From assembly GCF_008727875.1 (NCBI RefSeq), contig NZ_VTWS01000002.1, positions 806,001 to 870,000 of the forward strand: a DNA stretch of 64,000 nucleotides. Direction: 5' to 3'. The position numbers and the translations under genes are program-made. The notes beneath the pieces were generated by a model. That model saw only the letters and a list, made by a program, of their open reading frames with translations, did not search any database and had not been told where the DNA came from. Of the stretch, positions 1-64,000 are shown in pieces. Origin of the DNA: Larkinella humicola. GTDB lineage: Bacteria; Bacteroidota; Bacteroidia; Cytophagales; Spirosomataceae. Numbering within the stretch: the first letter of the stretch is position 1; each line of letters begins with the position of its first letter.

Positions 1-566
1 TGGTGCGACGGCGTCACCAGAAACCATTCCAGAAAACCAAGACGGCCAACGTACTGAGTATGAACGATAATGCCGTAAATCTGCGTGGCGGAATACATAA
101 ACACAATGTCCTCGGCCCGGAACCCCAGCAACGCAATCGGCACAAAATAGATAAACCGGTAGAGCGGTTGAAGGACGGAGGAACGGAAACCAACCGTCAG
201 ATTAAACTCCTCAGACGAGTGGTGCGTCACGTGAATGGCCCAGAACAGGCGGCAGAAATGATCGACGCGGTGCAGCCAGTAGAAGGCAAAATCTTCCAGG
301 ATCAGGAGCGTCAGCCAGTACAGCCAGGGCGTTGTTATTTCCGTAATACGATACTGGTAAACCCAGACCAAAACGCCAACATAGAACCCCCGAACCAGCA
401 AATCGAGGCCCATGTTGAGCAGGGTCAGGTAACAATTCTGAAGAATGCCTTTAATGGAGTAATAAGGTCGATGCTGGCAATAGCTCAACACCATCTCTGC
501 GCCAATAATAAGCACATACAGCGGTGTGGAGAGCATGAATAGCAAAGACTCCCGAAATCCAATCAT
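1..566 (-). CDS. Sterol desaturase / fatty acid hydroxylase family protein, 3' end beyond window
   Basis: This is the N-terminal 188 residues of a membrane-bound di-iron hydroxylase; the gene runs off the left edge. The family oxidises lipid C-H bonds using histidine-ligated iron at the membrane face. Visible are several hydrophobic segments (about residues 8-28, 45-70, 80-97), the first His motif HRVDH (99-103) and the second, HVTHH followed by SSEEFN (112-122). The sequence stops at TPSHH, where the third family motif (HxxHH) normally begins. The ATG at the right end is the first in frame and is followed by a hydrophobic segment. The substrate (sterol, fatty acid, carotenoid or ether lipid) cannot be told from this fragment. 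Family assignment is firm; the role is inferred. Confidence 0.85.
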   Translation of the reverse strand, partial: MIGFRESLLFMLSTPLYVLIIGAEMVLSYCQHRPYYSIKGILQNCYLTLLNMGLDLLVRGFYVGVLVWVYQYRITEITTPWLYWLTLLILEDFAFYWLHRVDHFCRLFWAIHVTHHSSEEFNLTVGFRSSVLQPLYRFIYFVPIALLGFRAEDIVFMYSATQIYGIIVHTQYVGRLGFLEWFLVTPSH

Positions 567-688
567 TTTTAAGTGTTACGACGAATACGTCGCAAGTTAC
601 GGCATCGAACTACATTTATAATTGTACTTTGATTAGAAATTCATTAAAAATGAACCTCCTCATTTCGAACTAAAAAAGCGGTTTTTCC

Positions 689-1939
689 CTACCAGCGCAC
701 CTGACCATCACCCACCACTACCCACTTTTCCGTCACGAGTTTTTCGAGGGCGAACGGGCCCCGGGCATGTAATTTCTGCGTCGAAATTCCGATTTCGGCT
801 CCCAGCCCAAATACCCCGCCGTCGGTGAAACGAGTCGAGGCATTGGCATACACGGCAGCCGCGTCCACTTCATTTAGAAACCGGTCGATAGCCGCCGGAT
901 CGCGGGACACAATCGCTTCGGAATGGCGGGACGAATAGGTCTGAATGTGCGACAAAGCCTCTTCTAAACCGCCGACCACTTTAATGGCACATTTATAATC
1001 CAGAAATTCCCGCCCAAAATCGCTCAACTGAGCCGGTTGAAGGGCCGGGTAACCGGCTGACGCTAAGATACGATAAGCCTCCTCATCCGCAAAAACCTCC
1101 ACGTTCCATTTCGTAAAATCCGCCACCAGCATCGGCAGAAATGCCCCCGCAATGGCCTGATCGACCAGCACGCAATCCAGCGAGTTGCAAACCGACGGGC
1201 GCGACACCTTGGCATTCACAACCATATCACGCGCTTTTTCCAGATCAGCCGTCCGTTCAACGTAGGTATGACAAACGCCCGCACCGGTTTCGATGGTGGG
1301 CACGAGTGAATTTTGCCGGACGTACTGAATCAACGAATCGGACCCTCGCGGAATAATAATATCGACATAGCGCGTGGCCGTCAGCAATTCGTTGACGACG
1401 GCCCGGTCGGGGGGCATCAGCGAAACGGCGGCTTCCGGCACGCCAAATTCCGTCAGCACCTGGTGAATCAGCGCCACAATCGCCAGGTTAGAGTGATGCG
1501 CTTCTTTCCCGCCTTTCAGTACGCAGGCATTTCCCGACCGCAGGCAGAGCGAAGCTACATCCAGCGTCACGTTGGGCCGCGACTCATAAATGACGCCCAC
1601 CACGCCCAGCGGAACGGCCAGCTTCCGGAGCTGAAGCCCCTGTTCTATCGTCTTTTCCAGTAAAACCTTTCCGCTCGGATCGGGCAGCACCGCCACCACC
1701 CGCAGGCTTTCCGCCAGATCGCAGATGCGCTTTTCGTTCAGCAACAACCGGTCTTTCTTCGGATCAGCATCCGGCATGGCGTCCAGATCTTTCTGGTTTT
1801 CAGCCAGGATGGTTTTCTGGTTGTCAAGAACCACATCCGCCAGCCGGTTGAGCAGGGCGGTTTTTTGTTCATCGGACAGGCGCCGAACCGAAGCCGAAGC
1901 AAACTTCGTTTCCTGAAGCAGGGGAGTTACTGTATTCAT
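689..1939 (-). CDS. proA: Gamma-glutamyl phosphate reductase
   Basis: ProA reduces gamma-glutamyl phosphate to glutamate-5-semialdehyde with NADPH, the second step of proline synthesis. The 416-residue protein has the full family length and an aldehyde-dehydrogenase-like fold. Typical segments are visible: GVVGVIYESRPNV near 130, the nucleophile context PSVCNS near residue 250, and the C-terminal RFTDGGVFGLGAEIGIST stretch that marks ProA. It lies 14 bp downstream of proB on the same strand, so the two are almost certainly one operon. The ATG start fits homologues, with EQKTALLNRLA following shortly after. Confidence 0.96.
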   Translation of the reverse strand: MNTVTPLLQETKFASASVRRLSDEQKTALLNRLADVVLDNQKTILAENQKDLDAMPDADPKKDRLLLNEKRICDLAESLRVVAVLPDPSGKVLLEKTIEQGLQLRKLAVPLGVVGVIYESRPNVTLDVASLCLRSGNACVLKGGKEAHHSNLAIVALIHQVLTEFGVPEAAVSLMPPDRAVVNELLTATRYVDIIIPRGSDSLIQYVRQNSLVPTIETGAGVCHTYVERTADLEKARDMVVNAKVSRPSVCNSLDCVLVDQAIAGAFLPMLVADFTKWNVEVFADEEAYRILASAGYPALQPAQLSDFGREFLDYKCAIKVVGGLEEALSHIQTYSSRHSEAIVSRDPAAIDRFLNEVDAAAVYANASTRFTDGGVFGLGAEIGISTQKLHARGPFALEKLVTEKWVVVGDGQVRW

Positions 1940-1953
1940 ACAATCCGGTATTT

Positions 1954-2982
1954 TTACAAAAGTACAATATCATTGGCATTTGCCACCTCCACATTTTGCT
2001 GGTTCAATTGTGGCAATAAGTCCGCCGACGACAGGCGCGCGCGGGCTACGGCCACGGTGACCCCGGCTTCGTCACAAATCTCAACGACTTCGCCAGCCGC
2101 AAATTCACCTTCTACCGTCCGAACACCGACGGCCAGCAAACTGTTCCGCCGACCCAAGGCCGCCACCGCGCCCGCATCGACCCGCAGAATTCCGGCCGTC
2201 AGGCTGCCACTGCCGAGCCAGCGTTGCCGAGCCGAGGGCGTGCTCACCTGCGGTTTAAACGTCGTGCCAGTTTCGCCCCGCAACGCCCGCAAAATACCGT
2301 CGGGTTGTTTCAGGCCAAAAATCGTGACCCGGATGCCCATGCGGGTCGCCAGTTTGGCAAAGGTCAGCTTGGACGCCATTCCGCCCAGGCCCAGGGCCGA
2401 TTTTTCATCCCGAACAATCCCGAAAATGGATTCATCGACCCGATCGACCGCCTGGATGATGTGGTTGTCGTTGTCCAGCAAACCGCCAACTGAGGTACAC
2501 AGCATGAGTGTCGAAGCCCCAAACCCGACGGCCATGAGCGTGGCCAGTTCGTCATTGTCCGAAAACTTCAGTTCCCGGTCGCTCACGACGTCGTTTTCAT
2601 TCGCAATGGGAATAATGCCGTTTTTCCACAATTCCTGCACGGTTTCCTTGAGCTGGAGAAACTGCTGCCGGTCGGCAAAGTGATGGCGTTCGCAGAGAGT
2701 TTGCGCAATTGGGATGTTATAGTCGGAAAAATAGCGGTTATACACATTGAGCAACAGCAGATTACCCACGGCGGCCGCAGCTTTCCGCTGGGCTATTTCA
2801 CCCCGGTAGCCTTCGATCAGCCCTTTTCCGGCACCCACCGCGCCCGACGACACCAGAACAATGTGGTACGACTGACGCAATTCGGCCACCTGCCGGGCAA
2901 TGTCGGCAATTACAGCTTCATCGAGCGAACCGTCCGGCTGGGTAATCGATGCCGTACCGAATTTAATGACTAAAACTGACAC
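1954..2982 (-). CDS. proB: Glutamate 5-kinase
   Basis: ProB phosphorylates glutamate to gamma-glutamyl phosphate, the committed and usually proline-inhibited step of proline synthesis. The 342-residue protein has an N-terminal amino-acid-kinase domain (about 1-235) with KFGTASI, the glycine loop VSSGAVGAGKG and the IPIANENDVVS and SDNDELA segments. A C-terminal PUA domain (about 262-340) follows. The start codon is GTG, chosen because it places the conserved VIKFGTASIT strand at the very N terminus. proA follows after 14 bp. A TAnnTTTG-type promoter box lies about 65 bp upstream. Confidence 0.95.
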   Translation of the reverse strand: MSVLVIKFGTASITQPDGSLDEAVIADIARQVAELRQSYHIVLVSSGAVGAGKGLIEGYRGEIAQRKAAAAVGNLLLLNVYNRYFSDYNIPIAQTLCERHHFADRQQFLQLKETVQELWKNGIIPIANENDVVSDRELKFSDNDELATLMAVGFGASTLMLCTSVGGLLDNDNHIIQAVDRVDESIFGIVRDEKSALGLGGMASKLTFAKLATRMGIRVTIFGLKQPDGILRALRGETGTTFKPQVSTPSARQRWLGSGSLTAGILRVDAGAVAALGRRNSLLAVGVRTVEGEFAAGEVVEICDEAGVTVAVARARLSSADLLPQLNQQNVEVANANDIVLL

Positions 2983-3045
2983 GCTTGAACTGGATTAAGA
3001 GACTAAACTAAAGTGACGTTACGGGCGATGAAGTGAAAGAAGGGG

Positions 3046-3053
3046 CAAAAATA
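3046..3053 (-). promoter_or_regulatory. Candidate -7 promoter box for proBA
   Basis: On the minus strand this reads TATTTTTG, an exact match to the Bacteroidota -7 consensus TAnnTTTG, upstream of the proB GTG. No clear -33 TTTG is visible at the expected distance, so the call rests on the -7 box and its position. Confidence 0.4.
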
Positions 3054-3126
3054 CGAAAGATTCCGCCAGACCGCGCGAATCGGCCGAAATCGGGGACAGA
3101 AAACCGTGGGGGAACGAAAGACGCTA

Positions 3127-3753
3127 TTAATCCGGCTGATTTTTGAAAAGATGCGCCAGCACCGGCTCCGTAAAATTGGCTTTTTTTTGCAGCGTTTGCT
3201 TCAACCGCTTCATGTATTCCGGTCGTGGAATTTCAATGGCACCAAACCGCCGGACATTATCGTTGATAAATTGAGTGTCCAGCAACTCAAATTGTTGTTT
3301 TCTCAAGATTTCAATCAGGTAGTGGAACGCTACTTTTGAGGCATTTGGCACCTGATAAAACATCGATTCACCAAAAAAAGCCGCTCCCAGCGCAACCCCA
3401 TAAAGACCGCCAACCAGACCATTATCGATATACGTTTCAACGCTGTGGGCCATTCCCATCTGGTGCAACTCCACATACGCTTCGATAATTTCTTCGGAAA
3501 TCCAGGTGCCGTCATTTTCGGAACGGGGCAGCGCACACTTTCGCATAACCTGCTCGAAGTCAGTATTAATTCGAACTTCGAACACTTTTTTATTCAGGAT
3601 AGGCCGCAGTGATTTAGCGGGTTGGTAGGTATCGAGGGGAATGATGGCACGGGGGTCGGGGGAATACCAATATAGCGTATTGTCCGTGTCGGCCATCGGA
3701 AAGATACCATTGATGTAGCCATAAATCAGGTCATCAGAAGACAGACGATACAT
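3127..3753 (-). CDS. aat: Leucyl/phenylalanyl-tRNA--protein transferase
   Basis: Aat transfers Leu or Phe from charged tRNA to proteins with N-terminal Lys/Arg, marking them for ClpS/ClpAP degradation by the N-end rule. The open frame extends 66 codons further upstream, but homologues begin close to LSSDDLIYGYINGIFPMAD. The ATG of MYRLSS was therefore chosen, giving 208 residues. Family hallmarks are GIFPMAD...YWYSPDPRAIIPLD near the N terminus, WISEEIIEAYVELH, and GLYGVALGAAFFGESMF, all in the usual order. A good -7 box sits about 25 bp upstream of this start, which supports it. It appears to be a single-gene unit. Confidence 0.94.
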   Translation of the reverse strand: MYRLSSDDLIYGYINGIFPMADTDNTLYWYSPDPRAIIPLDTYQPAKSLRPILNKKVFEVRINTDFEQVMRKCALPRSENDGTWISEEIIEAYVELHQMGMAHSVETYIDNGLVGGLYGVALGAAFFGESMFYQVPNASKVAFHYLIEILRKQQFELLDTQFINDNVRRFGAIEIPRPEYMKRLKQTLQKKANFTEPVLAHLFKNQPD

Positions 3754-3776
3754 GGAGATTCGCGAAGGTTCTCCAA

Positions 3777-3784
3777 CAAATATA
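3777..3784 (-). promoter_or_regulatory. Candidate -7 promoter box for aat
   Basis: The minus strand reads TATATTTG, an exact TAnnTTTG match, 23 bp upstream of the chosen aat ATG. It lies inside the longer open frame, which argues that the upstream Met codons are not used. The region expected to hold the -33 element is T-rich without a clean TTTG. Confidence 0.45.
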
Positions 3785-4117
3785 TAAAAATATTGGTTTG
3801 TAAAAAATGGCACGATTACTGAACGTTTCTGCAAAATTATCGTTATTTTATTGCACAAGCGGAACAATTCCTTTATCATTGTCCCGCTTTTTGGCAAACA
3901 CAAAAATGGCAACACGCGTCTATCTACCGACATTCTACCACACAACGCCATTTCGGTTCAGGTCCGAAAGGACCCGACCTAATTGCTTGCCTATGCGGTG
4001 AGCATCCGCTCCTGCGGTTCAGCCCTTTCTTATTTTTATTTATCAACAAACTTTTTTGATCACACGATCCAACCGGTTATCCGCCGGACAAGGGTGCCTT
4101 CATTCGATCAAACGACG

Positions 4118-4825
4118 ATGATTTCAGAAGTAAACAACGATACATACGTAGTTCAGGTGGCCGATGAAAACCACCTTCAACTGGCCGAAGCGATCTGCAA
4201 AGAAATGGAGGAAAGCGCGAAGGCCCGGGGAACAGGCATTGCCAAACGCTCGCCTTTGTACCTGATGGAGAAGATGCTGGAAGGCAAGGCGATTGTGGCA
4301 ACGACAAAAACCGGCGAATGGGTGGGTTTTTGTTACATCGAGACCTGGCAGCACGGCAAGTTCGTCGCCAATTCGGGCCTGATCGTCCATTCTTCTTTTC
4401 GGAAGAGCGGCATTGCCACGCGCATCAAAAACGAAGCCTTCAAGCTTTCACGCAAGAAATATCCCGATGCCAAAATCATCGGCTTAACGACCAGCCTGGC
4501 GGTGATGAAGATCAATTCAGATCTGGGCTACGAACCCGTGACATTCAGCGAATTACCGGCGGATGATGCGTTCTGGAAAGGCTGTTCGAGCTGTGTCAAT
4601 TATGATATTCTGACCCGGACCAACCGGAAACACTGCCTCTGTACGGGCATGTTGTATGATCCCGAGCAGCACAAAAAGACGGAAGAGAAAACCGAAAAGT
4701 GGAATTTTCTGAAGGAATCGAAGCTGTATGAACGTTGGATGCGCATCAAGCAGCGCATTCTGATGCGTTTTCAGGATCGCCCCCGGACGAGGAAACCCGA
4801 ACGCGAGTTGGAAACCGTCGGGTAA
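4118..4825 (+). CDS. GNAT-family N-acetyltransferase next to argG
   Basis: This 235-residue protein has a GNAT acetyltransferase core (about 10-145) with the acetyl-CoA loop RKSGIA (95-100). After the core comes a Cys/His cluster, C156-x2-C159-x12-H172-C173-x-C175, that looks like a small metal site, then a charged helical tail. The frame is open 45 codons upstream, but the ATG of MISEVNN gives a normal N terminus. Its position directly ahead of argG, with argC further on, suggests a role in arginine synthesis, for example forming N-acylglutamate. I recall GNAT genes in this place in other Bacteroidota; the substrate is inferred, not shown. A hairpin with a T-tract follows the stop codon. Confidence 0.8.
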   Translation: MISEVNNDTYVVQVADENHLQLAEAICKEMEESAKARGTGIAKRSPLYLMEKMLEGKAIVATTKTGEWVGFCYIETWQHGKFVANSGLIVHSSFRKSGIATRIKNEAFKLSRKKYPDAKIIGLTTSLAVMKINSDLGYEPVTFSELPADDAFWKGCSSCVNYDILTRTNRKHCLCTGMLYDPEQHKKTEEKTEKWNFLKESKLYERWMRIKQRILMRFQDRPRTRKPERELETVG

Positions 4826-4860
4826 TAAAGTCATTGTAAAGGTATTCAAGTGATTTTAAG

Positions 4861-4893
4861 TCCCTTTCGGCGGTCGGCTGGAAGGGATTTTTT
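4861..4893 (+). terminator. Rho-independent terminator after the GNAT gene
   Basis: TCCCTT pairs with AAGGGA across a 15-nt loop and is followed directly by six T residues. The T-tract runs into the -7 box assigned to argG, so termination and re-initiation are closely packed here. Confidence 0.5.
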
Positions 4894-4900
4894 AGTTTTG
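4893..4900 (+). promoter_or_regulatory. Candidate -7 promoter box for argG
   Basis: TAGTTTTG matches TAnnTTTG exactly, about 80 bp ahead of the argG ATG, and overlaps the end of the preceding T-tract. No convincing -33 TTTG was seen. Confidence 0.45.
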
Positions 4901-4979
4901 TGTCTTACATACAATCTGAGCTGTCCCCAATCCGGTCAGATCAGCCCTTTTCGTTCCATACGTCCCACAGTTCACCGTG

Positions 4980-6185
4980 ATGTCTCAACAGAAAAAAGTA
5001 GTTCTTGCGTTTAGCGGAGGTCTCGACACCTCGTTTTGTGTTAAATACTTATCCGAAGATCTGGGGTATGAAATCTACTCCGTGCTGGTCGATACCGGCG
5101 GTTTTTCGGAGGCCGATTTGAAAACCATCGAAGACCGGGCCTATTCGCTGGGCGTGAAGCACCATACCGCCATCGCCAAAACCGACGATTACTACCAGCA
5201 ATGTTTAAAATACCTGGTGTATGGTAACGTACTGAAAAACAACACCTACCCCCTGAGCGTCAGCGCCGAGCGGATTTTTCAGGCCATCGCCGTCGCCGAA
5301 TATGCCAAATCCATCGGTGCCAATGCCATTGCACACGGCAGCACCGGCGCAGGCAACGACCAGGTACGGTTCGATATGGCGTTCCGGATCATTGCCCCCG
5401 ACGCCGAAATCATCACGCCCATCCGCGACCTGCGGCTGTCGCGCGAAGCGGAAATCGACTACCTGAAAGCCAAGGGCGTGGAGCAGGAATGGCACAAAGC
5501 CGCCTATTCCATCAACAAAGGCTTGTGGGGAACCTCCGTGGGCGGTCGCGAAACGCTGACTTCCAACGGTTTTCTGCCCGAATCGGCCTGGCCGACGCAG
5601 GTGACCAAAACCGAACCGGAGCAAATCACGCTGCATTTCGAAGCGGGTGAACTGAAAGGCATCGGTGACGAACCCGTCGGTGATCCCGTTCAGGCCATTC
5701 AACAACTGACGGCGCTGGCCGGGCCGTTTGGCATTGGCCGCGATATTCACGTCGGCGACACCATCATCGGCATTAAAGGCCGGGTCGGTTTTGAAGCTCC
5801 GGCTCCGCTGATTATCCTGAAAGCGCACCACGCCATCGAAAAGCACGTGCTGACCAAATGGCAGCAATACTGGAAAGATCAACTGGCCAACTGGTACGGC
5901 ACAATGCTGCACGAAGGCCAGTTTCTGGACCCCGTCATGCGGAACATCGAAACCTTCCTGACCGATACCCAAACCCACGTCACGGGTAAAGTGCACGTTT
6001 TGCTGGCCCCCTATCGGTTCCAGGTGCTCGGCATCGAATCGCCGTTCGACCTGATGTCGTCCGCATTCGGCAGCTACGGCGAAATGAACAACGCCTGGAC
6101 CGGCGAGGATGTCCGTGGCTTCTCGAAAGTGATGTCGAATCAGTTGATGATTTATGGGAAAGTGAAGGAAAGCGCAAACAAATAA
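4980..6185 (+). CDS. argG: Argininosuccinate synthase
   Basis: ArgG joins citrulline and aspartate using ATP to make argininosuccinate, the penultimate arginine step. The 401-residue length is normal. The N-terminal ATP-pyrophosphatase loop VLAFSGGLDTSFCVKYL, the GSTGAGNDQVRF motif (about 120) and LWGTSVGGRE are all present. The open frame begins one codon earlier at GTG, but the ATG is preferred because the conserved N terminus starts immediately after it. It heads a same-strand run with a glycosyltransferase and argC. The 100-bp gap to the next gene holds a 20-bp perfect inverted repeat. Confidence 0.96.
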   Translation: MSQQKKVVLAFSGGLDTSFCVKYLSEDLGYEIYSVLVDTGGFSEADLKTIEDRAYSLGVKHHTAIAKTDDYYQQCLKYLVYGNVLKNNTYPLSVSAERIFQAIAVAEYAKSIGANAIAHGSTGAGNDQVRFDMAFRIIAPDAEIITPIRDLRLSREAEIDYLKAKGVEQEWHKAAYSINKGLWGTSVGGRETLTSNGFLPESAWPTQVTKTEPEQITLHFEAGELKGIGDEPVGDPVQAIQQLTALAGPFGIGRDIHVGDTIIGIKGRVGFEAPAPLIILKAHHAIEKHVLTKWQQYWKDQLANWYGTMLHEGQFLDPVMRNIETFLTDTQTHVTGKVHVLLAPYRFQVLGIESPFDLMSSAFGSYGEMNNAWTGEDVRGFSKVMSNQLMIYGKVKESANK

Positions 6186-6194
6186 TAAATGTAG

Positions 6195-6262
6195 AATGTA
6201 AAATGATGAATGTACAAGTGCGTGGTGTCGCTCTAACACTTTTACATTCATCATTTTACATT
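6195..6262. repeat. Inverted repeat, 20-bp perfect arms, between argG and the glycosyltransferase
   Basis: AATGTAAAATGATGAATGTA is exactly matched by its reverse complement 28 nt further on. The unit TTTACATT recurs again just beyond the right arm. There is no T-tract, so it is not a simple terminator. Its right flank abuts the TTG start of the next gene, so it could affect that gene's translation or the stability of the message. Confidence 0.7.
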
Positions 6263-6285
6263 TGCTATTTTACATTCCTTAAAAT

Positions 6286-7536
6286 TTGAACGTAATCATC
6301 GACGCCAGCCTTCCGGGTATTGGCTTTTACCACCGTCAGGCCAAAACGGGCGTGAGTCGCGTAGCCGAGCAATTGGTGAAGGGACTGCTTGCCTCGGAGC
6401 AGGTGCAGCTTTCGCTGGCTGCGCCGACCAACCAGGCCGAAACGTTGCGGTATGCGCGGGAAACCTTCGGGACACAGGCTCCGCCCTTGATCAACCGCCC
6501 GGTCGAACAGCGGTGGGCGAAGCTGGAAAACGCCCTGCTCGGTCCGTTTGCGCCCCAAAGTATGCCCTCGAAGGTGATTCGGCAGGTTTTTTACCGATCC
6601 CGAAAAGCGTTGAAGGGCGAACAGGCCCGGTTTTCGGCAGAACGGCTGCCGAACGGCGCCATTTACCATTCGCCGTTTTTTGCCATTCCGGACGACATTG
6701 GACGAATGCCACACGTTCGCAAGGTGCTGACGGTACATGATTTGATTCCCATTCACCACCCCGAATGGTTTCCGGCGGGTGAGCGGGCGGTCAAAGAGGC
6801 AATCCAGAACCTGCCCAAAGACGCGCACGTCGTCACCGTTTCCGAAGCGACGAAAGTGGATTTTTGCCAGTTTACCGGTTTTGATCCGACCCGCGTAACG
6901 CCCATTCATCTGGCGGCTTCAAAAACGCTGTTTTATCCGGTAACCGATGCCGCGCGAATCAAAGCCACGCAGCAACGCTTCGGCCTGGGCGACGAACCGT
7001 ATCTGCTCAGTCTGGCCACCCTCGAACCGCGCAAAAACCTCGATCACCTCATCCGCTGTTTTGTTCAACTGGCCGAAAGCGGGGAGCTGCCGACGGAAGT
7101 GAAGCTGGTATTGGTCGGTACGAAAGGCTGGAAAATGGATCAGGTTTTGAGCGAAATCGCAAAGAACGACAAGATTCGGTCGCGGCTGGTTTTCACCGGT
7201 TTTGTGCCTGACGAAGACCTGGCCGCTATGTATTCCGGTGCCCTGGCCTTCGTATATCCATCCCTGTTCGAAGGCTTTGGATTGCCGCCGTTAGAAGCCA
7301 TGCAATGCGGTTTACCGGTGATTACCTCGAACGTTTCGTCACTGCCCGAAGTGGTTGGCGATGCGGCCATTCAGGTGTCACCTACCGACGCCGACGCGCT
7401 CGCCCAGGCCATGCTGACGGTGGTTCGGTCGGCCGATTTACGCAACGAATTAGCAACCCAAGCGCTCCGGCGGGCACAATTGTTCTCGTGGGAACGTTTC
7501 ACCAGTGAGCACATCAGGCTCTACCAGACATTATGA
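6286..7536 (+). CDS. GT4-type glycosyltransferase inside the arginine gene cluster
   Basis: A 416-residue GT-B fold glycosyltransferase of family 4. The C-terminal donor domain shows [46 protein letters not shown] and the EX7E region [22 protein letters not shown], typical of GDP- or UDP-sugar transferases of surface polysaccharide assembly. The start is TTG: an in-frame TAA lies one codon upstream and the conserved [14 protein letters not shown] strand follows at once. The stop overlaps argC by ATGA, so the two are translationally coupled. An arginine operon is an odd place for it; it may simply be a passenger. Acceptor and product are unknown. Confidence 0.88.
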
Positions 7537-8516
7537 CTAAACTACGTATCGGGATTATCGGCGGAGCGGGCTACACGGGTGGCGAGTTGCTGCGCATCCT
7601 CATCAACCACCCCAACGCCGAAATTGCCTTTGTCCACAGCAAAAGCCAGGCAGGAAAACCGGTTTACAACACCCACACGGATTTACTGGGCGACACCGAT
7701 CTGACTTTTTCCGGAGACGACACCCGCGACCTGGTCAACCAGGCCAACCTCTCTGTGATTTTTCTCTGCTCCGGCCACGGCGAATCCGCGAAGTTTCTGG
7801 CGGAAAATCCGATCCCGGAAACGCTGAAAGTAATTGATTTGAGCACCGATTTCCGCGATCAGTCGAACGGCTTTGTATACGGTTTGCCCGAACTGCAACG
7901 CGAACGCATCCAATCCGCAACCAAAATCGCGAACCCCGGTTGTTTTGCCACCAGCATTCAACTCGCTTTGCTCCCCCTGGCGCAGGCCGGGCTGCTCTCG
8001 GAGGCCGTTCAGGTGAGCGCCATCACCGGCTCCACCGGCGCGGGACAATCATTAAGCCCAACCACGCATTTCACCTGGCGGAACAACAACGTTTCGATTT
8101 ACAAAGCCTTTACGCACCAGCACCTGACGGAAATCCGCCAGAGTCTGACTGCCTTGCAACCCGGTTTTGATCAGCCGATCCACTTTGTTCCGTACCGGGG
8201 CGACTTCACCCGCGGCATCATGGCCAACGTCTATACGCCCTTTGCCGGGAGCCTTGACGAAGCCCGTCAGCTTTTTGACACCTACTACCGCAGCCACCCG
8301 TTTACGCACCTCAGCAACATGCCGGTGGATGTGAAGCAGGTTGTCAACACCAACAAATGCCTGATTCACCTGGAAAAACACGACGGTCAGTTGCTCATCA
8401 GCAGTGTGATCGATAACCTGACCAAAGGCGCATCGGGGCATGCCGTTCAAAATATGAATCTGCTGTTCGGGTTGCCGGAAGATACGGGACTGCGACTGAA
8501 AGCCGTTGCGTTTTAA
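7533..8516 (+). CDS. argC: N-acetyl-gamma-glutamyl-phosphate reductase
   Basis: ArgC reduces N-acylglutamyl phosphate to the semialdehyde in ornithine synthesis, using NADPH. The 327-residue protein opens with the Rossmann motif GIIGGAGYTGGELLRIL and carries the catalytic-Cys signature IANPGCFATSIQLAL near residue 135. Some Bacteroidota use succinylated rather than acetylated intermediates, and the sequence alone does not tell which applies here. Its ATG overlaps the stop of the glycosyltransferase. A strong terminator follows 11 bp after the stop, so argC ends the transcript; argD, argB and argF are not in the window. Confidence 0.95.
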   Translation: MTKLRIGIIGGAGYTGGELLRILINHPNAEIAFVHSKSQAGKPVYNTHTDLLGDTDLTFSGDDTRDLVNQANLSVIFLCSGHGESAKFLAENPIPETLKVIDLSTDFRDQSNGFVYGLPELQRERIQSATKIANPGCFATSIQLALLPLAQAGLLSEAVQVSAITGSTGAGQSLSPTTHFTWRNNNVSIYKAFTHQHLTEIRQSLTALQPGFDQPIHFVPYRGDFTRGIMANVYTPFAGSLDEARQLFDTYYRSHPFTHLSNMPVDVKQVVNTNKCLIHLEKHDGQLLISSVIDNLTKGASGHAVQNMNLLFGLPEDTGLRLKAVAF

Positions 8517-8527
8517 CTTTCTCAGGG

Positions 8528-8558
8528 GGCCGGATCACACAAAATCCGGCCTTTTTTT
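8528..8558 (+). terminator. Rho-independent terminator after argC
   Basis: The perfect 8-bp stem GGCCGGAT / ATCCGGCC with an 8-nt loop is followed by seven T residues. This is a textbook intrinsic terminator closing the argG-argC unit. Confidence 0.88.
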
Positions 8559-8620
8559 GTGAGTTATTGGCTCTACACCGCCAGTTACCGACTCCCGCTG
8601 GCCGACGGTCTCGAAGCCTG

Positions 8621-8628
8621 TATCTTTG
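8621..8628 (+). promoter_or_regulatory. Candidate -7 promoter box for the acyl-CoA ligase gene
   Basis: TATCTTTG matches TAnnTTTG and lies about 130 bp ahead of the ligase start in otherwise gene-free sequence. The same octamer occurs ahead of the UbiA gene at 32968. No clear -33 box is visible. Confidence 0.4.
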
Positions 8629-8758
8629 TGTTCATACGTAACCGACACAACAAAGAAACCTGACCGTCGTTGATCTTCATTTAAACGCGGACGAAAGTCC
8701 GTGGGTGCGTAGGTGGTTTGAAGTTTTGTCTTATTTTTACAAAAAACATTCTAATCCC

Positions 8759-10465
8759 ATGGAAAAACCGTTCACGGCGAAACCGTACCCCTGGCTAAAG
8801 CATTATCCGGAGGGTATTCCTGCCGACATAAATCCCGATGCCTATTCATCCCTGATCGACCTGATCGATGAAGGCTGCCAGCGGTTTGCCAGTCTACCGG
8901 CCTACGCGAACATGGATAAGCAACTGACGTTCCGGGAAATTTACACGCTTTCCGGACACTTTGCTTCTTACCTGCAAAACAACCTGAAACTGCAAAAAGG
9001 CGACCGTGTTGCCATTCAAATGCCGAACCTGTTGCAGTATCCGGTGGCTATTTTCGGCATTCTCCGGGCCGGTCTGGTGGTTGTCAACACAAATCCGCTG
9101 TATACGCCCCGGGAAATGCAGCACCAGTTCAAAGATTCGGGGGCGAAGGCCATTATCATTCTCGCCAATTTTGCCGCAAATCTGGAAAAAATCATCGCCC
9201 AAACGGACATTAAACACGTTATCATTACCAATGTGGGCGATTTGCTCGGCTTCCCGAAGAAGCTGATTGTCAATGCCGTCGTGAAATACGTCAAGAAACT
9301 GATTCCACCCTATCACCTGCCTCAGGCGGTTTCGCTGGCAGATGCCCTGAGCCGGGGAAGTCGCCAGCCGTTGCAGAAAGTTCAGGTAGTGGGCACCGAT
9401 ATGGCCTTCGTTCAGTATACGGGTGGCACCACGGGGGTTTCGAAAGGAGCCATGTTAACGCACCGCAACATCATCGCCAACACAGAAGCCGGTTGTTACT
9501 GGATGCAGATCGACCGCATGAAAACAGACCAGTGCGTGATCATTACACCCTTGCCCTTGTACCACATTTATGCCCTGACCGTGAACGCCATGCTGGCGCT
9601 CAAGAGCGGTTGCCTGAATGTGCTCATCACCAACCCGCGCGACATGAATGCGTTCATCGACGAGATGAAGAAATACAAATTCAACATGTTTGTCGGATTG
9701 AACACGCTCTACAACGGGTTGGTCAATCACCCCCGGATCAATGAAGTCGATTTCAGTCACCTCCAGATTTCGTCGGCGGGCGGCATGGCACTGCAAACGG
9801 CCGTGGCCGAACGCTGGAAAAGCCTGAGCGGGAATGTGATTTCGGAAGGATACGGTTTGTCGGAAACCTCGCCGATTCTATCATCAAACCCCTGCGACGG
9901 CACGGCCCGGCTGGGAACGATCGGTCTGCCGCTGCCGAGTACGGAGCTGAAAATCATGCAGGAAGACGGCACCGAAGCGCCGATGGGAATGCCGGGGGAA
10001 GTGTGGGCGAAAGGACCGCAGGTTTTTCCGGGTTATTACAACCGCCCCGACGAAACCGCCAAAGTGATGGAAGGAGACTGGTTCAAAACGGGCGACATCG
10101 GGGTGATGGACGAAGACGGTTTTTTCCGGATTGTCGACCGCAAGAAAGACATGATTCTGGTTTCGGGCTTCAACGTATACCCCAATGAAATCGAAGATGT
10201 GATCGCCCAGTGTCCGGGAGTACTGGAAGTGGCCTGCATCGGCGTACCTGACGATAAATCGACGGAAGCCGTCAAAATCTTTGTGGTCAAAAAAGACCCC
10301 AACCTCACAGCCGAAGACATTCTCAAATACAGCAAAGACCAGCTGACCAATTATAAACGACCGCGTCACATTGAGTTTCGGACCGAGTTACCGAAAAGCA
10401 ACGTTGGCAAGATTCTGCGACGGCCACTGCGCGACGAGGAACTCGCTAAACTCTCGAAGAAGTAA
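8759..10465 (+). CDS. fadD: Long-chain fatty acid--CoA ligase
   Basis: An AMP-forming acyl-CoA synthetase of 568 residues that activates free fatty acids with ATP and CoA for degradation or lipid reuse. Motifs are in order: the P-loop-like YTGGTTGVSKGAMLTH (about 220-235), the acyl-binding SEGYGLSETSPIL, the hinge WFKTGDIGVMDEDGFFRIVDRKKDMI, and the catalytic Lys region ELPKSNVGKILRRPLRDEE near the C terminus. The ATG of MEKPF was chosen over an in-frame codon 18 residues upstream because homologues start close to YPWLKHYPEGIP. It is bounded by its own promoter box and terminator, so it is probably a single-gene unit. The exact chain-length preference is unknown. Confidence 0.9.
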   Translation: MEKPFTAKPYPWLKHYPEGIPADINPDAYSSLIDLIDEGCQRFASLPAYANMDKQLTFREIYTLSGHFASYLQNNLKLQKGDRVAIQMPNLLQYPVAIFGILRAGLVVVNTNPLYTPREMQHQFKDSGAKAIIILANFAANLEKIIAQTDIKHVIITNVGDLLGFPKKLIVNAVVKYVKKLIPPYHLPQAVSLADALSRGSRQPLQKVQVVGTDMAFVQYTGGTTGVSKGAMLTHRNIIANTEAGCYWMQIDRMKTDQCVIITPLPLYHIYALTVNAMLALKSGCLNVLITNPRDMNAFIDEMKKYKFNMFVGLNTLYNGLVNHPRINEVDFSHLQISSAGGMALQTAVAERWKSLSGNVISEGYGLSETSPILSSNPCDGTARLGTIGLPLPSTELKIMQEDGTEAPMGMPGEVWAKGPQVFPGYYNRPDETAKVMEGDWFKTGDIGVMDEDGFFRIVDRKKDMILVSGFNVYPNEIEDVIAQCPGVLEVACIGVPDDKSTEAVKIFVVKKDPNLTAEDILKYSKDQLTNYKRPRHIEFRTELPKSNVGKILRRPLRDEELAKLSKK

Positions 10466-10470
10466 AAGAC

Positions 10471-10495
10471 AAGCGGTTGAAAAACCGCTTTTTTT
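10471..10495 (+). terminator. Terminator between fadD and the LytTR gene
   Basis: AAGCGGTT pairs perfectly with AACCGCTT across a four-nt GAAA loop, followed by a run of T. Because the A-run on the other side serves the convergent LytTR gene, it may terminate in both directions. Confidence 0.85.
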
Positions 10496-10500
10496 GTGCC

Positions 10501-10947
10501 TCAGGCCACGGCATACTGCGTCGTAAGCGGAAGGAACTCCTGCTGAAAGGCAACCACCAGCCGCATAAAATGCGTAGTTTTCCGACGAGAAACTTCAATT
10601 TCGCACCCATTTGTCAGACAGATGGTTGTGCTTTTCCCCGGGCGGATTTCCTGTAGATACAGCAGGTTGATGATGCTTTTTTTGTGGGGCCTCACAAAGA
10701 TTTCCGTCGGCAGACGGCCTTCCAGTTTTTTCAGCGTCAGCGATACAATCATCTCGGAACCGTCGCTAAAATGCACCACCGTGTAGTTGCCCTGTCCTTC
10801 GAGCCAGGTGATTCGGTACGCCGGGATTTTCCGACGCTGGCCCCAGAAAGGCAGGACGATGTCTGACAGATTCAGATGACGGGTGACGGCTTGCAACTGG
10901 TACTCGGAGTAACTATTTCTGGGGGTGGAATGGATTTGTAATTTCAT
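10501..10947 (-). CDS. LytTR-domain DNA-binding protein without receiver domain
   Basis: A 148-residue stand-alone LytTR transcription factor. The domain spans about 45-140, with the signature ITWLEGQGNYTVVHFSDG, LKKLEGRLPTEIFVRPHKKSIINLLYLQEIR and a final strand region. About 40 N-terminal residues have no clear domain. The lack of a REC domain means it is not controlled by aspartate phosphorylation in the usual LytR/AlgR way. It is convergent with fadD and divergent from cysM with a 230-bp AT-rich gap. Its targets are unknown. Confidence 0.85.
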   Translation of the reverse strand: MKLQIHSTPRNSYSEYQLQAVTRHLNLSDIVLPFWGQRRKIPAYRITWLEGQGNYTVVHFSDGSEMIVSLTLKKLEGRLPTEIFVRPHKKSIINLLYLQEIRPGKSTTICLTNGCEIEVSRRKTTHFMRLVVAFQQEFLPLTTQYAVA

Positions 10948-11178
10948 ATACGTAGCCGTTGTATATTGATCTTCTACAAAAATGGCTCATATTATTTGAT
11001 AAACGCAATGTTTTTTTAACATTTTACCCTGAAGCAGCAAAAATATTTTCAACTTATTTACCATAATGCCGTTTTACTGCACTACAACGCCTTTTTTAGT
11101 AACCTTTGGACGGTTTGCAACTTTGAAAACCGCCCTCGTGTTTGTCTCAGACAGGCTTTCATTCTTCGTACACTCTTC

Positions 11179-12054
11179 ATGGCTACTTTATTAGATTTTG
11201 TTGGGAACACCCCATTGGTTGAATTAAACCGTATTCACTCACATCCAGGCGTTAAGCTGTACGGAAAGATGGAAGGACACAATCCGGGCGGCAGCGTGAA
11301 GGATCGTCCGGCCTACAGCATGATCAAGGGAGCCATCGATCGTGGTGATCTTAAACCGGGTATGAAATTGATCGAAGCCACGAGCGGGAACACCGGCATT
11401 GCACTGGCCATGATTGCCCGGCTCTACAACGTTGAGATTGAACTGGTTTTGCCCCAGAACTCGACCCGCGAACGGATTCTGACCATGCAGGCATTCGGTG
11501 CAAAAGTGACCCTGCTGGAAACGATGGAAAGCGCCCGCGATTATGCCGAGGAACAAGCCACAAAAGGGAATTATTTTCTCCTCAATCAATTTGCCAATCC
11601 TGACAACTACTTAGCCCATTACCGCACCACAGGCCCCGAAATCTGGAAAGATACTCAGAGTAAAATTACTCATTTTGTTTCAGCCATGGGGACCACCGGC
11701 ACCATCATGGGAACGTCCCGGTATCTGAAGGAACAGAACCCGGCGGTTCAGGTGATCGGCTGCCAGCCTTCCGAAGGGTCACAGATCCCGGGAATCCGGA
11801 AATGGCCTGAGGAATACCTGCCCAAAATTTTTGAACCCAGCCGCGTCGATCGCGTCATTGAAATGTCGCAGGACGACGCCACCCGGATGACCCGCCGGTT
11901 GGCCCGCGAAGAGGGAATTTTTGCCGGGATGAGCAGCGGAGGGGCGGTTTTTGCCGCGCTTAAGCTGATTGAAGAACTGGAAGAGGGCGTCGTGGTCTGC
12001 ATTATTTGCGACCGGGGCGACCGGTATTTGTCGTCCGATCTGTTTGGCAGTTAA
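11179..12054 (+). CDS. cysM: Cysteine synthase B (O-acetylserine sulfhydrylase)
   Basis: A PLP enzyme making cysteine from O-acetylserine and sulfide or thiosulfate. The 291-residue length and the PLP-lysine context NPGGSVKDRPA (Lys41) match CysM rather than the longer CysK. EATSGNTGIALA binds the substrate and the phosphate loop is SAMGTTGTIMG. The C terminus has FAGMSSGGAV. A box reading CAACTTTG about 55 bp upstream resembles a -7 element and is also found ahead of the LolA-like gene. A hairpin follows the gene. Confidence 0.93.
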   Translation: MATLLDFVGNTPLVELNRIHSHPGVKLYGKMEGHNPGGSVKDRPAYSMIKGAIDRGDLKPGMKLIEATSGNTGIALAMIARLYNVEIELVLPQNSTRERILTMQAFGAKVTLLETMESARDYAEEQATKGNYFLLNQFANPDNYLAHYRTTGPEIWKDTQSKITHFVSAMGTTGTIMGTSRYLKEQNPAVQVIGCQPSEGSQIPGIRKWPEEYLPKIFEPSRVDRVIEMSQDDATRMTRRLAREEGIFAGMSSGGAVFAALKLIEELEEGVVVCIICDRGDRYLSSDLFGS

Positions 12055-12091
12055 CCGAACAACGCAGCGGCCGATCAGCCGCCGGAGAATG

Positions 12092-12120
12092 ACTGCCGGG
12101 AAATAAATTTTTCCGGCAGT
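12092..12120 (+). terminator. Hairpin after cysM, possible terminator
   Basis: ACTGCCGG pairs with CCGGCAGT, extended by an A/T-rich upper stem. The following sequence (TAATATT) is only weakly T-rich, so termination is plausible rather than certain. It sits just ahead of the pyrD promoter. Confidence 0.5.
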
Positions 12121-12139
12121 TAATATTCCATCTGACGGC

Positions 12140-12171
12140 TTGCACCGCATCCCGACAGTTCTGTACATTTG
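12140..12171 (+). promoter_or_regulatory. Candidate pyrD promoter (-33 TTG, -7 TACATTTG)
   Basis: A TTG at 12140 and the exact -7 consensus TACATTTG at 12164-12171 are separated by 21 nt, which fits Bacteroidota promoters. The -7 box ends four nt before the pyrD ATG, so the transcript would start at or beside the start codon. Confidence 0.55.
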
Positions 12172-12175
12172 TGTT

Positions 12176-13252
12176 ATGTACAAGCGCGTCGTCCTGCCCC
12201 TCCTCTTTCGTTTTGATGCTGAACAAATTCACCATTTTGTTACTTCCTTCCTGAAAATTTCGCTGGCCATCCCCGGTTTTCGCTGGCTGGCCCGTCAGTT
12301 GTTTACCGTCGACGATCCGCGCCTGAAACGGAAAGTTTTCGGCATTCAGTTTACCAATCCCGTTGGCCTGGCCGCGGGTTTCGACAAAAATGCGGAATGG
12401 GTCGACGAACTCGGCTGTCTGGGTTTTGGCTTTATTGAAATCGGGACCGTAACGCCCCGCCTCCAGGCTGGCAACGACCGCCCCCGGCTTTTCCGACTGA
12501 AAGCCGACCAAGGGCTCATCAACCGCATGGGCTTCAACAACGAAGGTGCCAAAGCGGCTGCCAGTCGGCTGCGCAAACGGCGTTCAGGCCAGCAACTGAT
12601 TATCGGCGGAAACATCGGCAAAAATAAAACGACGCCGAACGAAAGCGCGCTGGACGATTACCTGGCCTGCTTTCACGACTTGTTCGATACCGTCGATTAT
12701 TTCGTCGTCAATGTCAGTTCGCCCAACACACCGGGGCTGCGGGCCTTGCAGGAAAAAGAACCGCTCACGGCCCTGTTGCAGCGCCTGCAGGACGAAAACC
12801 GCCGGAAACCGGTTGCGAAACCCATTCTACTCAAAATTGCCCCCGACCTGACCAACAGTCAGTTGGATGATATTATCGAAATTGTTTCCACCACCCGCAT
12901 TGCCGGTATTATTGCGACCAACACGACCATCAGCCGCGACGGTTTGCAAACCGACGCCCAGACCGTTGAAAAAATAGGCATGGGTGGCGTCAGCGGAGCG
13001 CCGTTAAAACAACGTTCGACGGAAGTGATTCGTTATCTTTGTCAACAATCGGGTCATGCGTTCCCGGTTATTGGGGTAGGCGGTATTGCCACGGCGGAAG
13101 ATGCGCTCGAAAAACTGCGGGCGGGAGCCAGTCTGGTGCAGGTGTACACGGGGTTCATTTACGAGGGCCCTACGTTGGCTAAAGAGATTTGCAAAGTACT
13201 GGCAGAAGAGGTAGATTATAGCCATTTACAAAAAAATGAGTCAACCCATTAA
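12176..13252 (+). CDS. pyrD: Dihydroorotate dehydrogenase (quinone), class 2
   Basis: PyrD oxidises dihydroorotate to orotate in pyrimidine synthesis, passing electrons through FMN to membrane quinone. The 358-residue protein has the class 2 N-terminal membrane-association helix ([18 protein letters not shown]), then [51 protein letters not shown], the active-site loop [15 protein letters not shown] and the FMN phosphate loop [27 protein letters not shown]. The open frame begins 12 codons earlier, but MYKRVVLP matches the family N terminus. Its last 17 bp overlap ftsK, so the two are probably co-transcribed. Confidence 0.95.
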
Positions 13253-15755
13253 CCGACAAAACTCCATTCGGAACGAGCGGCCGAAAGCGCGGCCATCGTC
13301 GGTTTCGATAAAATGGCCGACCTGGCAAGCCGACCGCCGGTCGCAATTAGCCTTTGGCGGGTTGCTGATGCTGCTGGCCATCGGGCTAACCGTGGCCTTC
13401 TGCTCCTACTTGCTCACCGGTCAGGCCGACCAGAGCGTGTTGAGCAAAGTGACGGATGCTCCCCTGCGGGAATCGGGCACCGAAATGCGGAATTTCCTGG
13501 GAATTCTGGGGGCCTACATTGCCCACGTGTTCATTTTCCGCTGGTTCGGAATTGCCGCCCTCGGCATTCCCATCATCCTGTTTTTAGCCGGGTGTAAGCT
13601 GGCTTTCAATTTCGAACTGTTGCCGCTAAGCCGCACGACCAAAGCTGTGCTGTTTTACATGACCTGGATCAGTGCGCTGGCCGGTTACATTGTTCTGGCC
13701 ACCGACTCCGTCGGGCAGGGCAGCGTCTGGTGCGGTGGCATAGGCTACGAAGTGAACGTCTGGCTCTATAACCTCATTGGCTGGGGCGGTCTTGCCATCA
13801 TTGGGTTCGCGCTGTTCGTCTTTCTCGTTTTTTTCTACGGCATTACCAAATTGCCGTCGATCTCGTTGCCCCAAAGACCGGTTTCGGCCTCCAAAGCAGC
13901 TTATGATAGCGAGGACGATGATCCGGAAGAAGAGGACGAAGATGATGTAAAGGATTTTATCGACGTCAAACCGGCATCGAACGGCGTTCCGAAACCGGTA
14001 CCCTCGCCAACGCCAGTTCCGGTGGCCGAAGTCCCGGCGGAACCCGAGCCCCTGAATGGGCACACGACTGAACTGAAGCCCGAAAAGGTCAATGGATCGG
14101 GGCCACCCGCTAAAAAACCGCTTACGTTTACCATTGCCGATACCACGCCAATCGAACCGGCTTCCGAATCGCCCCAACCCGTTGCGGAAGTGTTTGCCGG
14201 ACCAACGGACGAGGTGGACGAGGATGCGTTGAAATTGCACGGTCTGTATGATCCAACGCTCGATCTGCCCCGGTATCAGTTCCCGACCATCGACTTGCTG
14301 ACCGAATATCCGGAAAATAAAAAGGCCCAGGTTTCGGCGGAAGAACTGGAAGCCAACAAAGACCGGATTGTGGATACCCTCCAGAATTACGGCATCACGA
14401 TCGATAGCATCAAGGCGACCATCGGGCCAACCGTCACCCTGTACGAGATTATTCCGGCGGCCGGGGTACGGATTTCGAAGATCAAGAGCCTGGAAGATGA
14501 CATTGCCCTGAGTTTGGCGGCCCTCGGTATTCGGATCATTGCGCCGATGCCCGGCCAGGGAACCATCGGGATCGAGGTGCCGAACAAAAACCGGGAAATG
14601 GTGGCGATGCGGTCCGTGATGACTACCGAGAAATTTACCAAAAGTAATTTCGAGTTGCCGGTGGTGATGGGTAAAACCATTTCCAACGAGATTTACGTGG
14701 CCGATCTGGCCAAAATGCCCCATTTGCTCATGGCCGGTGCCACGGGACAGGGGAAATCCGTCGGGTTGAATGTGTTGCTAACGTCGCTGATTTACAAGAA
14801 ACACCCCTCGCAGCTCAAACTCATCCTGGTTGATCCGAAAAAGGTGGAATTGACGCTGTTCAACAAACTCGAACGGCATTTTCTGGCCCAGTTGCCCGAC
14901 AGCGACGAGCCGATTATTACCGACACAAAAAAGGTGGTCAATACGCTCAACTCGCTTTGTATCGAAATGGATAACCGGTACAACCTGCTCAAAGACGCGC
15001 AGTGCCGGAACCTGAAAGAATACAACGCCAAGTTTATCCAGCGCCGGTTGAACCCGGAAAAAGGACACAAGTTCCTGCCGTATATCGTCCTGGTGATTGA
15101 CGAGTTGGCCGATCTGATGATGACGGCGGGCAAGGAAGTTGAACAGCCCATTGCCCGGCTGGCGCAGTTGGCGCGGGCCATCGGGATTCACCTGGTGGTG
15201 GCTACGCAACGGCCCTCCGTAAACGTCATTACGGGTTTGATCAAAGCCAACTTCCCGGCGCGTCTGTCGTTCAAGGTGACCTCAAAAATCGACTCCCGAA
15301 CCATTCTGGATACGGGCGGTGCCGAGCAACTGGTCGGGATGGGGGACATGCTGTTCTCGTCCAATTCCGATATTGTCCGGCTGCAATGTCCGTTTGTCGA
15401 TACCAACGAAATTGAAGACATCTGCGAATTTGTCGGCAGCCAGCGCGGGTATGATTCGGCGTATAACCTGCCCGAATTTGCCGGTGATGAATCAGGAAGC
15501 AGCGAAGAAAAAGAAATTGACCTTGAAAACCGCGATCCGATGTTCGACGAAGCGGCTCGTCTGGTGGTTAATCACCAGCAGGGCAGCACCTCGCTCATTC
15601 AGCGCCGGTTAAAGTTAGGCTACAACCGGGCCGGTCGGCTCATCGATCAGTTGGAAGCCGCCGGTATTGTGGGTGCCTTCGAGGGCAGCAAGGCCCGTGA
15701 GGTGCTGGTTCAGGACATCCATACGCTGGAGGAAATTCTAAAAAACATGAATTAG
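13236..15755 (+). CDS. ftsK: DNA translocase FtsK/SpoIIIE
   Basis: An ATP-driven DNA pump that clears chromosome ends from the division septum. The 839-residue protein has about four transmembrane helices in residues 35-190, an acidic and Pro-rich linker (about 205-330, including a [11 protein letters not shown]-like stretch), and the RecA-like motor. Walker A is GATGQGKS near 500 and Walker [12 protein letters not shown] near 620. A C-terminal winged-helix gamma domain (about 770-835, [19 protein letters not shown]) reads polar DNA motifs. It starts inside the 3' end of pyrD and is followed by a LolA-like gene. Confidence 0.95.
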
Positions 15756-15855
15756 AAAGCCCGTACAGGCGGAGAAAGGAATGGAGAGATGATGACGACG
15801 GGGTCATTTCTTTCTGTTCGCTTCCCCGCTTTTCTATTGGGGCTTTCTCCTTTTT
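15754..15855 (+). other. ftsK-lolA spacer with a long-range inverted repeat
   Basis: AGAAAGCCC at the end of ftsK is repeated inverted as GGGCTTTCT about 80 nt later and followed by CCTTTTT. This could act as a terminator with a large loop, but the loop length makes it uncertain. No gene was seen in this spacer. Confidence 0.3.
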
Positions 15856-15877
15856 ATTAAACTTTTTCCTATAAATC

Positions 15878-15908
15878 TTGTCTACCTACAAAACGGTCAG
15901 CAACTTTG
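15878..15908 (+). promoter_or_regulatory. Candidate promoter for the LolA-like gene
   Basis: TTG at 15878 and CAACTTTG (one mismatch to TAnnTTTG) are spaced by 20 nt, about 46 bp ahead of the start codon. The same GCAACTTTG string occurs ahead of cysM. Confidence 0.4.
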
Positions 15909-15954
15909 CGGGCGGTTTTAGAAATCACCCGAAATTACGTAAAAGACGATACAC

Positions 15955-16584
15955 ATGAAAAAATTAGCCTTGTTGTGGGCATTGGTTATTGGATTTTCGC
16001 TGCCTTCGGTGGCGCAAAAAGATAAAAAAGCATCGGACGTTTTAGATGCCATGAGTGCCAAATACAAAGCACTAAATTCCTACAAAGCCGCCTTTACCTA
16101 CACGGGCGAAGGGAGCAATTACAAGGGTGATTTAACGGTGAAAAAGAACGCGTTTCGGTTGAAGCTGGCCGGTCAGGAAGTATTCACCGACGGCAAAACG
16201 ATGTCTACTTACATCAAGGAAACGAACGAAGTGAACGTACAGGATTACGACGCCGGAGCCGCCGGGGACTTCAATCCGACAAAGATTTACTCCATCTACA
16301 AACAAGGGTACAACTACAAATACATCGGCGAGCAGAAACAGGGCGGTCAACCCGTCGAAGTGGTGGAACTGACCCCCGAAAAGAAAAGCACGCAAATTGT
16401 TAAAGTACAAATCTCCGTCAACAAAAAAGACAAGCAGGTCAGAGGCTGGAAACTGACCGATAAAACCGGTAAGGTAACCAGTTATACGATCGACAAATTC
16501 ACTCCGAACGTCTCCGTAGCCGATTCGTATTTTGTGTTTGACAAAACCAAGTATCCCGGCGTTGAAGTCGTCGACTTGCGATAA
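15955..16584 (+). CDS. LolA-like outer membrane lipoprotein carrier protein
   Basis: A 209-residue periplasmic protein with a clear signal peptide (MKKLALLWALVIGFSLPSVAQ). The body fits the LolA half-barrel: SDVLDAMSAKYKALNSYKAAFTY at the start and repeated amphipathic strands after it. LolA ferries lipoproteins from the inner membrane to LolB or the outer membrane. The Bacteroidota proteins are divergent, so calling it a true lipoprotein carrier is an inference. As I recall, a LolA-family gene directly after ftsK is common in this phylum. It converges on the DUF418 gene with only 7 bp between stops. Confidence 0.8.
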   Translation: MKKLALLWALVIGFSLPSVAQKDKKASDVLDAMSAKYKALNSYKAAFTYTGEGSNYKGDLTVKKNAFRLKLAGQEVFTDGKTMSTYIKETNEVNVQDYDAGAAGDFNPTKIYSIYKQGYNYKYIGEQKQGGQPVEVVELTPEKKSTQIVKVQISVNKKDKQVRGWKLTDKTGKVTSYTIDKFTPNVSVADSYFVFDKTKYPGVEVVDLR

Positions 16585-16591
16585 GGGCGAC

Positions 16592-17983
16592 TTATCCGGC
16601 CTGTGCCGGAGAAATGACGGTTTCTGTACGGTTTTGCGGAATACGAAATGGTTGCCGTTTCCAGTAGGTCAATGACCGCCAGGCCCATTCCAGGGGGCCA
16701 AAGTAAAAATGCCGTAGCCACAACGGACTGGCAATCAACTGAAAGATCCAGACACCAGCGACGACGTAGAACAGTTGGTAGTAGGTCAATTTACCGAAAT
16801 AGCCCAAGCCGTACCCAAAGAAAATAAAGGTGCAAATCAGGGTCTGCATCACGTAATTGGAGAAAGCCATCTGACCGACTGCCCCCAAAGCGCTCATCAG
16901 TCCTCGTAACCAGCCCGATTTGTAGATGATCATAATCAGCCCGACATGCCCCAGAGCCATCGTTACCCGGCGAATGTCGTAGGTGCTGCGGGGAAACCCA
17001 AAACCGTACGTGTCCAGGTAAAGTCCAAAGTTCGTGTGCGCTTCCAGGGTGAGTTGGTGGGCCAGCCAGCCGAGTGGAATGCCGATGCCGTAGCCAATCA
17101 GCATCAACGCCAGGTAACTTCGTCGCCGGAGCCGACCGGTAAAAACGCCTAATTTATAAAGTGCCATACCGAGAAACATCATTCCGATAGCATCCCAGAA
17201 GTAAAAATTATACATCACCGCCGACTGGATTTCACTGTTGATGGGTACATAATACGCCCAAACCGTCGGATAACCGGAACGTACTTTCTTGATCTCTTCA
17301 TCAATCTTTTTCTGATCCGGTTTGCCGTTTTTCACGACGGTTTCCCACGCCTGTTTGTCAGCTTTTTGCTCATCGGTCAGCTTCTTTTTCTGCTTTTCCA
17401 GCGCCACCACTTTCAGGTAGGCTTCCCGTTTTCCCTTCGTTTCCTGAAAGCGTAAATTCCCTTTAAAAATGAGGACGCCGAAACAGAATACGCTGGCCAG
17501 AATCAGATACCGCGGAGCCAGCTTCCGAAACGGAAACAGAAACAACCCGCAAAGACCGTAAGCATACAGAATATCGCCCGCCCAGAGCAGAATGTAGGCA
17601 TCCAGCACACCAAACAGAATCATCCACAGAATCCGGCGGTAGTAAATATCAGCCACCGACAACCCCACGGCATGTTCCTTGCGCGTGGTCAACAGAATCA
17701 CCCCCGCGCCAAAGAGCATGGAAAACAGCGCCCGCATTTTGCCCGAAAAAGCAATGTCTACGATCTGGTGGGTGATAAAGTTGGTGTCGCCGGGATGGTC
17801 GAACTTCAGGGAACCCAGCATTCCTTCCGGCAGTCCGAAATACGGAATGTTCATCATCAGAATGCCCAGCAACGCGACTCCACGAATGACGTCGATGGAG
17901 CGAATGCGTTCGGCCCGCTCAACCGGGCGCAGGTTTTCAGCCACTGCGGCCGACGAAGTTGCAGAAACGTCGGGCGTATTCAT
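16592..17983 (-). CDS. DUF418 / YeiB-family membrane protein
   Basis: A 463-residue polytopic membrane protein. It begins with a polar tail, then the family signature RIRSIDVIRGVALLGILMMNIPYFG (about 28-52), several transmembrane helices and a Lys/Glu-rich soluble insert (about 200-245). The C-terminal DUF418 part contains GAVGQMAFSNYVMQTLICTFIFFGYGLGY. The family is predicted to move or modify small molecules, but no function is established to my knowledge. It stands alone between a convergent LolA gene and the histidine kinase upstream. Confidence 0.85.
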   Translation of the reverse strand: MNTPDVSATSSAAVAENLRPVERAERIRSIDVIRGVALLGILMMNIPYFGLPEGMLGSLKFDHPGDTNFITHQIVDIAFSGKMRALFSMLFGAGVILLTTRKEHAVGLSVADIYYRRILWMILFGVLDAYILLWAGDILYAYGLCGLFLFPFRKLAPRYLILASVFCFGVLIFKGNLRFQETKGKREAYLKVVALEKQKKKLTDEQKADKQAWETVVKNGKPDQKKIDEEIKKVRSGYPTVWAYYVPINSEIQSAVMYNFYFWDAIGMMFLGMALYKLGVFTGRLRRRSYLALMLIGYGIGIPLGWLAHQLTLEAHTNFGLYLDTYGFGFPRSTYDIRRVTMALGHVGLIMIIYKSGWLRGLMSALGAVGQMAFSNYVMQTLICTFIFFGYGLGYFGKLTYYQLFYVVAGVWIFQLIASPLWLRHFYFGPLEWAWRSLTYWKRQPFRIPQNRTETVISPAQAG

Positions 17984-18069
17984 AACCGGCAGGAATTAGA
18001 GGAAAAAGGAGGTTCGCTACGGTAAATAGCGAAGGATTTGATTCATATCCAATTCCGGATTGGGGGATT

Positions 18070-21000
18070 TTAGGATTCGGTACCAGGCCTATTCGCCATG
18101 GCATCCAGGACCAGTTCGATTTCTGACTGCACCCGGCCGAGGAGCTCGTTTACGTTCTCAGCATCAAACCGTTCGAGGTATTCCAGCGTACGCGCCAGCG
18201 CAGCGAGGTCGGGCATACCGGCACTCACGGCGGTTCCATACAATTTGTGTCCGGCGGCTTTCAACCCTGCTAAATTGGCTTTTTCGGCCTGAAGAAGAAG
18301 CTGAGGAATCGATTTTCTCAATTCATCGCCGGCAACCTCCACCAGCTCCCGTACCAACGCCAGATCATGCCCCGCCATTTTTTTGATCACCTCCAGGTCA
18401 AAATGGGCATTCCTTTCGGCGAACTGATCGACCGCATGGGCGGTTTTTGGCTCAGCCCACAACCACACCCTGAACAGGGAAGCCAGGGATTCTTCCACAA
18501 TGGGTTTGGTAAGAAAATCGTCCATTCCGGCGGCCAGACACTTCTCCCGTTCCCCTTTCACGGTTCCCGCCGTCAGGGCAACAATCGGAATGCGCCGATC
18601 CTTCTCCAGTTCCCGGATTCGCTGCGTAGCTTCGTACCCATTCATCAGCGGCATCTGGACATCCATCAGAATCAGATCGGGAGATTCCCGGATATAACCC
18701 TGAACCGCTTCCACCCCGTTGGCCGCTTCCAGGATGTGTGCATTCGGGGCAAGGCGGCCAACAATGACTTTCGCCAGCAGCAGATTAATTTTATTATCTT
18801 CAACGATCAGCACCTTTACGGCTTTGCGATCGACCGTGGCCTTCTCGTCAGACAAAGTCGGCACGGATTTGTCTTCCTGTTGCACCAGCCGGTGCAGAGC
18901 CTGGTACAGTTCCTGCATTTTGATGGGTTTCACCAACCGCTGGTTAACAGCCAGCGACTCGCAGGCTTTCATGATTTTTTCGTCATCCGACGAGCTATGC
19001 AGGAAGATGATGGGTTGCTCGCCGGGCGACGAAGAAAAGCTCGTCCGTATTTTCTGAATCGTTTCCAGCCCATCCATGTAGGGCATGTGGTAATCCATCA
19101 GGATAACATCGTATTTTTTAGAACGGTCCAGCAACTGAAGGGCTTCGAAACCATTACTAACCTCCTCAACCTCAATATTTTTCAGCAAAAACATTTGTCG
19201 TAAAATAAGGCGGTTGTGCGCATTATCATCCACAATCAACACGTTTTTGATCGGGATCGCGTCGCGCCAGACAATCGCATCCCCTGGTTCAGCCTTGAGC
19301 TTGATTTCGAAGAAAAAGCAGCTTCCTTCACCAGGTTTACTCGTCAACTGAAGCTGGCTCCCCATCAAGCCCAACAGTTTATTGGAGATGGTGAGTCCCA
19401 GGCCGGTTCCGCCGTATTTTTTCGTCGTGGAGGGGTCTTCCTGGGAAAAAGCATCAAATATCCGTTCCTGCATTTCCGGTTTAATACCAATACCGGTATC
19501 CCGCACTTCAAATCGAAACGTGACGTGGTCTTCAGCACCATCACCCAGTGCCGTGATTTTCAGTTCAATTTCACCCTTATCAGTAAATTTAACAGCATTC
19601 CCCAGCAAATTGACCAGCACCTGTTTCAGTCGCACCGAATCCACAAAGACGAACCGGGGGAGGTCAACGGAAAGATTTAATAAAACTTCCAGTCCTTTAT
19701 TTTGAGCCTGGTACGTGATGGTGTCGGCTACCTGACTGCTGATCTCGTACACATCCGTTTTTTCAATCGCCAGTTCCAGTTTTCCGGCTTCGATTTTCGA
19801 AAAATCCAGAATGTCGTTGATGATACTCAGTAAGGTATTGGCCGATTGGTTGACGATGGACAAATACTGCTGCTGCGTGGTGTTTAGGGCGGTTTTCAGC
19901 ACCAGATCCGTAAAACCAATGACCCCATTGAGCGGAGTTCGGATTTCATGGCTCATGTTGGCCAGAAACTCCGATTTCGCCAGACTGGCCTGCTCGGCCA
20001 TACTCTTCGCTTTTTTCAGTTCATCGCGTTGCAGGCAAATTTCGGTGATGTCCTGGGTAAATATCATGATGCCCCCGATGGTACCATCGAATTGGTACCA
20101 CGGCCGGACTTCCCAACGCAGATACTGGTCGTTATGCCATCCTTCAGGCCGCCAGATGTCTTCTTCATTCTTTTCGATGGCTCCGTTGACACAACGGGCA
20201 TGAATTGCCTTCCATTCATCCGATAAATTGGGAAATACCTCATAATGGGACCGCCCAAGCACACTACCCGACAAATGATACTCTTCCATCCAGCGATTGC
20301 TGACGGCGATGTATCGGATGTCCCGGTCGAACATGGCTACAGCCGCCGGAGCGTGTTCAACAAAGGCGGCCAACCGAAGTTTTTCGTTGACCAGCGCCTG
20401 TTCTGCTTTCTTTCGTTCATCAATATCCTGAAACGTGCCGTACAAGCGTATACACTTTCCGTCCTGGAATTCAGGGGTTCCGAGCGCCCGGATCCATACG
20501 GTTCTTCCTTTGGCCGTAACGATCTGTAATTCTACATCATAGGCGACACCTTCCTGAACGGAGCGGTTGACGGCTTCCATAATCTGCTCGTAATTTTTCC
20601 CCTTGAAGAAAGATACGGCAGCATTAAAATCTGGAACATAATCTTTCGGCACTTCATGAATCGCCTTCGTTACCGTTGACCAGTATACGGTTTCCTGGGC
20701 AACATTTACTTCCCAGGTCCCAATCCGGGCCACCTCGTTGGTTTGTTCCAGAATTTCTTTGGTCCGGTTCAAATCAACTTCCAACTGGTGCCTGCGGGTA
20801 ATATCGATGGCATTTCCAATCACATAGGTATGCCCGTTCAGCTCCTTTTCCAGAATGTTGTTGAACAACCAGATCAACAATGCCCCATCTTTGGTGAGCG
20901 TATGCATCAGCCCGCTGGCCCGACCGGTTTTGCTAATGGTTTTCAGGTAAGCGGTCAGCGCACTCTGGTGAGCTTCAGGAACAATATCGGACAACCGCAG

Positions 21001-21987
21001 GCCGACTAATTCGGACGGTTCATACCCCAAAGCGTGGGCACCCGCACTGTTGACGGTGAGCAGTTTCCCCTCCAGATCATGGATGCACATGAGCCCCTGA
21101 GAGTTTTCAAAAAACGACCGGAATTTGTTTTCCGACTGGAACAACAGAAGTTCTTTCTCTTTCTCGTCGGTAATGTCCCGGGCAATGGCAAACAGATACC
21201 CGGTGCCGGGTTCGGGGGTCGCTACCCATTGCAGGTTCCGGTAAGTGCCGTTTTGACAACGAAACCGGTGGGCAAAATTGATGGTTGACCGGCCCGATGC
21301 CAGTTCGGCAATTTCATCGCGGGTAGCTTGTAGGTCATCCGGATGTACTAAATCAAAAAAGGAAGTTTGCAGCAGGTAGGACTCATCCCATCCGAGTACA
21401 TCATGAAAAGCCGGGTTGAGTTTTTTAAAATAGCCATCTGTACCCGCAACACAGATCAGGTCATTGGACAGCGCAAAGAGGTTCCCGAGGTATTTCAGCT
21501 CCTGGTTCTGGCGATGTTTAATAATCAGTTCAATAACCGCATCACCCAACAGGCGTAACGATTTTTGCTGGCTTTCGGTGAGTTGCCGGGGAATTCGATC
21601 CAGTACACAAAGCGTTCCCAAGGCATACCCATCGGAATCGGTCAACGGATAACCGGCGTAAAACCGGATGTGGGGATCTGAAGTGACCAGCGGATTCTCT
21701 TTAAAGCGCGTATCACGCGTGGCATCTTCCACTTCGAAGAGGTCACTATTCAGAATAGCGTACCGACAAAAAGCGATGTCCCGGCTGGTTTCTTTCAGAT
21801 CAAGGCCAACCCTTGATTTAAACCATTGCCGATTATCGTCGATGAGCGACACCAACGAAATCGGAACCTGGCAAATCAGGGATGCCAGCTCGGTCAGCCG
21901 GTCAAATTCCTTCTCGGGAACCGTGTCCAGAATCTGGTACCGGTGCAAAGCCTTTACTCTTTCATGCTCATTAAATGGAATTGGCAT
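18070..21987 (-). CDS. Hybrid sensor histidine kinase with GAF, PAS, two REC and HPt domains
   Basis: A 1305-residue hybrid kinase carrying a whole phosphorelay in one chain. Approximate order: GAF 1-155 (opening NEHERVKALHRYQILDT), several PAS/PAC units to about 660, HisKA with MSHEIRTPLNG near 677, HATPase to about 900 (N box NLLGNAVKFTD, GTGLGLTIS), REC1 from about 914 (LMDYHMP), REC2 from about 1057 (LMDVQMP) and a C-terminal HPt with the phospho-His in GHKLYGTA near 1245. No transmembrane helix is obvious, so it probably senses a cytoplasmic signal. The start at MPIPFNEHER was preferred over a Met 18 codons upstream because related proteins begin there. No cognate output regulator is adjacent. 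Confidence 0.92.
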   Translation of the reverse strand: MPIPFNEHERVKALHRYQILDTVPEKEFDRLTELASLICQVPISLVSLIDDNRQWFKSRVGLDLKETSRDIAFCRYAILNSDLFEVEDATRDTRFKENPLVTSDPHIRFYAGYPLTDSDGYALGTLCVLDRIPRQLTESQQKSLRLLGDAVIELIIKHRQNQELKYLGNLFALSNDLICVAGTDGYFKKLNPAFHDVLGWDESYLLQTSFFDLVHPDDLQATRDEIAELASGRSTINFAHRFRCQNGTYRNLQWVATPEPGTGYLFAIARDITDEKEKELLLFQSENKFRSFFENSQGLMCIHDLEGKLLTVNSAGAHALGYEPSELVGLRLSDIVPEAHQSALTAYLKTISKTGRASGLMHTLTKDGALLIWLFNNILEKELNGHTYVIGNAIDITRRHQLEVDLNRTKEILEQTNEVARIGTWEVNVAQETVYWSTVTKAIHEVPKDYVPDFNAAVSFFKGKNYEQIMEAVNRSVQEGVAYDVELQIVTAKGRTVWIRALGTPEFQDGKCIRLYGTFQDIDERKKAEQALVNEKLRLAAFVEHAPAAVAMFDRDIRYIAVSNRWMEEYHLSGSVLGRSHYEVFPNLSDEWKAIHARCVNGAIEKNEEDIWRPEGWHNDQYLRWEVRPWYQFDGTIGGIMIFTQDITEICLQRDELKKAKSMAEQASLAKSEFLANMSHEIRTPLNGVIGFTDLVLKTALNTTQQQYLSIVNQSANTLLSIINDILDFSKIEAGKLELAIEKTDVYEISSQVADTITYQAQNKGLEVLLNLSVDLPRFVFVDSVRLKQVLVNLLGNAVKFTDKGEIELKITALGDGAEDHVTFRFEVRDTGIGIKPEMQERIFDAFSQEDPSTTKKYGGTGLGLTISNKLLGLMGSQLQLTSKPGEGSCFFFEIKLKAEPGDAIVWRDAIPIKNVLIVDDNAHNRLILRQMFLLKNIEVEEVSNGFEALQLLDRSKKYDVILMDYHMPYMDGLETIQKIRTSFSSSPGEQPIIFLHSSSDDEKIMKACESLAVNQRLVKPIKMQELYQALHRLVQQEDKSVPTLSDEKATVDRKAVKVLIVEDNKINLLLAKVIVGRLAPNAHILEAANGVEAVQGYIRESPDLILMDVQMPLMNGYEATQRIRELEKDRRIPIVALTAGTVKGEREKCLAAGMDDFLTKPIVEESLASLFRVWLWAEPKTAHAVDQFAERNAHFDLEVIKKMAGHDLALVRELVEVAGDELRKSIPQLLLQAEKANLAGLKAAGHKLYGTAVSAGMPDLAALARTLEYLERFDAENVNELLGRVQSEIELVLDAMANRPGTES

Positions 21988-22113
21988 GGCATTGATTACG
22001 GTGTATAAAATTACCGTAATCAACAGCATTTTCCAGGCCAAGTTACCAATATGAGCGATTTGTACACATAAATTAATCCGAATGAATGGCTTGCTTGTAC
22101 CTATCTGTTGTTC

Positions 22114-23466
22114 TTACGCCCGATCTGTGGACACACTTTTGTAAATTCGGTGGGTCGCATTGTGATCCCGTGGCAAAATAGAGCGGAATACATACCCGAC
22201 AGCAAGCGCCAGACCCAAGCAAAGGGCAACCGTAGTCACCACGGTTTTCAGCACCAGACCAATTCCGATCAGTAACAGAAAATTGATAAAAATACTCCAG
22301 CCACTCACATTACTTTTTGCCTGACCAAAACTCAGGCTGTTGTGTACCCGAAACGCTTTGTACTGCGAAAAAAGAAGGCCATTCAAACTGAAGCAAACCG
22401 TACTGATGAGGTAAAAAGAGAGCAGGTACCCACTCAACAGGTTTAAGTAGGCAAGGACGCTGACGGTTACGATCAGATCGATCAGAACAGGAATGATAAA
22501 AAGCTGAGAATAAATCAAATACACCTCCGAACGGTTCCTTAACGCACCGTTGATCCACAAAGCCGGAAAGAATCCCCAGCTATTATTGGCCACATAATTG
22601 AATATGATGATTGGAGAAACGTATAAGAGAAGCAGAAAATCGGCCATCGAAAAATCACTCGCTGACATCTTTGATGAAAACAATAGCAACAGCGCTTTCA
22701 TCAGGATTCCGAACGCAAAGGCTTTCCGCGTTTGGGCATTGTTGATGAAGGCCGTATAAACCGGTGACAGGTAGTTTGTCTTTACGAGCAGAACCGTTGA
22801 TTCCGTTCTCGCTACAGCAGCCCGATCCACTAAAAACAAGAGTATAGTTTGGCTGGCTAATGCAACACTCACTATAAGAAGTAATCCGGTTGGATCGAAC
22901 CGCCAATGCCAGACCGAAAAACCGATCACTCCACTGAGCATTCCCCAGCTTAACAGGAATACCGCTTGCCACCGGTGCGACGATTCCAGGAACGCTTTCA
23001 GCAGTTGAACAAAAACCACCGCGTTGCCCAGCAACAGGAGTGAACTCACCAGATGGGCGTTGGTGTACGTTTTCGAAAATGCGTTCAGGATGACGAAAAG
23101 GAATCCCGAACCAACCACCGAAGCCGTAAACGCATCATATAACAGCGTCCCGATCCACTGAGAGCGATATGGAATCGGAAAGGTTTTCGAAAACAGCGTT
23201 GACCGCGGTGTATAGGCCGGAAAGAATTCCGTCCACACCCACTGCCCACAGACGACGCCGTTGCTGATCAGGATGAGATTGGCGGGATTAGCTACGATTT
23301 TGTCAGAAGTGGCGGCCAAATCGATCAGCCAGCCGGTAGCACCCACGCTCAACGCCAGAGCAGCCATAAAAACAAACCGCAGGCTCAGTCCGAGAATCGA
23401 CTCCACACTCCGGAAGATGCCAACAAACCGCCGACGCAAGGCGAAAAAGAGGATAGGAAACATCAT
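22114..23466 (-). CDS. ABC transporter permease-like membrane protein
   Basis: A 450-residue protein with roughly ten hydrophobic segments and no recognised catalytic motif. It follows the ABC ATPase gene by 8 bp on the same strand, so it is the likely membrane partner. The N terminus (two Met codons, then PILFFALRRRFVGIFR) resembles Bacteroidota ABC-2-type permeases that start with a cytoplasmic Arg-rich segment. With the ATPase it would form an exporter; its place at the end of a bacteriocin-like locus makes self-protection a reasonable guess. The substrate is not known. Confidence 0.7.
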   Translation of the reverse strand: MMFPILFFALRRRFVGIFRSVESILGLSLRFVFMAALALSVGATGWLIDLAATSDKIVANPANLILISNGVVCGQWVWTEFFPAYTPRSTLFSKTFPIPYRSQWIGTLLYDAFTASVVGSGFLFVILNAFSKTYTNAHLVSSLLLLGNAVVFVQLLKAFLESSHRWQAVFLLSWGMLSGVIGFSVWHWRFDPTGLLLIVSVALASQTILLFLVDRAAVARTESTVLLVKTNYLSPVYTAFINNAQTRKAFAFGILMKALLLLFSSKMSASDFSMADFLLLLYVSPIIIFNYVANNSWGFFPALWINGALRNRSEVYLIYSQLFIIPVLIDLIVTVSVLAYLNLLSGYLLSFYLISTVCFSLNGLLFSQYKAFRVHNSLSFGQAKSNVSGWSIFINFLLLIGIGLVLKTVVTTVALCLGLALAVGYVFRSILPRDHNATHRIYKSVSTDRA

Positions 23467-23474
23467 TCGGGAGG

Positions 23475-24224
23475 TTAGAGCCAGTCGAAAGTGGTTTGCT
23501 TGGTCTTTGGCACTAAAATCTCGAACAGAGCCTCATTGATGACTTTGGTGCCTTGTTCGGTAAAATCCGCCAGTTCGCCGTCAAATTTGATCTGCGTCTC
23601 ATCCAGCACCAGAATGCGCGTGGCGATTTCTTCCAGGTAACTCAGGTCGTGGGACGCAACCAGGATGATGCGGTCGGCCCGCCGATAGGTTTGCAGAAAG
23701 GAAATCAACTGACGGACGGCTATCGGATCGAGACCGGCAAACGGTTCGTCCAGGATTACGACCGACGGAATGTGCAGAATCGCGGCACAGAAACCAATCT
23801 TTTTGATCATCCCCGTCGAATACTGGCTCATCTTCTTTTTCAGGACGCCGGGTTCATCAAAAAAGAAATCGGTCAAGTCCGTCGAGCGTTTTTGAAACGT
23901 CGCGTCGTCGAGCTTGTGAATCAAGCCCATAAAGCGCAGGTAGTCCGCTCCGGTAAATTCGGGCACAGGCGGAATGGCGTCGGACACGATGCCCAGCACC
24001 CGTTTCAACGGCAACCGATCGCCGGTTAACTCCTCGCCTTTGAAATAGAATTCCCCGCTATCTGGCGCAATCAGGTCGATCAGGCAATTCAGAAAGGTAG
24101 TTTTTCCCGACCCGTTTTTGCCCAGCAACCCAATCACATCGCCACCCCGAAAGGTCAGATTGAGGGCATCGAGCACGGTTTTTCCCGAATAGGATTTACG
24201 GAGTTCTTTAATGACCAGTTCCAT
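23475..24224 (-). CDS. ABC transporter ATP-binding protein
   Basis: A 249-residue single nucleotide-binding domain. Walker A is GKNGSGKT (35-42), Walker B VVILDEPFAGLDP (about 155-167), and the switch His is in VASHDLSYLEE. The signature motif is YSTGM in place of LSGGQ, as in several ABC-2 ATPases of the drug and bacteriocin-immunity type. It starts a two-gene unit with the permease. A 21-bp site 47-67 bp upstream of its ATG is nearly identical to one upstream of the HTH regulator of the peptide locus. Confidence 0.88.
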   Translation of the reverse strand: MELVIKELRKSYSGKTVLDALNLTFRGGDVIGLLGKNGSGKTTFLNCLIDLIAPDSGEFYFKGEELTGDRLPLKRVLGIVSDAIPPVPEFTGADYLRFMGLIHKLDDATFQKRSTDLTDFFFDEPGVLKKKMSQYSTGMIKKIGFCAAILHIPSVVILDEPFAGLDPIAVRQLISFLQTYRRADRIILVASHDLSYLEEIATRILVLDETQIKFDGELADFTEQGTKVINEALFEILVPKTKQTTFDWL

Positions 24225-24270
24225 CGTGAAAGAAAGTAGTTGTGTGGGCCAACGACTGGGTTTGACAACG

Positions 24271-24291
24271 TTAGGATTGGTTATCAGACGT
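24271..24291 (-). promoter_or_regulatory. Shared 21-bp site, copy 2 (upstream of the ABC ATPase)
   Basis: The plus strand reads TTAGGATTGGTTATCAGACG plus T, 19/21 identical to the copy at 30711. Both copies have the same orientation to the gene they precede. It lies between the end of the C39 exporter gene and the ATPase start, and is a probable operator or activator site. Confidence 0.6.
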
Positions 24292-24348
24292 GATTAATCC
24301 GAAAAAGGCACATCTATCCCTGTTGAATAGCATTCTTTCACCCGACAT

Positions 24349-26535
24349 TCAGGAAAACACAGCCACTGCTTTCTGCTCTTCCAGACAGCCTGTGGTCAAA
24401 CCGTATACCCGGTCCGTCAGTTGTACCGACTGGCTGCGGTGCGTTACCAATACCGTAGCCAATTGGGGGCGTAGCCGGTTGAGGAGTTCCAATACAAACT
24501 GCTCGGTCTGGCGGTCGAGTGCCGAAGTTGCTTCATCCAGCAACAGCAGTTGTGGACGCCGGTACAACGCCCGAGCCAGCCCCACCAGTTGCTGTTGTCC
24601 GCCGGAGAGATTAATACCTTCTTCACCAACCAAGGTAAAGTAGCTTTGCGGAAGGGATTCAAAATACCGGTCAAAACCGTGTTTCTGGCAAAAGTGAACG
24701 ACTGCTTCACCTTCTTCCAGCACATTGCCCAGGCAAATGTTGTCCAGCAGCGTCCCGTTAAAAATCTTGATCGATTGTGGGACGCAGGCAATTCGGTTGC
24801 GCCAGTCTTCCAATGAGATATCTGACCAGGAAACCGTCTTTTCAGCCCAATTCAGTGACGTGACGCCAACATTCAGTTGCCCGGTTTCGGGTTCGTAAAA
24901 CTTTTGAAGAAGTTGCAACAGCATACTCTTCCCCGAGCCGGTTTCACCAACAATGCCAACAATCTCTCCCCGCCTGACGGTAAACGAGACATTTTTCAAC
25001 AGAGCCGGGCGACCGGGAAAGCGGAAAGAGAGATTCTCTACGGTAAGCGAGGTCAGATGCTGATCCGCTGGGGTCATCTCGCCCATCGTTTCTTTCGGCA
25101 GTTCCGTAAACTCCCGCATTCGATCAAAGGCTACACGGGCTTCCTGTAATTGAATATTGGTGGTTGAAAGCTTCGAAACGGAAGAAATCAGCGTGCTGGC
25201 CATACTAATAATCGCCATCATTTCGCCGAGTAACAGGTGCTTTTGCAACACCATGAAAGCCGTTACGCTGATCAGAGCCATCAACAAACCGACGCCGAAT
25301 ACCTCACTGAGAATGCCATACCGGTTTCCCAGCAAACCCAGGTCATAGAGTTTATGCTGGAACAATTGATAAACGCTTTGGGTAATGCGGGCAAAAAACT
25401 CCTCCCGCCGACCGGCTTTGATCGCGCCAATACCGCTCATGCTATCGATAAAGTGAGATTCGGTGCGGGCGTAGGACGCCATCACCTCGCGTTGCCCGGT
25501 GATAATCAAACCATTAAACCGCCAGACCAACCAGCCGTATAACGGAAAACTCAGCAGCGACAACAACCCAATCTGCCAGGAATAACGAAAAAGTACCCCA
25601 GCCGTAATCAGAACGACCAGGGTGTCGATGACCACGCTGCCAGTCAGAAAACTGATGGTGCTTTGAATCCGGCGGGTGTCGTTCAAGCGGGCGACCAGAT
25701 CGCCGGTTTTGCGGGTATCAAAAAACGCTTTGGGTAACCGAAGTAAATCCCGGAAAAAACTGTCGGCAATCCGGATGTTGAATTCACGGCTTTGGCGCAG
25801 GAGAAAGAAACTCCGCAGGTAATTCAATCCGGACCGAGCCAGCAACAACACCGCCAATAAAATCAATCCCCAAGTGAGTTTTTCGGTATTCTGCTTCGGC
25901 AGGATGTCGTCGATCAATCGTTGGGAAAACAGGGCCATCGACAGCCCGAGGACGGCAATCAGAATTCCCAAACCAGCCGCTATACCCAGCAGCGGCACAT
26001 CGTCACGGATCAATGCCTGAAACCACTGCCATTGGCCTTTTTGCTGCTGACCGGTTTGGACGAAAGACTCGGTTGGCGTGACCTGCAGCAATGCTCTTGA
26101 TTGCCAGATGGTTTCCAGTTCGTCCGCCGTCATCTCGACCACGCCCTTGCCGGGATCACCGATGCGGTATTTTACCCCGGAAGAAGGATTCGTCTGTCCT
26201 TTTGGAAGACTGGCGGGTATGATTCCATAAAATACCACATAATGCTGCAACCGCTCTTCCAGAACTACGTGCAGAACGACCGGCATGGTCAGATCATGCA
26301 GATTCTGAACGCCATCCGCTTCAAAACCCTCGGCCTCCAAACCCAGTCCCGTTGCCGCCTGGCACAATCCCAGCATCGTGGTGCCCTGAATGCTGGTGCC
26401 GCTCAGTTCGCGCAGCCGCTCACGCGAGACGTCTCCGCCGTGGTAACGAACCAGCGACAGCAAACAGGCCACTCCGCAGTCGGTTTGGTCAAGCTGCCGG
26501 GTGAAGGTTTTGGTAATGCGTTGGGGTGTGGTCAT
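24349..26535 (-). CDS. Peptidase-containing ABC exporter (PCAT) for double-glycine leader peptides
   Basis: A 728-residue transporter that both cuts off GG leaders and exports the mature peptide. The N-terminal C39 peptidase (about 1-140) has the catalytic Cys20 in QTDCG and His98 in LQHYVVF. The transmembrane exporter domain spans about 170-450. The C-terminal nucleotide-binding domain has Walker A GETGSGKS (near 523), signature LSGGQQQ and Walker B LLLLDEATSALD. It is therefore a complete, plausibly active PCAT. Its ATG overlaps the stop of the thioredoxin-like gene (ATGA). The two GG-leader peptides 2 kb upstream on the same strand are the obvious substrates. Confidence 0.95.
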   Translation of the reverse strand: MTTPQRITKTFTRQLDQTDCGVACLLSLVRYHGGDVSRERLRELSGTSIQGTTMLGLCQAATGLGLEAEGFEADGVQNLHDLTMPVVLHVVLEERLQHYVVFYGIIPASLPKGQTNPSSGVKYRIGDPGKGVVEMTADELETIWQSRALLQVTPTESFVQTGQQQKGQWQWFQALIRDDVPLLGIAAGLGILIAVLGLSMALFSQRLIDDILPKQNTEKLTWGLILLAVLLLARSGLNYLRSFFLLRQSREFNIRIADSFFRDLLRLPKAFFDTRKTGDLVARLNDTRRIQSTISFLTGSVVIDTLVVLITAGVLFRYSWQIGLLSLLSFPLYGWLVWRFNGLIITGQREVMASYARTESHFIDSMSGIGAIKAGRREEFFARITQSVYQLFQHKLYDLGLLGNRYGILSEVFGVGLLMALISVTAFMVLQKHLLLGEMMAIISMASTLISSVSKLSTTNIQLQEARVAFDRMREFTELPKETMGEMTPADQHLTSLTVENLSFRFPGRPALLKNVSFTVRRGEIVGIVGETGSGKSMLLQLLQKFYEPETGQLNVGVTSLNWAEKTVSWSDISLEDWRNRIACVPQSIKIFNGTLLDNICLGNVLEEGEAVVHFCQKHGFDRYFESLPQSYFTLVGEEGINLSGGQQQLVGLARALYRRPQLLLLDEATSALDRQTEQFVLELLNRLRPQLATVLVTHRSQSVQLTDRVYGLTTGCLEEQKAVAVFS

Positions 26536-27047
26536 AAGTATTTCAGAATGGCTTCTAGTTTCGTTTCGCCTTTGTATTCTTTGCGCAGGTTGCCATCAGG
26601 GCCGTAAATGAGCAAATGCGGCACGGCGGTTGGGCCGAAGGTTTTATAAAGCTCGTCCGGGGTGAGTATGCCTACGCAAACATTGGCGAGCGTATCCAGC
26701 CCAAACTGTTTCGTAAAAGCACGCACCCGGGCCGGTTTTTCGGTGGTCAGCATCCAGACGTCGGCCTTTTTGAACGCATCGCCGTTTTTGCTGATTTCGG
26801 CGGCTTCGTACTGGCAATGTTCGCAATCGGGATTGAAAAGAATAATGACGTTGGTACGGCCTTTCAACCTAGTTTTCGGTACGGTTTTCGACGGCATTTG
26901 AATCGCCAGTTGGCTAAAATCCGGTACGGTTTGGCGTTTGGCTTTCAATTCATTCGTACTGCTAACGGCACTGACTGTACGGCTAAGAAAATAACCGATC
27001 AGCAACAGAACACCGATCACGACACTGTATTTCAGGCCGGTTTTCAT
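26532..27047 (-). CDS. Membrane-anchored thioredoxin-like protein
   Basis: A 171-residue redoxin of the TlpA/AhpC-TSA type. One N-terminal transmembrane anchor (about 5-22) puts the thioredoxin fold in the periplasm. The active site is C75-E-H-C78 (FNPDCEHCQYEA), and the cis-Pro loop AVPHLLIYG is present. The frame is open further upstream, but the ATG of MKTGLKYSVV gives a standard signal anchor and sits 1 bp after the preceding stop. It overlaps the PCAT gene by 4 bp, so they are coupled. As both predicted exported peptides contain two Cys, a disulfide role is a sensible inference. Confidence 0.85.
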   Translation of the reverse strand: MKTGLKYSVVIGVLLLIGYFLSRTVSAVSSTNELKAKRQTVPDFSQLAIQMPSKTVPKTRLKGRTNVIILFNPDCEHCQYEAAEISKNGDAFKKADVWMLTTEKPARVRAFTKQFGLDTLANVCVGILTPDELYKTFGPTAVPHLLIYGPDGNLRKEYKGETKLEAILKYL

Positions 27048-27048
27048 A

Positions 27049-27690
27049 TCAGGATGTGTAGGTGACGGTGATAAAAACAACCCCGGTGATCCAGAGCAGT
27101 AAGCCGATGCCGTAGGATGATAAAACCAGACTGAACGCTTTAGAGAACGGCATTTCCAGGGTCTGCGTGACGCCATACGCCAGCAAAAACCAGTAGGCTA
27201 CTTCAAATAAATTTAGCACCTGTAAGGGATACAAGTAGTAAGGTGGTAATTCGCTCGCATTGAATAAAGTAAGGGCGGAAAGCGGATAAAACTGACCGAT
27301 TGCGGTTAGGTCAAAATCAGTTTGCACAAACAAAAACCAGAGTAGTTTAAAAAGGATGGGAATTAGAAAAACCAACTCGGCCTGAATCGCTACGCCGAAA
27401 AACCGTTTGAAGGCAAATTGGCTGGTCGCAAAAAAATAGCCGATGCCCAGACAACCCGCAACCAGCCCAAATTTTACGAGGTACAATACCGGCACCAGAA
27501 CATAGCCCAGCCACTGCCACTCTTTACTCTGATCGATCAACTCCTGAATGCGCTCGTAGGTGAGTTGATTGGATAACGAATTAAAATAGAGCTGATCGGA
27601 AATCAAGAAGTATTGAAACGCCCATTGGATTATCAACGCTAAGGCACATAGAAAAAGAAATCGAAAAACATTTACCTGACGTAGTACCAT
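27049..27690 (-). CDS. Polytopic membrane protein of the peptide locus, unknown family
   Basis: A 213-residue protein with about five hydrophobic segments, spaced like a Yip1-type membrane protein, and no catalytic motif. The ATG was preferred over an adjacent upstream GTG. The stop is followed after 1 bp by the thioredoxin-like gene, and that gene overlaps the exporter, so these three form a tight operon. Possible roles are immunity or an exporter accessory part. I do not recognise a characterised homologue. Confidence 0.7.
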   Translation of the reverse strand: MVLRQVNVFRFLFLCALALIIQWAFQYFLISDQLYFNSLSNQLTYERIQELIDQSKEWQWLGYVLVPVLYLVKFGLVAGCLGIGYFFATSQFAFKRFFGVAIQAELVFLIPILFKLLWFLFVQTDFDLTAIGQFYPLSALTLFNASELPPYYLYPLQVLNLFEVAYWFLLAYGVTQTLEMPFSKAFSLVLSSYGIGLLLWITGVVFITVTYTS

Positions 27691-27777
27691 CACTTATTTT
27701 CGTTAAACAAAACATAGAATAGGGAGCAAATTGCATCGAGATCAGGAATGATAACGATCTAACCTAGAAAACCATTT

Positions 27778-27990
27778 CTACTTTTCTCCATTTTTGCTAT
27801 TGTATATAAATCCCCGAATGATGTTAATAGTTAGTACAAAAGTCATAATCAGATAATCTTCATTCGCCGACGTATTCAAAAAAATAATTCTATATGCAGT
27901 GTATAGCCATAAAACAATTAAGAAGATAAATGATAGTCTTTTGAATACATACCAAATTTTAATTCTTTCCATAACTAAATCAAAAGACAT
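27778..27990 (-). CDS. Small two-helix membrane protein, immunity candidate
   Basis: A 70-residue protein with two hydrophobic stretches (about 18-38 and 45-60) and a Lys-rich end. Its coding sequence is AT-rich, unlike genes on either side of the locus. An alternative start six codons in (MERIKIW) is possible. Small basic membrane proteins beside bacteriocin genes are often immunity proteins; that is the only basis for the role, and whether it is translated has not been shown. Confidence 0.5.
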   Translation of the reverse strand: MSFDLVMERIKIWYVFKRLSFIFLIVLWLYTAYRIIFLNTSANEDYLIMTFVLTINIIRGFIYNSKNGEK

Positions 27991-28231
27991 TTTAGATTAT
28001 CTCAAAAAATCATTCTAAATTTCAAAATTTACTCATATTAGACAATAAGGTTTCACTCATTAAATTTATCATCCTTAAAAAAGTAAAAGTAATCCCGTAC
28101 GATTATTAAAGCAATTGCAATGATTATTACTGGACTAAAGAAAGTACATACTCATTGCTTTCTTTTTTATACTGACAATCGTTAAAATAAGCAATTAATC
28201 CAAAACATTTTTTACAATAAACTATAAAAGC
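27991..28231. other. AT-rich intergenic region in the peptide locus
   Basis: About 240 bp of strongly AT-rich sequence with no open frame worth calling. Its composition is unlike the GC-rich flanks and suggests recent acquisition. A small inverted repeat (AATAAACT...AGTTTATT, 28216-28243) sits at its end and overlaps the stop of the next gene. Confidence 0.5.
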
Positions 28232-28423
28232 TTACAGTTTATTATTATCACTTTTTTTTGATTTTAAGAAAAACACGAAAATAGCTAAAGCAGAAATAAA
28301 GCCAATTATAGTCATAATGTCGTCTTCACTAAGGGATTTAATTTGTTTCCCAAAAAGCAAGAATAGCAACATGAAAGAAACAGCAAAAGCTAATATTGAG
28401 AAAATGTATCGTTTACCATTCAT
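28232..28423 (-). CDS. Small two-helix membrane protein directly after the peptides, immunity candidate
   Basis: A 63-residue protein with two transmembrane helices (about 6-23 and 37-56), separated by a short acidic loop (SLSEDD), and a Lys/Ser-rich C terminus. The ATG of MNGKRYIF was chosen because it gives a positively charged N terminus before the first helix. It lies 56 bp after the second GG-leader peptide on the same strand. This is the classic position for a bacteriocin immunity gene. There is no family match that I can name. Confidence 0.55.
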   Translation of the reverse strand: MNGKRYIFSILAFAVSFMLLFLLFGKQIKSLSEDDIMTIIGFISALAIFVFFLKSKKSDNNKL

Positions 28424-28479
28424 CTTTTGTAGGGAATTAGGTAGTTTGCAATTATTGCAAACTACCTGGTTATTAAAAA

Positions 28480-28680
28480 TTATCGATTCATAGCGTATAT
28501 TGCACAACCGACATTTGAACCAACTAGCCAGGCAACTCCCCAGCCTGACATCGACAATGCAACACCTGCAAGAGGTGCTGATGCAATAAGCATATCAACT
28601 CCAGCAATGCCAGCACAATATCCAGCCGCGAAACCTCCACCTTGTAGAGTTGCAAGTTCCGTTATTGATAAATTCTTCAT
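28480..28680 (-). CDS. Double-glycine leader peptide B (bacteriocin-like)
   Basis: A 66-residue precursor peptide. The leader MKNLSITELATLQGG fits the canonical GG-leader pattern exactly: Leu at -12, Glu at -8, Leu at -7, Leu at -4 and Gly-Gly at -2/-1. The predicted core of 51 residues starts GFAAGYCAG, is Gly/Ala-rich and hydrophobic, has Cys at core positions 7 and 44, and contains GxxxG motifs (GYCAG, GSNVG). The ATG was chosen because it gives a leader of the right length. Its start is 11 bp after the stop of peptide A. Such tandem pairs resemble two-peptide class II bacteriocins; activity is not shown. Confidence 0.8.
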   Translation of the reverse strand: MKNLSITELATLQGGGFAAGYCAGIAGVDMLIASAPLAGVALSMSGWGVAWLVGSNVGCAIYAMNR

Positions 28681-28691
28681 AATTGTTGCAA

Positions 28692-28904
28692 TTATCTGAT
28701 ATATACTGATCCTAACAAACCAGCAGTGCATGCACTAATTCCAGCAGCACCACCTGCGGCAATTGCTGGAATTCCTATTCCAGCAGTCATCAATGAGCCT
28801 GCAAAGGCAAGTACACCTATTCCCGCAACGCAACCTACGCCAGCCCAGGTTTGCCAATCTCCGCCATAAAGATCTTCCATTTGGCACATTTCAATTTTTT
28901 GCAT
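28692..28904 (-). CDS. Double-glycine leader peptide A (bacteriocin-like)
   Basis: A 70-residue precursor with the leader MQKIEMCQMEDLYGG: Ile at -12, Met at -7, Leu at -4 and Gly-Gly at -2/-1. The predicted 55-residue core opens DWQTWAGVGC and is then nearly all Gly, Ala, Ile, Leu and Val. It has Cys at positions 10 and 44 and GxxxG motifs (GCVAG, GGAAG). The two-Cys layout mirrors peptide B, consistent with one disulfide each. The frame is open far upstream, but that part overlaps the glycosyltransferase gene and looks unlike coding sequence. A strong hairpin lies 57 bp upstream of the start. Confidence 0.8.
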   Translation of the reverse strand: MQKIEMCQMEDLYGGDWQTWAGVGCVAGIGVLAFAGSLMTAGIGIPAIAAGGAAGISACTAGLLGSVYIR

Positions 28905-28960
28905 AATGATGTATGTTTTACCGCCATTCCCCGTTGAATGACCCTCCAAACATCGCACTT

Positions 28961-28985
28961 CCCACTGCACTGAGAATGCAGTGGG
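28961..28985. repeat. Perfect 9-bp hairpin upstream of the peptide genes
   Basis: CCCACTGCA and TGCAGTGGG flank a 7-nt loop. In the gene direction the T-run precedes the hairpin rather than following it, so it is not an intrinsic terminator for the glycosyltransferase. It could protect or delimit the 5' end of a processed peptide message. Confidence 0.6.
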
Positions 28986-29004
28986 AAAAAAATGTAGAAA
29001 AATT

Positions 29005-30369
29005 TTAAGATTTTTTTTCACCGAATAACGCAAATAAAGCCGTACTCCCGTCAAAATCCTGCAATTGCTCCCGGAATGCCAATAGTTTTTGCCTGAATTT
29101 TGGCTCCGTCAGCAGTTGAATCATCTTTTGCTCCATGTCCCCCGGGCGGTCTTTGCGCAGATTGCCGGTCAGTCCACAGCCGAAATAGGCCAGCCGGGCG
29201 GTATACCCGTTCTGGTCCCAGGTGTCGTTGAGCGGATAGGCCAGCATGGGAACCCCGCAAAGGACACCTTCCAACACCGAATTGGGGCCGCCGTGCGTTA
29301 CAAACGCGTCGCAATGCCGGAGCATGTCCACCTGCGGGACCCGCTCAAAAATCCAGCCGTTCGGAATACGGTCCGGTAAAACCGCTTTCAATTCCGGCCC
29401 AACCGACAAAATTAACCGCCAGTTGGGTTGCCGGGCTGCGGCTGCGATCAGCCGTTGATAAAATCCCTTGAGCAAACGCGGTTTAGCGTGGGCGTTCGAG
29501 ACGGTTCCCAAGGAAGCATACATCACTTTTACTTCCGGGTTCGTCTGCCGCTCCTGTGAAAGCTGCTTCAACATGGTTTGATAAGACGATGAAGGGTTTT
29601 CTACCCGCTCGGCATCGATCATCAACCCCAGATGCTGTTGAAAGGGATGAAGCGTTCGCTGCGGAAACTCAAAGGCCCGTGGGTACAGAATCCATTCCGG
29701 CAGGTTATCAAAACCGGTATAAAATGTTTTATCACGGCGAATCCGGTGGTCGTCGGGCAAGCCGTTCTGCCGAAACTTTTGCCGGATGATCCGGTGGTTG
29801 CTCCGGCCCAAATACAATAGGGTTTGCCCCAGTTGTTTGAAAGCCCGGTTTCGGTAATAGGTCCGCCACGCCCGACGGATGGCCCCGACGGAATCCTGAC
29901 CGGGAATACGTTGGCTGTTTAAAGGCGGAGTAGCCGCATCTTCATAGGTCGACAACATGGTTTGCAGCAGAATCACCTCGATTCCTTTGTCTTTAATGAA
30001 TGGGTACAACACGATAAAATCAGTGCTGTAATACGAATCGACGAAGATTAGGGCCGGTTTTAATGCTTCGACCGTACGCTGCAAATCGGCAGAGCGGGCG
30101 CGAAATGTTTTATCGGTAAAGCGATCCAGCAACGATTCCAGATACGACTCGCTTTTCTCTTTGTGCGTAGCTTCCTCTACCCCAATTCCAAACGGCAAAC
30201 TCTGCAACCAATGCACCGCGAATCCCTGCCGGTGAATTTGCTGGGCCAGTTCAGGTTTCCCCAAATACCCGTAAACGATCTGATACCCATCGGATTGCAA
30301 CTGCCTCGCCAGTTTGAACGTCAGATTCAAATGGCCGTAAGCCGGAACCATAAAAAAAAGGGCCGTCAT
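29005..30369 (-). CDS. GT1-family (UGT/MGT-like) glycosyltransferase in the peptide locus
   Basis: A 454-residue GT-B glycosyltransferase. The N-terminal acceptor domain starts MTALFFMVPAYGHLNLTFKLARQL, with the His near the N terminus (GH) expected of the catalytic base. The C-terminal donor loop reads VPQVDMLRHCDAFVTHGGPNSVLEGVLCGVPML, then PLNDTWDQNGYTARL, as in macrolide- and UDP-sugar transferases. The start at the internal ATG makes an ATGA overlap with the stop of the HTH regulator. The gene lies between that regulator and the two GG peptides, so it may glycosylate the peptides. It could instead act on a lipid or pigment. The acceptor is unproven. Confidence 0.85.
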   Translation of the reverse strand: MTALFFMVPAYGHLNLTFKLARQLQSDGYQIVYGYLGKPELAQQIHRQGFAVHWLQSLPFGIGVEEATHKEKSESYLESLLDRFTDKTFRARSADLQRTVEALKPALIFVDSYYSTDFIVLYPFIKDKGIEVILLQTMLSTYEDAATPPLNSQRIPGQDSVGAIRRAWRTYYRNRAFKQLGQTLLYLGRSNHRIIRQKFRQNGLPDDHRIRRDKTFYTGFDNLPEWILYPRAFEFPQRTLHPFQQHLGLMIDAERVENPSSSYQTMLKQLSQERQTNPEVKVMYASLGTVSNAHAKPRLLKGFYQRLIAAAARQPNWRLILSVGPELKAVLPDRIPNGWIFERVPQVDMLRHCDAFVTHGGPNSVLEGVLCGVPMLAYPLNDTWDQNGYTARLAYFGCGLTGNLRKDRPGDMEQKMIQLLTEPKFRQKLLAFREQLQDFDGSTALFALFGEKKS

Positions 30370-30695
30370 ACCCATAGCCGGATTAGACTTACAAAGCTTC
30401 CGTGAGCAACGGCAGTAGGCGCACCAAAACCGCCCGACAACTCCTCCATCTGCTCATCTTCTAACTTGCGCCGAAACCGAAAGACCAATTCCCCTTCTTC
30501 GGCATAGTAATACGTTCGTCGGATTGGGCAATACGCCAGCGGAACACCCAGCTCATTGACCAACTCGTCGCGGAGTTTATACCAGGCCCGTTCGCTAATG
30601 CCTAATTTCTGGGCTAATTCTTTGGGAGAACCGGTAGCTCGTTTCCGGACAAGACAATTCAGGGATTCGTACCGATTACAAAGTTTCTGAAGCAT
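30366..30695 (-). CDS. Small HTH regulator heading the peptide locus
   Basis: A 109-residue protein with a helix-turn-helix of the HTH_11/DeoR-like type (about 22-50, GSPKELAQKLGISERAWYKLRDELV), then a short beta region with PLAYCPIRRTYYYAEEGELVFRF. Small proteins of this design are, as I recall, often found beside GG-leader peptide genes in Bacteroidota. Its stop overlaps the glycosyltransferase start by ATGA. A conserved 21-bp site lies 16-36 bp upstream of its own ATG, so it may control itself and the ABC unit. The last 25 residues are poorly conserved in type. Confidence 0.7.
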   Translation of the reverse strand: MLQKLCNRYESLNCLVRKRATGSPKELAQKLGISERAWYKLRDELVNELGVPLAYCPIRRTYYYAEEGELVFRFRRKLEDEQMEELSGGFGAPTAVAHGSFVSLIRLWV

Positions 30696-30710
30696 GGTCT
30701 CTACGAATGG

Positions 30711-30731
30711 TTAGGATTAGTTGTCAGACGT
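30711..30731 (-). promoter_or_regulatory. Shared 21-bp site, copy 1 (upstream of the HTH regulator)
   Basis: The plus strand reads TTAGGATTAGTTGTCAGACG plus T, differing from the copy at 24271 at only two positions. The surrounding CTACG...CGTAG forms a wider dyad. It sits just ahead of the regulator ATG, where a repressor or activator would bind. Confidence 0.6.
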
Positions 30732-30774
30732 AGTTACGAGCCTAAAGTCACACCCGGTCGCCTTTATTTTGAAA

Positions 30775-30792
30775 ACCGTTTGAGCAAACGGT
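30775..30792. repeat. Short inverted repeat ahead of the HTH regulator
   Basis: ACCGTTT-GAGC-AAACGGT is a perfect 7-bp dyad about 80 bp upstream of the regulator. It may be a second operator or a small terminator remnant. Confidence 0.35.
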
Positions 30793-30843
30793 CAATAAAG
30801 TAACTCGAATTTATAGACTGGTATCCAGAAGGTTATAAACGCG

Positions 30844-30870
30844 AAAAGTCGGCCACAGGAGCCGACTTTT
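30844..30870 (-). terminator. Terminator after purQ
   Basis: AAAAGTCGGC and GCCGACTTTT form a perfect 10-bp stem with a 7-nt loop. In the purQ direction the stem ends in a T-run. The hairpin is 26 bp past the purQ stop. Confidence 0.8.
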
Positions 30871-30895
30871 CCAATGTCTTAAACGAACCGGATCG

Positions 30896-31585
30896 TTACA
30901 CCAGAACCGTATTCAGCAACTGCTCCAGAATCAGCCGCCCGTCGGTATTGCCCAACAGCGAATCGGCCGCCCGTTCGGGGTGGGGCATCAGCCCGAACAC
31001 ATTTTTGCGTTCATTGGCCACGCCGGCAATGTTGTCCAGACTGCCGTTCGGATTGGCCTCGTCGGTGATGTTTCCCGCTTCGTCGCAATACCGGAAAATG
31101 ATCTGATCGTTGTCGTTCAGTTCATTCAGGGAATCGGCATCAATGAAATACCGGCCTTCGCCGTGGGCAATGGGGATTTTATAGGCCCGATCGTCCAGAC
31201 CGGCGGTTAGCAAAACGCTCTTCGATTGCGGACGGAGGTAGATATTTTTGCAAACGTATTTCTGGTTGGTGTTTCGCAGCAGAACGCCCGGAACCAGCCG
31301 CGCTTCGGCCAGAATCTGGAAACCATTGCAGATGCCCATCAGGTAACCACCCCGCTCGGCGTGTTTGATCACCTCGTTCATGATGGGCGAAAACCGGGCG
31401 ACGGCCCCCGTGCGGAGGTAGTCCCCGTAGGAAAACCCGCCGGGCAGAATGATGAAATCACAGCCCTGCAAATCGTGGTCTTTGTGCCAGAGTTTGACGA
31501 CATCCTGTTTCAGTTGATCACGCAGCGCGTCGACGGCGTCGTCGTCGCAGTTGGAGCCGGGGAATACTACTACACCGAATTTCAT
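30896..31585 (-). CDS. purQ: Phosphoribosylformylglycinamidine synthase subunit PurQ
   Basis: PurQ is the glutaminase subunit that supplies ammonia to PurL for the fourth step of purine synthesis. The 229-residue protein is a class I glutamine amidotransferase with nucleophile Cys86 in GICNGFQ and the His202/Glu204 pair in MPHPERA. The N-terminal FGVVVFPGSNCDDDA is typical of stand-alone PurQ. The presence of a separate purQ implies a small-type PurL and PurS elsewhere. It appears to be monocistronic, with its own terminator. Confidence 0.95.
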   Translation of the reverse strand: MKFGVVVFPGSNCDDDAVDALRDQLKQDVVKLWHKDHDLQGCDFIILPGGFSYGDYLRTGAVARFSPIMNEVIKHAERGGYLMGICNGFQILAEARLVPGVLLRNTNQKYVCKNIYLRPQSKSVLLTAGLDDRAYKIPIAHGEGRYFIDADSLNELNDNDQIIFRYCDEAGNITDEANPNGSLDNIAGVANERKNVFGLMPHPERAADSLLGNTDGRLILEQLLNTVLV

Positions 31586-31647
31586 ACGTTCTTGGTTTGT
31601 GGCAAAGTTAACACTTGTCGGGCAAAAAAATGCTAAAAACCGTTATT

Positions 31648-32784
31648 TCAGATCAGCGCCCGGCTTTCCATCACCACTTTTTCGTAGTAGGCTTCGTAGT
31701 GCGGCAGAATGCGCGAAATTTCAAACTCCTTCGCCCGCTCCAGCGCGTTATGCTTGAAGGTCGGCAGGTTGTTGTCATCCAGAATGTACAAGGCGTTTTT
31801 TACCATGTCGTCCACATCGCCGACGTTGCTCAAAAAACCGGTCACGCCGTGAACGTTCAGTTCGGGCAGGCCACCGGCGTTCGACGTAATGAGCGGCACT
31901 TCACAAGCCAGCGCTTCCAGAGCGGCCAGGCCGAAACTTTCGTTTTCGGACGGCATCAGGAACAAATCGGCCACCGACAAAACTTCCTCGACCGCATCCA
32001 GCTTGCCCAAAAACCGCACGTCCTGGTAAATGCCCATGTCTCGACACAGTTTCTCGATCCGCGCCCGCTCCGGACCATCGCCTGAAAGTAATAATTTACT
32101 GGGAATCTGCTGGTTGATTTTAGTAAAGATCTCGACCACATCGTCGATTCGCTTCACCCGCCGGAAGTTCGAGGTGTGAACGATCAGCTTCTCGCCATTC
32201 GGGCAAATCGCCATTTTGAAATGGTCTTTCTTCTGCCGTTTGAACCGGTCGAGGTCAATGAAATTCGGAATCACTTCGATGTCCCGGCGAATGGCAAACT
32301 GATCGAGCGTTTCCTGCCGCAGGTGTTCAGAAACCGCCGTTACGCCGTCCGACTCGTTGATGCTGAACGTCACCACCGGTTCGTAAGAGGCATCTTTGCC
32401 CACCAGCGTGATGTCGGTTCCGTGCAGCGTGGTGACGAAAGGAATATGCCGCCCCTGCGCCCGCAAAATCATTTTGGCCATGTAAGCCGCCGATGCGTGC
32501 GGAATGGCGTAATGAACGTGCAATAAATCCAGTTTTTCGTATTGGACGACGTTCACCATCGCGCTGGCCAAAGCCGTTTCATAAGGTGGAAACTGAAACA
32601 GCGGATACGTCGGTATATTGACTTCGTGGTAAAAAACGTTTTCGTTGAAAAAGTCCAACCGGGGCGGTTGCTGGTAGGTAATGAAGTGAACTTTGTGACC
32701 GGCTTTGGCCAGGGCCTTGCCCAGTTCCGTTGCCACCACACCACTTCCCCCGAATGTCGGGTAACACACTATGCCAATTTTCAT
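31648..32784 (-). CDS. bshA: N-acetyl-alpha-D-glucosaminyl L-malate synthase BshA
   Basis: BshA is a GT4 glycosyltransferase that joins UDP-GlcNAc to L-malate, the first step of bacillithiol synthesis. The 378-residue protein starts MKIGIVCYPTFGGSGVVATELGKALA, the diagnostic BshA N terminus. It has LLHVHYAIPHASAAYMAK, VSEHLRQET and a donor loop with PSENESFGLAALEALACEVPLITSNAGG. Upstream in-frame residues are rejected because they are low-complexity and precede this conserved start. The gene indicates that this organism uses bacillithiol as a low-molecular-weight thiol. Confidence 0.94.
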   Translation of the reverse strand: MKIGIVCYPTFGGSGVVATELGKALAKAGHKVHFITYQQPPRLDFFNENVFYHEVNIPTYPLFQFPPYETALASAMVNVVQYEKLDLLHVHYAIPHASAAYMAKMILRAQGRHIPFVTTLHGTDITLVGKDASYEPVVTFSINESDGVTAVSEHLRQETLDQFAIRRDIEVIPNFIDLDRFKRQKKDHFKMAICPNGEKLIVHTSNFRRVKRIDDVVEIFTKINQQIPSKLLLSGDGPERARIEKLCRDMGIYQDVRFLGKLDAVEEVLSVADLFLMPSENESFGLAALEALACEVPLITSNAGGLPELNVHGVTGFLSNVGDVDDMVKNALYILDDNNLPTFKHNALERAKEFEISRILPHYEAYYEKVVMESRALI

Positions 32785-32799
32785 AAAGTAGTAAAATGA

Positions 32800-32866
32800 T
32801 GGAAGGACTGAGGGAGTGAAGGAATGCGGGAGTGATTTTACGGACACTCGTTCACTCCTTCGCTCC
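32800..32866. repeat. Imperfect inverted repeat ahead of bshA
   Basis: A G/A-rich stretch (GAAGGA, GGGAGTG units) is followed by a C/T-rich near-complement (CACTCGTTCACTCCTTC). The pairing has several mismatches. It fills most of the gap between bshA and the divergent UbiA gene and looks like a decayed palindromic spacer. Confidence 0.45.
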
Positions 32867-32967
32867 TCCAATCAGTTCCCATAACATCAATTCCGGTCAA
32901 TTGTGTTCACGGATTCGGTTGGACGGAGAAAGATTTTAGCAGAGCCGGTGATTCGGCCCGGAAACCG

Positions 32968-32975
32968 TATCTTTG
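32968..32975 (+). promoter_or_regulatory. Candidate -7 promoter box for the UbiA gene
   Basis: TATCTTTG matches TAnnTTTG exactly and ends 24 bp ahead of the start codon, giving a short leader. No clear -33 box was seen. Confidence 0.45.
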
Positions 32976-32999
32976 ACTCACTGAATTTCACTTTCGGCT

Positions 33000-33899
33000 A
33001 TGACCCCAAAAGTCCGGAGCCATTCGCCCCGCGCGGGTACTCCGCCATTTTACGTGTACATCCTGGGGTTTCTGCGGTTGATCCGGGTTCAAAACCTGCT
33101 CATCATCGTCGGTACGCAGTATTTTGCCCGCGTCACCCTCATCGGTCCGCGCGACAACTGGACCGGTTTGTTGCTGGATCCAAAGCTCTTTCTGCTTTCT
33201 GTGTCAACGGTTTTGATCGCAGCGGCCGGTTACATCATCAACGATTATTTCGACATCAAGATCGATCTGATCAACAAACCGGATCGGGTCATCATCGGGC
33301 GGTATCTGAAACGGCAAATTGCGATGGGATTACACCAGGGGCTGAATTTTCTGGGCGTCGTGATCGGTTTTTACCTCAGCAAATGGGTTTTCGTCGTCAA
33401 CGTTCTGTCGGTCACATTGCTGTGGTTTTACTCGTCGACCTTCAAACGCCAGCCGTTTATCGGGAATTTTATCGTGGCTCTGCTTACGGCTCTGTCGCTG
33501 ATTGTGCTGGCGGTTTTTTACCGGCAACAAGTCGATTTACTGCTCATCTATGCGTTGTTCTCCTTCGTCATCACGCTGGTTCGGGAAATCATCAAAGACA
33601 TGGAAGACGTAAAAGGCGACGCCCGCTTCGGCTGCCGGACGCTGCCGATCGTCTGGGGTCTGCGCCGGACCAAGCAATTGCTGTACGTTATCATTGCGAC
33701 CTTCATCCTTTCGCTCTTCACCATTGCCCATTCGCTGCAAAACGAGCAATTATTCTGGATGTTCGTCATTCTGCTGGTACCCATTGCGTGGCTCGTCTAC
33801 CGGTTGGTTCGGGCCGACACCAAGCGGGATTTCGCCTACCTGAGTTCACTCTGCAAACTAATTATGCTCATTGGTGTCGTCAGTATGGCCTGGGTCTAA
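33000..33899 (+). CDS. UbiA-family prenyltransferase
   Basis: A 299-residue integral membrane enzyme that joins a polyprenyl group to a small acceptor. The two Asp-rich, Mg-binding motifs are present: NDYFDIKIDLINKPDR (81-96; N81, D85, D89) and DMEDVKGD in the second half. About eight hydrophobic helices fit the family. The short 299-residue form resembles the geranylgeranylglycerol-phosphate transferase-like branch of Bacteroidota; menaquinone MenA and haem CtaB are alternatives. A second long frame overlapping it on the same strand is rejected as a shadow. It is divergent from bshA and followed closely by a secreted protein gene. Confidence 0.87.
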   Translation: MTPKVRSHSPRAGTPPFYVYILGFLRLIRVQNLLIIVGTQYFARVTLIGPRDNWTGLLLDPKLFLLSVSTVLIAAAGYIINDYFDIKIDLINKPDRVIIGRYLKRQIAMGLHQGLNFLGVVIGFYLSKWVFVVNVLSVTLLWFYSSTFKRQPFIGNFIVALLTALSLIVLAVFYRQQVDLLLIYALFSFVITLVREIIKDMEDVKGDARFGCRTLPIVWGLRRTKQLLYVIIATFILSLFTIAHSLQNEQLFWMFVILLVPIAWLVYRLVRADTKRDFAYLSSLCKLIMLIGVVSMAWV

Positions 33900-33975
33900 C
33901 ATCCGTTCACTCAATCCTTTGTTCCGGTCTGGCAAATTTTCGGTAGTTTCCAATTTCGTACCGAACTCCTTTTCC

Positions 33976-34677
33976 ATGAAAACGCTGCTCCTCTTCTTTG
34001 CCCTCGGGTCAAGCACCCTCTTTGCCAATGCCCAGGACTGCCTGGGAATCCAATTTAAGCCAGGAACCAGCTACGAAATGCGGTCCTACAGCGCCAAAGA
34101 CAAACCGGCCGGCCGGATGATATACACCATCAAGAATGTCAAAAGTGAAGGAGGTTCCACCTTGATCAGCGTCGTCATGCAGTCGTTCGACGACAAAGAC
34201 AAACCGGCCCCGGAAATGGCGGTGACGTATACCTGTACGGGGGATGAACTCATCGCCGATCTGTCGGGTGTGGTGCTGGCGACCAATGACGCGATGAAAG
34301 ACATGGAAGTGCGGATTAAAACCAACAAGCTGGTTTATCCCAAACAATTGAGCGCGGGCAGCACCCTGGCCGACGGCGAACTGGAAGCCGAGACCTACAA
34401 CAAAGACACCAAAATGATGGATATGTCCATCAAGGTCGCCAACCGAAAAGTAGAAAGCAAAGAAAGCCTGACAACACCCGCCGGAACGTTCGATGTCTAC
34501 AAAATCGGTTCCGACCTTAATCTGGTTAATAAAGTGATGGGAATTCCCGTCCGGGTTTCGTTCCGCTCCGTCAGCTACCGGGCCGCGGACGTACTGTTTG
34601 ATATCAAAACCGAAACCTACACTAAAAACGGGAAACTGAAAGGGTACACGGTATTGAGTAAACTGAGTGATAAATGA
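33976..34677 (+). CDS. Secreted protein, TapB/DUF3108-like
   Basis: A 233-residue exported protein with a signal peptide (MKTLLLFFALGSSTLFANAQ). The body is beta-rich: FKPGTSYEMRSYSAKDKPAGRMIYTIKNV, then a long strand region ending in FDIKTETYTKNGKLKGYTVLSKL. The pattern resembles DUF3108/TapB-type envelope proteins of Bacteroidota, whose function is not established. Start chosen at the ATG with the signal peptide; the frame is open earlier but overlaps the UbiA 3' end. It begins 76 bp after the UbiA stop and may be co-transcribed. A large foldback repeat lies downstream. Confidence 0.7.
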   Translation: MKTLLLFFALGSSTLFANAQDCLGIQFKPGTSYEMRSYSAKDKPAGRMIYTIKNVKSEGGSTLISVVMQSFDDKDKPAPEMAVTYTCTGDELIADLSGVVLATNDAMKDMEVRIKTNKLVYPKQLSAGSTLADGELEAETYNKDTKMMDMSIKVANRKVESKESLTTPAGTFDVYKIGSDLNLVNKVMGIPVRVSFRSVSYRAADVLFDIKTETYTKNGKLKGYTVLSKLSDK

Positions 34678-34743
34678 GGCCCCTTTATCACTCAGCCCGA
34701 TTATGGCTCTAGAACTTACGTGTGATAGTTATCCTATACTGAT

Positions 34744-34843
34744 GCTTTCTGCCCCTAAATCCCCTAAAGGGGACTTGGACGCGGCAACATCCGGATTCAG
34801 AAAGTCCCCTTTAGGGGATTTAGGGGATTTAGGGGCAGAAAGC
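34744..34843. repeat. Foldback repeat of CCCCTAAA/TTTAGGGG units
   Basis: The left arm (34744-34776) reads GCTTTCTGCCCCTAAAT then CCCCTAAAGGGGACTT. The right arm (34802-34843) is its inverse, with one extra 9-nt TTAGGGGAT unit. The 25-nt centre is unique sequence. It separates the secreted protein gene from the convergent lipoprotein gene. It could act as a bidirectional terminator, but the unit structure suggests a mobile or slippage-derived repeat. Confidence 0.8.
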
Positions 34844-34884
34844 GTCAGTCGCTCTTTCATTCAATTCCAGATCTGACGGTTCAC

Positions 34885-35448
34885 TTACTGCACCGTCAAA
34901 TCGAAGTCCAGATTCACATCGTCGCTGCCCGGGGTTGGCGTGCCATCCTTCGCATTGGGCTGGTGACGGAGCTGGATTTTTAGTTTCCCGGCCCCGGCGG
35001 CATTCGTTTTGAACGTGCCTTTCAAACCGATGGGCAGGTTGTTGGCGTCCTTGTCGCCGTAGGTATAGGTTGCCAGAGTAGTCGGCGAAACCGTAAAGAC
35101 GAACAAATGCTCATCACTTTCTTCGGCCACTTCCTTCGAAATATCGTCCGTGGGCGTTTTGCTTTCGTCTAATAACGCCACCGCCAGCTCGTAGGTTTTG
35201 TTGGATTTTAGCACGATTTTGTCAAATTGGGTGGCAGCCTGTCCCCCATCGCCGTCAGTATCCCGGTATGTAAATGTCTGGGTGGTTGTCGTGCCCGACT
35301 CCGTAAACTTCAGGTTGACGGTCGTAATCAATTCGTTTTCATCGGCCGGTTCGGGCTCATCGGCCTTGTCATTACAACCCGCTACCAGCACCAGCGACGC
35401 CCCCAGCGACAGCATCCACACCCATTGACGTGTTCGTTTTGCCTTCAT
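34885..35448 (-). CDS. Lipoprotein of unknown function, metal-locus type
   Basis: A 187-residue lipoprotein with a lipobox at LVAGC25 followed by an acidic linker (NDKADEPEPADENE). The body has ELITTVNLKFTESGTTTTQTFTYRDTDGDGG and a Thr/Lys-rich beta region. Similar Bacteroidota proteins, sometimes labelled type 1 periplasmic-binding-fold, are as I recall placed beside TonB receptors and Zur-controlled genes. It is divergent from merC-like with an operator-like region between. Function unknown. Confidence 0.75.
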   Translation of the reverse strand: MKAKRTRQWVWMLSLGASLVLVAGCNDKADEPEPADENELITTVNLKFTESGTTTTQTFTYRDTDGDGGQAATQFDKIVLKSNKTYELAVALLDESKTPTDDISKEVAEESDEHLFVFTVSPTTLATYTYGDKDANNLPIGLKGTFKTNAAGAGKLKIQLRHQPNAKDGTPTPGSDDVNLDFDLTVQ

Positions 35449-35516
35449 TCTTCAATGCTTTTTAGTTTGTTTTAGCCAACGATCGGTCAGCAATCCGGCA
35501 GCAAAAGTATACACTC

Positions 35517-35552
35517 GCAACAAGGTTGCAAAAATAAATGCAACTTTATTGC
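35517..35552. promoter_or_regulatory. Overlapping GCAA/TTGC palindromes, possible Fur/Zur-family operator
   Basis: Three nested dyads occur within 36 bp: GCAAC-AAG-GTTGC (35517-35529), TTGCA...TGCAA (35526-35543) and GCAA-CTTTA-TTGC (35540-35552). They lie between the divergent lipoprotein and MerC genes. The pattern resembles the AT-rich palindromes bound by Fur-family metal regulators; the regulator itself is not in the window. Confidence 0.5.
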
Positions 35553-35618
35553 AAATAATCTTGATCGGTACAAAACCATCTGTTTATTTTGCAATGATTA
35601 CTGAGCAAACGGACGACT

Positions 35619-35999
35619 ATGAAATGGGGAGTGCTAAACAGAAAGGCGGATTACATCGGAATTAGCGGATCGGTGTTGTGCATCATTCACTGCCTGATCA
35701 CCCCCATTCTGCTCGTATCGTCGTCTTTTCTGGCGAACGACACGGTCCGGGTTGGTTACCTCAGTCTTGATTACATCTTCATCGGCGTCAACATGGTGGC
35801 GGTTTATTTTGCCACCCGGCATTTCACCACGCCCGCCATCAAAGCCTGCCTGTGGTTTTTCCTGAGCGTTTTTGCCGTGGCCATCGTGCTGGAAGATGTC
35901 AATGAAACCTTCGAATACCTCGGCTACGCAGCCTCTTTGGGCCTGGTTCTGACCCACCTCACCAACATCCGTCTTCACCGCCTGCGCCACGCGCATTAA
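35619..35999 (+). CDS. MerC-domain membrane protein
   Basis: A 126-residue protein with four hydrophobic helices. It carries the MerC Cys-His signature CIIHCLITP in the first helix, which is thought to bind a soft metal ion. Classical MerC imports mercuric ion, but Bacteroidota copies are mostly found without mer genes and are more likely linked to zinc or copper. The C terminus is His/Arg-rich (IRLHRLRHAH), a possible metal-binding tail. Divergent from the lipoprotein gene, with a Fur/Zur-like site between. Confidence 0.82.
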   Translation: MKWGVLNRKADYIGISGSVLCIIHCLITPILLVSSSFLANDTVRVGYLSLDYIFIGVNMVAVYFATRHFTTPAIKACLWFFLSVFAVAIVLEDVNETFEYLGYAASLGLVLTHLTNIRLHRLRHAH

Positions 36000-36075
36000 T
36001 CAAACGATTCCGTTTTTGCCCCACGGTCAATGGTCTTTTGACCCAAAATTTGCGAACTTCCATTCGTTGCCCTAA

Positions 36076-36264
36076 GCGTTTATCCCGTAGGGATCCAACA
36101 GCGCAGCGTCGGTAGACCAAAGAACCAACTATTCTCCCCGCGTGCCGTGAGGTACGCGACGATTTGTAACACCTGAAGGTCGCGTACCTCACGGCACGCA
36201 GGCGGGAGAACGACTCTCGTTTATCTACCGACGCTGCGCTGTTCAATCCCTACGGGATAAATGC
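36076..36264. repeat. 189-bp nested foldback (MITE-like) element
   Basis: Outer arms of 41 bp (36076-36116 and 36224-36264) match at 38/41 positions and contain GCGTTTATCCCGTAGGGAT and CAGCGCAGCGTCGGTAGA. Inner arms of 21 bp (36140-36160 and 36179-36199) match perfectly and read GCGTGCCGTGAGGTACGCGA plus C. TTCTCCC/GGGAGAA pairs in between. There is no open frame inside, and no target-site duplication was identified. The inner arm is related to the palindrome at 60170. Confidence 0.85.
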
Positions 36265-36461
36265 CTGGGTGCAGGAATGCCTGTACCCGTACGGAAACAA
36301 CTTCGCTATTTCTCCTCCGCCGACTTTCAATCCGGATGACCGGCAACCCGGCAGACAACCCCTTCCAAAACTAATTTTAATACAACTATTTACCCTTTAA
36401 ATAGTATTTATTTAATAAATATAAAATTTATTTGGTTTATTAAATTTTGAATCCCACCTTT

Positions 36462-36472
36462 CGGGTACGTAC
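36462..36472 (+). promoter_or_regulatory. CGGGTACGTAC motif ahead of the Gfo/Idh gene
   Basis: This 11-bp string is repeated exactly inside the 22-bp palindrome ahead of the SusC gene. It lies 37 bp before the start codon and may be an operator for the carbohydrate locus. Confidence 0.4.
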
Positions 36473-36508
36473 ACGTTTTCATAAACCCAGACCCTTATAG
36501 AATATTAT

Positions 36509-37525
36509 ATGGCAAATACACTCAATCGTAGAAAATTCTCAATGCTGGCGGCATCCGCCGGTTTGGGGTCCTACCTGCTTCCATTCGCAGCCTCCGGATC
36601 GGCGTCCGTGGGGCCACTCCAGGGGAAACGAGTGGGTATCATCGGGCTCGACACCTCCCACAGCATTGCCTTCACCAAAGAACTCAACAACCCAAGCCCT
36701 AATCCCGACTGGGCCGGGTATCGGTTGGTGGCGGCTTACCCCAAAGGCAGCAACGACATCGAAACCAGTGTCAAACGAATTCCGGGCTACATTGAGGAAG
36801 TCAAAAAACTTGGGGTTGAAATCGCGGATTCGATCGATGATTTGCTGCGTAAGGTAGACGTCGTGATGCTGGAAACCAACGACGGTCGGCTGCACCGGGA
36901 ACAGGTTGCCAAGGTTTTTGCCGCGGGAAAACGCGTTTTCATCGACAAACCCATTGCCGCTTCGCTCACCGACGCCATTGCCATTTTTGACCTGGCGAAG
37001 AAGAAAAACATCCCCGTTTTCTCGGCATCGTCGCTGCGCTACATCAAAGGCATAGACAGCATCGACAAAAGCCTGGTCGTGGGTGCCGACACCTACAGCC
37101 CGGCGGTTTTGGAAAAAACGCATCCCGATCTGTTCTGGTACGGCATTCACGGCGTCGAAACGCTGTTTACGGCCATGGGAACGGGCTGTCAGAGTGTGAC
37201 GCGGGTCCATACGCCCGATACCGACATCGTGATCGGTACCTGGAGCGACGGACGCGTGGGAACCTTTCGCGGAACCCGTACCGGCAAACACGAATACGGC
37301 GGCACGGTATATACCAAAAATGGCAACGTAACCTTGGGACCCTACGCCGGTTACAACCCACTGCTGAAAGACATCATCCACTTTTTTGAAACCGGTGAAA
37401 CGCCCGTCAAGCCCGAAGAAACCATCGAACTTTTTGCCTTCATGGAAGCCGCCGACGAAAGCAAACGCCAGGGTGGCGTCGCCGTGAGCCTCGCCAGCGT
37501 GCTGAAAAAAGCGCAAAAATCGTAG
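36509..37525 (+). CDS. Tat-exported Gfo/Idh/MocA-family oxidoreductase
   Basis: A 338-residue NAD(P)-dependent sugar oxidoreductase homologue. It starts with a Tat signal (NRRKFSMLAASAGLGSYLL). The Rossmann motif is GKRVGIIGLDTSHS and the substrate Lys occurs in IDKPIAAS, in place of the usual EKP. A His in YGIHGVETLFT is the likely proton donor. The Tat signal implies folding with cofactor before export. Members of the family oxidise sugars or, in some branches, cleave glycosides by redox; which applies here is unknown. It precedes SusC by 115 bp. Confidence 0.83.
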   Translation: MANTLNRRKFSMLAASAGLGSYLLPFAASGSASVGPLQGKRVGIIGLDTSHSIAFTKELNNPSPNPDWAGYRLVAAYPKGSNDIETSVKRIPGYIEEVKKLGVEIADSIDDLLRKVDVVMLETNDGRLHREQVAKVFAAGKRVFIDKPIAASLTDAIAIFDLAKKKNIPVFSASSLRYIKGIDSIDKSLVVGADTYSPAVLEKTHPDLFWYGIHGVETLFTAMGTGCQSVTRVHTPDTDIVIGTWSDGRVGTFRGTRTGKHEYGGTVYTKNGNVTLGPYAGYNPLLKDIIHFFETGETPVKPEETIELFAFMEAADESKRQGGVAVSLASVLKKAQKS

Positions 37526-37543
37526 TATCCTTTTTTAGTTCCG

Positions 37544-37565
37544 ATTCCGGGTACGTACCCGGAAT
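37544..37565. promoter_or_regulatory. 22-bp perfect palindrome between Gfo/Idh and SusC genes
   Basis: ATTCCGGGTAC / GTACCCGGAAT is a perfect palindrome without a loop, followed by GCCTTTT. It could serve as an operator or as the stem of a weak terminator. The core CGGGTACGTAC recurs upstream of the preceding gene. Confidence 0.55.
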
Positions 37566-37640
37566 GCCTTTTCTGCTCAATTAACCCCCTTCATGAATTG
37601 GTTTATTTCCAGTTTTTCTCATGCTCAAATCCTTTACACT

Positions 37641-40600
37641 ATGACAACTGCTCCCCAACGCCTGCGACGGCTCGTCTGGCAGGTAACCTGCCTCTGGTTG
37701 CTGGTTCTGCTGGCCAACCGGTCGGCAATGGCCCAAACTTCTACCCCGATTAAAGGGGTTATTCGGGATAACCTCGCCCAGTCGCCCCTGCCGGGTGCCA
37801 ACGTAGCCATCAAAGGCACAACCCGGGGTGTTTCCACCGATGGCGACGGCAAGTACAGCATCGATGCCAAACCGAACGATGTACTCGTATTCTCTTACAT
37901 CGGTTACACGACCCAGGAAGTAAAAATCGAAGGCCAGACGACCATCGACGTGCTGCTGCAACAGGCAGCTTCTTCACTCAACGAAGTGGTGGTAGTCGGT
38001 TACGGAACTCAGCTCAAGCGCGAACTGACCGGATCGGTTTCGTCGGTCAAAGCGGAAGAATTGCAAAAAGTAGCCACTAACAGCGTTACCTCGTCCCTGC
38101 AGGGGCGTGTTCCGGGTGTTTTCATCAGCCAAACCAGCGGTGCCCCCGGCGGTGGCGCTTCCGTTCGGATCCGGGGTGTCGGGACAACGGGCGGTAACCA
38201 GCCGCTGTATGTGGTCGACGGTTTTCCACTCGGTGGTGGGAATATGGGCATCAGTGGCAGTTCGGATCAAGTAGACGGTTTATCGATCATCAACCCAAAT
38301 GACATCGAATCCGTCGAAATTCTGAAAGATGCTGCGGCTGCGGCCATTTACGGAGCGCGGGCCGCCAACGGCGTTATTCTGATCACGACCAAACGCGGAA
38401 AAGAAGGCCAGGCAAAAGTGAGCCTGAACGCGTATACCGGGATTCAGCAACTGTGGAAAAAGCCCGAATTTCTGAACGGGCAGGAATTTGCAACCTTAGC
38501 CAACGAACTGTATACCAACTCCGGCATGGCACCCAATCCGGAATGGGCCAACCCGGCTTCCTTCGGTCAGGGAACCGACTGGATCGGCGAAGTTTTCAGC
38601 AGTGCGCCGGTACAAAACGTGGATCTTAGCATTTCGGGTGGCAGCCAGAAACTGAAAGGCGCCCTGACCCTCGGCTACCGGGACCAGCAGGGAACGCTCA
38701 TCGAAACCTGGTACAAACGCTACACGGCCCGGGCTACCGCCGACCTGATCGTAACGAACAAACTGAAGTTTGGCGGAACGATGGCCCTCACCTACTCTCA
38801 GGCCAAAGGACAGCAAAACCAGGATCTGCGGATCGGTATTTTCAACCTCGCCCAGCAGTTTTATCCGACCCTGGGGCCCAGCGCCGTGGTCAATGGATCG
38901 TCTGCCTATTACACGACCCAGGGTGACAACCCGCTGCTCCGGGCCAATTCCATCGAAAATTACCTCTACAACCTGCGCATCTACGGCAACATGTTCGGTG
39001 AATACGAGGTCATTAAGGGACTCAAATGGCGCACCAGCGTGGGCATCGACGCCAGCAACAACCGGTCGACGACTTGGGAACCGAAAGCCGAACGTGGCCA
39101 TTACCGCAACCTGCAGGCTCGGCTGGGCAACACGTTTACGCAGGGACTTAACTGGCTGGTTGAAAACACGCTCTCCTATTCCACGGATGTGGGGGCACAC
39201 CGCATCAGCGCGGTTGTGGGGCAAACCGCCCAGAAAAACGTTTCGGACTGGGTTTCCGTAACGGCGCTGGATTTCCAGAATGAGCAATTACAGGTCATCA
39301 ACGGCAGCAACGATACGCAGCGCCGGGCGAGTGGCACCGGTTCGCTCTATTCACTGGCATCGTATTTAGGCCGGGTCAATTATTCATACAAAGAGCGGTA
39401 TTTGCTCTCGGTCAGCATGCGACGCGACGGTTCGTCCAACTTCGGACCGAAGCACAAATGGGGCAATTTCCCGTCGGTTTCGGCGGGCTGGAACCTGTCG
39501 GACGAAGCGTTTATGAAAGGCATTCCCGCCATTAACTCGCTGAAACTGCGCGGAAGCTGGGGGCAGTTGGGGAACGACGCCATCGGCTCTTTCGGCTATC
39601 TGAGCACGATCCAGATCGGAACCGTCAACGACAACTACGTGCTGGGTACCAACCAGGGACTGGTCATCGGAGCGAGCATGTCGCGGCCCGGTAACCCCAA
39701 CCTGAAGTGGGAAATCAGTGAACAAACCAACTTCGGGATCGACGCGTCGTTCTTCAACGACCGGCTGTATCTGACGACGGATTACTACGTCAAAAACACC
39801 AAAGACATGCTGGTGAGTCTGCCGGTTTCGGTGGAAGCCGGTTTCCAGAATGCGCCCTCCGTCAACGGCGGCAAGGTTCAAAACCGGGGCTGGGAGTTTT
39901 TACTCGGCTACCGAGGCAAGGTCGGCCAGTTCCGGTATGACGTCAATACGAACATTTCGACGCTCAAAAACGAAGTCAAAAGCCTGGGCGTCGGCCAGCC
40001 GATCACGGGGGCTACCGTATCCAGCTACTTCGACATGCGGGCGACCTACACCGAAGTGGGGCAACCGATTGGGTATTACCGGGGCTATCAGGTCGATGGC
40101 ATCTACCAAACCAATGAGGAGGTCAACAAAGTGCTGCAACCCAACGCCAAAGCGGGCGACTTCCGGTTTCGGGATATCAACGGCGACAACCAGTTGACGG
40201 ATCAGGATCAGGTGCGGATCGGAAGTCCGTGGCCAACGCTGATGTATGGCGCCAACGCCGATCTGTCGTACAAAGGCTTTGACCTGAACATCATCGTGCA
40301 GGGCATCGGCGGCAGCCAGATTTACAACGCCAACCGCCGGTCGGTGTATCCGCTGAAGTATTTTGGGGGATCGGGCGTCATCAACGGTGTGAAGGACGTA
40401 CTGAACCGCTGGACACCCGGCAGTGGCCGCAATGACGTACCCCGGTTGCAGTATACCGATGCCAACGGAAATTTCGGAAACAGCTCGACTTTTTACGTCG
40501 AAGACGGCGATTACCTCCGGATTCGGAACGTCACGCTAGGCTACCGGATTCCGGCATCGCTGCTGTCCAGAACCCGGGCGTTCCAGGGTGCGCGCGTGTA

Positions 40601-40748
40601 CGTATCGGCCCAAAACCTGTTCACGTTCACGAAATATTCGGGTTTCGATCCCGAAATCGGCAGCCTGAATCCGTTGCAGGCCGGGATCGACGATGGTGTT
40701 TATCCGCAACCCCGGACGTTCATGGCGGGTATCAATCTGAACTTTTAA
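37641..40748 (+). CDS. SusC/RagA-family TonB-linked outer membrane transporter
   Basis: A 1035-residue TonB-dependent importer for glycans or similar ligands. After a signal peptide ending NRSAMAQ comes a carboxypeptidase-like domain (IKGVIRDNLAQSPLPGANVAIKG... about 35-110). The plug follows, with LNEVVVVGYGTQLKRELTGSVSSV, the SusC-type VRIRGVGTTGGNQPLYVVDG and IESVEILKDAAAAAIYGARAANGVILITTKRG. The beta-barrel closes with RTFMAGINLNF, ending in an aromatic residue as usual. An upstream in-frame ATG (MNWFISS) is possible, but this start gives a better n-region. SusD follows after 13 bp, so they form one complex. Confidence 0.93.
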   Translation: MTTAPQRLRRLVWQVTCLWLLVLLANRSAMAQTSTPIKGVIRDNLAQSPLPGANVAIKGTTRGVSTDGDGKYSIDAKPNDVLVFSYIGYTTQEVKIEGQTTIDVLLQQAASSLNEVVVVGYGTQLKRELTGSVSSVKAEELQKVATNSVTSSLQGRVPGVFISQTSGAPGGGASVRIRGVGTTGGNQPLYVVDGFPLGGGNMGISGSSDQVDGLSIINPNDIESVEILKDAAAAAIYGARAANGVILITTKRGKEGQAKVSLNAYTGIQQLWKKPEFLNGQEFATLANELYTNSGMAPNPEWANPASFGQGTDWIGEVFSSAPVQNVDLSISGGSQKLKGALTLGYRDQQGTLIETWYKRYTARATADLIVTNKLKFGGTMALTYSQAKGQQNQDLRIGIFNLAQQFYPTLGPSAVVNGSSAYYTTQGDNPLLRANSIENYLYNLRIYGNMFGEYEVIKGLKWRTSVGIDASNNRSTTWEPKAERGHYRNLQARLGNTFTQGLNWLVENTLSYSTDVGAHRISAVVGQTAQKNVSDWVSVTALDFQNEQLQVINGSNDTQRRASGTGSLYSLASYLGRVNYSYKERYLLSVSMRRDGSSNFGPKHKWGNFPSVSAGWNLSDEAFMKGIPAINSLKLRGSWGQLGNDAIGSFGYLSTIQIGTVNDNYVLGTNQGLVIGASMSRPGNPNLKWEISEQTNFGIDASFFNDRLYLTTDYYVKNTKDMLVSLPVSVEAGFQNAPSVNGGKVQNRGWEFLLGYRGKVGQFRYDVNTNISTLKNEVKSLGVGQPITGATVSSYFDMRATYTEVGQPIGYYRGYQVDGIYQTNEEVNKVLQPNAKAGDFRFRDINGDNQLTDQDQVRIGSPWPTLMYGANADLSYKGFDLNIIVQGIGGSQIYNANRRSVYPLKYFGGSGVINGVKDVLNRWTPGSGRNDVPRLQYTDANGNFGNSSTFYVEDGDYLRIRNVTLGYRIPASLLSRTRAFQGARVYVSAQNLFTFTKYSGFDPEIGSLNPLQAGIDDGVYPQPRTFMAGINLNF

Positions 40749-40761
40749 TCCAACCGAACTC

Positions 40762-42285
40762 ATGCGCAAGTATATCAACTACCTGGCCCTCACCGGTTTT
40801 CTGCTGACGGCCACTGCGTGCAGTGATTCGTTTCTGACACTGACGCCCAAGGATGTTTTGACCGATGCCAATTTCTTCCTGACCGAATCGGATGCCCAGG
40901 CGGCACTGATCGGCACCTATGCGGTTTTGCAACGCGAGGAAACGTTTACGAACGTCCGCGATGCCGCCGATATTGAGTGGGCGATGTCGGGCGATATGTA
41001 TGAAATGGACGGCAGTGCCAACCGGATCGAACTGCATTCGCTGAACCTGCCGTCGAGCAACACCATCATCCGGGACGTTTATCAGGCGGCCTATCAGGGC
41101 ATTGGCCGGGCCAATCTGGTAATCGACGGAGCGACCAAAATGAGCGGCATCAACCCGGCCAATCAGGCTCTTATTCTGGGGCAGGCGCGGTTTCTTCGGG
41201 CGTTGTTCTATTACCGGCTCGTCAATTACTTCGGCGGGGTGCCGCTGATTACCGAAAAACTGGATGCCTCCTCCAACCTCGCCATTCCGCGGGCCACAGC
41301 GGCCGAAACCTGGAAACAGATCGAAACCGATTTGCAGGAAGCCGCCAGGGCGCTGCCAACGGCCTGGACCGGAACCGCCGACGTGGGCCGGGCCACCAAA
41401 GGAGCCGCTCTGGGATACCTGGTGAAAGCCAGCCTGTGGCAGCAAAAGTGGGCCGACGCCGTCAAATACAGCGAAGAACTGATCGCAACCGGGGCCTACG
41501 ACCTGATTCCCAACTTCCGGGACGTATTTCGCGAAGCCAACGAAAACAACAAGGAGATTTTGTTCTCGACCCAGTTTCGGGTTTCCCCGGATGCAGAAGG
41601 CAACAACCTCGTGAAGCGGACGGCCCCGCGCGGATCGCCGTCGCAATACAGCGGGAGTGCCGCCTGGAGTAACTTTGTTCCGCAACCGCAATGGGTGAAC
41701 GCCTTTGAGAAAGAGACCAGTGGCAAAATCAAAGACAAACGCTACTGGAGCGTCATCATCGGGCCGGGCGAAGCGCACCAGGACATGCCCGCGTTTGTGA
41801 TGCCGAAAGACGTACCGGCGGGCTGGTCGCGAACGGGCTACATCGTTACCAAATACTGGGAAGGCCCGGTTTTGAACAACGGAGGCATCAATCCGCCCAT
41901 TCTGCGGTTTGCCGAAGCCTTGCTCAATTACGCCGAAGCCCTCAACGAAGTGGGGCGCTCGCAGGACGCCATGCAGCAGGTCAACCGCATCCGCGCACGG
42001 GCCGGTCTGGCGGCCAAACCGGCCACGCTGAACAAAGCGGAAGTGCTGGATGCGGTTTTCTACGAACGCCGGATGGAATTCATCTGGGAACCGGCGGGGG
42101 CGTTCTCGGACCTCAACCGACGCGGGCGCTTCATTGACTTTATCAAGGCCAACCGCCCCAACATCAAAGACCTGGAAATTGACAAAAAACCGTGGCTAAG
42201 CACCGTCCCCATCCGGTTTCCGATTCCGCGCGATGCCTGGAACCGGAACAAGGCCCTGGAGCAAAATCCACATTATACTTTTTAA
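40762..42285 (+). CDS. SusD/RagB-family surface glycan-binding lipoprotein
   Basis: The 507-residue partner of the SusC transporter, a lid that captures ligand on the cell surface. The lipobox is TATAC with Cys20, followed by SDSFLTLTPKDVLTDANFF. TPR-like helices span the middle, and the C-terminal RagB/SusD part has RFAEALLNYAEALNEVG and YERRMEFIWE. It lacks the Asp/Glu-rich segment after the Cys seen in some surface lipoproteins but keeps the Ser-Asp start. Ligand unknown; neighbours point to an amino sugar or an ester-substituted glycan. Confidence 0.93.
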   Translation: MRKYINYLALTGFLLTATACSDSFLTLTPKDVLTDANFFLTESDAQAALIGTYAVLQREETFTNVRDAADIEWAMSGDMYEMDGSANRIELHSLNLPSSNTIIRDVYQAAYQGIGRANLVIDGATKMSGINPANQALILGQARFLRALFYYRLVNYFGGVPLITEKLDASSNLAIPRATAAETWKQIETDLQEAARALPTAWTGTADVGRATKGAALGYLVKASLWQQKWADAVKYSEELIATGAYDLIPNFRDVFREANENNKEILFSTQFRVSPDAEGNNLVKRTAPRGSPSQYSGSAAWSNFVPQPQWVNAFEKETSGKIKDKRYWSVIIGPGEAHQDMPAFVMPKDVPAGWSRTGYIVTKYWEGPVLNNGGINPPILRFAEALLNYAEALNEVGRSQDAMQQVNRIRARAGLAAKPATLNKAEVLDAVFYERRMEFIWEPAGAFSDLNRRGRFIDFIKANRPNIKDLEIDKKPWLSTVPIRFPIPRDAWNRNKALEQNPHYTF

Positions 42286-42321
42286 GTGGGTAAAGCCCGT
42301 TTGTCAAACCCTTTCTCAACC

Positions 42322-44634
42322 ATGCGCTATTCGCTTCGCCTGATTTTGATCCTTCTGTTAACCGGCCCGCTGGCAACCTCGCTTTGGGCGCAGGCTGATC
42401 GGGCCCGGCGGAAACAATATCTGGAAGAATCCCTGCGGCTGAATGTGCAGCAGGACCACCGGCATCCGATCAGCCGACGGGTGACGCTTCAGGACAGCAC
42501 CTGGCTGGATTGGCAACGGCGAACGGGCGAATTACCCCCCGATTTTTCCGCACTTCCGTCCGTACCGTTTCTGCCCGACCCGCTGATGTCGGGCACGACC
42601 GGAAAACGCATCCAAACCGCAGCCGACTGGTCGCAGGAACGAAACCGGATCAGGCGGGAATTTCAGCACTGGATCGGCGGAACCGTCCCCCCGGCTCCGG
42701 CATCCGTCACCCCCCGGATTCTTTCGGATCGCACCGAAGGGGCCGTCCGGATTCAACGGATCGAACTATCGTTTGGTCCCGAAAACCGCGCCCGAATGAC
42801 GCTGGAACTGATGATTCCGCCGGGAAAAGGAACCTTGCCGGTTTACATGACGCCCGTGACCCACCGGGGTTGGGCGCAACTGGCCGTCAAGCGCGGCTAC
42901 ATCGGTTGCGTGTATGCCGGGGCCGATACGCAGGACGACACGCAGGCCTATCAGGCTCTTTACCCCGACTATGACTTTACCGGTTTGATGCGCCGGGCCT
43001 GGGGTGCTTCGCGGGTAGTGGATTACCTAGTTACGCGAAACGAAGTCAATCCGGCCCAGATCGCCATTACGGGGCATTCGCGCAATGGCAAGCAGGCGTT
43101 GTGGGCGGCTGCGTTCGACGAGCGGTTTGCGGCTGTCATTTCCAGCAGTTGCGGAACGGGCGGCATCACCCCCTGGCGGTTTAGCGACCCGCAATACGGC
43201 AACCAGACCATCGACGACATTTGCGCCAACGCGGCCCACTGGTTTCACCCGCGTCTGCGGTTTTTCTTCGGGCGGGAAGACCGCCTGCCCATCGACCAGA
43301 ACCAGCTTCTGGCCCTGATCGCTCCGCGCAGTTTGCTGCTCACCTACTCGACGGTGGAACGGCAGTTGAATCCGTGGGCGAACGAGCAATGTTACCAGTC
43401 CGTAAAAACCGTCTATGATTTTCTGAAATCGCCCGAAAAAATTGGCCTGCTTCCCCGCATGGGCGAACATGCCGTCACGACCCGGGATGTGGAACGGTGC
43501 CTGGATTTTCTGGACAACCAGTTCAAACGAAAAACCGCCCGCTGGGAAAACGTCCGGTATTGTGATTTTTCCTATCCGAACTGGCTCCGAACGACTAAAA
43601 CCGTACGTCCCTCCTGGCCCGCGATCCGCCTGAACGAAGCCAAAGATACCGTTGCGCTGGGTCGCCAGAAGCAGGCCATCCGGGCACGTCTCAACTGGTT
43701 GCTGGGGGATGAACCCGCCGGAGTGAAACCCAATCCCGTAGCGCCCACCACCATCGACCGCGTCGACTGGATCGACGGCATCACGGGCCGCCCCAAACCC
43801 AAACGCGCGACAATTACGCATCTGGGGCCGTATACCGCCATGGGCGACCACCTGAGCGGCACCCTGTACCAGCCGGATGGTCCGTTGAAGCCAGGCAAAA
43901 AGAGACCCGTTGTCATTTACCTGCATTCTTACAATTACAACACCGGCTACGCCGTTGGCTACAAACCCGAGGGCGGGCGGGGTAATGAAGTGCTGTTTCA
44001 GGAGATGCTGGATCAGGGCTTTGCGGTTCTGGCCATCGACCTGCTGGGATTCGGCAACCGCCTGGAAGAAGGCACCTACTTTTACGAACGCTTCCCGGCC
44101 TGGTCCAAAATGGGCAAAATGGTGAGCGATGTCCGCGCGTGTGTCGATGCGCTTGAAACTTACGAAGGCCTTGACAACCGGCAGATTTATGTACTGGGTG
44201 AAACCATCGGCGGCCGCGTTGCCCTGATGGCGGCTGCGCTCGATCAACGGATCGCGGGCGTCGCCGTTGTGGCTGCGTTTTCGCCCTGGCGGACGAGTAC
44301 GAAGCAGCATGAAAGCCTGAGAAATGACGCTTACCAACACGGTTTTTTGCCCCGGCTGGGCTTGTTTGCCGAAAACCCGCAACAGGCACCGGTCGATTAT
44401 GACGAAATTATGGCCTGCATTGCCCCGCGTCCGCTGCTGGTGATCGCGCCCAGCCTGAACCGTCATGCCGATCCGTCGGCAGTGCAGTCGGCCATGGAGC
44501 GGGTTAAAACCGTCTACGGTATCTACCAGGAAACCAGCGCCTTGCAATTTCAGACCCCACCGGAAATCAACCGGATCACCACGCCCATGCGGGCGGACCT
44601 GACGCGGTTTCTGGTACAGGCAGACAAGCCCTAA
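42322..44634 (+). CDS. Secreted two-domain alpha/beta hydrolase, CE15-like N-terminal domain
   Basis: A 770-residue secreted protein (signal peptide to LWAQ) with two hydrolase modules. The first carries G251-H-S253-R-N-G256-K in ITGHSRNGKQALWAAAFDERF, the nucleophile pattern of glucuronoyl esterases (CE15: GCSRxGK), with a likely catalytic His in MGEHAV. The second resembles dienelactone hydrolase or acetyl esterase, but its elbow reads G626-E-T628-I-G630, with Thr where Ser is expected. It may therefore be inactive or unusual. The gene follows SusD by 36 bp and probably removes ester groups from the imported glycan. Confidence 0.82.
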   Translation: MRYSLRLILILLLTGPLATSLWAQADRARRKQYLEESLRLNVQQDHRHPISRRVTLQDSTWLDWQRRTGELPPDFSALPSVPFLPDPLMSGTTGKRIQTAADWSQERNRIRREFQHWIGGTVPPAPASVTPRILSDRTEGAVRIQRIELSFGPENRARMTLELMIPPGKGTLPVYMTPVTHRGWAQLAVKRGYIGCVYAGADTQDDTQAYQALYPDYDFTGLMRRAWGASRVVDYLVTRNEVNPAQIAITGHSRNGKQALWAAAFDERFAAVISSSCGTGGITPWRFSDPQYGNQTIDDICANAAHWFHPRLRFFFGREDRLPIDQNQLLALIAPRSLLLTYSTVERQLNPWANEQCYQSVKTVYDFLKSPEKIGLLPRMGEHAVTTRDVERCLDFLDNQFKRKTARWENVRYCDFSYPNWLRTTKTVRPSWPAIRLNEAKDTVALGRQKQAIRARLNWLLGDEPAGVKPNPVAPTTIDRVDWIDGITGRPKPKRATITHLGPYTAMGDHLSGTLYQPDGPLKPGKKRPVVIYLHSYNYNTGYAVGYKPEGGRGNEVLFQEMLDQGFAVLAIDLLGFGNRLEEGTYFYERFPAWSKMGKMVSDVRACVDALETYEGLDNRQIYVLGETIGGRVALMAAALDQRIAGVAVVAAFSPWRTSTKQHESLRNDAYQHGFLPRLGLFAENPQQAPVDYDEIMACIAPRPLLVIAPSLNRHADPSAVQSAMERVKTVYGIYQETSALQFQTPPEINRITTPMRADLTRFLVQADKP

Positions 44635-44676
44635 CATCAACACAGGCAACCCTTTTTCAACTTAATCGTGAGTATA

Positions 44677-46056
44677 ATGAGCCAATCGAAATTAAAGAAC
44701 GAAAACACAGCCGGTTCAAAATCGCGGAGGACCTTTCTGGGCCAGACGCTGGCGGGAACAGCCGCGTTAAGCCTGGGCGGTATGCTGCCCGGTTTTAGTC
44801 CCAAAAGTTACGCCCGAATTCTGGGGGCCAACGAACGCATTCAGGTGGGCATGATGGGCGTCAATAGCCGCGGACTGGCGCTGGCGACCAATTTTGCGCT
44901 GCAACCCAACTGCGAAATCCGGTCGGTTTCGGACGTCGACACCCGCGCGGCTGACAAGTGCATCACCACCGTGGAAGGCATTCAGAAATCCAAACCCAAA
45001 GCTGTTCCCGATTTCCGGAAGGCACTGGAAGACAAAGACCTGGATGCGCTGGTGGTGGCGGCCCCGGATCACTGGCACGCTCCAGCCGCCATTCTGGCGT
45101 CGAAAGCCGGGAAACACGTCTATCTGGAAAAACCGTGCAGCCACAACCCGAACGAGGGCGAAATTCTGGTAGCGGCTGCTAAGAAGTACAAAAACGTGAT
45201 TCAGATGGGCAACCAGCGCCGGTCGTGGCCCAACGTGGCCGCCGGGGTCAAGGCGGTTCGGGATGGCGTGATCGGTCGGGCGTATTTTGCCAAAGGCTGG
45301 TATACCAACAACCGCCCGTCCATCGGCGTCGGGAAAGAAGCGGCCGTTCCGTCGTGGCTGAACTACGATCTGTGGCAGGGACCCGCGCCCCGGATGGCGT
45401 TCAAAGACAATCTGCTGCACTACAACTGGCACTGGTTCTGGCACTGGGGAACGGGCGAAGCCCTCAACAACGGCACGCACATGCTGGATCTGATGCGCTG
45501 GGGCCTGAACGTGGAGTATCCCAACCGGGTAACTTCCTCGGGCGGACGGTATCGCTACAAAGACGACTGGGAAACACCTGATACCCAAGTAATCAACCTC
45601 GAATTTGCCAACAATACCGGCATGACGTGGGAAGGCCGGAGTTGCAACGGACGCACCATCGAAGGCAGCAGCGTCGGCGTTATTTTCTACGGCGACACCG
45701 GTTCGTTGCAGATCGACGGGGGCAATGCCTACCGGATTTACGATCTGGAAAACAAGCTGGTGAAGGAGGTCAAGAACGACGTGGTGATCAACGCCCGCGA
45801 CCGGATGAACCCCTCGCAGGTGCTGGACGCGATTCACATCCAGAATTTCTTTGATGGCATCAAAAAAGGGACGGCCCCGAACGCCGATATTTTGAGTGGT
45901 CACCAGAGTACACTGCTCTGTCAGTTGGGTAATATCGCCCTGCGGTCGGGCGGAACGCTGGAAATTGACCCGACCAACGGCCACATCAAAAACAACCGCC
46001 AGGCGCAGCAGTACTGGAAACGCGACTACCAGCGGGGCTGGGAACCCACCGTTTAG
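44677..46056 (+). CDS. Second Tat-exported Gfo/Idh/MocA-family oxidoreductase
   Basis: A 459-residue homologue with a Tat signal (SRRTFLGQTLAGTAALSLGG). It has the Rossmann region RIQVGMMGVNSRGLALA, AAPDHWHAPAAILASKAGKHVYLEKP with the canonical EKP lysine, and a substrate region with HYNWHWFWHWGTGEALNNGTHMLDLMRWGL. An ATG three codons after a GTG was chosen. It belongs to the large secreted branch common in Bacteroidota carbohydrate loci. I checked for the YPTHGLGP-type signature that I associate with GH109 glycosidases and did not see it. Substrate unknown. The next gene is 12 bp away. Confidence 0.86.
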   Translation: MSQSKLKNENTAGSKSRRTFLGQTLAGTAALSLGGMLPGFSPKSYARILGANERIQVGMMGVNSRGLALATNFALQPNCEIRSVSDVDTRAADKCITTVEGIQKSKPKAVPDFRKALEDKDLDALVVAAPDHWHAPAAILASKAGKHVYLEKPCSHNPNEGEILVAAAKKYKNVIQMGNQRRSWPNVAAGVKAVRDGVIGRAYFAKGWYTNNRPSIGVGKEAAVPSWLNYDLWQGPAPRMAFKDNLLHYNWHWFWHWGTGEALNNGTHMLDLMRWGLNVEYPNRVTSSGGRYRYKDDWETPDTQVINLEFANNTGMTWEGRSCNGRTIEGSSVGVIFYGDTGSLQIDGGNAYRIYDLENKLVKEVKNDVVINARDRMNPSQVLDAIHIQNFFDGIKKGTAPNADILSGHQSTLLCQLGNIALRSGGTLEIDPTNGHIKNNRQAQQYWKRDYQRGWEPTV

Positions 46057-46068
46057 ATTCATAATCGC

Positions 46069-47448
46069 ATGAAAAACCAAACCAAGACGGTTGACGTAGG
46101 GTCGCTGAGCCAGCGGGATACGCGGATTTCCATCGCCCTGATCGGGCTGCTATTTTTCGTTTTCGGGTTTGTGACCTGGGTCAACGCCATCCTGATTCCT
46201 TATTTCAAGATTGCCTGCGAACTCACGAACTTCCAGTCGTATCTGGTCACCTTCGCGTTTTACATTTCGTATTTCGTGATGTCGGTGCCGTCGTCGTATC
46301 TGCTGAAAGCCACCGGTTTTAAGAAAGGCATGATGATCGGTTTCTGGATCATGGCGGTGGGCGCGTTCATTTTCGTCCCGGCCGCCCTGACGCGAACCTA
46401 CGAAATTTTTCTGCTGGGACTGTTCATGATCGGCGTCGGGCTGGCGGTTCTGCAAACGGCGGCCAATCCCTACATCACGGTTTTGGGACCGAAAGAACGG
46501 GCTGCCCAGCGCATCAGCATCATGGGCATCGGCAACAAGGGGGCCGGGATTCTGGCTCCGATTCTGTTTGCCGCCGTGATTCTGCGGGCCACCGACACCG
46601 ACCTGTTCAGCCAGTTGCCGGGCATGTCGCCCATCGAAAAAGCCCAGGCGTTGGACGAGCTGGTCCGGCGCGTGATCGTTCCGTATACGGTGATGGGCTT
46701 CGTGCTGATCGGGCTGGGCATTCTGGTTCGCTACTCGCCCCTACCCGAAATCAATACCGAACAGGAAACCTCCGAAGTGGCGGCTGCCAATTCCGGAAAA
46801 ACGTCGGTGCTTCAGTTTCCGCACCTGGTGCTGGGCGCAATCGCCATTTTTCTGCACGTCGGCACGCAGGTGATTTCCATCGATACGATCATTGGTTACG
46901 CCAGTTCGATGGGCATTTCGCTGCTGGAAGCCAAAACGTTTCCGTCGTATACGCTCTTTGCCGCCATCTGCGGGTATCTGCTGGGCATCATCCTGATTCC
47001 CAAACGCATCAGCCAGGTGAACGTCTTCAGAATCTGTACGTTGCTGGGGCTGGCGTTCACGTTACTGATTATCTTCGCGAAAAGCAGCGTAATCTTTCTG
47101 GGTCATCAGGCCGACGTTTCCATCTGGTTTATCGTGTTGCTGGGACTGGCCAACTCGCTGGTCTGGGCCAGCATCTGGCCATTGGCGCTCGACGGTCTGG
47201 GGCGGTTTACGAAAGTGGGGGCCGCGTTGCTGATCATGGGCCTGAGCGGCAATGCCATTCTGCCGTTGGTGTATGGGTATCTTGCTGATCAATACGGACT
47301 TCGGGAAGCCTATTGGGTTCTGTTTCCCTGCTACTTATATTTGGCTTATTATGCCTTTTACGGTCACCGCATTCGCCGGTGGCGGATTTCGGGGGCGGCT
47401 AAAACACCTGTTCATGAACAACACTGGCAACGCACCACAACGGATTAA
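46069..47448 (+). CDS. FucP-type sugar:H+ symporter, likely for N-acetylglucosamine (NagP-like)
   Basis: A 459-residue major facilitator with about 12 transmembrane helices. The family marks are FGFVTWVNAILIPYFKIACELTNFQSYLV at the first helix pair and LGLFMIGVGLAVLQTAANPYITVLGPKERAAQRIS. FucP-type carriers take up fucose, glucose/galactose or GlcNAc. Here nagA overlaps its 3' end by 35 bp and nagB follows, which favours GlcNAc. The substrate is therefore inferred from context. Confidence 0.88.
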   Translation: MKNQTKTVDVGSLSQRDTRISIALIGLLFFVFGFVTWVNAILIPYFKIACELTNFQSYLVTFAFYISYFVMSVPSSYLLKATGFKKGMMIGFWIMAVGAFIFVPAALTRTYEIFLLGLFMIGVGLAVLQTAANPYITVLGPKERAAQRISIMGIGNKGAGILAPILFAAVILRATDTDLFSQLPGMSPIEKAQALDELVRRVIVPYTVMGFVLIGLGILVRYSPLPEINTEQETSEVAAANSGKTSVLQFPHLVLGAIAIFLHVGTQVISIDTIIGYASSMGISLLEAKTFPSYTLFAAICGYLLGIILIPKRISQVNVFRICTLLGLAFTLLIIFAKSSVIFLGHQADVSIWFIVLLGLANSLVWASIWPLALDGLGRFTKVGAALLIMGLSGNAILPLVYGYLADQYGLREAYWVLFPCYLYLAYYAFYGHRIRRWRISGAAKTPVHEQHWQRTTTD

Positions 47449-48634
47449 AGTTACCAACGCCCGGATTCTGACCCCCTACCGGATCATTCCCCACGGCACG
47501 ATCCTGATTACGGGAAAAACGATCACGGAAATCAGCGAGCGCGACATCGACGTCCCCGACGCACTGGAACTGGATGCCGGGGGAGCGTATGTGTCGCCCG
47601 GTTTTATCGACCTGCACGTCCACGGCGGGGGCGGGTACGACTTTATGGACGGCAGCGAGGAAGCCTTTCTGCGCATCGCCGAACTCCACGCCCAATACGG
47701 CACCACCGCAATGGTGCCGACGACCCTGACCAGCACGCGCCAGGAATTGTTCAACACGCTGGAAATTTACGAGAAAGCGAACGCCAAAAATACCGCTGGC
47801 GCCCGGTTTCTGGGTATGCACCTCGAAGGGCCGTACTTTGCCATGAGCCAGCGGGGAGCCCAGGACCCGCGCTACATCCGCGATCCCGATCCGGACGAAT
47901 ACCAGGAAGTGCTGGCGCGTTCGTCGTCCGTGACGCGCTGGAGTGCCGCGCCCGAACTCAAGGGTGCGCTCAAGTTCGGGCAATTCCTTCGTTCAAAGGG
48001 CGTGCTGGCGGCTGTTGCGCATACCGACGCAGTGTATGAAGAAGTGCTGGCGGCTGTCGAAAATGGCTATTCGCTGGCCACGCACCTGTACAGCGCGATG
48101 TCGGGCGTTACCCGCCGGAACAGTTTTCGGTATGCCGGGGTGATCGAAAGTGCGTATTTGCTGGATCAGATGGACGTGGAACTCATTGCCGATGGCGTGC
48201 ATTTACCGGCCCCACTGCTCAAACTGGCCTATAAAATCAAGGGGGCTGAACGAACCGCCCTGATCACGGACGCCATGCGGGCCGCCGGAATGCCCCCGGG
48301 CAACAGCATTCTGGGCAGCCTCCACAACGGAACCGAGGTGATAGTAGAAGATGGCGTTGCCAAAATGCCGGATCGTCAGGCTTTTGCCGGTAGCGTCGCC
48401 ACCGCCGACCGGCTGGTGCGCACCATGATCAACCTGGCCGACATTCCGCTGCTCGACACCATCCGCATGATCAGCAGCACCCCGGCTCGGATCATGGGCG
48501 TTGCCGATCGGAAAGGGATTCTGGCACCGGGGAAAGACGCGGATCTGGTGTTTTTTGATGCCGATATTTCAATACAACTGACGATGGTTGAAGGACGGAT
48601 TGTCTACCAGCGTGAAAGCATCCCCGTCTTTTAA
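47414..48634 (+). CDS. nagA: N-acetylglucosamine-6-phosphate deacetylase
   Basis: NagA removes acetate from GlcNAc-6-phosphate. The 406-residue amidohydrolase has HVHGGGG (His68, His70), the metal Glu138 in HLEGP, His203 in AHTDA, His224 in ATHLYSAMSG and catalytic Asp286 in ITDAMRAAG. All expected active-site residues are present. The ATG of MNNTGN was chosen from a longer open frame that lies inside the transporter gene. The 35-bp overlap with the transporter and the short gap to nagB show a tight unit. Confidence 0.94.
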   Translation: MNNTGNAPQRIKVTNARILTPYRIIPHGTILITGKTITEISERDIDVPDALELDAGGAYVSPGFIDLHVHGGGGYDFMDGSEEAFLRIAELHAQYGTTAMVPTTLTSTRQELFNTLEIYEKANAKNTAGARFLGMHLEGPYFAMSQRGAQDPRYIRDPDPDEYQEVLARSSSVTRWSAAPELKGALKFGQFLRSKGVLAAVAHTDAVYEEVLAAVENGYSLATHLYSAMSGVTRRNSFRYAGVIESAYLLDQMDVELIADGVHLPAPLLKLAYKIKGAERTALITDAMRAAGMPPGNSILGSLHNGTEVIVEDGVAKMPDRQAFAGSVATADRLVRTMINLADIPLLDTIRMISSTPARIMGVADRKGILAPGKDADLVFFDADISIQLTMVEGRIVYQRESIPVF

Positions 48635-48665
48635 ACCCTATACGAAGAAAATACCATCCATCCGA

Positions 48666-49433
48666 ATGATTAGTCAATCGAATACCAACCAACTTGATTT
48701 TCGCCGGTTCGACAACCGGAACCAACTGGGCGACAGTGCCGCACAAACCGTGGGCAACTGCCTGCGAACCCTGCTGGCCGAACAGGCAACCGTTTCCGTG
48801 ATTTTTGCCGCAGCCCCGTCGCAGGAAGAATTTCTGGCGGCTTTGTGCCAGGAAGAAAACATCGACTGGAGCCGGATTCACGCTTTTCACATGGACGAAT
48901 ACGTCCAGTTGGCCGAGGACGCCCCGCAGCGGTTCGGCAATTTTTTGAAAGAACGGATTTTCGACCGGGTGCCTTTCCAAACCGTTAACTACTTGAACGG
49001 CAACGCCCCGGATCTGGCGGCCGAGTGCCAGCGGTACAGCGATCTCCTGAAGCAACACGCCGTCGATGTGGTTTGCATGGGCATTGGCGAAAACTGCCAC
49101 ATCGCCTTCAACGACCCCCACGTCGCCGATTTCAACGACCCGGTTTTGGTCAAGGTCGTCGATCTGGACCAGGCCTGCCGCCAGCAACAGGTGAATGATG
49201 AGTGCTTTACGGTTTTTGAAGACGTGCCAACACACGCCCTGACGCTGACGGTTCCGGCCCTGATGCAGGCGCCCCACGTTTTTTGCATGGTGCCCGGCGT
49301 CAACAAAGCGCAGGCCATCTACCACACGCTGCATTCACCGGTCAGCGAGCAGTATCCTTCCACCATTCTGCGGCTGCACGAAGATGCGGTTTTGTTCGTC
49401 GACACCGACAGTGCCTCCCGCTTACCCCAATGA
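48666..49433 (+). CDS. nagB: Glucosamine-6-phosphate deaminase-like protein
   Basis: A 255-residue NagB/6-phosphogluconolactonase-fold isomerase that would convert GlcN-6-phosphate to fructose-6-phosphate and ammonia. HMDEY (Asp77) and GIGENCHIAFNDP (His145) are clear. Compared with the GIGVDGHIAFNEP pattern of E. coli NagB, Asp141 is Asn here, Gly142 is Cys and Glu148 is Asp. It may therefore be a paralogue with changed activity or substrate. The start at MISQSNT lies 31 bp after nagA. Position beside nagA is the main reason for the nagB name. Confidence 0.82.
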   Translation: MISQSNTNQLDFRRFDNRNQLGDSAAQTVGNCLRTLLAEQATVSVIFAAAPSQEEFLAALCQEENIDWSRIHAFHMDEYVQLAEDAPQRFGNFLKERIFDRVPFQTVNYLNGNAPDLAAECQRYSDLLKQHAVDVVCMGIGENCHIAFNDPHVADFNDPVLVKVVDLDQACRQQQVNDECFTVFEDVPTHALTLTVPALMQAPHVFCMVPGVNKAQAIYHTLHSPVSEQYPSTILRLHEDAVLFVDTDSASRLPQ

Positions 49434-49479
49434 TCCTACTTGTTGTCGCCCGCATCTCGCGGGCGACAACAAGTAGGAT
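49433..49479. repeat. Perfect 21-bp-stem palindrome after nagB, with a degenerate half copy
   Basis: The arms read ATCCTACTTGTTGTCGCCCG plus C and its exact complement, around a 5-nt loop. The left arm overlaps the nagB stop codon. No T-tract follows. A partial copy, ATGATCCTATTTGTTG, recurs at 49526-49541 with 15/16 identity to 49430-49445. This suggests duplication or decay of an inserted element. Confidence 0.8.
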
Positions 49480-49651
49480 ACGAAACGGCTCTGTTCGGGA
49501 AAATTCCGCTTATTTCCCCCAACTTATGATCCTATTTGTTGCGGCATTAAGCAAAAAAAGTATCTTTCGGCGAAAGAGTGAGAGAAAGGAAAGAGAAACG
49601 CATCCCGGCCACTGGCGGTTTGCAACTTTTGCCTGTTCGGAGAGCCAATAC

Positions 49652-50710
49652 ATGAAAAAGAAAGAACTTCAGGGCGTTAAGGAAATTGCCCGCCGGGCCA
49701 ACGTCACCATTGCTACGGTAGACCGCGTGATTCATAACCGAACCGGTGTTTCGGACAAAACACGCGAGAAAATCAACAAAATCATTGAAGAACTGAACTA
49801 CCAGCCCAACATGCTGGCCCGCCGTCTGGCGTCCGGCAAAATCATCAAGCTGGCGGTTTTGATTCCTTCGGCCACCGAAGAAACCGAATTCTGGGATGCG
49901 CCTTTGCGGGGCATTCAGCGGGCCAACACCGAAATCAGCCAGTATGGCCTGCAGGTCGATTTGTTCTTTTTTGACCTCAGCGACCAGCAATCGTTCGTCC
50001 AACAGGCCAACGCCATTCTGGAATCAGCGGTCGACGGCATTGTGTTGGCGCCAATGTTTATCAACGAAGCCCGGGAGTTTACGGCGACCTGCGATGCAAA
50101 AAGCATCCCGTATGTCTTCATCGACTCGACCATTCCTGACCAGAAAAACCTTTCGTACATCGGTCCTCCCCTCTTTCAGAGCGGTTATCTGGCTGGCAAA
50201 TTAAGCACGTACGCGCTTCGGGAGAATAGCCAGTTGCTGGTGGTCAACATTGCCACGGCCATTGATAGTTACACCTACAAAGAGACGGAAGAAGGGTTCA
50301 GGGCGTATTTTGCCGAACACCACAAGTCATATCCCATCCTGCGGGTCGATAGTCACCAGACCGACGAGCAATCCGTTTTCCGGAACCTTCAGCCGCTGTT
50401 CGAAGCCAATCCGGCCATCGACGTGCTGTTCGTGACCAACTCCCGGTCCTTTCTGGTGGCGCGTTTTCTGGAAAAAGTAAAACTGGCGCAAAAACCGTTG
50501 CTCATCGGGTATGACCTGATTAAAGAAAACGCCAAATACCTCGACAACGGCCTGATCGATTTTCTGATCTGCCACCAACCCGAAGACCAGGGCTACCGGA
50601 GCATCATGACGTTGTACCAGCTTCTGATTTTTTCAAAAGCCATCGAGAAGGAGCAATACATGCCGATCGACATTGTGATGCGGGAAAATCAGGCGTTTTA
50701 CCGAAACTAA
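49652..50710 (+). CDS. LacI-family transcriptional regulator
   Basis: A 352-residue regulator with an N-terminal LacI HTH (about 6-30, VKEIARRANVTIATVDRVIHNR) and hinge helix (YQPNMLARRLASGK). The C-terminal periplasmic-binding-protein-like sensor domain (IKLAVLIPSATEETEFWDAPLRGI onwards) is of the sugar-binding type. It lies just after nagB in the same direction and is the probable controller of the SusC-to-nagB locus; the CGGGTACGTAC sites are candidate operators. The long upstream open frame is rejected since it crosses nagB and the palindrome. Confidence 0.9.
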   Translation: MKKKELQGVKEIARRANVTIATVDRVIHNRTGVSDKTREKINKIIEELNYQPNMLARRLASGKIIKLAVLIPSATEETEFWDAPLRGIQRANTEISQYGLQVDLFFFDLSDQQSFVQQANAILESAVDGIVLAPMFINEAREFTATCDAKSIPYVFIDSTIPDQKNLSYIGPPLFQSGYLAGKLSTYALRENSQLLVVNIATAIDSYTYKETEEGFRAYFAEHHKSYPILRVDSHQTDEQSVFRNLQPLFEANPAIDVLFVTNSRSFLVARFLEKVKLAQKPLLIGYDLIKENAKYLDNGLIDFLICHQPEDQGYRSIMTLYQLLIFSKAIEKEQYMPIDIVMRENQAFYRN

Positions 50711-50718
50711 CTATTCTT

Positions 50719-51816
50719 TCAGTCCGGCTGAAAACGGCGGTCGCGGATGTATTCATCATCGGTCAGCGTTCGCAGGAACGCCAGCAGATCCGCTTTGTCG
50801 ATGGTGGTCAGGGCAATACCGGGTTTGCCGGTTTTCTTCAGCAACGGATCGAGTTGGGGCGTGTCCTGAACGTCGTTGATGTAATGTTCCAATACCTGTT
50901 CCAGCGTCTGAAAACGGCCATCGTGCATGTAGGGCGAAGTGCGTTCCACATTCCGCAGGCTCGGCACCCGAAATTTATTGTAGTCATCCAGGTTTAGCGT
51001 GATCTGATACCGGCCCAGATCGAAGTCCTTGCTGTTGGCGAGTTGCATCCGCAAACCGTTGTTGCGGTAGCTCTGGTCGGTAAACAATTCGCCGGTGTGA
51101 CAACCCGAACAATTCGCTTTGAACAAGGTCAAACCCCGCAACTCCGATTCGGTCAGTGAAGCGCCGGTTTCTTTCCGCGAATATTTGTCGTATTTGGAGT
51201 TGGCCGAAACCATCGTCAGCATAAACTGCGACAGGGCTTTCAAAAATCGCTCCGTCGTTACTTCCTCCGTTCCGAAAGCCGCTTTGAACAAAGCCGGGTA
51301 CTGCCCGCTGGTCCGGATTTTCTTCAGCACATTGGCCAGTGAATCGCCCATTTCGACGGGATTCTGAATAGGCGAAATGGGCAACAAATCCAGATCGACA
51401 ATCCCGCCATCCCAGAAAAAAGCCCGCGTCCAGGCCACGTTCTGAATACCGGGCACGTTTCGGGTGCCAATTTTATCGCCAATGCCGTGGCTGAGCGGGT
51501 GGTCATTGTGCGCAAAGGCCGAAAACGACTGGTGGCAAAACGCACAGGTGACGGAACCGTCGCGCGACAGAATTCCATCGTAGAACAGCGTTTTTCCCAA
51601 CGCGATACCTTCGACTGTCAGCGGATTTTTGGTAAAATCGTAGTTCGGAGGGTCAAAATTGGCCGGTTTTTTCCAGTTGTACGGCGTCGCTTTGAACTCG
51701 ACGGGTTTGGGTTCCGGCTCAACCGGGCCGTCCTTTCCCGAGTCGTTCTGACAGCCGACCGCGAAACCGTAAAAAACGATTGCCGCCAGGATTGCAACAT
51801 GTTGCCAACGCGTCAT
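50719..51816 (-). CDS. Dihaem cytochrome c peroxidase, MauG/MbnH-like lipoprotein
   Basis: A 365-residue periplasmic dihaem protein with a lipobox at AVGC22 and two haem sites, CAFCH (91-95) and CSGCH (236-240). Related proteins either detoxify peroxide or, like MauG and MbnH, oxidise a Trp on a partner protein. It is the last gene of the operon and follows an MbnP-like gene by 45 bp. That pairing is the MbnP/MbnH arrangement, in which MbnH converts an MbnP Trp to kynurenine. The MbnH role is therefore strongly suggested but not proven. The ATG was preferred over one nine codons upstream. Confidence 0.9.
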   Translation of the reverse strand: MTRWQHVAILAAIVFYGFAVGCQNDSGKDGPVEPEPKPVEFKATPYNWKKPANFDPPNYDFTKNPLTVEGIALGKTLFYDGILSRDGSVTCAFCHQSFSAFAHNDHPLSHGIGDKIGTRNVPGIQNVAWTRAFFWDGGIVDLDLLPISPIQNPVEMGDSLANVLKKIRTSGQYPALFKAAFGTEEVTTERFLKALSQFMLTMVSANSKYDKYSRKETGASLTESELRGLTLFKANCSGCHTGELFTDQSYRNNGLRMQLANSKDFDLGRYQITLNLDDYNKFRVPSLRNVERTSPYMHDGRFQTLEQVLEHYINDVQDTPQLDPLLKKTGKPGIALTTIDKADLLAFLRTLTDDEYIRDRRFQPD

Positions 51817-51861
51817 CTTATTTTCCAATTTATTGGATCGCAACTATACACAGGCTGGGCA

Positions 51862-52668
51862 TCAATCGACCTGAACCGTACCGATGCTGAACATCGTCGC
51901 GTAATTATTCGCTACATTTTTCGAAGAATCCGATACCATAATCGTCGGTGCTGCCGCAATGCGGAGCGGTTTGACCCCATCGAACACCTTCAGCACATCG
52001 GCCTTCACCTGAATATCGGTTTTTCCGTTCACAATGACGTGGGCGGGCTGCGCACCCAGTGCCAACTGTATGGTTCTCAAATTATTGATGGTTTTGGTTT
52101 GGTACCCGCCGAACAAACCGACGTGGTAGACGAAATTCCGTTTTCCCGTCGCATCGACCGGCGCTTTGGCTGACGTTCCTTCCAGTTTCAGGAAAATATA
52201 GCCCGAATTCCAGTCCCAATACATCCCGGCAGCCGCACCGCCGGGGTCGAGTGCGCCGGTCCGTTTCCCGATTTCCATCGTGTTGCGCAGACTATCCACG
52301 CCCACCATAAAGTTGATGCTGGTGTAGTCGCCCACCGGAACATTGCGGAGCAGAACCGTCCGGGAGGCCGGGTTACTCTGCGACGTCAGAAAATAACTGC
52401 TGTCCTGCGGAACGACGTATTCCGACCCATCGGCTTTTTTTAGCTTGATGTTACTGATGAAATACGTAAACCGGGAGACGGTAAACGGTTCTCCGCTGCC
52501 GTTGGTGTAGGTCGTTGAATCCAGTTTCAATTCCTGCGCACCGACTACGTTATCAAATCTCAGTTGAACCGTTCCGTATTCCGGTTCCAGGGGGTCATTG
52601 TGGCAGGCAACCAGAACGGTCAAAAAGAGAAATAAACTCATACCGGAAGCGAGAAAGGTGTTTTTCAT
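51862..52668 (-). CDS. MbnP-like copper-binding lipoprotein
   Basis: A 268-residue lipoprotein (Cys22 in VLVAC) of the MbnP family. Diagnostic segments are the beta-start VQLRFDNVVGAQELKLDS, FTYFISNIKLKKADG, and GGAAAGMYWDWNSGYIFLKLEG with Trp151 and Trp153. In characterised MbnP a Trp is oxidised to kynurenine and helps bind copper. The neighbouring dihaem protein would be its partner. Start chosen at MKNTFLASG, which gives a proper signal peptide. Copper is inferred from the family. Confidence 0.87.
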   Translation of the reverse strand: MKNTFLASGMSLFLFLTVLVACHNDPLEPEYGTVQLRFDNVVGAQELKLDSTTYTNGSGEPFTVSRFTYFISNIKLKKADGSEYVVPQDSSYFLTSQSNPASRTVLLRNVPVGDYTSINFMVGVDSLRNTMEIGKRTGALDPGGAAAGMYWDWNSGYIFLKLEGTSAKAPVDATGKRNFVYHVGLFGGYQTKTINNLRTIQLALGAQPAHVIVNGKTDIQVKADVLKVFDGVKPLRIAAAPTIMVSDSSKNVANNYATMFSIGTVQVD

Positions 52669-52681
52669 ACTGAACGTTGCA

Positions 52682-53878
52682 TTACATTGATTCAATCCAT
52701 CTACTTACGATAACGCTGTTTTGCTGGTCTTTCTTCTGCTCATAGGCGATTAAAAGACCTTTTTTTGTGGCCAGAACCACCGGAAAAGCCGCATTGACAT
52801 CGGTTGGCGTAAGGTAAGTGATGGGTGAAGCCGTGCCACCGGATACCTTCCGCATCCCGATTCGGGAGATAAACCGGCTCTCGCCAGCCGCATTTTTCAC
52901 CTCCATCGACTCGTCCCAAACCCAGACCAGTTGCCCGTTGAGCGACGCGATCTGCGGATGTTTCGTTCGCACGGAGACGATCCCCGAAACCAGTTGCGTT
53001 GCTCCCAGCCGGGCCAGCTTGATACCGGGCGTTTTTTCTCCCCCCGAAAACCAGGTCACAAACAGATCATTGCCAACCTGCGCCACGTCGGGGCCGGTAT
53101 GCGGGCAGGCGTTGACTTTCCACTGGTCATCATACACCACTTGTGGGCTGGTGAACGACTGGCCACCGTCGGTCGAAACCGCGTGGCTGATGTCGCGCGC
53201 ACCGTTGTCCAGCAAATCCCGGTATGCAATGTGAATCTGGTTTTTCGTGTCAACAAAGACGTTGGTTCGGCAGCACTGGCAGGCGTTATCGTCCACCAGC
53301 ACTTCTTTCCCAAAACCGCCCCCCGGCACCGTTTGGGCGAATTTTACGGTCCGGCCTTCCTTGTTGGCGGTTTTTTCGTCGAGCCACGCAATTCCGATTT
53401 CGCCGTTGGGCAGCCGGTTCAGGTTGCTGAACGAGTGACCTTTTCCCGGCGTGGTGTCGCGGTGAACGGCTTTGGGTTCGGTCCAGGTTTGGCCGCCGTC
53501 GGTCGAGGTAACATACAGCACATCACCGGCGCGCGGGGCCTCCGCCGTGGGCCGGGACACCTCGAAGGTCGCCAGCACGGTTCCGTCTTTTTTAAACGCC
53601 ACTTTCGGCATTCCTTCGGCGTGGGTCGAAAAAACCGTCGGCGACTTGATCCGGATTTTTTCACCGAACGTCCGCCCGCCGTCTTCCGAGACGGCATAGT
53701 AAAAAGCGACTTTTTCGCCTTCTTTTTCCGTCCAGCTCAACACCGGGTGATTCCGGTGGTCGGTGGTCAATCGGGGCGTCGCTCCCACAAACTGGGGATT
53801 CGAAAGCCGGATTTCTTTGGCGGGACGCTCGGCAAATCCAAACAAAAAAGCCGCGACAATCAGGATGCTATTTTTCAT
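52682..53878 (-). CDS. Secreted BNR-repeat (sialidase-fold) protein with a CxCC motif
   Basis: A 398-residue exported protein with an N-terminal signal (MKNSILIVAAFLFGF). It contains Asp-box/BNR repeats SEDGGRTF, STDGGQTW and STDGGQSF, which mark a six-bladed beta-propeller. The propeller does not show the Arg triad of true sialidases clearly, so the enzymatic role is doubtful. An unusual CQCC motif (DNACQCCRTN) could bind a metal or haem iron. The gene lies 13 bp before the MbnP-like gene and 24 bp after the TonB receptor, so it is probably part of the copper-linked unit. Confidence 0.78.
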   Translation of the reverse strand: MKNSILIVAAFLFGFAERPAKEIRLSNPQFVGATPRLTTDHRNHPVLSWTEKEGEKVAFYYAVSEDGGRTFGEKIRIKSPTVFSTHAEGMPKVAFKKDGTVLATFEVSRPTAEAPRAGDVLYVTSTDGGQTWTEPKAVHRDTTPGKGHSFSNLNRLPNGEIGIAWLDEKTANKEGRTVKFAQTVPGGGFGKEVLVDDNACQCCRTNVFVDTKNQIHIAYRDLLDNGARDISHAVSTDGGQSFTSPQVVYDDQWKVNACPHTGPDVAQVGNDLFVTWFSGGEKTPGIKLARLGATQLVSGIVSVRTKHPQIASLNGQLVWVWDESMEVKNAAGESRFISRIGMRKVSGGTASPITYLTPTDVNAAFPVVLATKKGLLIAYEQKKDQQNSVIVSRWIESM

Positions 53879-53902
53879 GGTCAATACGGTATGCAGTTTA
53901 GA

Positions 53903-56266
53903 TCACTTGTAAAAATTATACTGAATCCCACCCACCAGCGTCCGGGGTGCTGCGGGGGTATAGGTAGTTCGGTCGGTGGCGTTGTTGCCGCGCGTGGCCG
54001 AGGTCGCGTAGAGTTCGTTGGTAGCATTCATCAGATTGGCAAATACCTCAAACCGCCGGAACGCATACCCCGCCCGCAGGTTGATGACGCTGACACCCCG
54101 CCCACCGAACGCGCCCCGGTCGTCATACGAAACCGTGTTGATCTGATTCTGGTACCAGGAACTGATGCGCTGCCATTCCGCCGACATCCGCAACCCTTTG
54201 GCCCAACGCGGTTTATACGTCAGTTCGGTGTTGGCCACCCAGCGCGGAGCCTGCGGCATATCGAAGCCGTTCACGTTTTTTACGGCATCGGAAGCCCTCG
54301 TACTCAACGCAAAATCGACAAACCGGTGGACGGCATTCGTCCCGCCAAACCGGAAAAACCACTCGCCCGACGGGCGGTAGGTGAGGCTGTATTCGATGCC
54401 CCGGTGCAGCGTTTTTCCCGCCGACTGGTAGTCCGTGCTGTTGTCGGGCTGGCGAATGTTGAGCAGTTCGTTGCGCCCTTCCATCTGGTAAACCGCCACG
54501 TCGATGTACATTTTCCGGTTGAGCAGCGACGCCCAGCCACCGACTTCGTAGTTGTTGAAATACGCCGGTTGAAGGTTGTAATAAAAGGGCGATTCACCCG
54601 GTTGGGCGTTGACGCGTTTGGTAAAAATCGACGTCAGACCCGGCGGTGAAAAACCTTTGCTGTAGTTAGCATACAAACCCTGGTCGCGGCCCAGATCGTA
54701 GGTCAGCCCCACTTTGGGCGTAAACTGGCGGTAGGCTTTTCGCCCGGTACTCTGATCCAGGTAATTGTCATAATCGAACGCCATCTGGTCGAACCGTCCG
54801 CCGAGTGAAATCCGCAGGGCTGGCAAAGGGTTCAAATCCAGTTGGGCGTAAACGGCCGAGTTGTGAATGTCGGCTGCGTAGTCGGCCAGCAGCAAGTCGG
54901 GCCGTTCTTTCACCAGTTTATACTGTTCCACCGATTTTTTGTCGGGTCGTAGCTGCGCTTCCAGTTCAATCTGGTAGGCGTTGTAGGTTGTTGGCGACGC
55001 ATCGTAGGTTAATCCCGCCATCACCCGGCTATTCCAGAACGGCAGCTTCTGGCTGTGCTGGGCAATGAAGCCATAACTGCGAAAGGCGTTGACGTTGATC
55101 TGGCCCGTTGCTTTGGTGGCGCCACTCGTCCAGCGAATGCCGTAGCTGGGGTTCTGGCCAATCGAGTTGTCGCGGTAAAAAGCCGTCAGGTAACTATCGG
55201 AGCCGTTTTTCCACTGGTGATCGAGCGTCAGCCGCGAGCGGATTGCTTTCACTTTTCGGTACGTAAAATCCGAGGTCGAGGTGTATTGCCGGTTGTAAAA
55301 CGCGATGCTGTCGACGCTGCCGCCGGTTTGCGAATTGTAGTCGTTGTAGGAAAACGTGCCGGTCAGTTTGGTACGACCCGTAAACGCGTATTCGGCCCGG
55401 CCATTGAACGACACTTTGTCGTAGTCGGACCGGGATTGCCAGCTATTGCGCTGCCGGGCCACAAAACCGCCCGCGTAGACGCCCAGCTTTTTGGTAAGCA
55501 TTCCGCCCCCGCCATACTGCACCCGGCCATAGCCCCACTGATCGCCCTGAATGCCAACCCGAAACGTCGGGACGGCGGTGGGTCGCTGCGTGATAAAATT
55601 GATGGCGCCCCCCACGGCTTCCGGTCCGTAGAGCGACGAAGCCGGACCTTTCACAATTTCTACCGAGCTGACGGTGAAGACGTTCATTTCAATCAGCGCA
55701 TTGTGGTTGAAAACGCCCATCGGCCGGATCGGAACACCGTCTTCGAGGTAGAGAAAGTAGGCACTGGTGCCAAACGGTTGGCGAATGCCCATGCCGTGTT
55801 GCTCGTTGTTGTAATTGAGCATCACCACGCCCGGCGTTTTGTTGATGAGTTCGGCCAGCAAAGTCGGCTTGGTTTCGTCGATCAGCGTGGGCGAAAGCCG
55901 GGAAATGGCCACCGGCGCTTCGGTCCGTTTCTGGGCTTCGCGGTTGGCGGTCACAACAATGGTTTGCAGGTTTTCGACGGCGGGAGCCAGGGCAATGCGC
56001 AGCGGTTTTTCGGAGGGCGTTACTTCCTGGGATTGAAAACCCACCGCCGAAATCAACAGTTTCAGGGTGGAGGAATTCAATGAAAACCGGCCGTCGGCAT
56101 TCGTCAGCGTACCGGTTTTGCGATCTTCCGACGAGATAGCGACGCCCGCCAGGGGCTCTTTGGTTTGGGCATCGAAAATGGTTCCCTGAATAAGGGATTG
56201 GGCGTATAGCCCAAATGGCGCCAGGATCACGAAAACCGTGACCACGAGCCGGTATAAAAAAGTCAT
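53903..56266 (-). CDS. TonB-dependent receptor of the MbnP/MauG operon
   Basis: A 787-residue outer membrane receptor. Signal peptide to GLYAQ, a carboxypeptidase-like domain (LIQGTIFDAQTKEPLAGVAIS, about 20-95), then the plug (NLQTIVVTANREAQKRTEAPVAISRLSP) and the barrel ending GGIQYNFYK. It lacks the SusC-type extension and SusD partner, so it belongs to the ordinary receptor class used for metal chelates and small ligands. Its neighbours (MbnP-like, MauG-like, Cys-rich small protein) suggest a copper ligand. The start at MTFLYRL was preferred over one 16 codons upstream. Confidence 0.9.
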   Translation of the reverse strand: MTFLYRLVVTVFVILAPFGLYAQSLIQGTIFDAQTKEPLAGVAISSEDRKTGTLTNADGRFSLNSSTLKLLISAVGFQSQEVTPSEKPLRIALAPAVENLQTIVVTANREAQKRTEAPVAISRLSPTLIDETKPTLLAELINKTPGVVMLNYNNEQHGMGIRQPFGTSAYFLYLEDGVPIRPMGVFNHNALIEMNVFTVSSVEIVKGPASSLYGPEAVGGAINFITQRPTAVPTFRVGIQGDQWGYGRVQYGGGGMLTKKLGVYAGGFVARQRNSWQSRSDYDKVSFNGRAEYAFTGRTKLTGTFSYNDYNSQTGGSVDSIAFYNRQYTSTSDFTYRKVKAIRSRLTLDHQWKNGSDSYLTAFYRDNSIGQNPSYGIRWTSGATKATGQINVNAFRSYGFIAQHSQKLPFWNSRVMAGLTYDASPTTYNAYQIELEAQLRPDKKSVEQYKLVKERPDLLLADYAADIHNSAVYAQLDLNPLPALRISLGGRFDQMAFDYDNYLDQSTGRKAYRQFTPKVGLTYDLGRDQGLYANYSKGFSPPGLTSIFTKRVNAQPGESPFYYNLQPAYFNNYEVGGWASLLNRKMYIDVAVYQMEGRNELLNIRQPDNSTDYQSAGKTLHRGIEYSLTYRPSGEWFFRFGGTNAVHRFVDFALSTRASDAVKNVNGFDMPQAPRWVANTELTYKPRWAKGLRMSAEWQRISSWYQNQINTVSYDDRGAFGGRGVSVINLRAGYAFRRFEVFANLMNATNELYATSATRGNNATDRTTYTPAAPRTLVGGIQYNFYK

Positions 56267-56333
56267 AAAGCGGGTTCGATTTGATGAAATGGACGAGCAA
56301 ACCGCTGGGAACATCCCATTGGTTAAACCGGGA

Positions 56334-56362
56334 ATCTGTCAGGTTTTGGAAACCTGACAGAT
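56334..56362. repeat. Perfect 13-bp-stem hairpin CTGTCAGGTTT/AAACCTGACAG
   Basis: ATCTGTCAGGTTT and AAACCTGACAGAT flank a 3-nt loop (TGG). It lies between the small Cys protein gene and the TonB receptor. No T-tract follows in either direction. The sequence has the look of a dispersed intergenic palindrome. Confidence 0.75.
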
Positions 56363-56376
56363 CTGACAACAAACCA

Positions 56377-56751
56377 TCAAACCTGCGGTGGCTGAAACAA
56401 CGAATACCGTGGGGAAGGATACGATCCCGGCAGATAAGCCGGCAAAACCGTTGTCTGAGCAATGACAACCGGTTGAAATAAAAACGGCAAATTCGACTGG
56501 TAGAACAACTGAAAATCAGGCGTTTTCTGCACCTGTTCCGTGGTCGCTTTATCCTGCTGCTCCTGTTGAGCGGTCAGTTTTTTGGCGAGGTAACATTGCC
56601 CGTCGCAATGCAGCTCCGGTTTGGCGCGATTTTCGCACAGGACTTTGGCAATATACGCCTTGTTGGCATGGTAATACGCAATGGTTCCCCACTGGCTGAA
56701 CAGAGGCAGCAGAATCGCAATCAGCAGGATGTAAGCCAGTGCAGCGCGCAT
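56377..56751 (-). CDS. Small membrane-anchored Cys protein heading the copper-linked operon
   Basis: A 124-residue protein with an N-terminal hydrophobic anchor (about 5-20), then Cys39, His48, Cys49 and Cys53 in CENRAKPELHCDGQCYLAKKL-like order (short form: HCDGQC). The rest is Gln/Thr-rich with a Pro- and Phe-rich C terminus. The Cys/His arrangement suggests metal binding. It lies upstream of the TonB receptor on the same strand with a 110-bp gap. The family is, as I recall, common in Bacteroidota beside such receptors but has no established function. Confidence 0.72.
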   Translation of the reverse strand: MRAALAYILLIAILLPLFSQWGTIAYYHANKAYIAKVLCENRAKPELHCDGQCYLAKKLTAQQEQQDKATTEQVQKTPDFQLFYQSNLPFLFQPVVIAQTTVLPAYLPGSYPSPRYSLFQPPQV

Positions 56752-56883
56752 ACGATTTTAAAATCCGCACAATAGTACAAAAAAATGTTGATTCCACCCC
56801 GATGTTACCTATTGACTAAATTGATACTATTTTGTTAATTCGCATAGCCACCCGTAGATTCTATCGTAACTGTTTTAACCGAA

Positions 56884-58080
56884 ATGAGATTATTGTGCAA
56901 TGCACTGATTTTTAGTGTATTTTATTTGTCGTTGTTTCCTGGTTATTCGCAGTTGGCACCTGTCGAGACCAGCGGGGATGCATTGGCGCATGTTTCTTCT
57001 CCGACCAGTACGGTCCGGGAAAACCGTCAACGTATATCGGTGGTGGTGGGCATGGAACACCAGCTTTTCCCCTCCTACCTGCTGGCGCGGGCGACTCTTT
57101 CCGAAAAAAGCAAAAATTACCGATTGGGCGATGGCGACGGCAATGTGTCGGTTTCGTTTCATAACCCCGGCCTGAACACCTCCGTGCGGGTGGAAGTGGG
57201 CGCAACGCCCTTTAGTGAAGCGGCTGTTTACGAAGGCATTTTGCAGGAACCCGACAGGAACTACGAAATAACGCCCCGCATTGCCTGGAATTTTGAGAAA
57301 CTGCGCGGATTGCTGCAACCTACGCCGGTTAATTTTACGGTTACGACCTACATCAACAACGAAAAAGTCGGTCATCGGACGGTGGTGGCCACGATGCGTT
57401 CCGTTAACGATTGCCCGTATTATTGGGAAGACGACGAAACCGGAACCGGTGATCTGGATCTGAATTACATGTACGTGGCCTACATCAACGAGGATGATCC
57501 GGTTGTGGACGAAGTGTTGAGTCAGGCCCTGCAAAATGACATTGTGGATGGCTTCGATGGCTACCAGACCGGCGACAGAAAGCGGGTCGATGATCAGGTT
57601 TTTTCCATCTGGTATGCACTACAGAAACGGGGCATTCGCTACAGTTCGATCTCAACCAATTCAAGTACCGGCATTTCACAAAACCTCTATAGCCAGCGCA
57701 TTCGGACGATTGACCAGACCTGGAACAATCGGCAGGCCAATTGTGTCGATGGCATGGTGTTGATGGCGTCGGTGCTGCGTTCCATTCACATCGACCCGGT
57801 TCTGGTGTTGCTGGCCGACCACTGCGTGCTGGGCTACTACCGCGACGCCGAACACAAGGATCTGGCCTGTCTGGAAACCTCGATGATTGGCGATGTCGAT
57901 TTACGGAAAATCATGTCCGTTCGCCGTCGGAAAGCTTCCCGAAAACTCTTCACCGAAGCCCGCCAGCGCGCCCAGCGGCATTACCGCACCTCCAAAGACG
58001 CGTTCGACAAAGACCCCCGCTACCGGTTTATCGTCGTCGCCGATGTCCGGAAATCGGGAATCCGGCCGATTGGGCGGTGA
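56884..58080 (+). CDS. Secreted transglutaminase-like protein, unknown function
   Basis: A 398-residue exported protein with a signal peptide ending GYSQ. An N-terminal beta-rich part (about 50-175, ISVVVGMEHQLFPSYLLARA) is followed by a C-terminal papain/transglutaminase-like domain. The likely triad is Cys287 in QANCVDGMVLMASVLRSI, His313 in ADHCVLGYY and an acidic residue near Glu331 (ETSMIGD). The spacing fits the transglutaminase superfamily. It is divergent from the copper-linked operon. I do not recognise a named family. Confidence 0.72.
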   Translation: MRLLCNALIFSVFYLSLFPGYSQLAPVETSGDALAHVSSPTSTVRENRQRISVVVGMEHQLFPSYLLARATLSEKSKNYRLGDGDGNVSVSFHNPGLNTSVRVEVGATPFSEAAVYEGILQEPDRNYEITPRIAWNFEKLRGLLQPTPVNFTVTTYINNEKVGHRTVVATMRSVNDCPYYWEDDETGTGDLDLNYMYVAYINEDDPVVDEVLSQALQNDIVDGFDGYQTGDRKRVDDQVFSIWYALQKRGIRYSSISTNSSTGISQNLYSQRIRTIDQTWNNRQANCVDGMVLMASVLRSIHIDPVLVLLADHCVLGYYRDAEHKDLACLETSMIGDVDLRKIMSVRRRKASRKLFTEARQRAQRHYRTSKDAFDKDPRYRFIVVADVRKSGIRPIGR

Positions 58081-58091
58081 TCGCCACGGCT

Positions 58092-59006
58092 TTACTGGAA
58101 CGAATGGCGAAATTCCAGCGGAGAGACATTCGTCTTGCTCCTGAACAACTTACTGAACGACTGGGGATGTTCGAACCCCAGCCCATAAGCGATCTCACCA
58201 ATCGACAAAGTCGTTGTCGACAGCCTTTCCTTGGCCTTTTCAATGAGTTTTTCGTGAATATGCTGCTGGGCGTTTTGCCCGGTCAGTGCTTTCAGCAGAC
58301 TGCTCAGATACGTGGGCGATAGATGAAGTTGTTCAGCCATATACCCGACCGTTGGCAAGCCGGTTTTCAGTCGCTCATCGCTGGCAAAATAAGCCGCAAG
58401 TACGGTTTCAAACCGGTCCAGTAGTTCGTGGTTGGTAATTTTCCGGGTGATAAACTGCCGCTGGTAAAACCGGTCGGCATACTTGAGCAGCACGTCGAGC
58501 TGAGCCACGATGATGTTCTGGCTGAATTTGTCGATGGGAGCCTGGTATTCCTGCTGAATCTGCTGGATGATGCCGACGATCACGGACTCCTCCTTTTCAG
58601 ACAAAAACAGGGCTTCACGAATGGAATAGTCGAAATAGGCGTACTGGCGGATTGTTTTAGACAGAGGTGTATGCCACAAAAAATCAGGATGGATCATCAA
58701 CAGCCAGCCGCGGTGTTCAAGGGTTTCATCAGCCGCAACCGCCAGCACCTGACCGGGCGCTAAAAAAACCATCACCCCATCGTCGAAATCATACGCCTGT
58801 TGCCCGTATTTCAGCCGGCCGTTGAAATTCCGTTTGAGCGCAATCGAATAGAAGTTGTTGACGAAGCTTTTCGGCTTGTCAATCCGCTTTGGCCTGATAT
58901 CGTCGAACCGGACTACACTGATGAGCGGATGGCCCGGTTTGGGAAGACCCGCGAATTGATGATACGCGGAGATGGTGTCGATGCGGTGAAGCGGTTCAGT
59001 TGACAT
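58092..59006 (-). CDS. AraC-family transcriptional regulator
   Basis: A 304-residue regulator. The N-terminal part is a cupin-like sensor (DFDDGVMVFLAPGQVLAVAADE). The C-terminal AraC domain has two HTH units: LPTVGYMAEQLHLSPTYLSSLLKALTG and LSIGEIAYGLGFEHPQSFSKLFRSKTNVSPLEFR. It follows an NmrA-like oxidoreductase on the same strand after 46 bp, so it probably controls that gene. Inducer unknown. Confidence 0.9.
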   Translation of the reverse strand: MSTEPLHRIDTISAYHQFAGLPKPGHPLISVVRFDDIRPKRIDKPKSFVNNFYSIALKRNFNGRLKYGQQAYDFDDGVMVFLAPGQVLAVAADETLEHRGWLLMIHPDFLWHTPLSKTIRQYAYFDYSIREALFLSEKEESVIVGIIQQIQQEYQAPIDKFSQNIIVAQLDVLLKYADRFYQRQFITRKITNHELLDRFETVLAAYFASDERLKTGLPTVGYMAEQLHLSPTYLSSLLKALTGQNAQQHIHEKLIEKAKERLSTTTLSIGEIAYGLGFEHPQSFSKLFRSKTNVSPLEFRHSFQ

Positions 59007-59051
59007 TCTTCGATGGGTTTATGGCCTGGTTTGCACCAAGTAAAAGCCAGA

Positions 59052-59924
59052 TTACGCCTGTTTCAGCTTATACAACACCCTTAACCCGTCTTTAAGTCCA
59101 GTCGGTTTTCGACCCAGCAACTTTTCCAGGTCGGGACTAATGATGTCTTCCTGGCCATTGGCGATGTCGGTGATAAACCCGGTGATTCGCCGGGCAACGA
59201 CCTCAGGCAAACCGCGTCCAATTAGCTGCGCTTCAAAGGTGGCTGGCTCCGCTGGCGTGTAGGTGACGGACTTGACTGAGAGATCGGTCAGGGCTGCGGC
59301 TACGTCATAAAATGAGCACGACTCACAGCCCGTCAGCCGGTACGTTCGGTTGCTCTCATCGTTATTGACCAGCGCATTCGCAATCGCTTCGCCCATCTCG
59401 CTGCGGAGAGCAAAGGCAACCCGGCCCTGATCGGCCGGTACGTTGATACCACGCTCGAAAACGGCGTCGCCACCCACAAACTGCGGAATCGCATCCAGAT
59501 ACAGGATGTTCTGAAACAGCGTGTAGGGTATTCCACTGGCTTTGATATACTCCTCGGTCTGAAAGTGGCCTGCCATCAACCGGTTCACCAGCGTCGCCGG
59601 GTTTTTCAGCGCCCGACTGGTGTAGGCAATCCGCTGAACACCAGCTTTTCGGGCCGCATCCACGACATTCTGGTGCTGGCGAACCCGGTTTTCCTCATCC
59701 GTACCTGCAATCAACAGAACCGTTACGATACCCTGCATGGCACTATCTAGGGCGTCAGGATCGTCATAGGTGCCAACGCGTAGCGTCACACCCTGTTTCA
59801 GCAAAGGGGCGGCTTTGGTTTCGTCCCGCACAAAGGCGGTAATCTGGCTGGCTGGTATTTTTTGAAGGAGTTGGTCAATGACGGCAGTGCCTAGCTGGCC
59901 TGTAGCTCCGGTTATTAAGATCAT
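59052..59924 (-). CDS. NmrA-like / atypical SDR NAD(P)-binding oxidoreductase
   Basis: A 290-residue Rossmann protein with ILITGATGQLGTAVIDQLL at the N terminus and a QorB/NmrA-type layout: AFVRDETKAAPLLKQGVTLRVGTYDD, then YTSRALKNP and NILYLDAIPQFVGG. Family members reduce quinones or act as redox sensors. The usual SDR YxxxK is not obvious. Transcribed ahead of the AraC gene, perhaps as one unit. Substrate unknown. Confidence 0.85.
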   Translation of the reverse strand: MILITGATGQLGTAVIDQLLQKIPASQITAFVRDETKAAPLLKQGVTLRVGTYDDPDALDSAMQGIVTVLLIAGTDEENRVRQHQNVVDAARKAGVQRIAYTSRALKNPATLVNRLMAGHFQTEEYIKASGIPYTLFQNILYLDAIPQFVGGDAVFERGINVPADQGRVAFALRSEMGEAIANALVNNDESNRTYRLTGCESCSFYDVAAALTDLSVKSVTYTPAEPATFEAQLIGRGLPEVVARRITGFITDIANGQEDIISPDLEKLLGRKPTGLKDGLRVLYKLKQA

Positions 59925-60418
59925 GGTTATGCTCTATTGGTTAGGACAAAGGTCCGCCCTTTCCAATGAGCAAACGTAGCCGAATTTGGGGTTGTTGTAG
60001 CCGAATTAATTATTTGGGAATGGAAAATCTTATGATTAGTTAATTCTAAACCCACTGTTTGATTTCCGTTAGTAGATGATCCATCAACTCTAGAAAAACG
60101 CGAACTATGAGATTATTGGCCGCGTAGCGGACTGATGTTTGTAGCAAAACCAATTGCCTGATCCCTCCCGCGTGCCTTTAGGTACGCAATCTCCTGGACC
60201 TGCTGCGTACCTAAAGGCACGCAAACATATCGTGCCGCTGGCACTTAATTAGCTCATAATCAATTTGTAAATCTAATAGTTCGCTTTAAAAAAGAACGCC
60301 TTGCAAAATTGTAATTGAGACGACGATAGGTAGTGATTTGTGCTTCGCTAAGGCTTGAGGAAGTAAGCTTGTAAGAGTGTACACCATGAGACGTAATTTA
60401 TCTAGTTCTATGGCTTTT
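59925..60418. other. 494-bp gene-free region with palindrome
   Basis: No coding frame is supported. It contains the 19-bp perfect inverted repeat annotated separately, and a nearby small dyad GTGCCGCTGGCAC. The remainder is AT-rich with no clear promoter for the small gene beyond it. Confidence 0.55.
60170..60222. repeat. 19-bp perfect palindrome related to the 36-kb element
   Basis: GCGTGCCTTTAGGTACGCA and its exact complement lie 15 nt apart. The arm differs from the inner arm of the 36-kb element mainly at the CCGTGAGG/CCTTTAGG positions, and both are preceded by a C-rich CCCG flank. The two are therefore copies of one dispersed family. Confidence 0.8.
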
Positions 60419-60850
60419 CTACTTATCCTCAATATCCCGGGTATCTCCAGGCAGAATTGATTTCCGAAGGATGCTGTTTAGTGGCATTCCTTGTTGAGTT
60501 TGCACGATCAACCGCTTTATTTCAGAACGGTTGATGCCGGGCCACAGTACATAAAAACCACTACCGATATCCTCTTCTAACCCTAATCTATTTTCGTCCT
60601 TAAAATACCACATGGCTTCGCGTTTATACGCGCCGTTTTCAAGGTACGAATATTCTATTTTATACATATCTGTGGTGATCCAGTAATACCAAAAATGCAG
60701 ATGTTCCAATGCTTTTGCATGAGCAGCCGCTCTGGTTGGGAACCCTCCAATAGAATGATAACCAAACTGACTGCATTGCCAAACAAGCAGTACAAGTGGC
60801 AAGAAGATCACTAAGAAACGCATCAACTTTGTTTTAAAAGCACCAATCAT
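60419..60850 (-). CDS. Hypothetical protein with N-terminal membrane segment
   Basis: A 143-residue protein with a hydrophobic N terminus (about 10-24) ending in VWQCSQFG, which could be a poor lipobox or a simple anchor. The rest contains many aromatic residues (HFWYYWITTDMYKIEYSYLENG). No family was recognised. Base composition is more AT-rich than the neighbours. It stands alone between gene-poor stretches, so real expression is uncertain. A start nine codons later (MRFLVIFL) is also possible. Confidence 0.5.
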   Translation of the reverse strand: MIGAFKTKLMRFLVIFLPLVLLVWQCSQFGYHSIGGFPTRAAAHAKALEHLHFWYYWITTDMYKIEYSYLENGAYKREAMWYFKDENRLGLEEDIGSGFYVLWPGINRSEIKRLIVQTQQGMPLNSILRKSILPGDTRDIEDK

Positions 60851-60975
60851 GTGGCATAGTTATCAAATAGCTCACTCGCAATCGACCGGAACAACTGTTT
60901 CCCAAAAACCGTATTCGGGATGCCAATAGAAGCGTATCACTTTCTGTTACCAGTCAGGAATGGTAAGCTTATACT

Positions 60976-61027
60976 AAAAGTTTACGGTGGCTAACGCACA
61001 AAAAAGCACGCGCCAGCCACCGTAAAC
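60976..61027 (-). terminator. Terminator after the M16 peptidase-like gene
   Basis: GTTTACGGTGGCT and AGCCACCGTAAAC form a perfect 13-bp stem with a 22-nt loop. In the gene direction a short T-run (TTTT) follows. It starts 20 bp past the stop codon. Confidence 0.7.
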
Positions 61028-61046
61028 CGAAAACCATAAACCGTGC

Positions 61047-63131
61047 TTACTGCACCGCAAACTCCTTGTCATCCAGCCCGGTGTTCACCACCAGCGACTG
61101 GGTTTCCATCTTCATCACCATCGGCCCGAAGTTCTGGGTCAGGGTGTGCGGGAACTTCACGCCGTTTACTTCTTTGTAATTGCTCAGACCGGTGTTGATG
61201 GCCATTTCACCCTGCGGAGTCTGCTCAATGGCCGTGTGCTGCACTTTCAGGCCGGTTTCGGTATCATAAAACTCCGAAATGGTCTTTTTGCCCAGCGTCA
61301 CGTCAATTTTGAAGGCGTCTTTTCCATTCACTTTCTCCGTGCCGGCCAGCGTCGTTTTGGCTCCCAGCGTCGGATACAGCAATTCAGCGAAAGCGGCATT
61401 CTTCAGAATTTCCATCTTGGCTTCTTCGTCCGTCACGTTTTTCGACTGGCCACTGCCTTCCATTTTCACTTTCGTGCCGTCGGAAGTCACTTTCTGCACT
61501 ACCTGACCCTGGGCCGTTACGGCCAGCGAAAACTTGTTCAGCCCTTTTTGCTTGCTTTCAATGTCTATTTTCGTGCCCTGAATCTCGGTCGTCAGCTTTT
61601 GGGTGACATCCTTGATTTTCGCAATAGCGTCTTTCCCGCCGATCGCAGTCACGTATTTTTCGATCACCTGATCCGCCGTCACACCCACCGGCGTGGTCGT
61701 CAGTTTGCCGGGAGCCGGTGCGTCCACTTTCGTGCCGTTAACATCATAGTAAACAACGTCGCCAAACCGTTTCAGTTTATCGGCCACTTCGGAAGCTTTT
61801 CCCACCACTACCACATAGGCGTGTTCCGGATCGATCAGCTTGGCAGCTGACGCTTCAACCTGATCTTCCGTGACGGCATCGACGTTTTTCAGGTAATTAG
61901 CGAAAAAGTCTTCCGGCAAATTGTACCGGGCGGTATTGATCGCAAAATTGGCAATCGTCTCAGGGTCTTCCAGCGTAAAAATGAAATTGCCGGCAAACGT
62001 ATTTTTCGTACTTTTCAGTTCTTCAGCCGTCGGCTTCGAACTCCGGATCGCTTTCAGTTCCGTCATAAATTCCGCTACGGCGCTGTCGGTCACCGCATTC
62101 CGCACGTTGGCGTTGGCCCGGAAGCGGCCCACCAGCCGGTCGCTCGTCAGCGAGGAATACGCGCCGTAGGTATACCCGTGTTTTTCGCGCAGGTTGTTAT
62201 ACAAACGGGCGTTGCCACCGCCACCGCCCAGGATGTCGTTGGTCAGGCTGGCCTGAATCGACTCGGGCGTATACGGTTTCAACAGAACCGGATGCGTGAT
62301 GTAGACCACCGACTGCACCGAACTCGGCCGGTCGATGAGCGCAATGGTCGTTTTGGCGGGCGGTTTTGGCGTTTCATAGCTCGGTTTCGGAACCTCGCCC
62401 GGCTGCCATTTGCCAAAGTACTTCTCCACCATCGGACGTGCTTCTTCCGGCGTAATGTCGCCCACCACGGCCAGATAACCGATGTTGGGCCGGTAATAGG
62501 TTTCGTAGAATTTGCGGCAATCTTCAAGTGTAATCCGGTCAACGGTTTCTTCCGAATCCGGCTCACCGTACGGGTGGTCTTTGCCGTAAACCAGCATGCT
62601 GCTCACCCGCGTGGCAATGGCCGCCGGATTGTCTTTCTGCGACGCCAGCCCGGATTTGGTCTGTTTTTTCAGCTTGTCCAGTTCTTCCTGCGTAAACTTC
62701 GGATTCAGCACCACATCCGACATCACTTCCAGCATTTTGGGCGTGTGCTTTTTCAGCGACATCGCATAAACGCCGGTTGGCGAGGTGTTCAGGCTGCCAC
62801 CGATGAAATCAACCGCTTCGTCAATCTGGTCTTTTGTCCGGGTTTTCGTCCCGGTTTTGATCAACTGGCTCGCAATGCTGACGTACCCCGCCTTGTCGCC
62901 TTCGCGGATGGGCAGGTAGTCGAACAGCAGACTGAAACCGACGCGCGGCAGTTTATTATTTTGTACCACGAACACTTTCAGGCCGTTAGCGAGCGTAAAC
63001 GACACAGGTTTGCCCACTTTAATGACCGGTGCCGGAGCATCGGCGGGCAGTTTTGACCGGTCAAGCGTTTGCGCCTGCACCGACAGACCAAGAGCCATCA
63101 AGCCCGCAGCCAGGATATAGTTTGCTTTCAT
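61047..63131 (-). CDS. M16-family peptidase homologue fused to a C-terminal LolA-like domain
   Basis: A 694-residue secreted protein (signal MKANYILAAGLMALGLSVQAQ). Two M16 half-domains fill about 30-450. The zinc motif HxxEH is absent, so this is the non-catalytic subunit type that pairs with an active M16 protein. About 465-694 forms a second, LolA-like domain (QVIEKYVTAIGGKDAIAKI, KVNGKDAFKIDV, YKEVNGVKFPHTLTQN). The adjacent upstream M16 gene on the same strand is the likely partner. Start chosen as the second of two adjacent ATGs, since the upstream frame begins with TTG in the spacer. Confidence 0.86.
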   Translation of the reverse strand: MKANYILAAGLMALGLSVQAQTLDRSKLPADAPAPVIKVGKPVSFTLANGLKVFVVQNNKLPRVGFSLLFDYLPIREGDKAGYVSIASQLIKTGTKTRTKDQIDEAVDFIGGSLNTSPTGVYAMSLKKHTPKMLEVMSDVVLNPKFTQEELDKLKKQTKSGLASQKDNPAAIATRVSSMLVYGKDHPYGEPDSEETVDRITLEDCRKFYETYYRPNIGYLAVVGDITPEEARPMVEKYFGKWQPGEVPKPSYETPKPPAKTTIALIDRPSSVQSVVYITHPVLLKPYTPESIQASLTNDILGGGGGNARLYNNLREKHGYTYGAYSSLTSDRLVGRFRANANVRNAVTDSAVAEFMTELKAIRSSKPTAEELKSTKNTFAGNFIFTLEDPETIANFAINTARYNLPEDFFANYLKNVDAVTEDQVEASAAKLIDPEHAYVVVVGKASEVADKLKRFGDVVYYDVNGTKVDAPAPGKLTTTPVGVTADQVIEKYVTAIGGKDAIAKIKDVTQKLTTEIQGTKIDIESKQKGLNKFSLAVTAQGQVVQKVTSDGTKVKMEGSGQSKNVTDEEAKMEILKNAAFAELLYPTLGAKTTLAGTEKVNGKDAFKIDVTLGKKTISEFYDTETGLKVQHTAIEQTPQGEMAINTGLSNYKEVNGVKFPHTLTQNFGPMVMKMETQSLVVNTGLDDKEFAVQ

Positions 63132-63172
63132 CATTCCTTTTTCAGAATTCAATATTCGTTATTCACTATTCA
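63132..63172. other. AT-rich spacer between the two M16 genes
   Basis: The spacer is built of repeated ATTC/TATTC units (ATTCAATATTCGTTATTCAC). This resembles the ATTC-type repeats near 6.2 kb. No gene is seen here. Confidence 0.4.
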
Positions 63173-64000
63173 TTATTCCCCTTTACTTTCCTTCTTCGGC
63201 TCCATCGCCTTAGGCAGATAATACAACACCACGCGGTTTTCTTTCGTGAGGTATTTGTTGGCCACCCGGCGCAGGTCTTCCTTCGTCACCTTATTATACC
63301 GCTCCAGTTCCGTGTTAATCAGGTTAGCATCACCCAGATACATTTTGTAGTTGGCCAGACTTTCGGCAATACCGGCGACACCCGCGTTCTGGTTCACGAA
63401 ATTGGTTTCAATCTGGTTTTTCACCTTCTGAAATTCGGCATCGGTAACCAGGGTTTTCTTCAATTTCTCAATTTCGGCGTTCATACCGGCTTCCAGGTCT
63501 TCGGCTTTGACGCCCATGTTGGCAATGCCGATGGAGATAAACAAACCGGGGTCTTCAGTGGAGAGGGGAAATACACCGGTCTGAACCGCTTTCTGCTGTT
63601 TATCAACCAGTTCCTTGTTCATCCGGGAGCTTTCACCGGCGGCAAGCAGGGTTTGCAACACGTCCAGCGCGTAATAATCCGGATCACCCTGGGCGGGCAT
63701 GTGATAGGCCTGGAAAACGCCCGGCAGCGAAACGTTGTCGTACACGATGTCACGTACTTCGGTTTTCTGAACCGGCTCTTTTACGGTCGGACGATACGGC
63801 GTTTTCGTTCCTTTCGGAATTTCGGCAAAATATTTCTCAATCAGTTTTTTTGTATCCTCGGGATTGATGTCACCGGCGATGGACAGAATGGCATTGCCCG
63901 GGATGTAAAACTCCTTGTAGAAATCCCGGAATTCATCAATTTTGGCCGCATTCAGGTCTTCCATCGAGCCAATGGGCGCCCATTTATACGGGTGTACTTT
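63173..64000 (-). CDS. M16-family peptidase, 5' end beyond window
   Basis: The C-terminal 275 residues of an M16 metallopeptidase; the gene starts beyond the right edge. The visible part begins KVHPYKWAPIGSMEDLNAAKIDEF and continues FYKEFYIPGNAILSIAGDINPEDTKKLIEKYF, both standard after the active-site half. The HxxEH zinc motif would lie off the edge, so activity cannot be judged here. It precedes the LolA-fused M16 homologue by about 40 bp. Pairs of an active and an inactive M16 protein are a known arrangement and probably form a heterodimer in the periplasm. Confidence 0.88.
   Translation of the reverse strand, partial: KVHPYKWAPIGSMEDLNAAKIDEFRDFYKEFYIPGNAILSIAGDINPEDTKKLIEKYFAEIPKGTKTPYRPTVKEPVQKTEVRDIVYDNVSLPGVFQAYHMPAQGDPDYYALDVLQTLLAAGESSRMNKELVDKQQKAVQTGVFPLSTEDPGLFISIGIANMGVKAEDLEAGMNAEIEKLKKTLVTDAEFQKVKNQIETNFVNQNAGVAGIAESLANYKMYLGDANLINTELERYNKVTKEDLRRVANKYLTKENRVVLYYLPKAMEPKKESKGE

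Follow-up and report, generated by a model that had tools for sequence, protein, structure and literature searches.

The two adjoining genes for short peptides with double-glycine (GG) leaders in the window, i.e., the whole 64,000-nucleotide stretch of Larkinella humicola DNA analyzed here, raise the question of what kind of product they specify and how its synthesis is tied to export. The initial annotation considered them a possible new two-peptide bacteriocin resembling class IIb. The peptides, A and B, are encoded within a same-strand series in the order HTH regulator, GT1 enzyme, A, B, two small membrane proteins, multi-TM protein, TlpA-like thioredoxin, PCAT and ABC ATPase/permease, with the PCAT gene downstream of A and B. 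The parts other than the regulator are as follows.

29005..30375, minus strand: GT1-type glycosyltransferase, 456 aa (Pfam UDPGT, 3e-12); its start overlaps the end of the regulator gene
28961-28985, no strand: perfect 9-bp inverted repeat with 7-nt spacer, found in the sequence between the glycosyltransferase gene and A
28904-28692, minus strand: peptide A precursor, 70 aa; MQKIEMCQMEDLYGG, then the core beginning DWQ
28904-28860, minus strand: leader of A, 15 residues ending in GG; core of 55 aa with Cys10 and Cys44
28680-28480, minus strand: peptide B precursor, 66 aa; MKNLSITELATLQGG, then the core beginning GFA
28680-28636, minus strand: leader of B, 15 residues ending in GG; core of 51 aa with Cys7 and Cys44
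28232..28423, minus strand: small membrane protein, 63 aa, two hydrophobic segments
27778..27990, minus strand: small protein, 70 aa, one segment above the hydrophobicity threshold
27049..27693, minus strand: multi-TM protein (YIP), 214 aa, four segments above the hydrophobicity threshold
26532..27050, minus strand: membrane-anchored thioredoxin of the TlpA/AhpC-TSA type (Pfam AhpC-TSA, 27.6 bits, cut-off 26)
24349..26535, minus strand: PCAT (C39 peptidase, ABC membrane domain and ATPase), 728 aa (Pfam PF03412, 4e-25)
23475..24224, minus strand: ABC ATPase, 249 aa (Pfam)
22114..23466, minus strand: partner permease, 450 aa, about ten hydrophobic segments

The peptide pair and its operon

The tandem GG-leader reading frames, separated by 11 bp, had been described in the initial annotation, and coordinates and translations agreed with it. 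The leader of B carries L-12, E-8, L-7, L-4 and GG, and that of A carries I-12, M-7, L-4 and GG, as claimed, together with Q-8. The positions of the core cysteines were likewise borne out when re-read in the sequence.

GxxxG motifs had been put forward as evidence for class IIb. Core A contains two such motifs as compared to 2.27 in shuffled cores, and core B three as compared to 1.32 (556 of 5000 shuffles were as high). Since shuffled cores yield about as many motifs, this argument fails. Class IIb peptides are mostly cationic; the net charge of both cores, counting K, R, D and E, was zero. Neither A nor B matched TIGR03949 (the lactobin/cerein 7B model) in the NCBIfam search or PF10439 in the Pfam search, and the matches of TIGR03949 to two relatives (E of 0.41 and 0.48) were below cut-off. 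Thus, the assignment to the class IIb family was not upheld. The locus resembles class IIb, where activity requires both peptides, in its adjacent pair of GG-leader precursors, but differs from it also in the cysteine pair of each core and in the Gram-negative exporter module. Overall, the Pfam and NCBIfam searches returned no family above cut-off for either peptide; B gave weak matches to the lantibiotic-leader models TIGR03893 (E of 0.095) and PF16934 (E of 0.091), both below cut-off. A pattern scan of genome contigs for close relatives of B (296 stretches) confirmed none. The inverted repeat in front of A is a candidate operator, attenuator or processing site.

The alignment of the PCAT with PCAT1 (4ry2) spans residues 12-720, and the first-motif Cys and the His, to which a catalytic role is assigned in PMC6959990, are kept. 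A second, distant PCAT (33% identity) is encoded outside the window in the same genome (G000:C14:389585-391648). The thioredoxin has a hydrophobic segment at its N-terminus. A relative of the ABC ATPase adjoins a PCAT also in the loci L070, L071, L094 and L100, and its partner permease, for which no match was obtained in Pfam or NCBIfam, may have an immunity or export role. The two small proteins may be regarded as candidate immunity proteins. Pfam and NCBIfam gave no family above cut-off for the 70-aa protein and, apart from TIGR01167, none for the 63-aa protein; the match to TIGR01167 (LPXTG-anchor-like; 18.8 bits, cut-off 15.9) was judged spurious.

Recurrence of the locus and apparent exchange of the peptides

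PCAT matches at E <= 1e-100 were found in 69 of 222 genomes of the family, many of them of a more distant type with about 30% identity, while the multi-TM protein was present in 30 of the 222. In a draw from the phylum, the multi-TM profile matched 20 of 296 genomes, including that of the window. Loci were taken from the family (40) and from the phylum draw (20 of 23 places, the other three being the window, a second match in a stretch already taken and one weak place). Exclusion of L106-L109, which lack the multi-TM protein, left 57 scanned loci (the window, L070-L105 and L238-L257).

The multi-TM protein and a C39 domain occurred together in 45 of the 57 loci. At least one reading frame combining a GG leader with a hydrophobic core, as selected by our own filter, was present in 43 of these 45. 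The initial annotation had made its proposal depend on conserved co-occurrence of the peptides with a PCAT in related genomes, and co-occurrence of peptides of this kind with a PCAT was indeed observed. This recurrence with the multi-TM protein and C39 supports the bacteriocin-like part of the proposal, i.e., two-cysteine precursors exported by a PCAT. Since 57 of 67 leader-peptide cores from these loci contained exactly two cysteines, this feature is a rule of the locus group rather than a coincidence of A and B. Two or more precursors were counted in 21 of the 45 loci, one in 22 and none in two.

The weaker multi-TM matches L247-L251 and L254-L257, with no C39 in the locus, were judged unrelated. 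No C39 was found in locus L240 either, which had a strong multi-TM match. In L252, whose multi-TM protein is related to that of the window at 5e-22, a precursor with a 15-residue leader and four core cysteines lies 732 nt past the start of the multi-TM frame. Its gene is flanked by those for the multi-TM protein and C39, in agreement with the order reported for bacteroidetocins.

Comparison of 28 peptides revealed pairs that are inherited together. Peptides 1 and 2 of L073, L080 and L087 matched one another in order, as did those of L070, L189 and L078, with z of 3.7 to 23.6 in 12 within-order comparisons as compared to 2.9 and 1.4 in two cross comparisons. Relatives of B were found in L238 (z of 6.1) and L079 (z of 6.0), while none above z of 2.7 was found for A among these 28 peptides, nor was the combination of A and B found at another locus. 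In L238, two precursors adjoin one another next to a multi-TM protein, a thioredoxin and C39, and the second of them is the relative of B.

The flanks of the pair were conserved in Larkinella punicea, where 28855-31000 of the window aligned at 92%, 25108-27722 at 94% and 21803-24780 at 91%; between the latter two blocks, 0.3 kb inside the PCAT gene is missing. By contrast, no alignment with L. punicea was obtained for 27723-28854, where this species encodes another peptide pair. The core of A, B and the small membrane genes are swapped, and the border lies just behind the leader of A. We read this difference as an exchange of a cassette of peptide and candidate immunity genes, and a border between leader and core is as expected of toxin-immunity cassettes. 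Peptide pairs appear to be exchanged as cassettes at this border. Similarly, PMC7417737 describes swapped structural genes in otherwise syntenic clusters for the gallocins, which belong to class IIb.

L. punicea retains part of the inverted repeat in front of A despite its different peptides. In the L. punicea copy of the operon (L070/L110), stop codons interrupt the exporter and multi-TM genes and the permease gene has a frame break, so this copy may be decaying; its regulator and glycosyltransferase are intact and 93-96% identical to those of the window.

Assignment of peptides A and B

The gene set of the window was compared by description with that of the bacteroidetocins, for which class IIf was proposed (Coyne et al. 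2019, PMC6671954). Their locus is described there as consisting of four genes, which encode a protein with five TM segments, the peptide, a thiol oxidoreductase and a C39 exporter; leaders have 15-16 residues, and mature peptides have at least two cysteines and a size of 35-50 aa. Membership of the class further entails orthology of the TM protein, the ABC exporter/peptidase and usually the thiol oxidoreductase nearby, a link to bacteroidetocin A or B by (iterated) tblastn, and killing of Bacteroidota. The first five members comprise 42-48 aa, and bacteroidetocins A and B have four cysteines. The window has genes of the same types near the peptides (multi-TM protein, thioredoxin and C39 exporter), and its peptides have 15-residue GG leaders and two cysteines per core. 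It differs in having two precursors with Gly/Ala-rich, two-cysteine cores, which at 55 and 51 aa are narrowly above the given size range, and in additional genes for a GT1 enzyme, small membrane proteins and a regulator with a leader tail. The main text of PMC6671954 does not use the word 'regulator'. Since the cores are slightly longer, Gly/Ala-rich, two-cysteine and two in number, the term 'bacteroidetocin-type locus' is used here rather than 'bacteroidetocin'. The earlier remark that the sequences resemble no known bacteriocin holds for the cores, but not for the machinery, which corresponds in its gene types to the bacteroidetocin set described in that paper.

Taken as a whole, A and B are likely two precursors in an operon of the bacteroidetocin type ('class IIf'-like), giving a secreted and most likely bacteriocin-type product. 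As judged from sequence, the locus is probably a two-peptide variant, and with this pair, export loci of the bacteroidetocin type would extend to environmental Bacteroidota. In this reading, the PCAT would use its C39 domain to cut A and B after GG and would pass the cores into the periplasm, where the anchored thioredoxin would close one disulfide per core, and the multi-TM protein would help. The small membrane proteins, perhaps together with the ABC pair, would protect the producer, while A and B would jointly act on related bacteria. For bacteroidetocins, BamA is the reported target (PMC8546649). According to PMC10352776, they inhibit the strains that make them, so dedicated immunity genes need not exist.

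Whether A and B act jointly is about evenly balanced. The two-peptide reading of the initial annotation is backed indirectly by the co-inheritance of other pairs and by the loci with several precursors. Against it, as also against the best explanation given above, single-precursor loci are as common as multi-precursor loci (22 versus 21 of 45); the size of the cores above the bacteroidetocin range and their lack of charge likewise argue against that explanation. The combination of A and B did not recur. A and B might instead be independent one-peptide bacteriocins that share one exporter and show no synergy. The single-precursor loci and the B-type peptides with other partners in L238 and L079 speak for this, while the two families of pairs inherited together and in order (L073/L080/L087 and L070/L189/L078) speak against it; we consider it possible but rather doubtful.

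A role as signalling peptides rather than toxins is improbable. PCATs export pheromones too. However, the cores are hydrophobic, 51-55 residues long and equipped with a cysteine pair, a thioredoxin gene is present, and the small membrane genes are swapped along with the peptides. Moreover, no histidine kinase was found among the operon genes by Pfam/NCBIfam annotation.

The glycosyltransferase gene between the regulator and A would fit a glycosylated product, in which the GT1 enzyme attaches a sugar to A or B. In the family, relatives of this enzyme were found at 40 places at E <= 1e-40, and the 12 closest (E <= 1.3e-75) all adjoin a gene for the regulator type of the window (F4), a PCAT or a pair of GG peptides. 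Its PDB matches, however, are small-molecule UDP-glycosyltransferases and extend mainly over the C-terminal half, and we regard modification of A or B by this enzyme as unlikely. Glycocin enzymes are of the GT2 type, unlike the GT1/UDPGT-like enzyme of the window. What is shared with glycocins (e.g., PMC12457901) is the clustering of a glycosyltransferase, a Cys-containing PCAT substrate and a thioredoxin-type gene. A close relative was seen in only nine of the 45 loci with multi-TM protein and C39 (the window, L070, L071, L072, L082 in part, L088, L089, L091 and L094), so the glycosyltransferase is not a core part of the locus type but belongs to a subset of these clusters; its acceptor might be the peptides, a lipid or another molecule. 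More divergent glycosyltransferases (25-28% identity) adjoin an F4 gene or multi-TM protein in L191, L194, L200 and L244.

A regulator with a leader-like tail

The first gene of the operon encodes a regulator whose leader-like tail was absent from the initial annotation. In our view, this regulator is a larger prize than the peptide pair and may couple gene control to export.

30366..30695, minus strand: winged-HTH regulator (F4), 109 aa, first gene of the operon (AlphaFold fold)
30429..30464, minus strand: C39-leader-like motif LEDEQMEELSGG, residues 78-89 of F4, followed by 20 residues

In the AlphaFold model, residues 1-70 (pLDDT 83-95) form three helices and two strands, and the pLDDT of the tail falls per ten residues from 65 to 50, 40 and 39. 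Pfam matches to HTH_17 and HTH_11 were sub-threshold. Foldseek against the PDB gave no match at E <= 0.001, the best being NiaR-like and BirA winged HTHs at 0.07-0.09. The tail LEDEQMEELSGG, with L-12, Q-8, M-7, L-4 and GG, resembles the leader of A, IEMCQMEDLYGG. The C39 leader consensus is L-12, E-8, L-7 and GG (PMC6959990). Position -7 is part of the known contact with C39.

Homologues of F4 were collected in the family (41 of 222 genomes), by pattern in the species genomes (31 loci) and in a phylum draw with the HTH part alone as query, i.e., excluding the tail (46 of 392 genomes). The draw gave 47 places, of which 33 were taken, two were already in the set and 12 weak ones were left out. 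After removal of duplicates and of proteins that continued for over 160 residues past the start of the domain, the set comprised 102 homologues; the HTH profile was built mostly from motif-bearers, part of the set entered via PCAT-selected loci, and the same genomes recur in the family regulator search. GG alone was present in the tails of 49 homologues, compared to 17.4 in shuffled tails (maximum of 28 in 2000). Among these 49, -12 was L, I, F or M in 44, -8 was E or Q in 30 and -4 was I, L, V or M in 40, whereas -7 was L or M in only 16. The strict motif, defined as hydrophobic -12 and -4 followed by GG or AG, was found in 50 of the 102 homologues, compared to 2.7 after shuffling (maximum of 10 in 1000).

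The genomic context was evaluated for homologues with at least 7 kb on both sides, scoring a C39 gene within 9.5 kb or a same-strand GG peptide within 3.5 kb. With relatives treated as independent in each Fisher test, either feature was near 28 of 29 motif-bearers versus 19 of 46 homologues without motif (p of 4e-7), C39 alone near 24 of 29 versus 18 of 46 (p of 2e-4) and a GG peptide alone near 22 of 29 versus nine of 46 (p of 2e-6). The sole exception was L193, with the motif but neither C39 nor GG peptide. In the phylum set (L205-L237), the motif was present in 22 of 33, and C39 accompanied 17 of these 22 versus five of the other 11. Behind the regulator, the start of a GG peptide lay no more than 400 nt away in 22 of 50 motif-bearers versus three of 52 others; in the window, this distance is 1461 nt because the glycosyltransferase gene lies between.

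The same kind of tail, e.g., LPFKEMENISGG, was found in regulators of the LuxR/GerE type (Pfam GerE) in L084, L086, L090, L095 and L258/L281, with GV replacing GG in L086. All five intact close relatives carried it, a further gene (L097 = L259) being broken, and a GG peptide followed each of the five tailed genes. By contrast, none of the 21 more distant LuxR-type relatives that a draw of 200 family genomes yielded had the tail. Of the five loci, only L084, L086 and L090 showed a C39 domain; L281 had none in 18 kb. Neither C39 nor a convincing GG peptide was found in L282 and L283, whose LuxR-type regulators are tail-less.

The F4-type tail occurred in Gracilimonas (Balneolota, as an NAG variant) as well as in Bacteroidota. 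In a Marinifilum record (L126, 2565-12000), a GG-leader precursor and a LanC-like gene come after each of two winged-HTH genes with a leader tail, so this type of regulator is not limited to unmodified peptides. In L128, the winged-HTH form precedes a radical-SAM gene with a GG precursor. Together with the LuxR-type loci, these cases indicate that the tail follows GG-leader peptides of several kinds.

As a sequence pattern, the leader-tailed regulator is strong; its mechanism is putative. Since F4 carries a leader of the same kind as the peptides, the C39 domain may bind or cut its flexible C-terminal leader. Precursors and regulator would then compete for one peptidase groove, and expression would follow how busy the exporter is. 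A cut by C39 would leave the DNA-binding domain in the cytosol and possibly export the short end as a signal, so that one protein would read exporter load and report to the promoter. A control of peptide-export clusters in Bacteroidota, and also Balneolota, by transcription factors (winged-HTH and, separately, LuxR-type) that are ligands or substrates of the exporter is proposed tentatively, at a confidence not far short of even, and the clusters so served would include unmodified two-cysteine pairs, LanC and radical-SAM peptides.

Alternatively, the GG tail may have no tie to C39 and be a chance or structural feature of regulators in such clusters, which is a considerable possibility though below even. 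The weak conservation of -7 is in keeping with this. So are the 19 of 52 motif-less homologues near a C39 gene, some of which come close to the motif or are broken (GRG at the end, a premature stop or a frame break), while others show no trace of the motif. Moreover, controlling for the tree left only four independent pairs on supported branches, too few for a test. The idea that the tail copies the leaders of its own locus was dismissed, since the similarity over 29 loci was not significant (equalled or exceeded in 220 of 2000 permutations). The motif and context counts, however, argue for a tie, as do the recurrence of the tail in an unrelated LuxR-type family, from whose distant relatives it is missing, its association with clusters for unmodified, LanC and radical-SAM peptides, and its occurrence in both Gracilimonas and Bacteroidota.

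If C39 reads the tail, Gram-negative PCAT clusters could control themselves without a sensor kinase, in a feedback that ties the fate of the regulator to its own export machine. The logic would be comparable to that of FlgM and the flagellar exporter. An HTH regulator bearing a GG leader was not described in the literature searched, which did not include most subscription papers and bioRxiv, and it may have been reported elsewhere. A link between part of a PCAT substrate and transcription regulation has been proposed for HetC, a PCAT in cyanobacterial differentiation, where the N-terminal part of the cleaved substrate might be retained in the cell and work with a transcriptional regulator; unlike in the window, the available part of that paper describes no leader-bearing regulator (PMC10986499).

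In five related genomes of the class to which the window belongs (L225, L226, L227, L229 and L230), the end of the regulator behind GG is conserved (RPxLLDGT-like), as if the released end mattered. In L231, the protein stops right behind GG.
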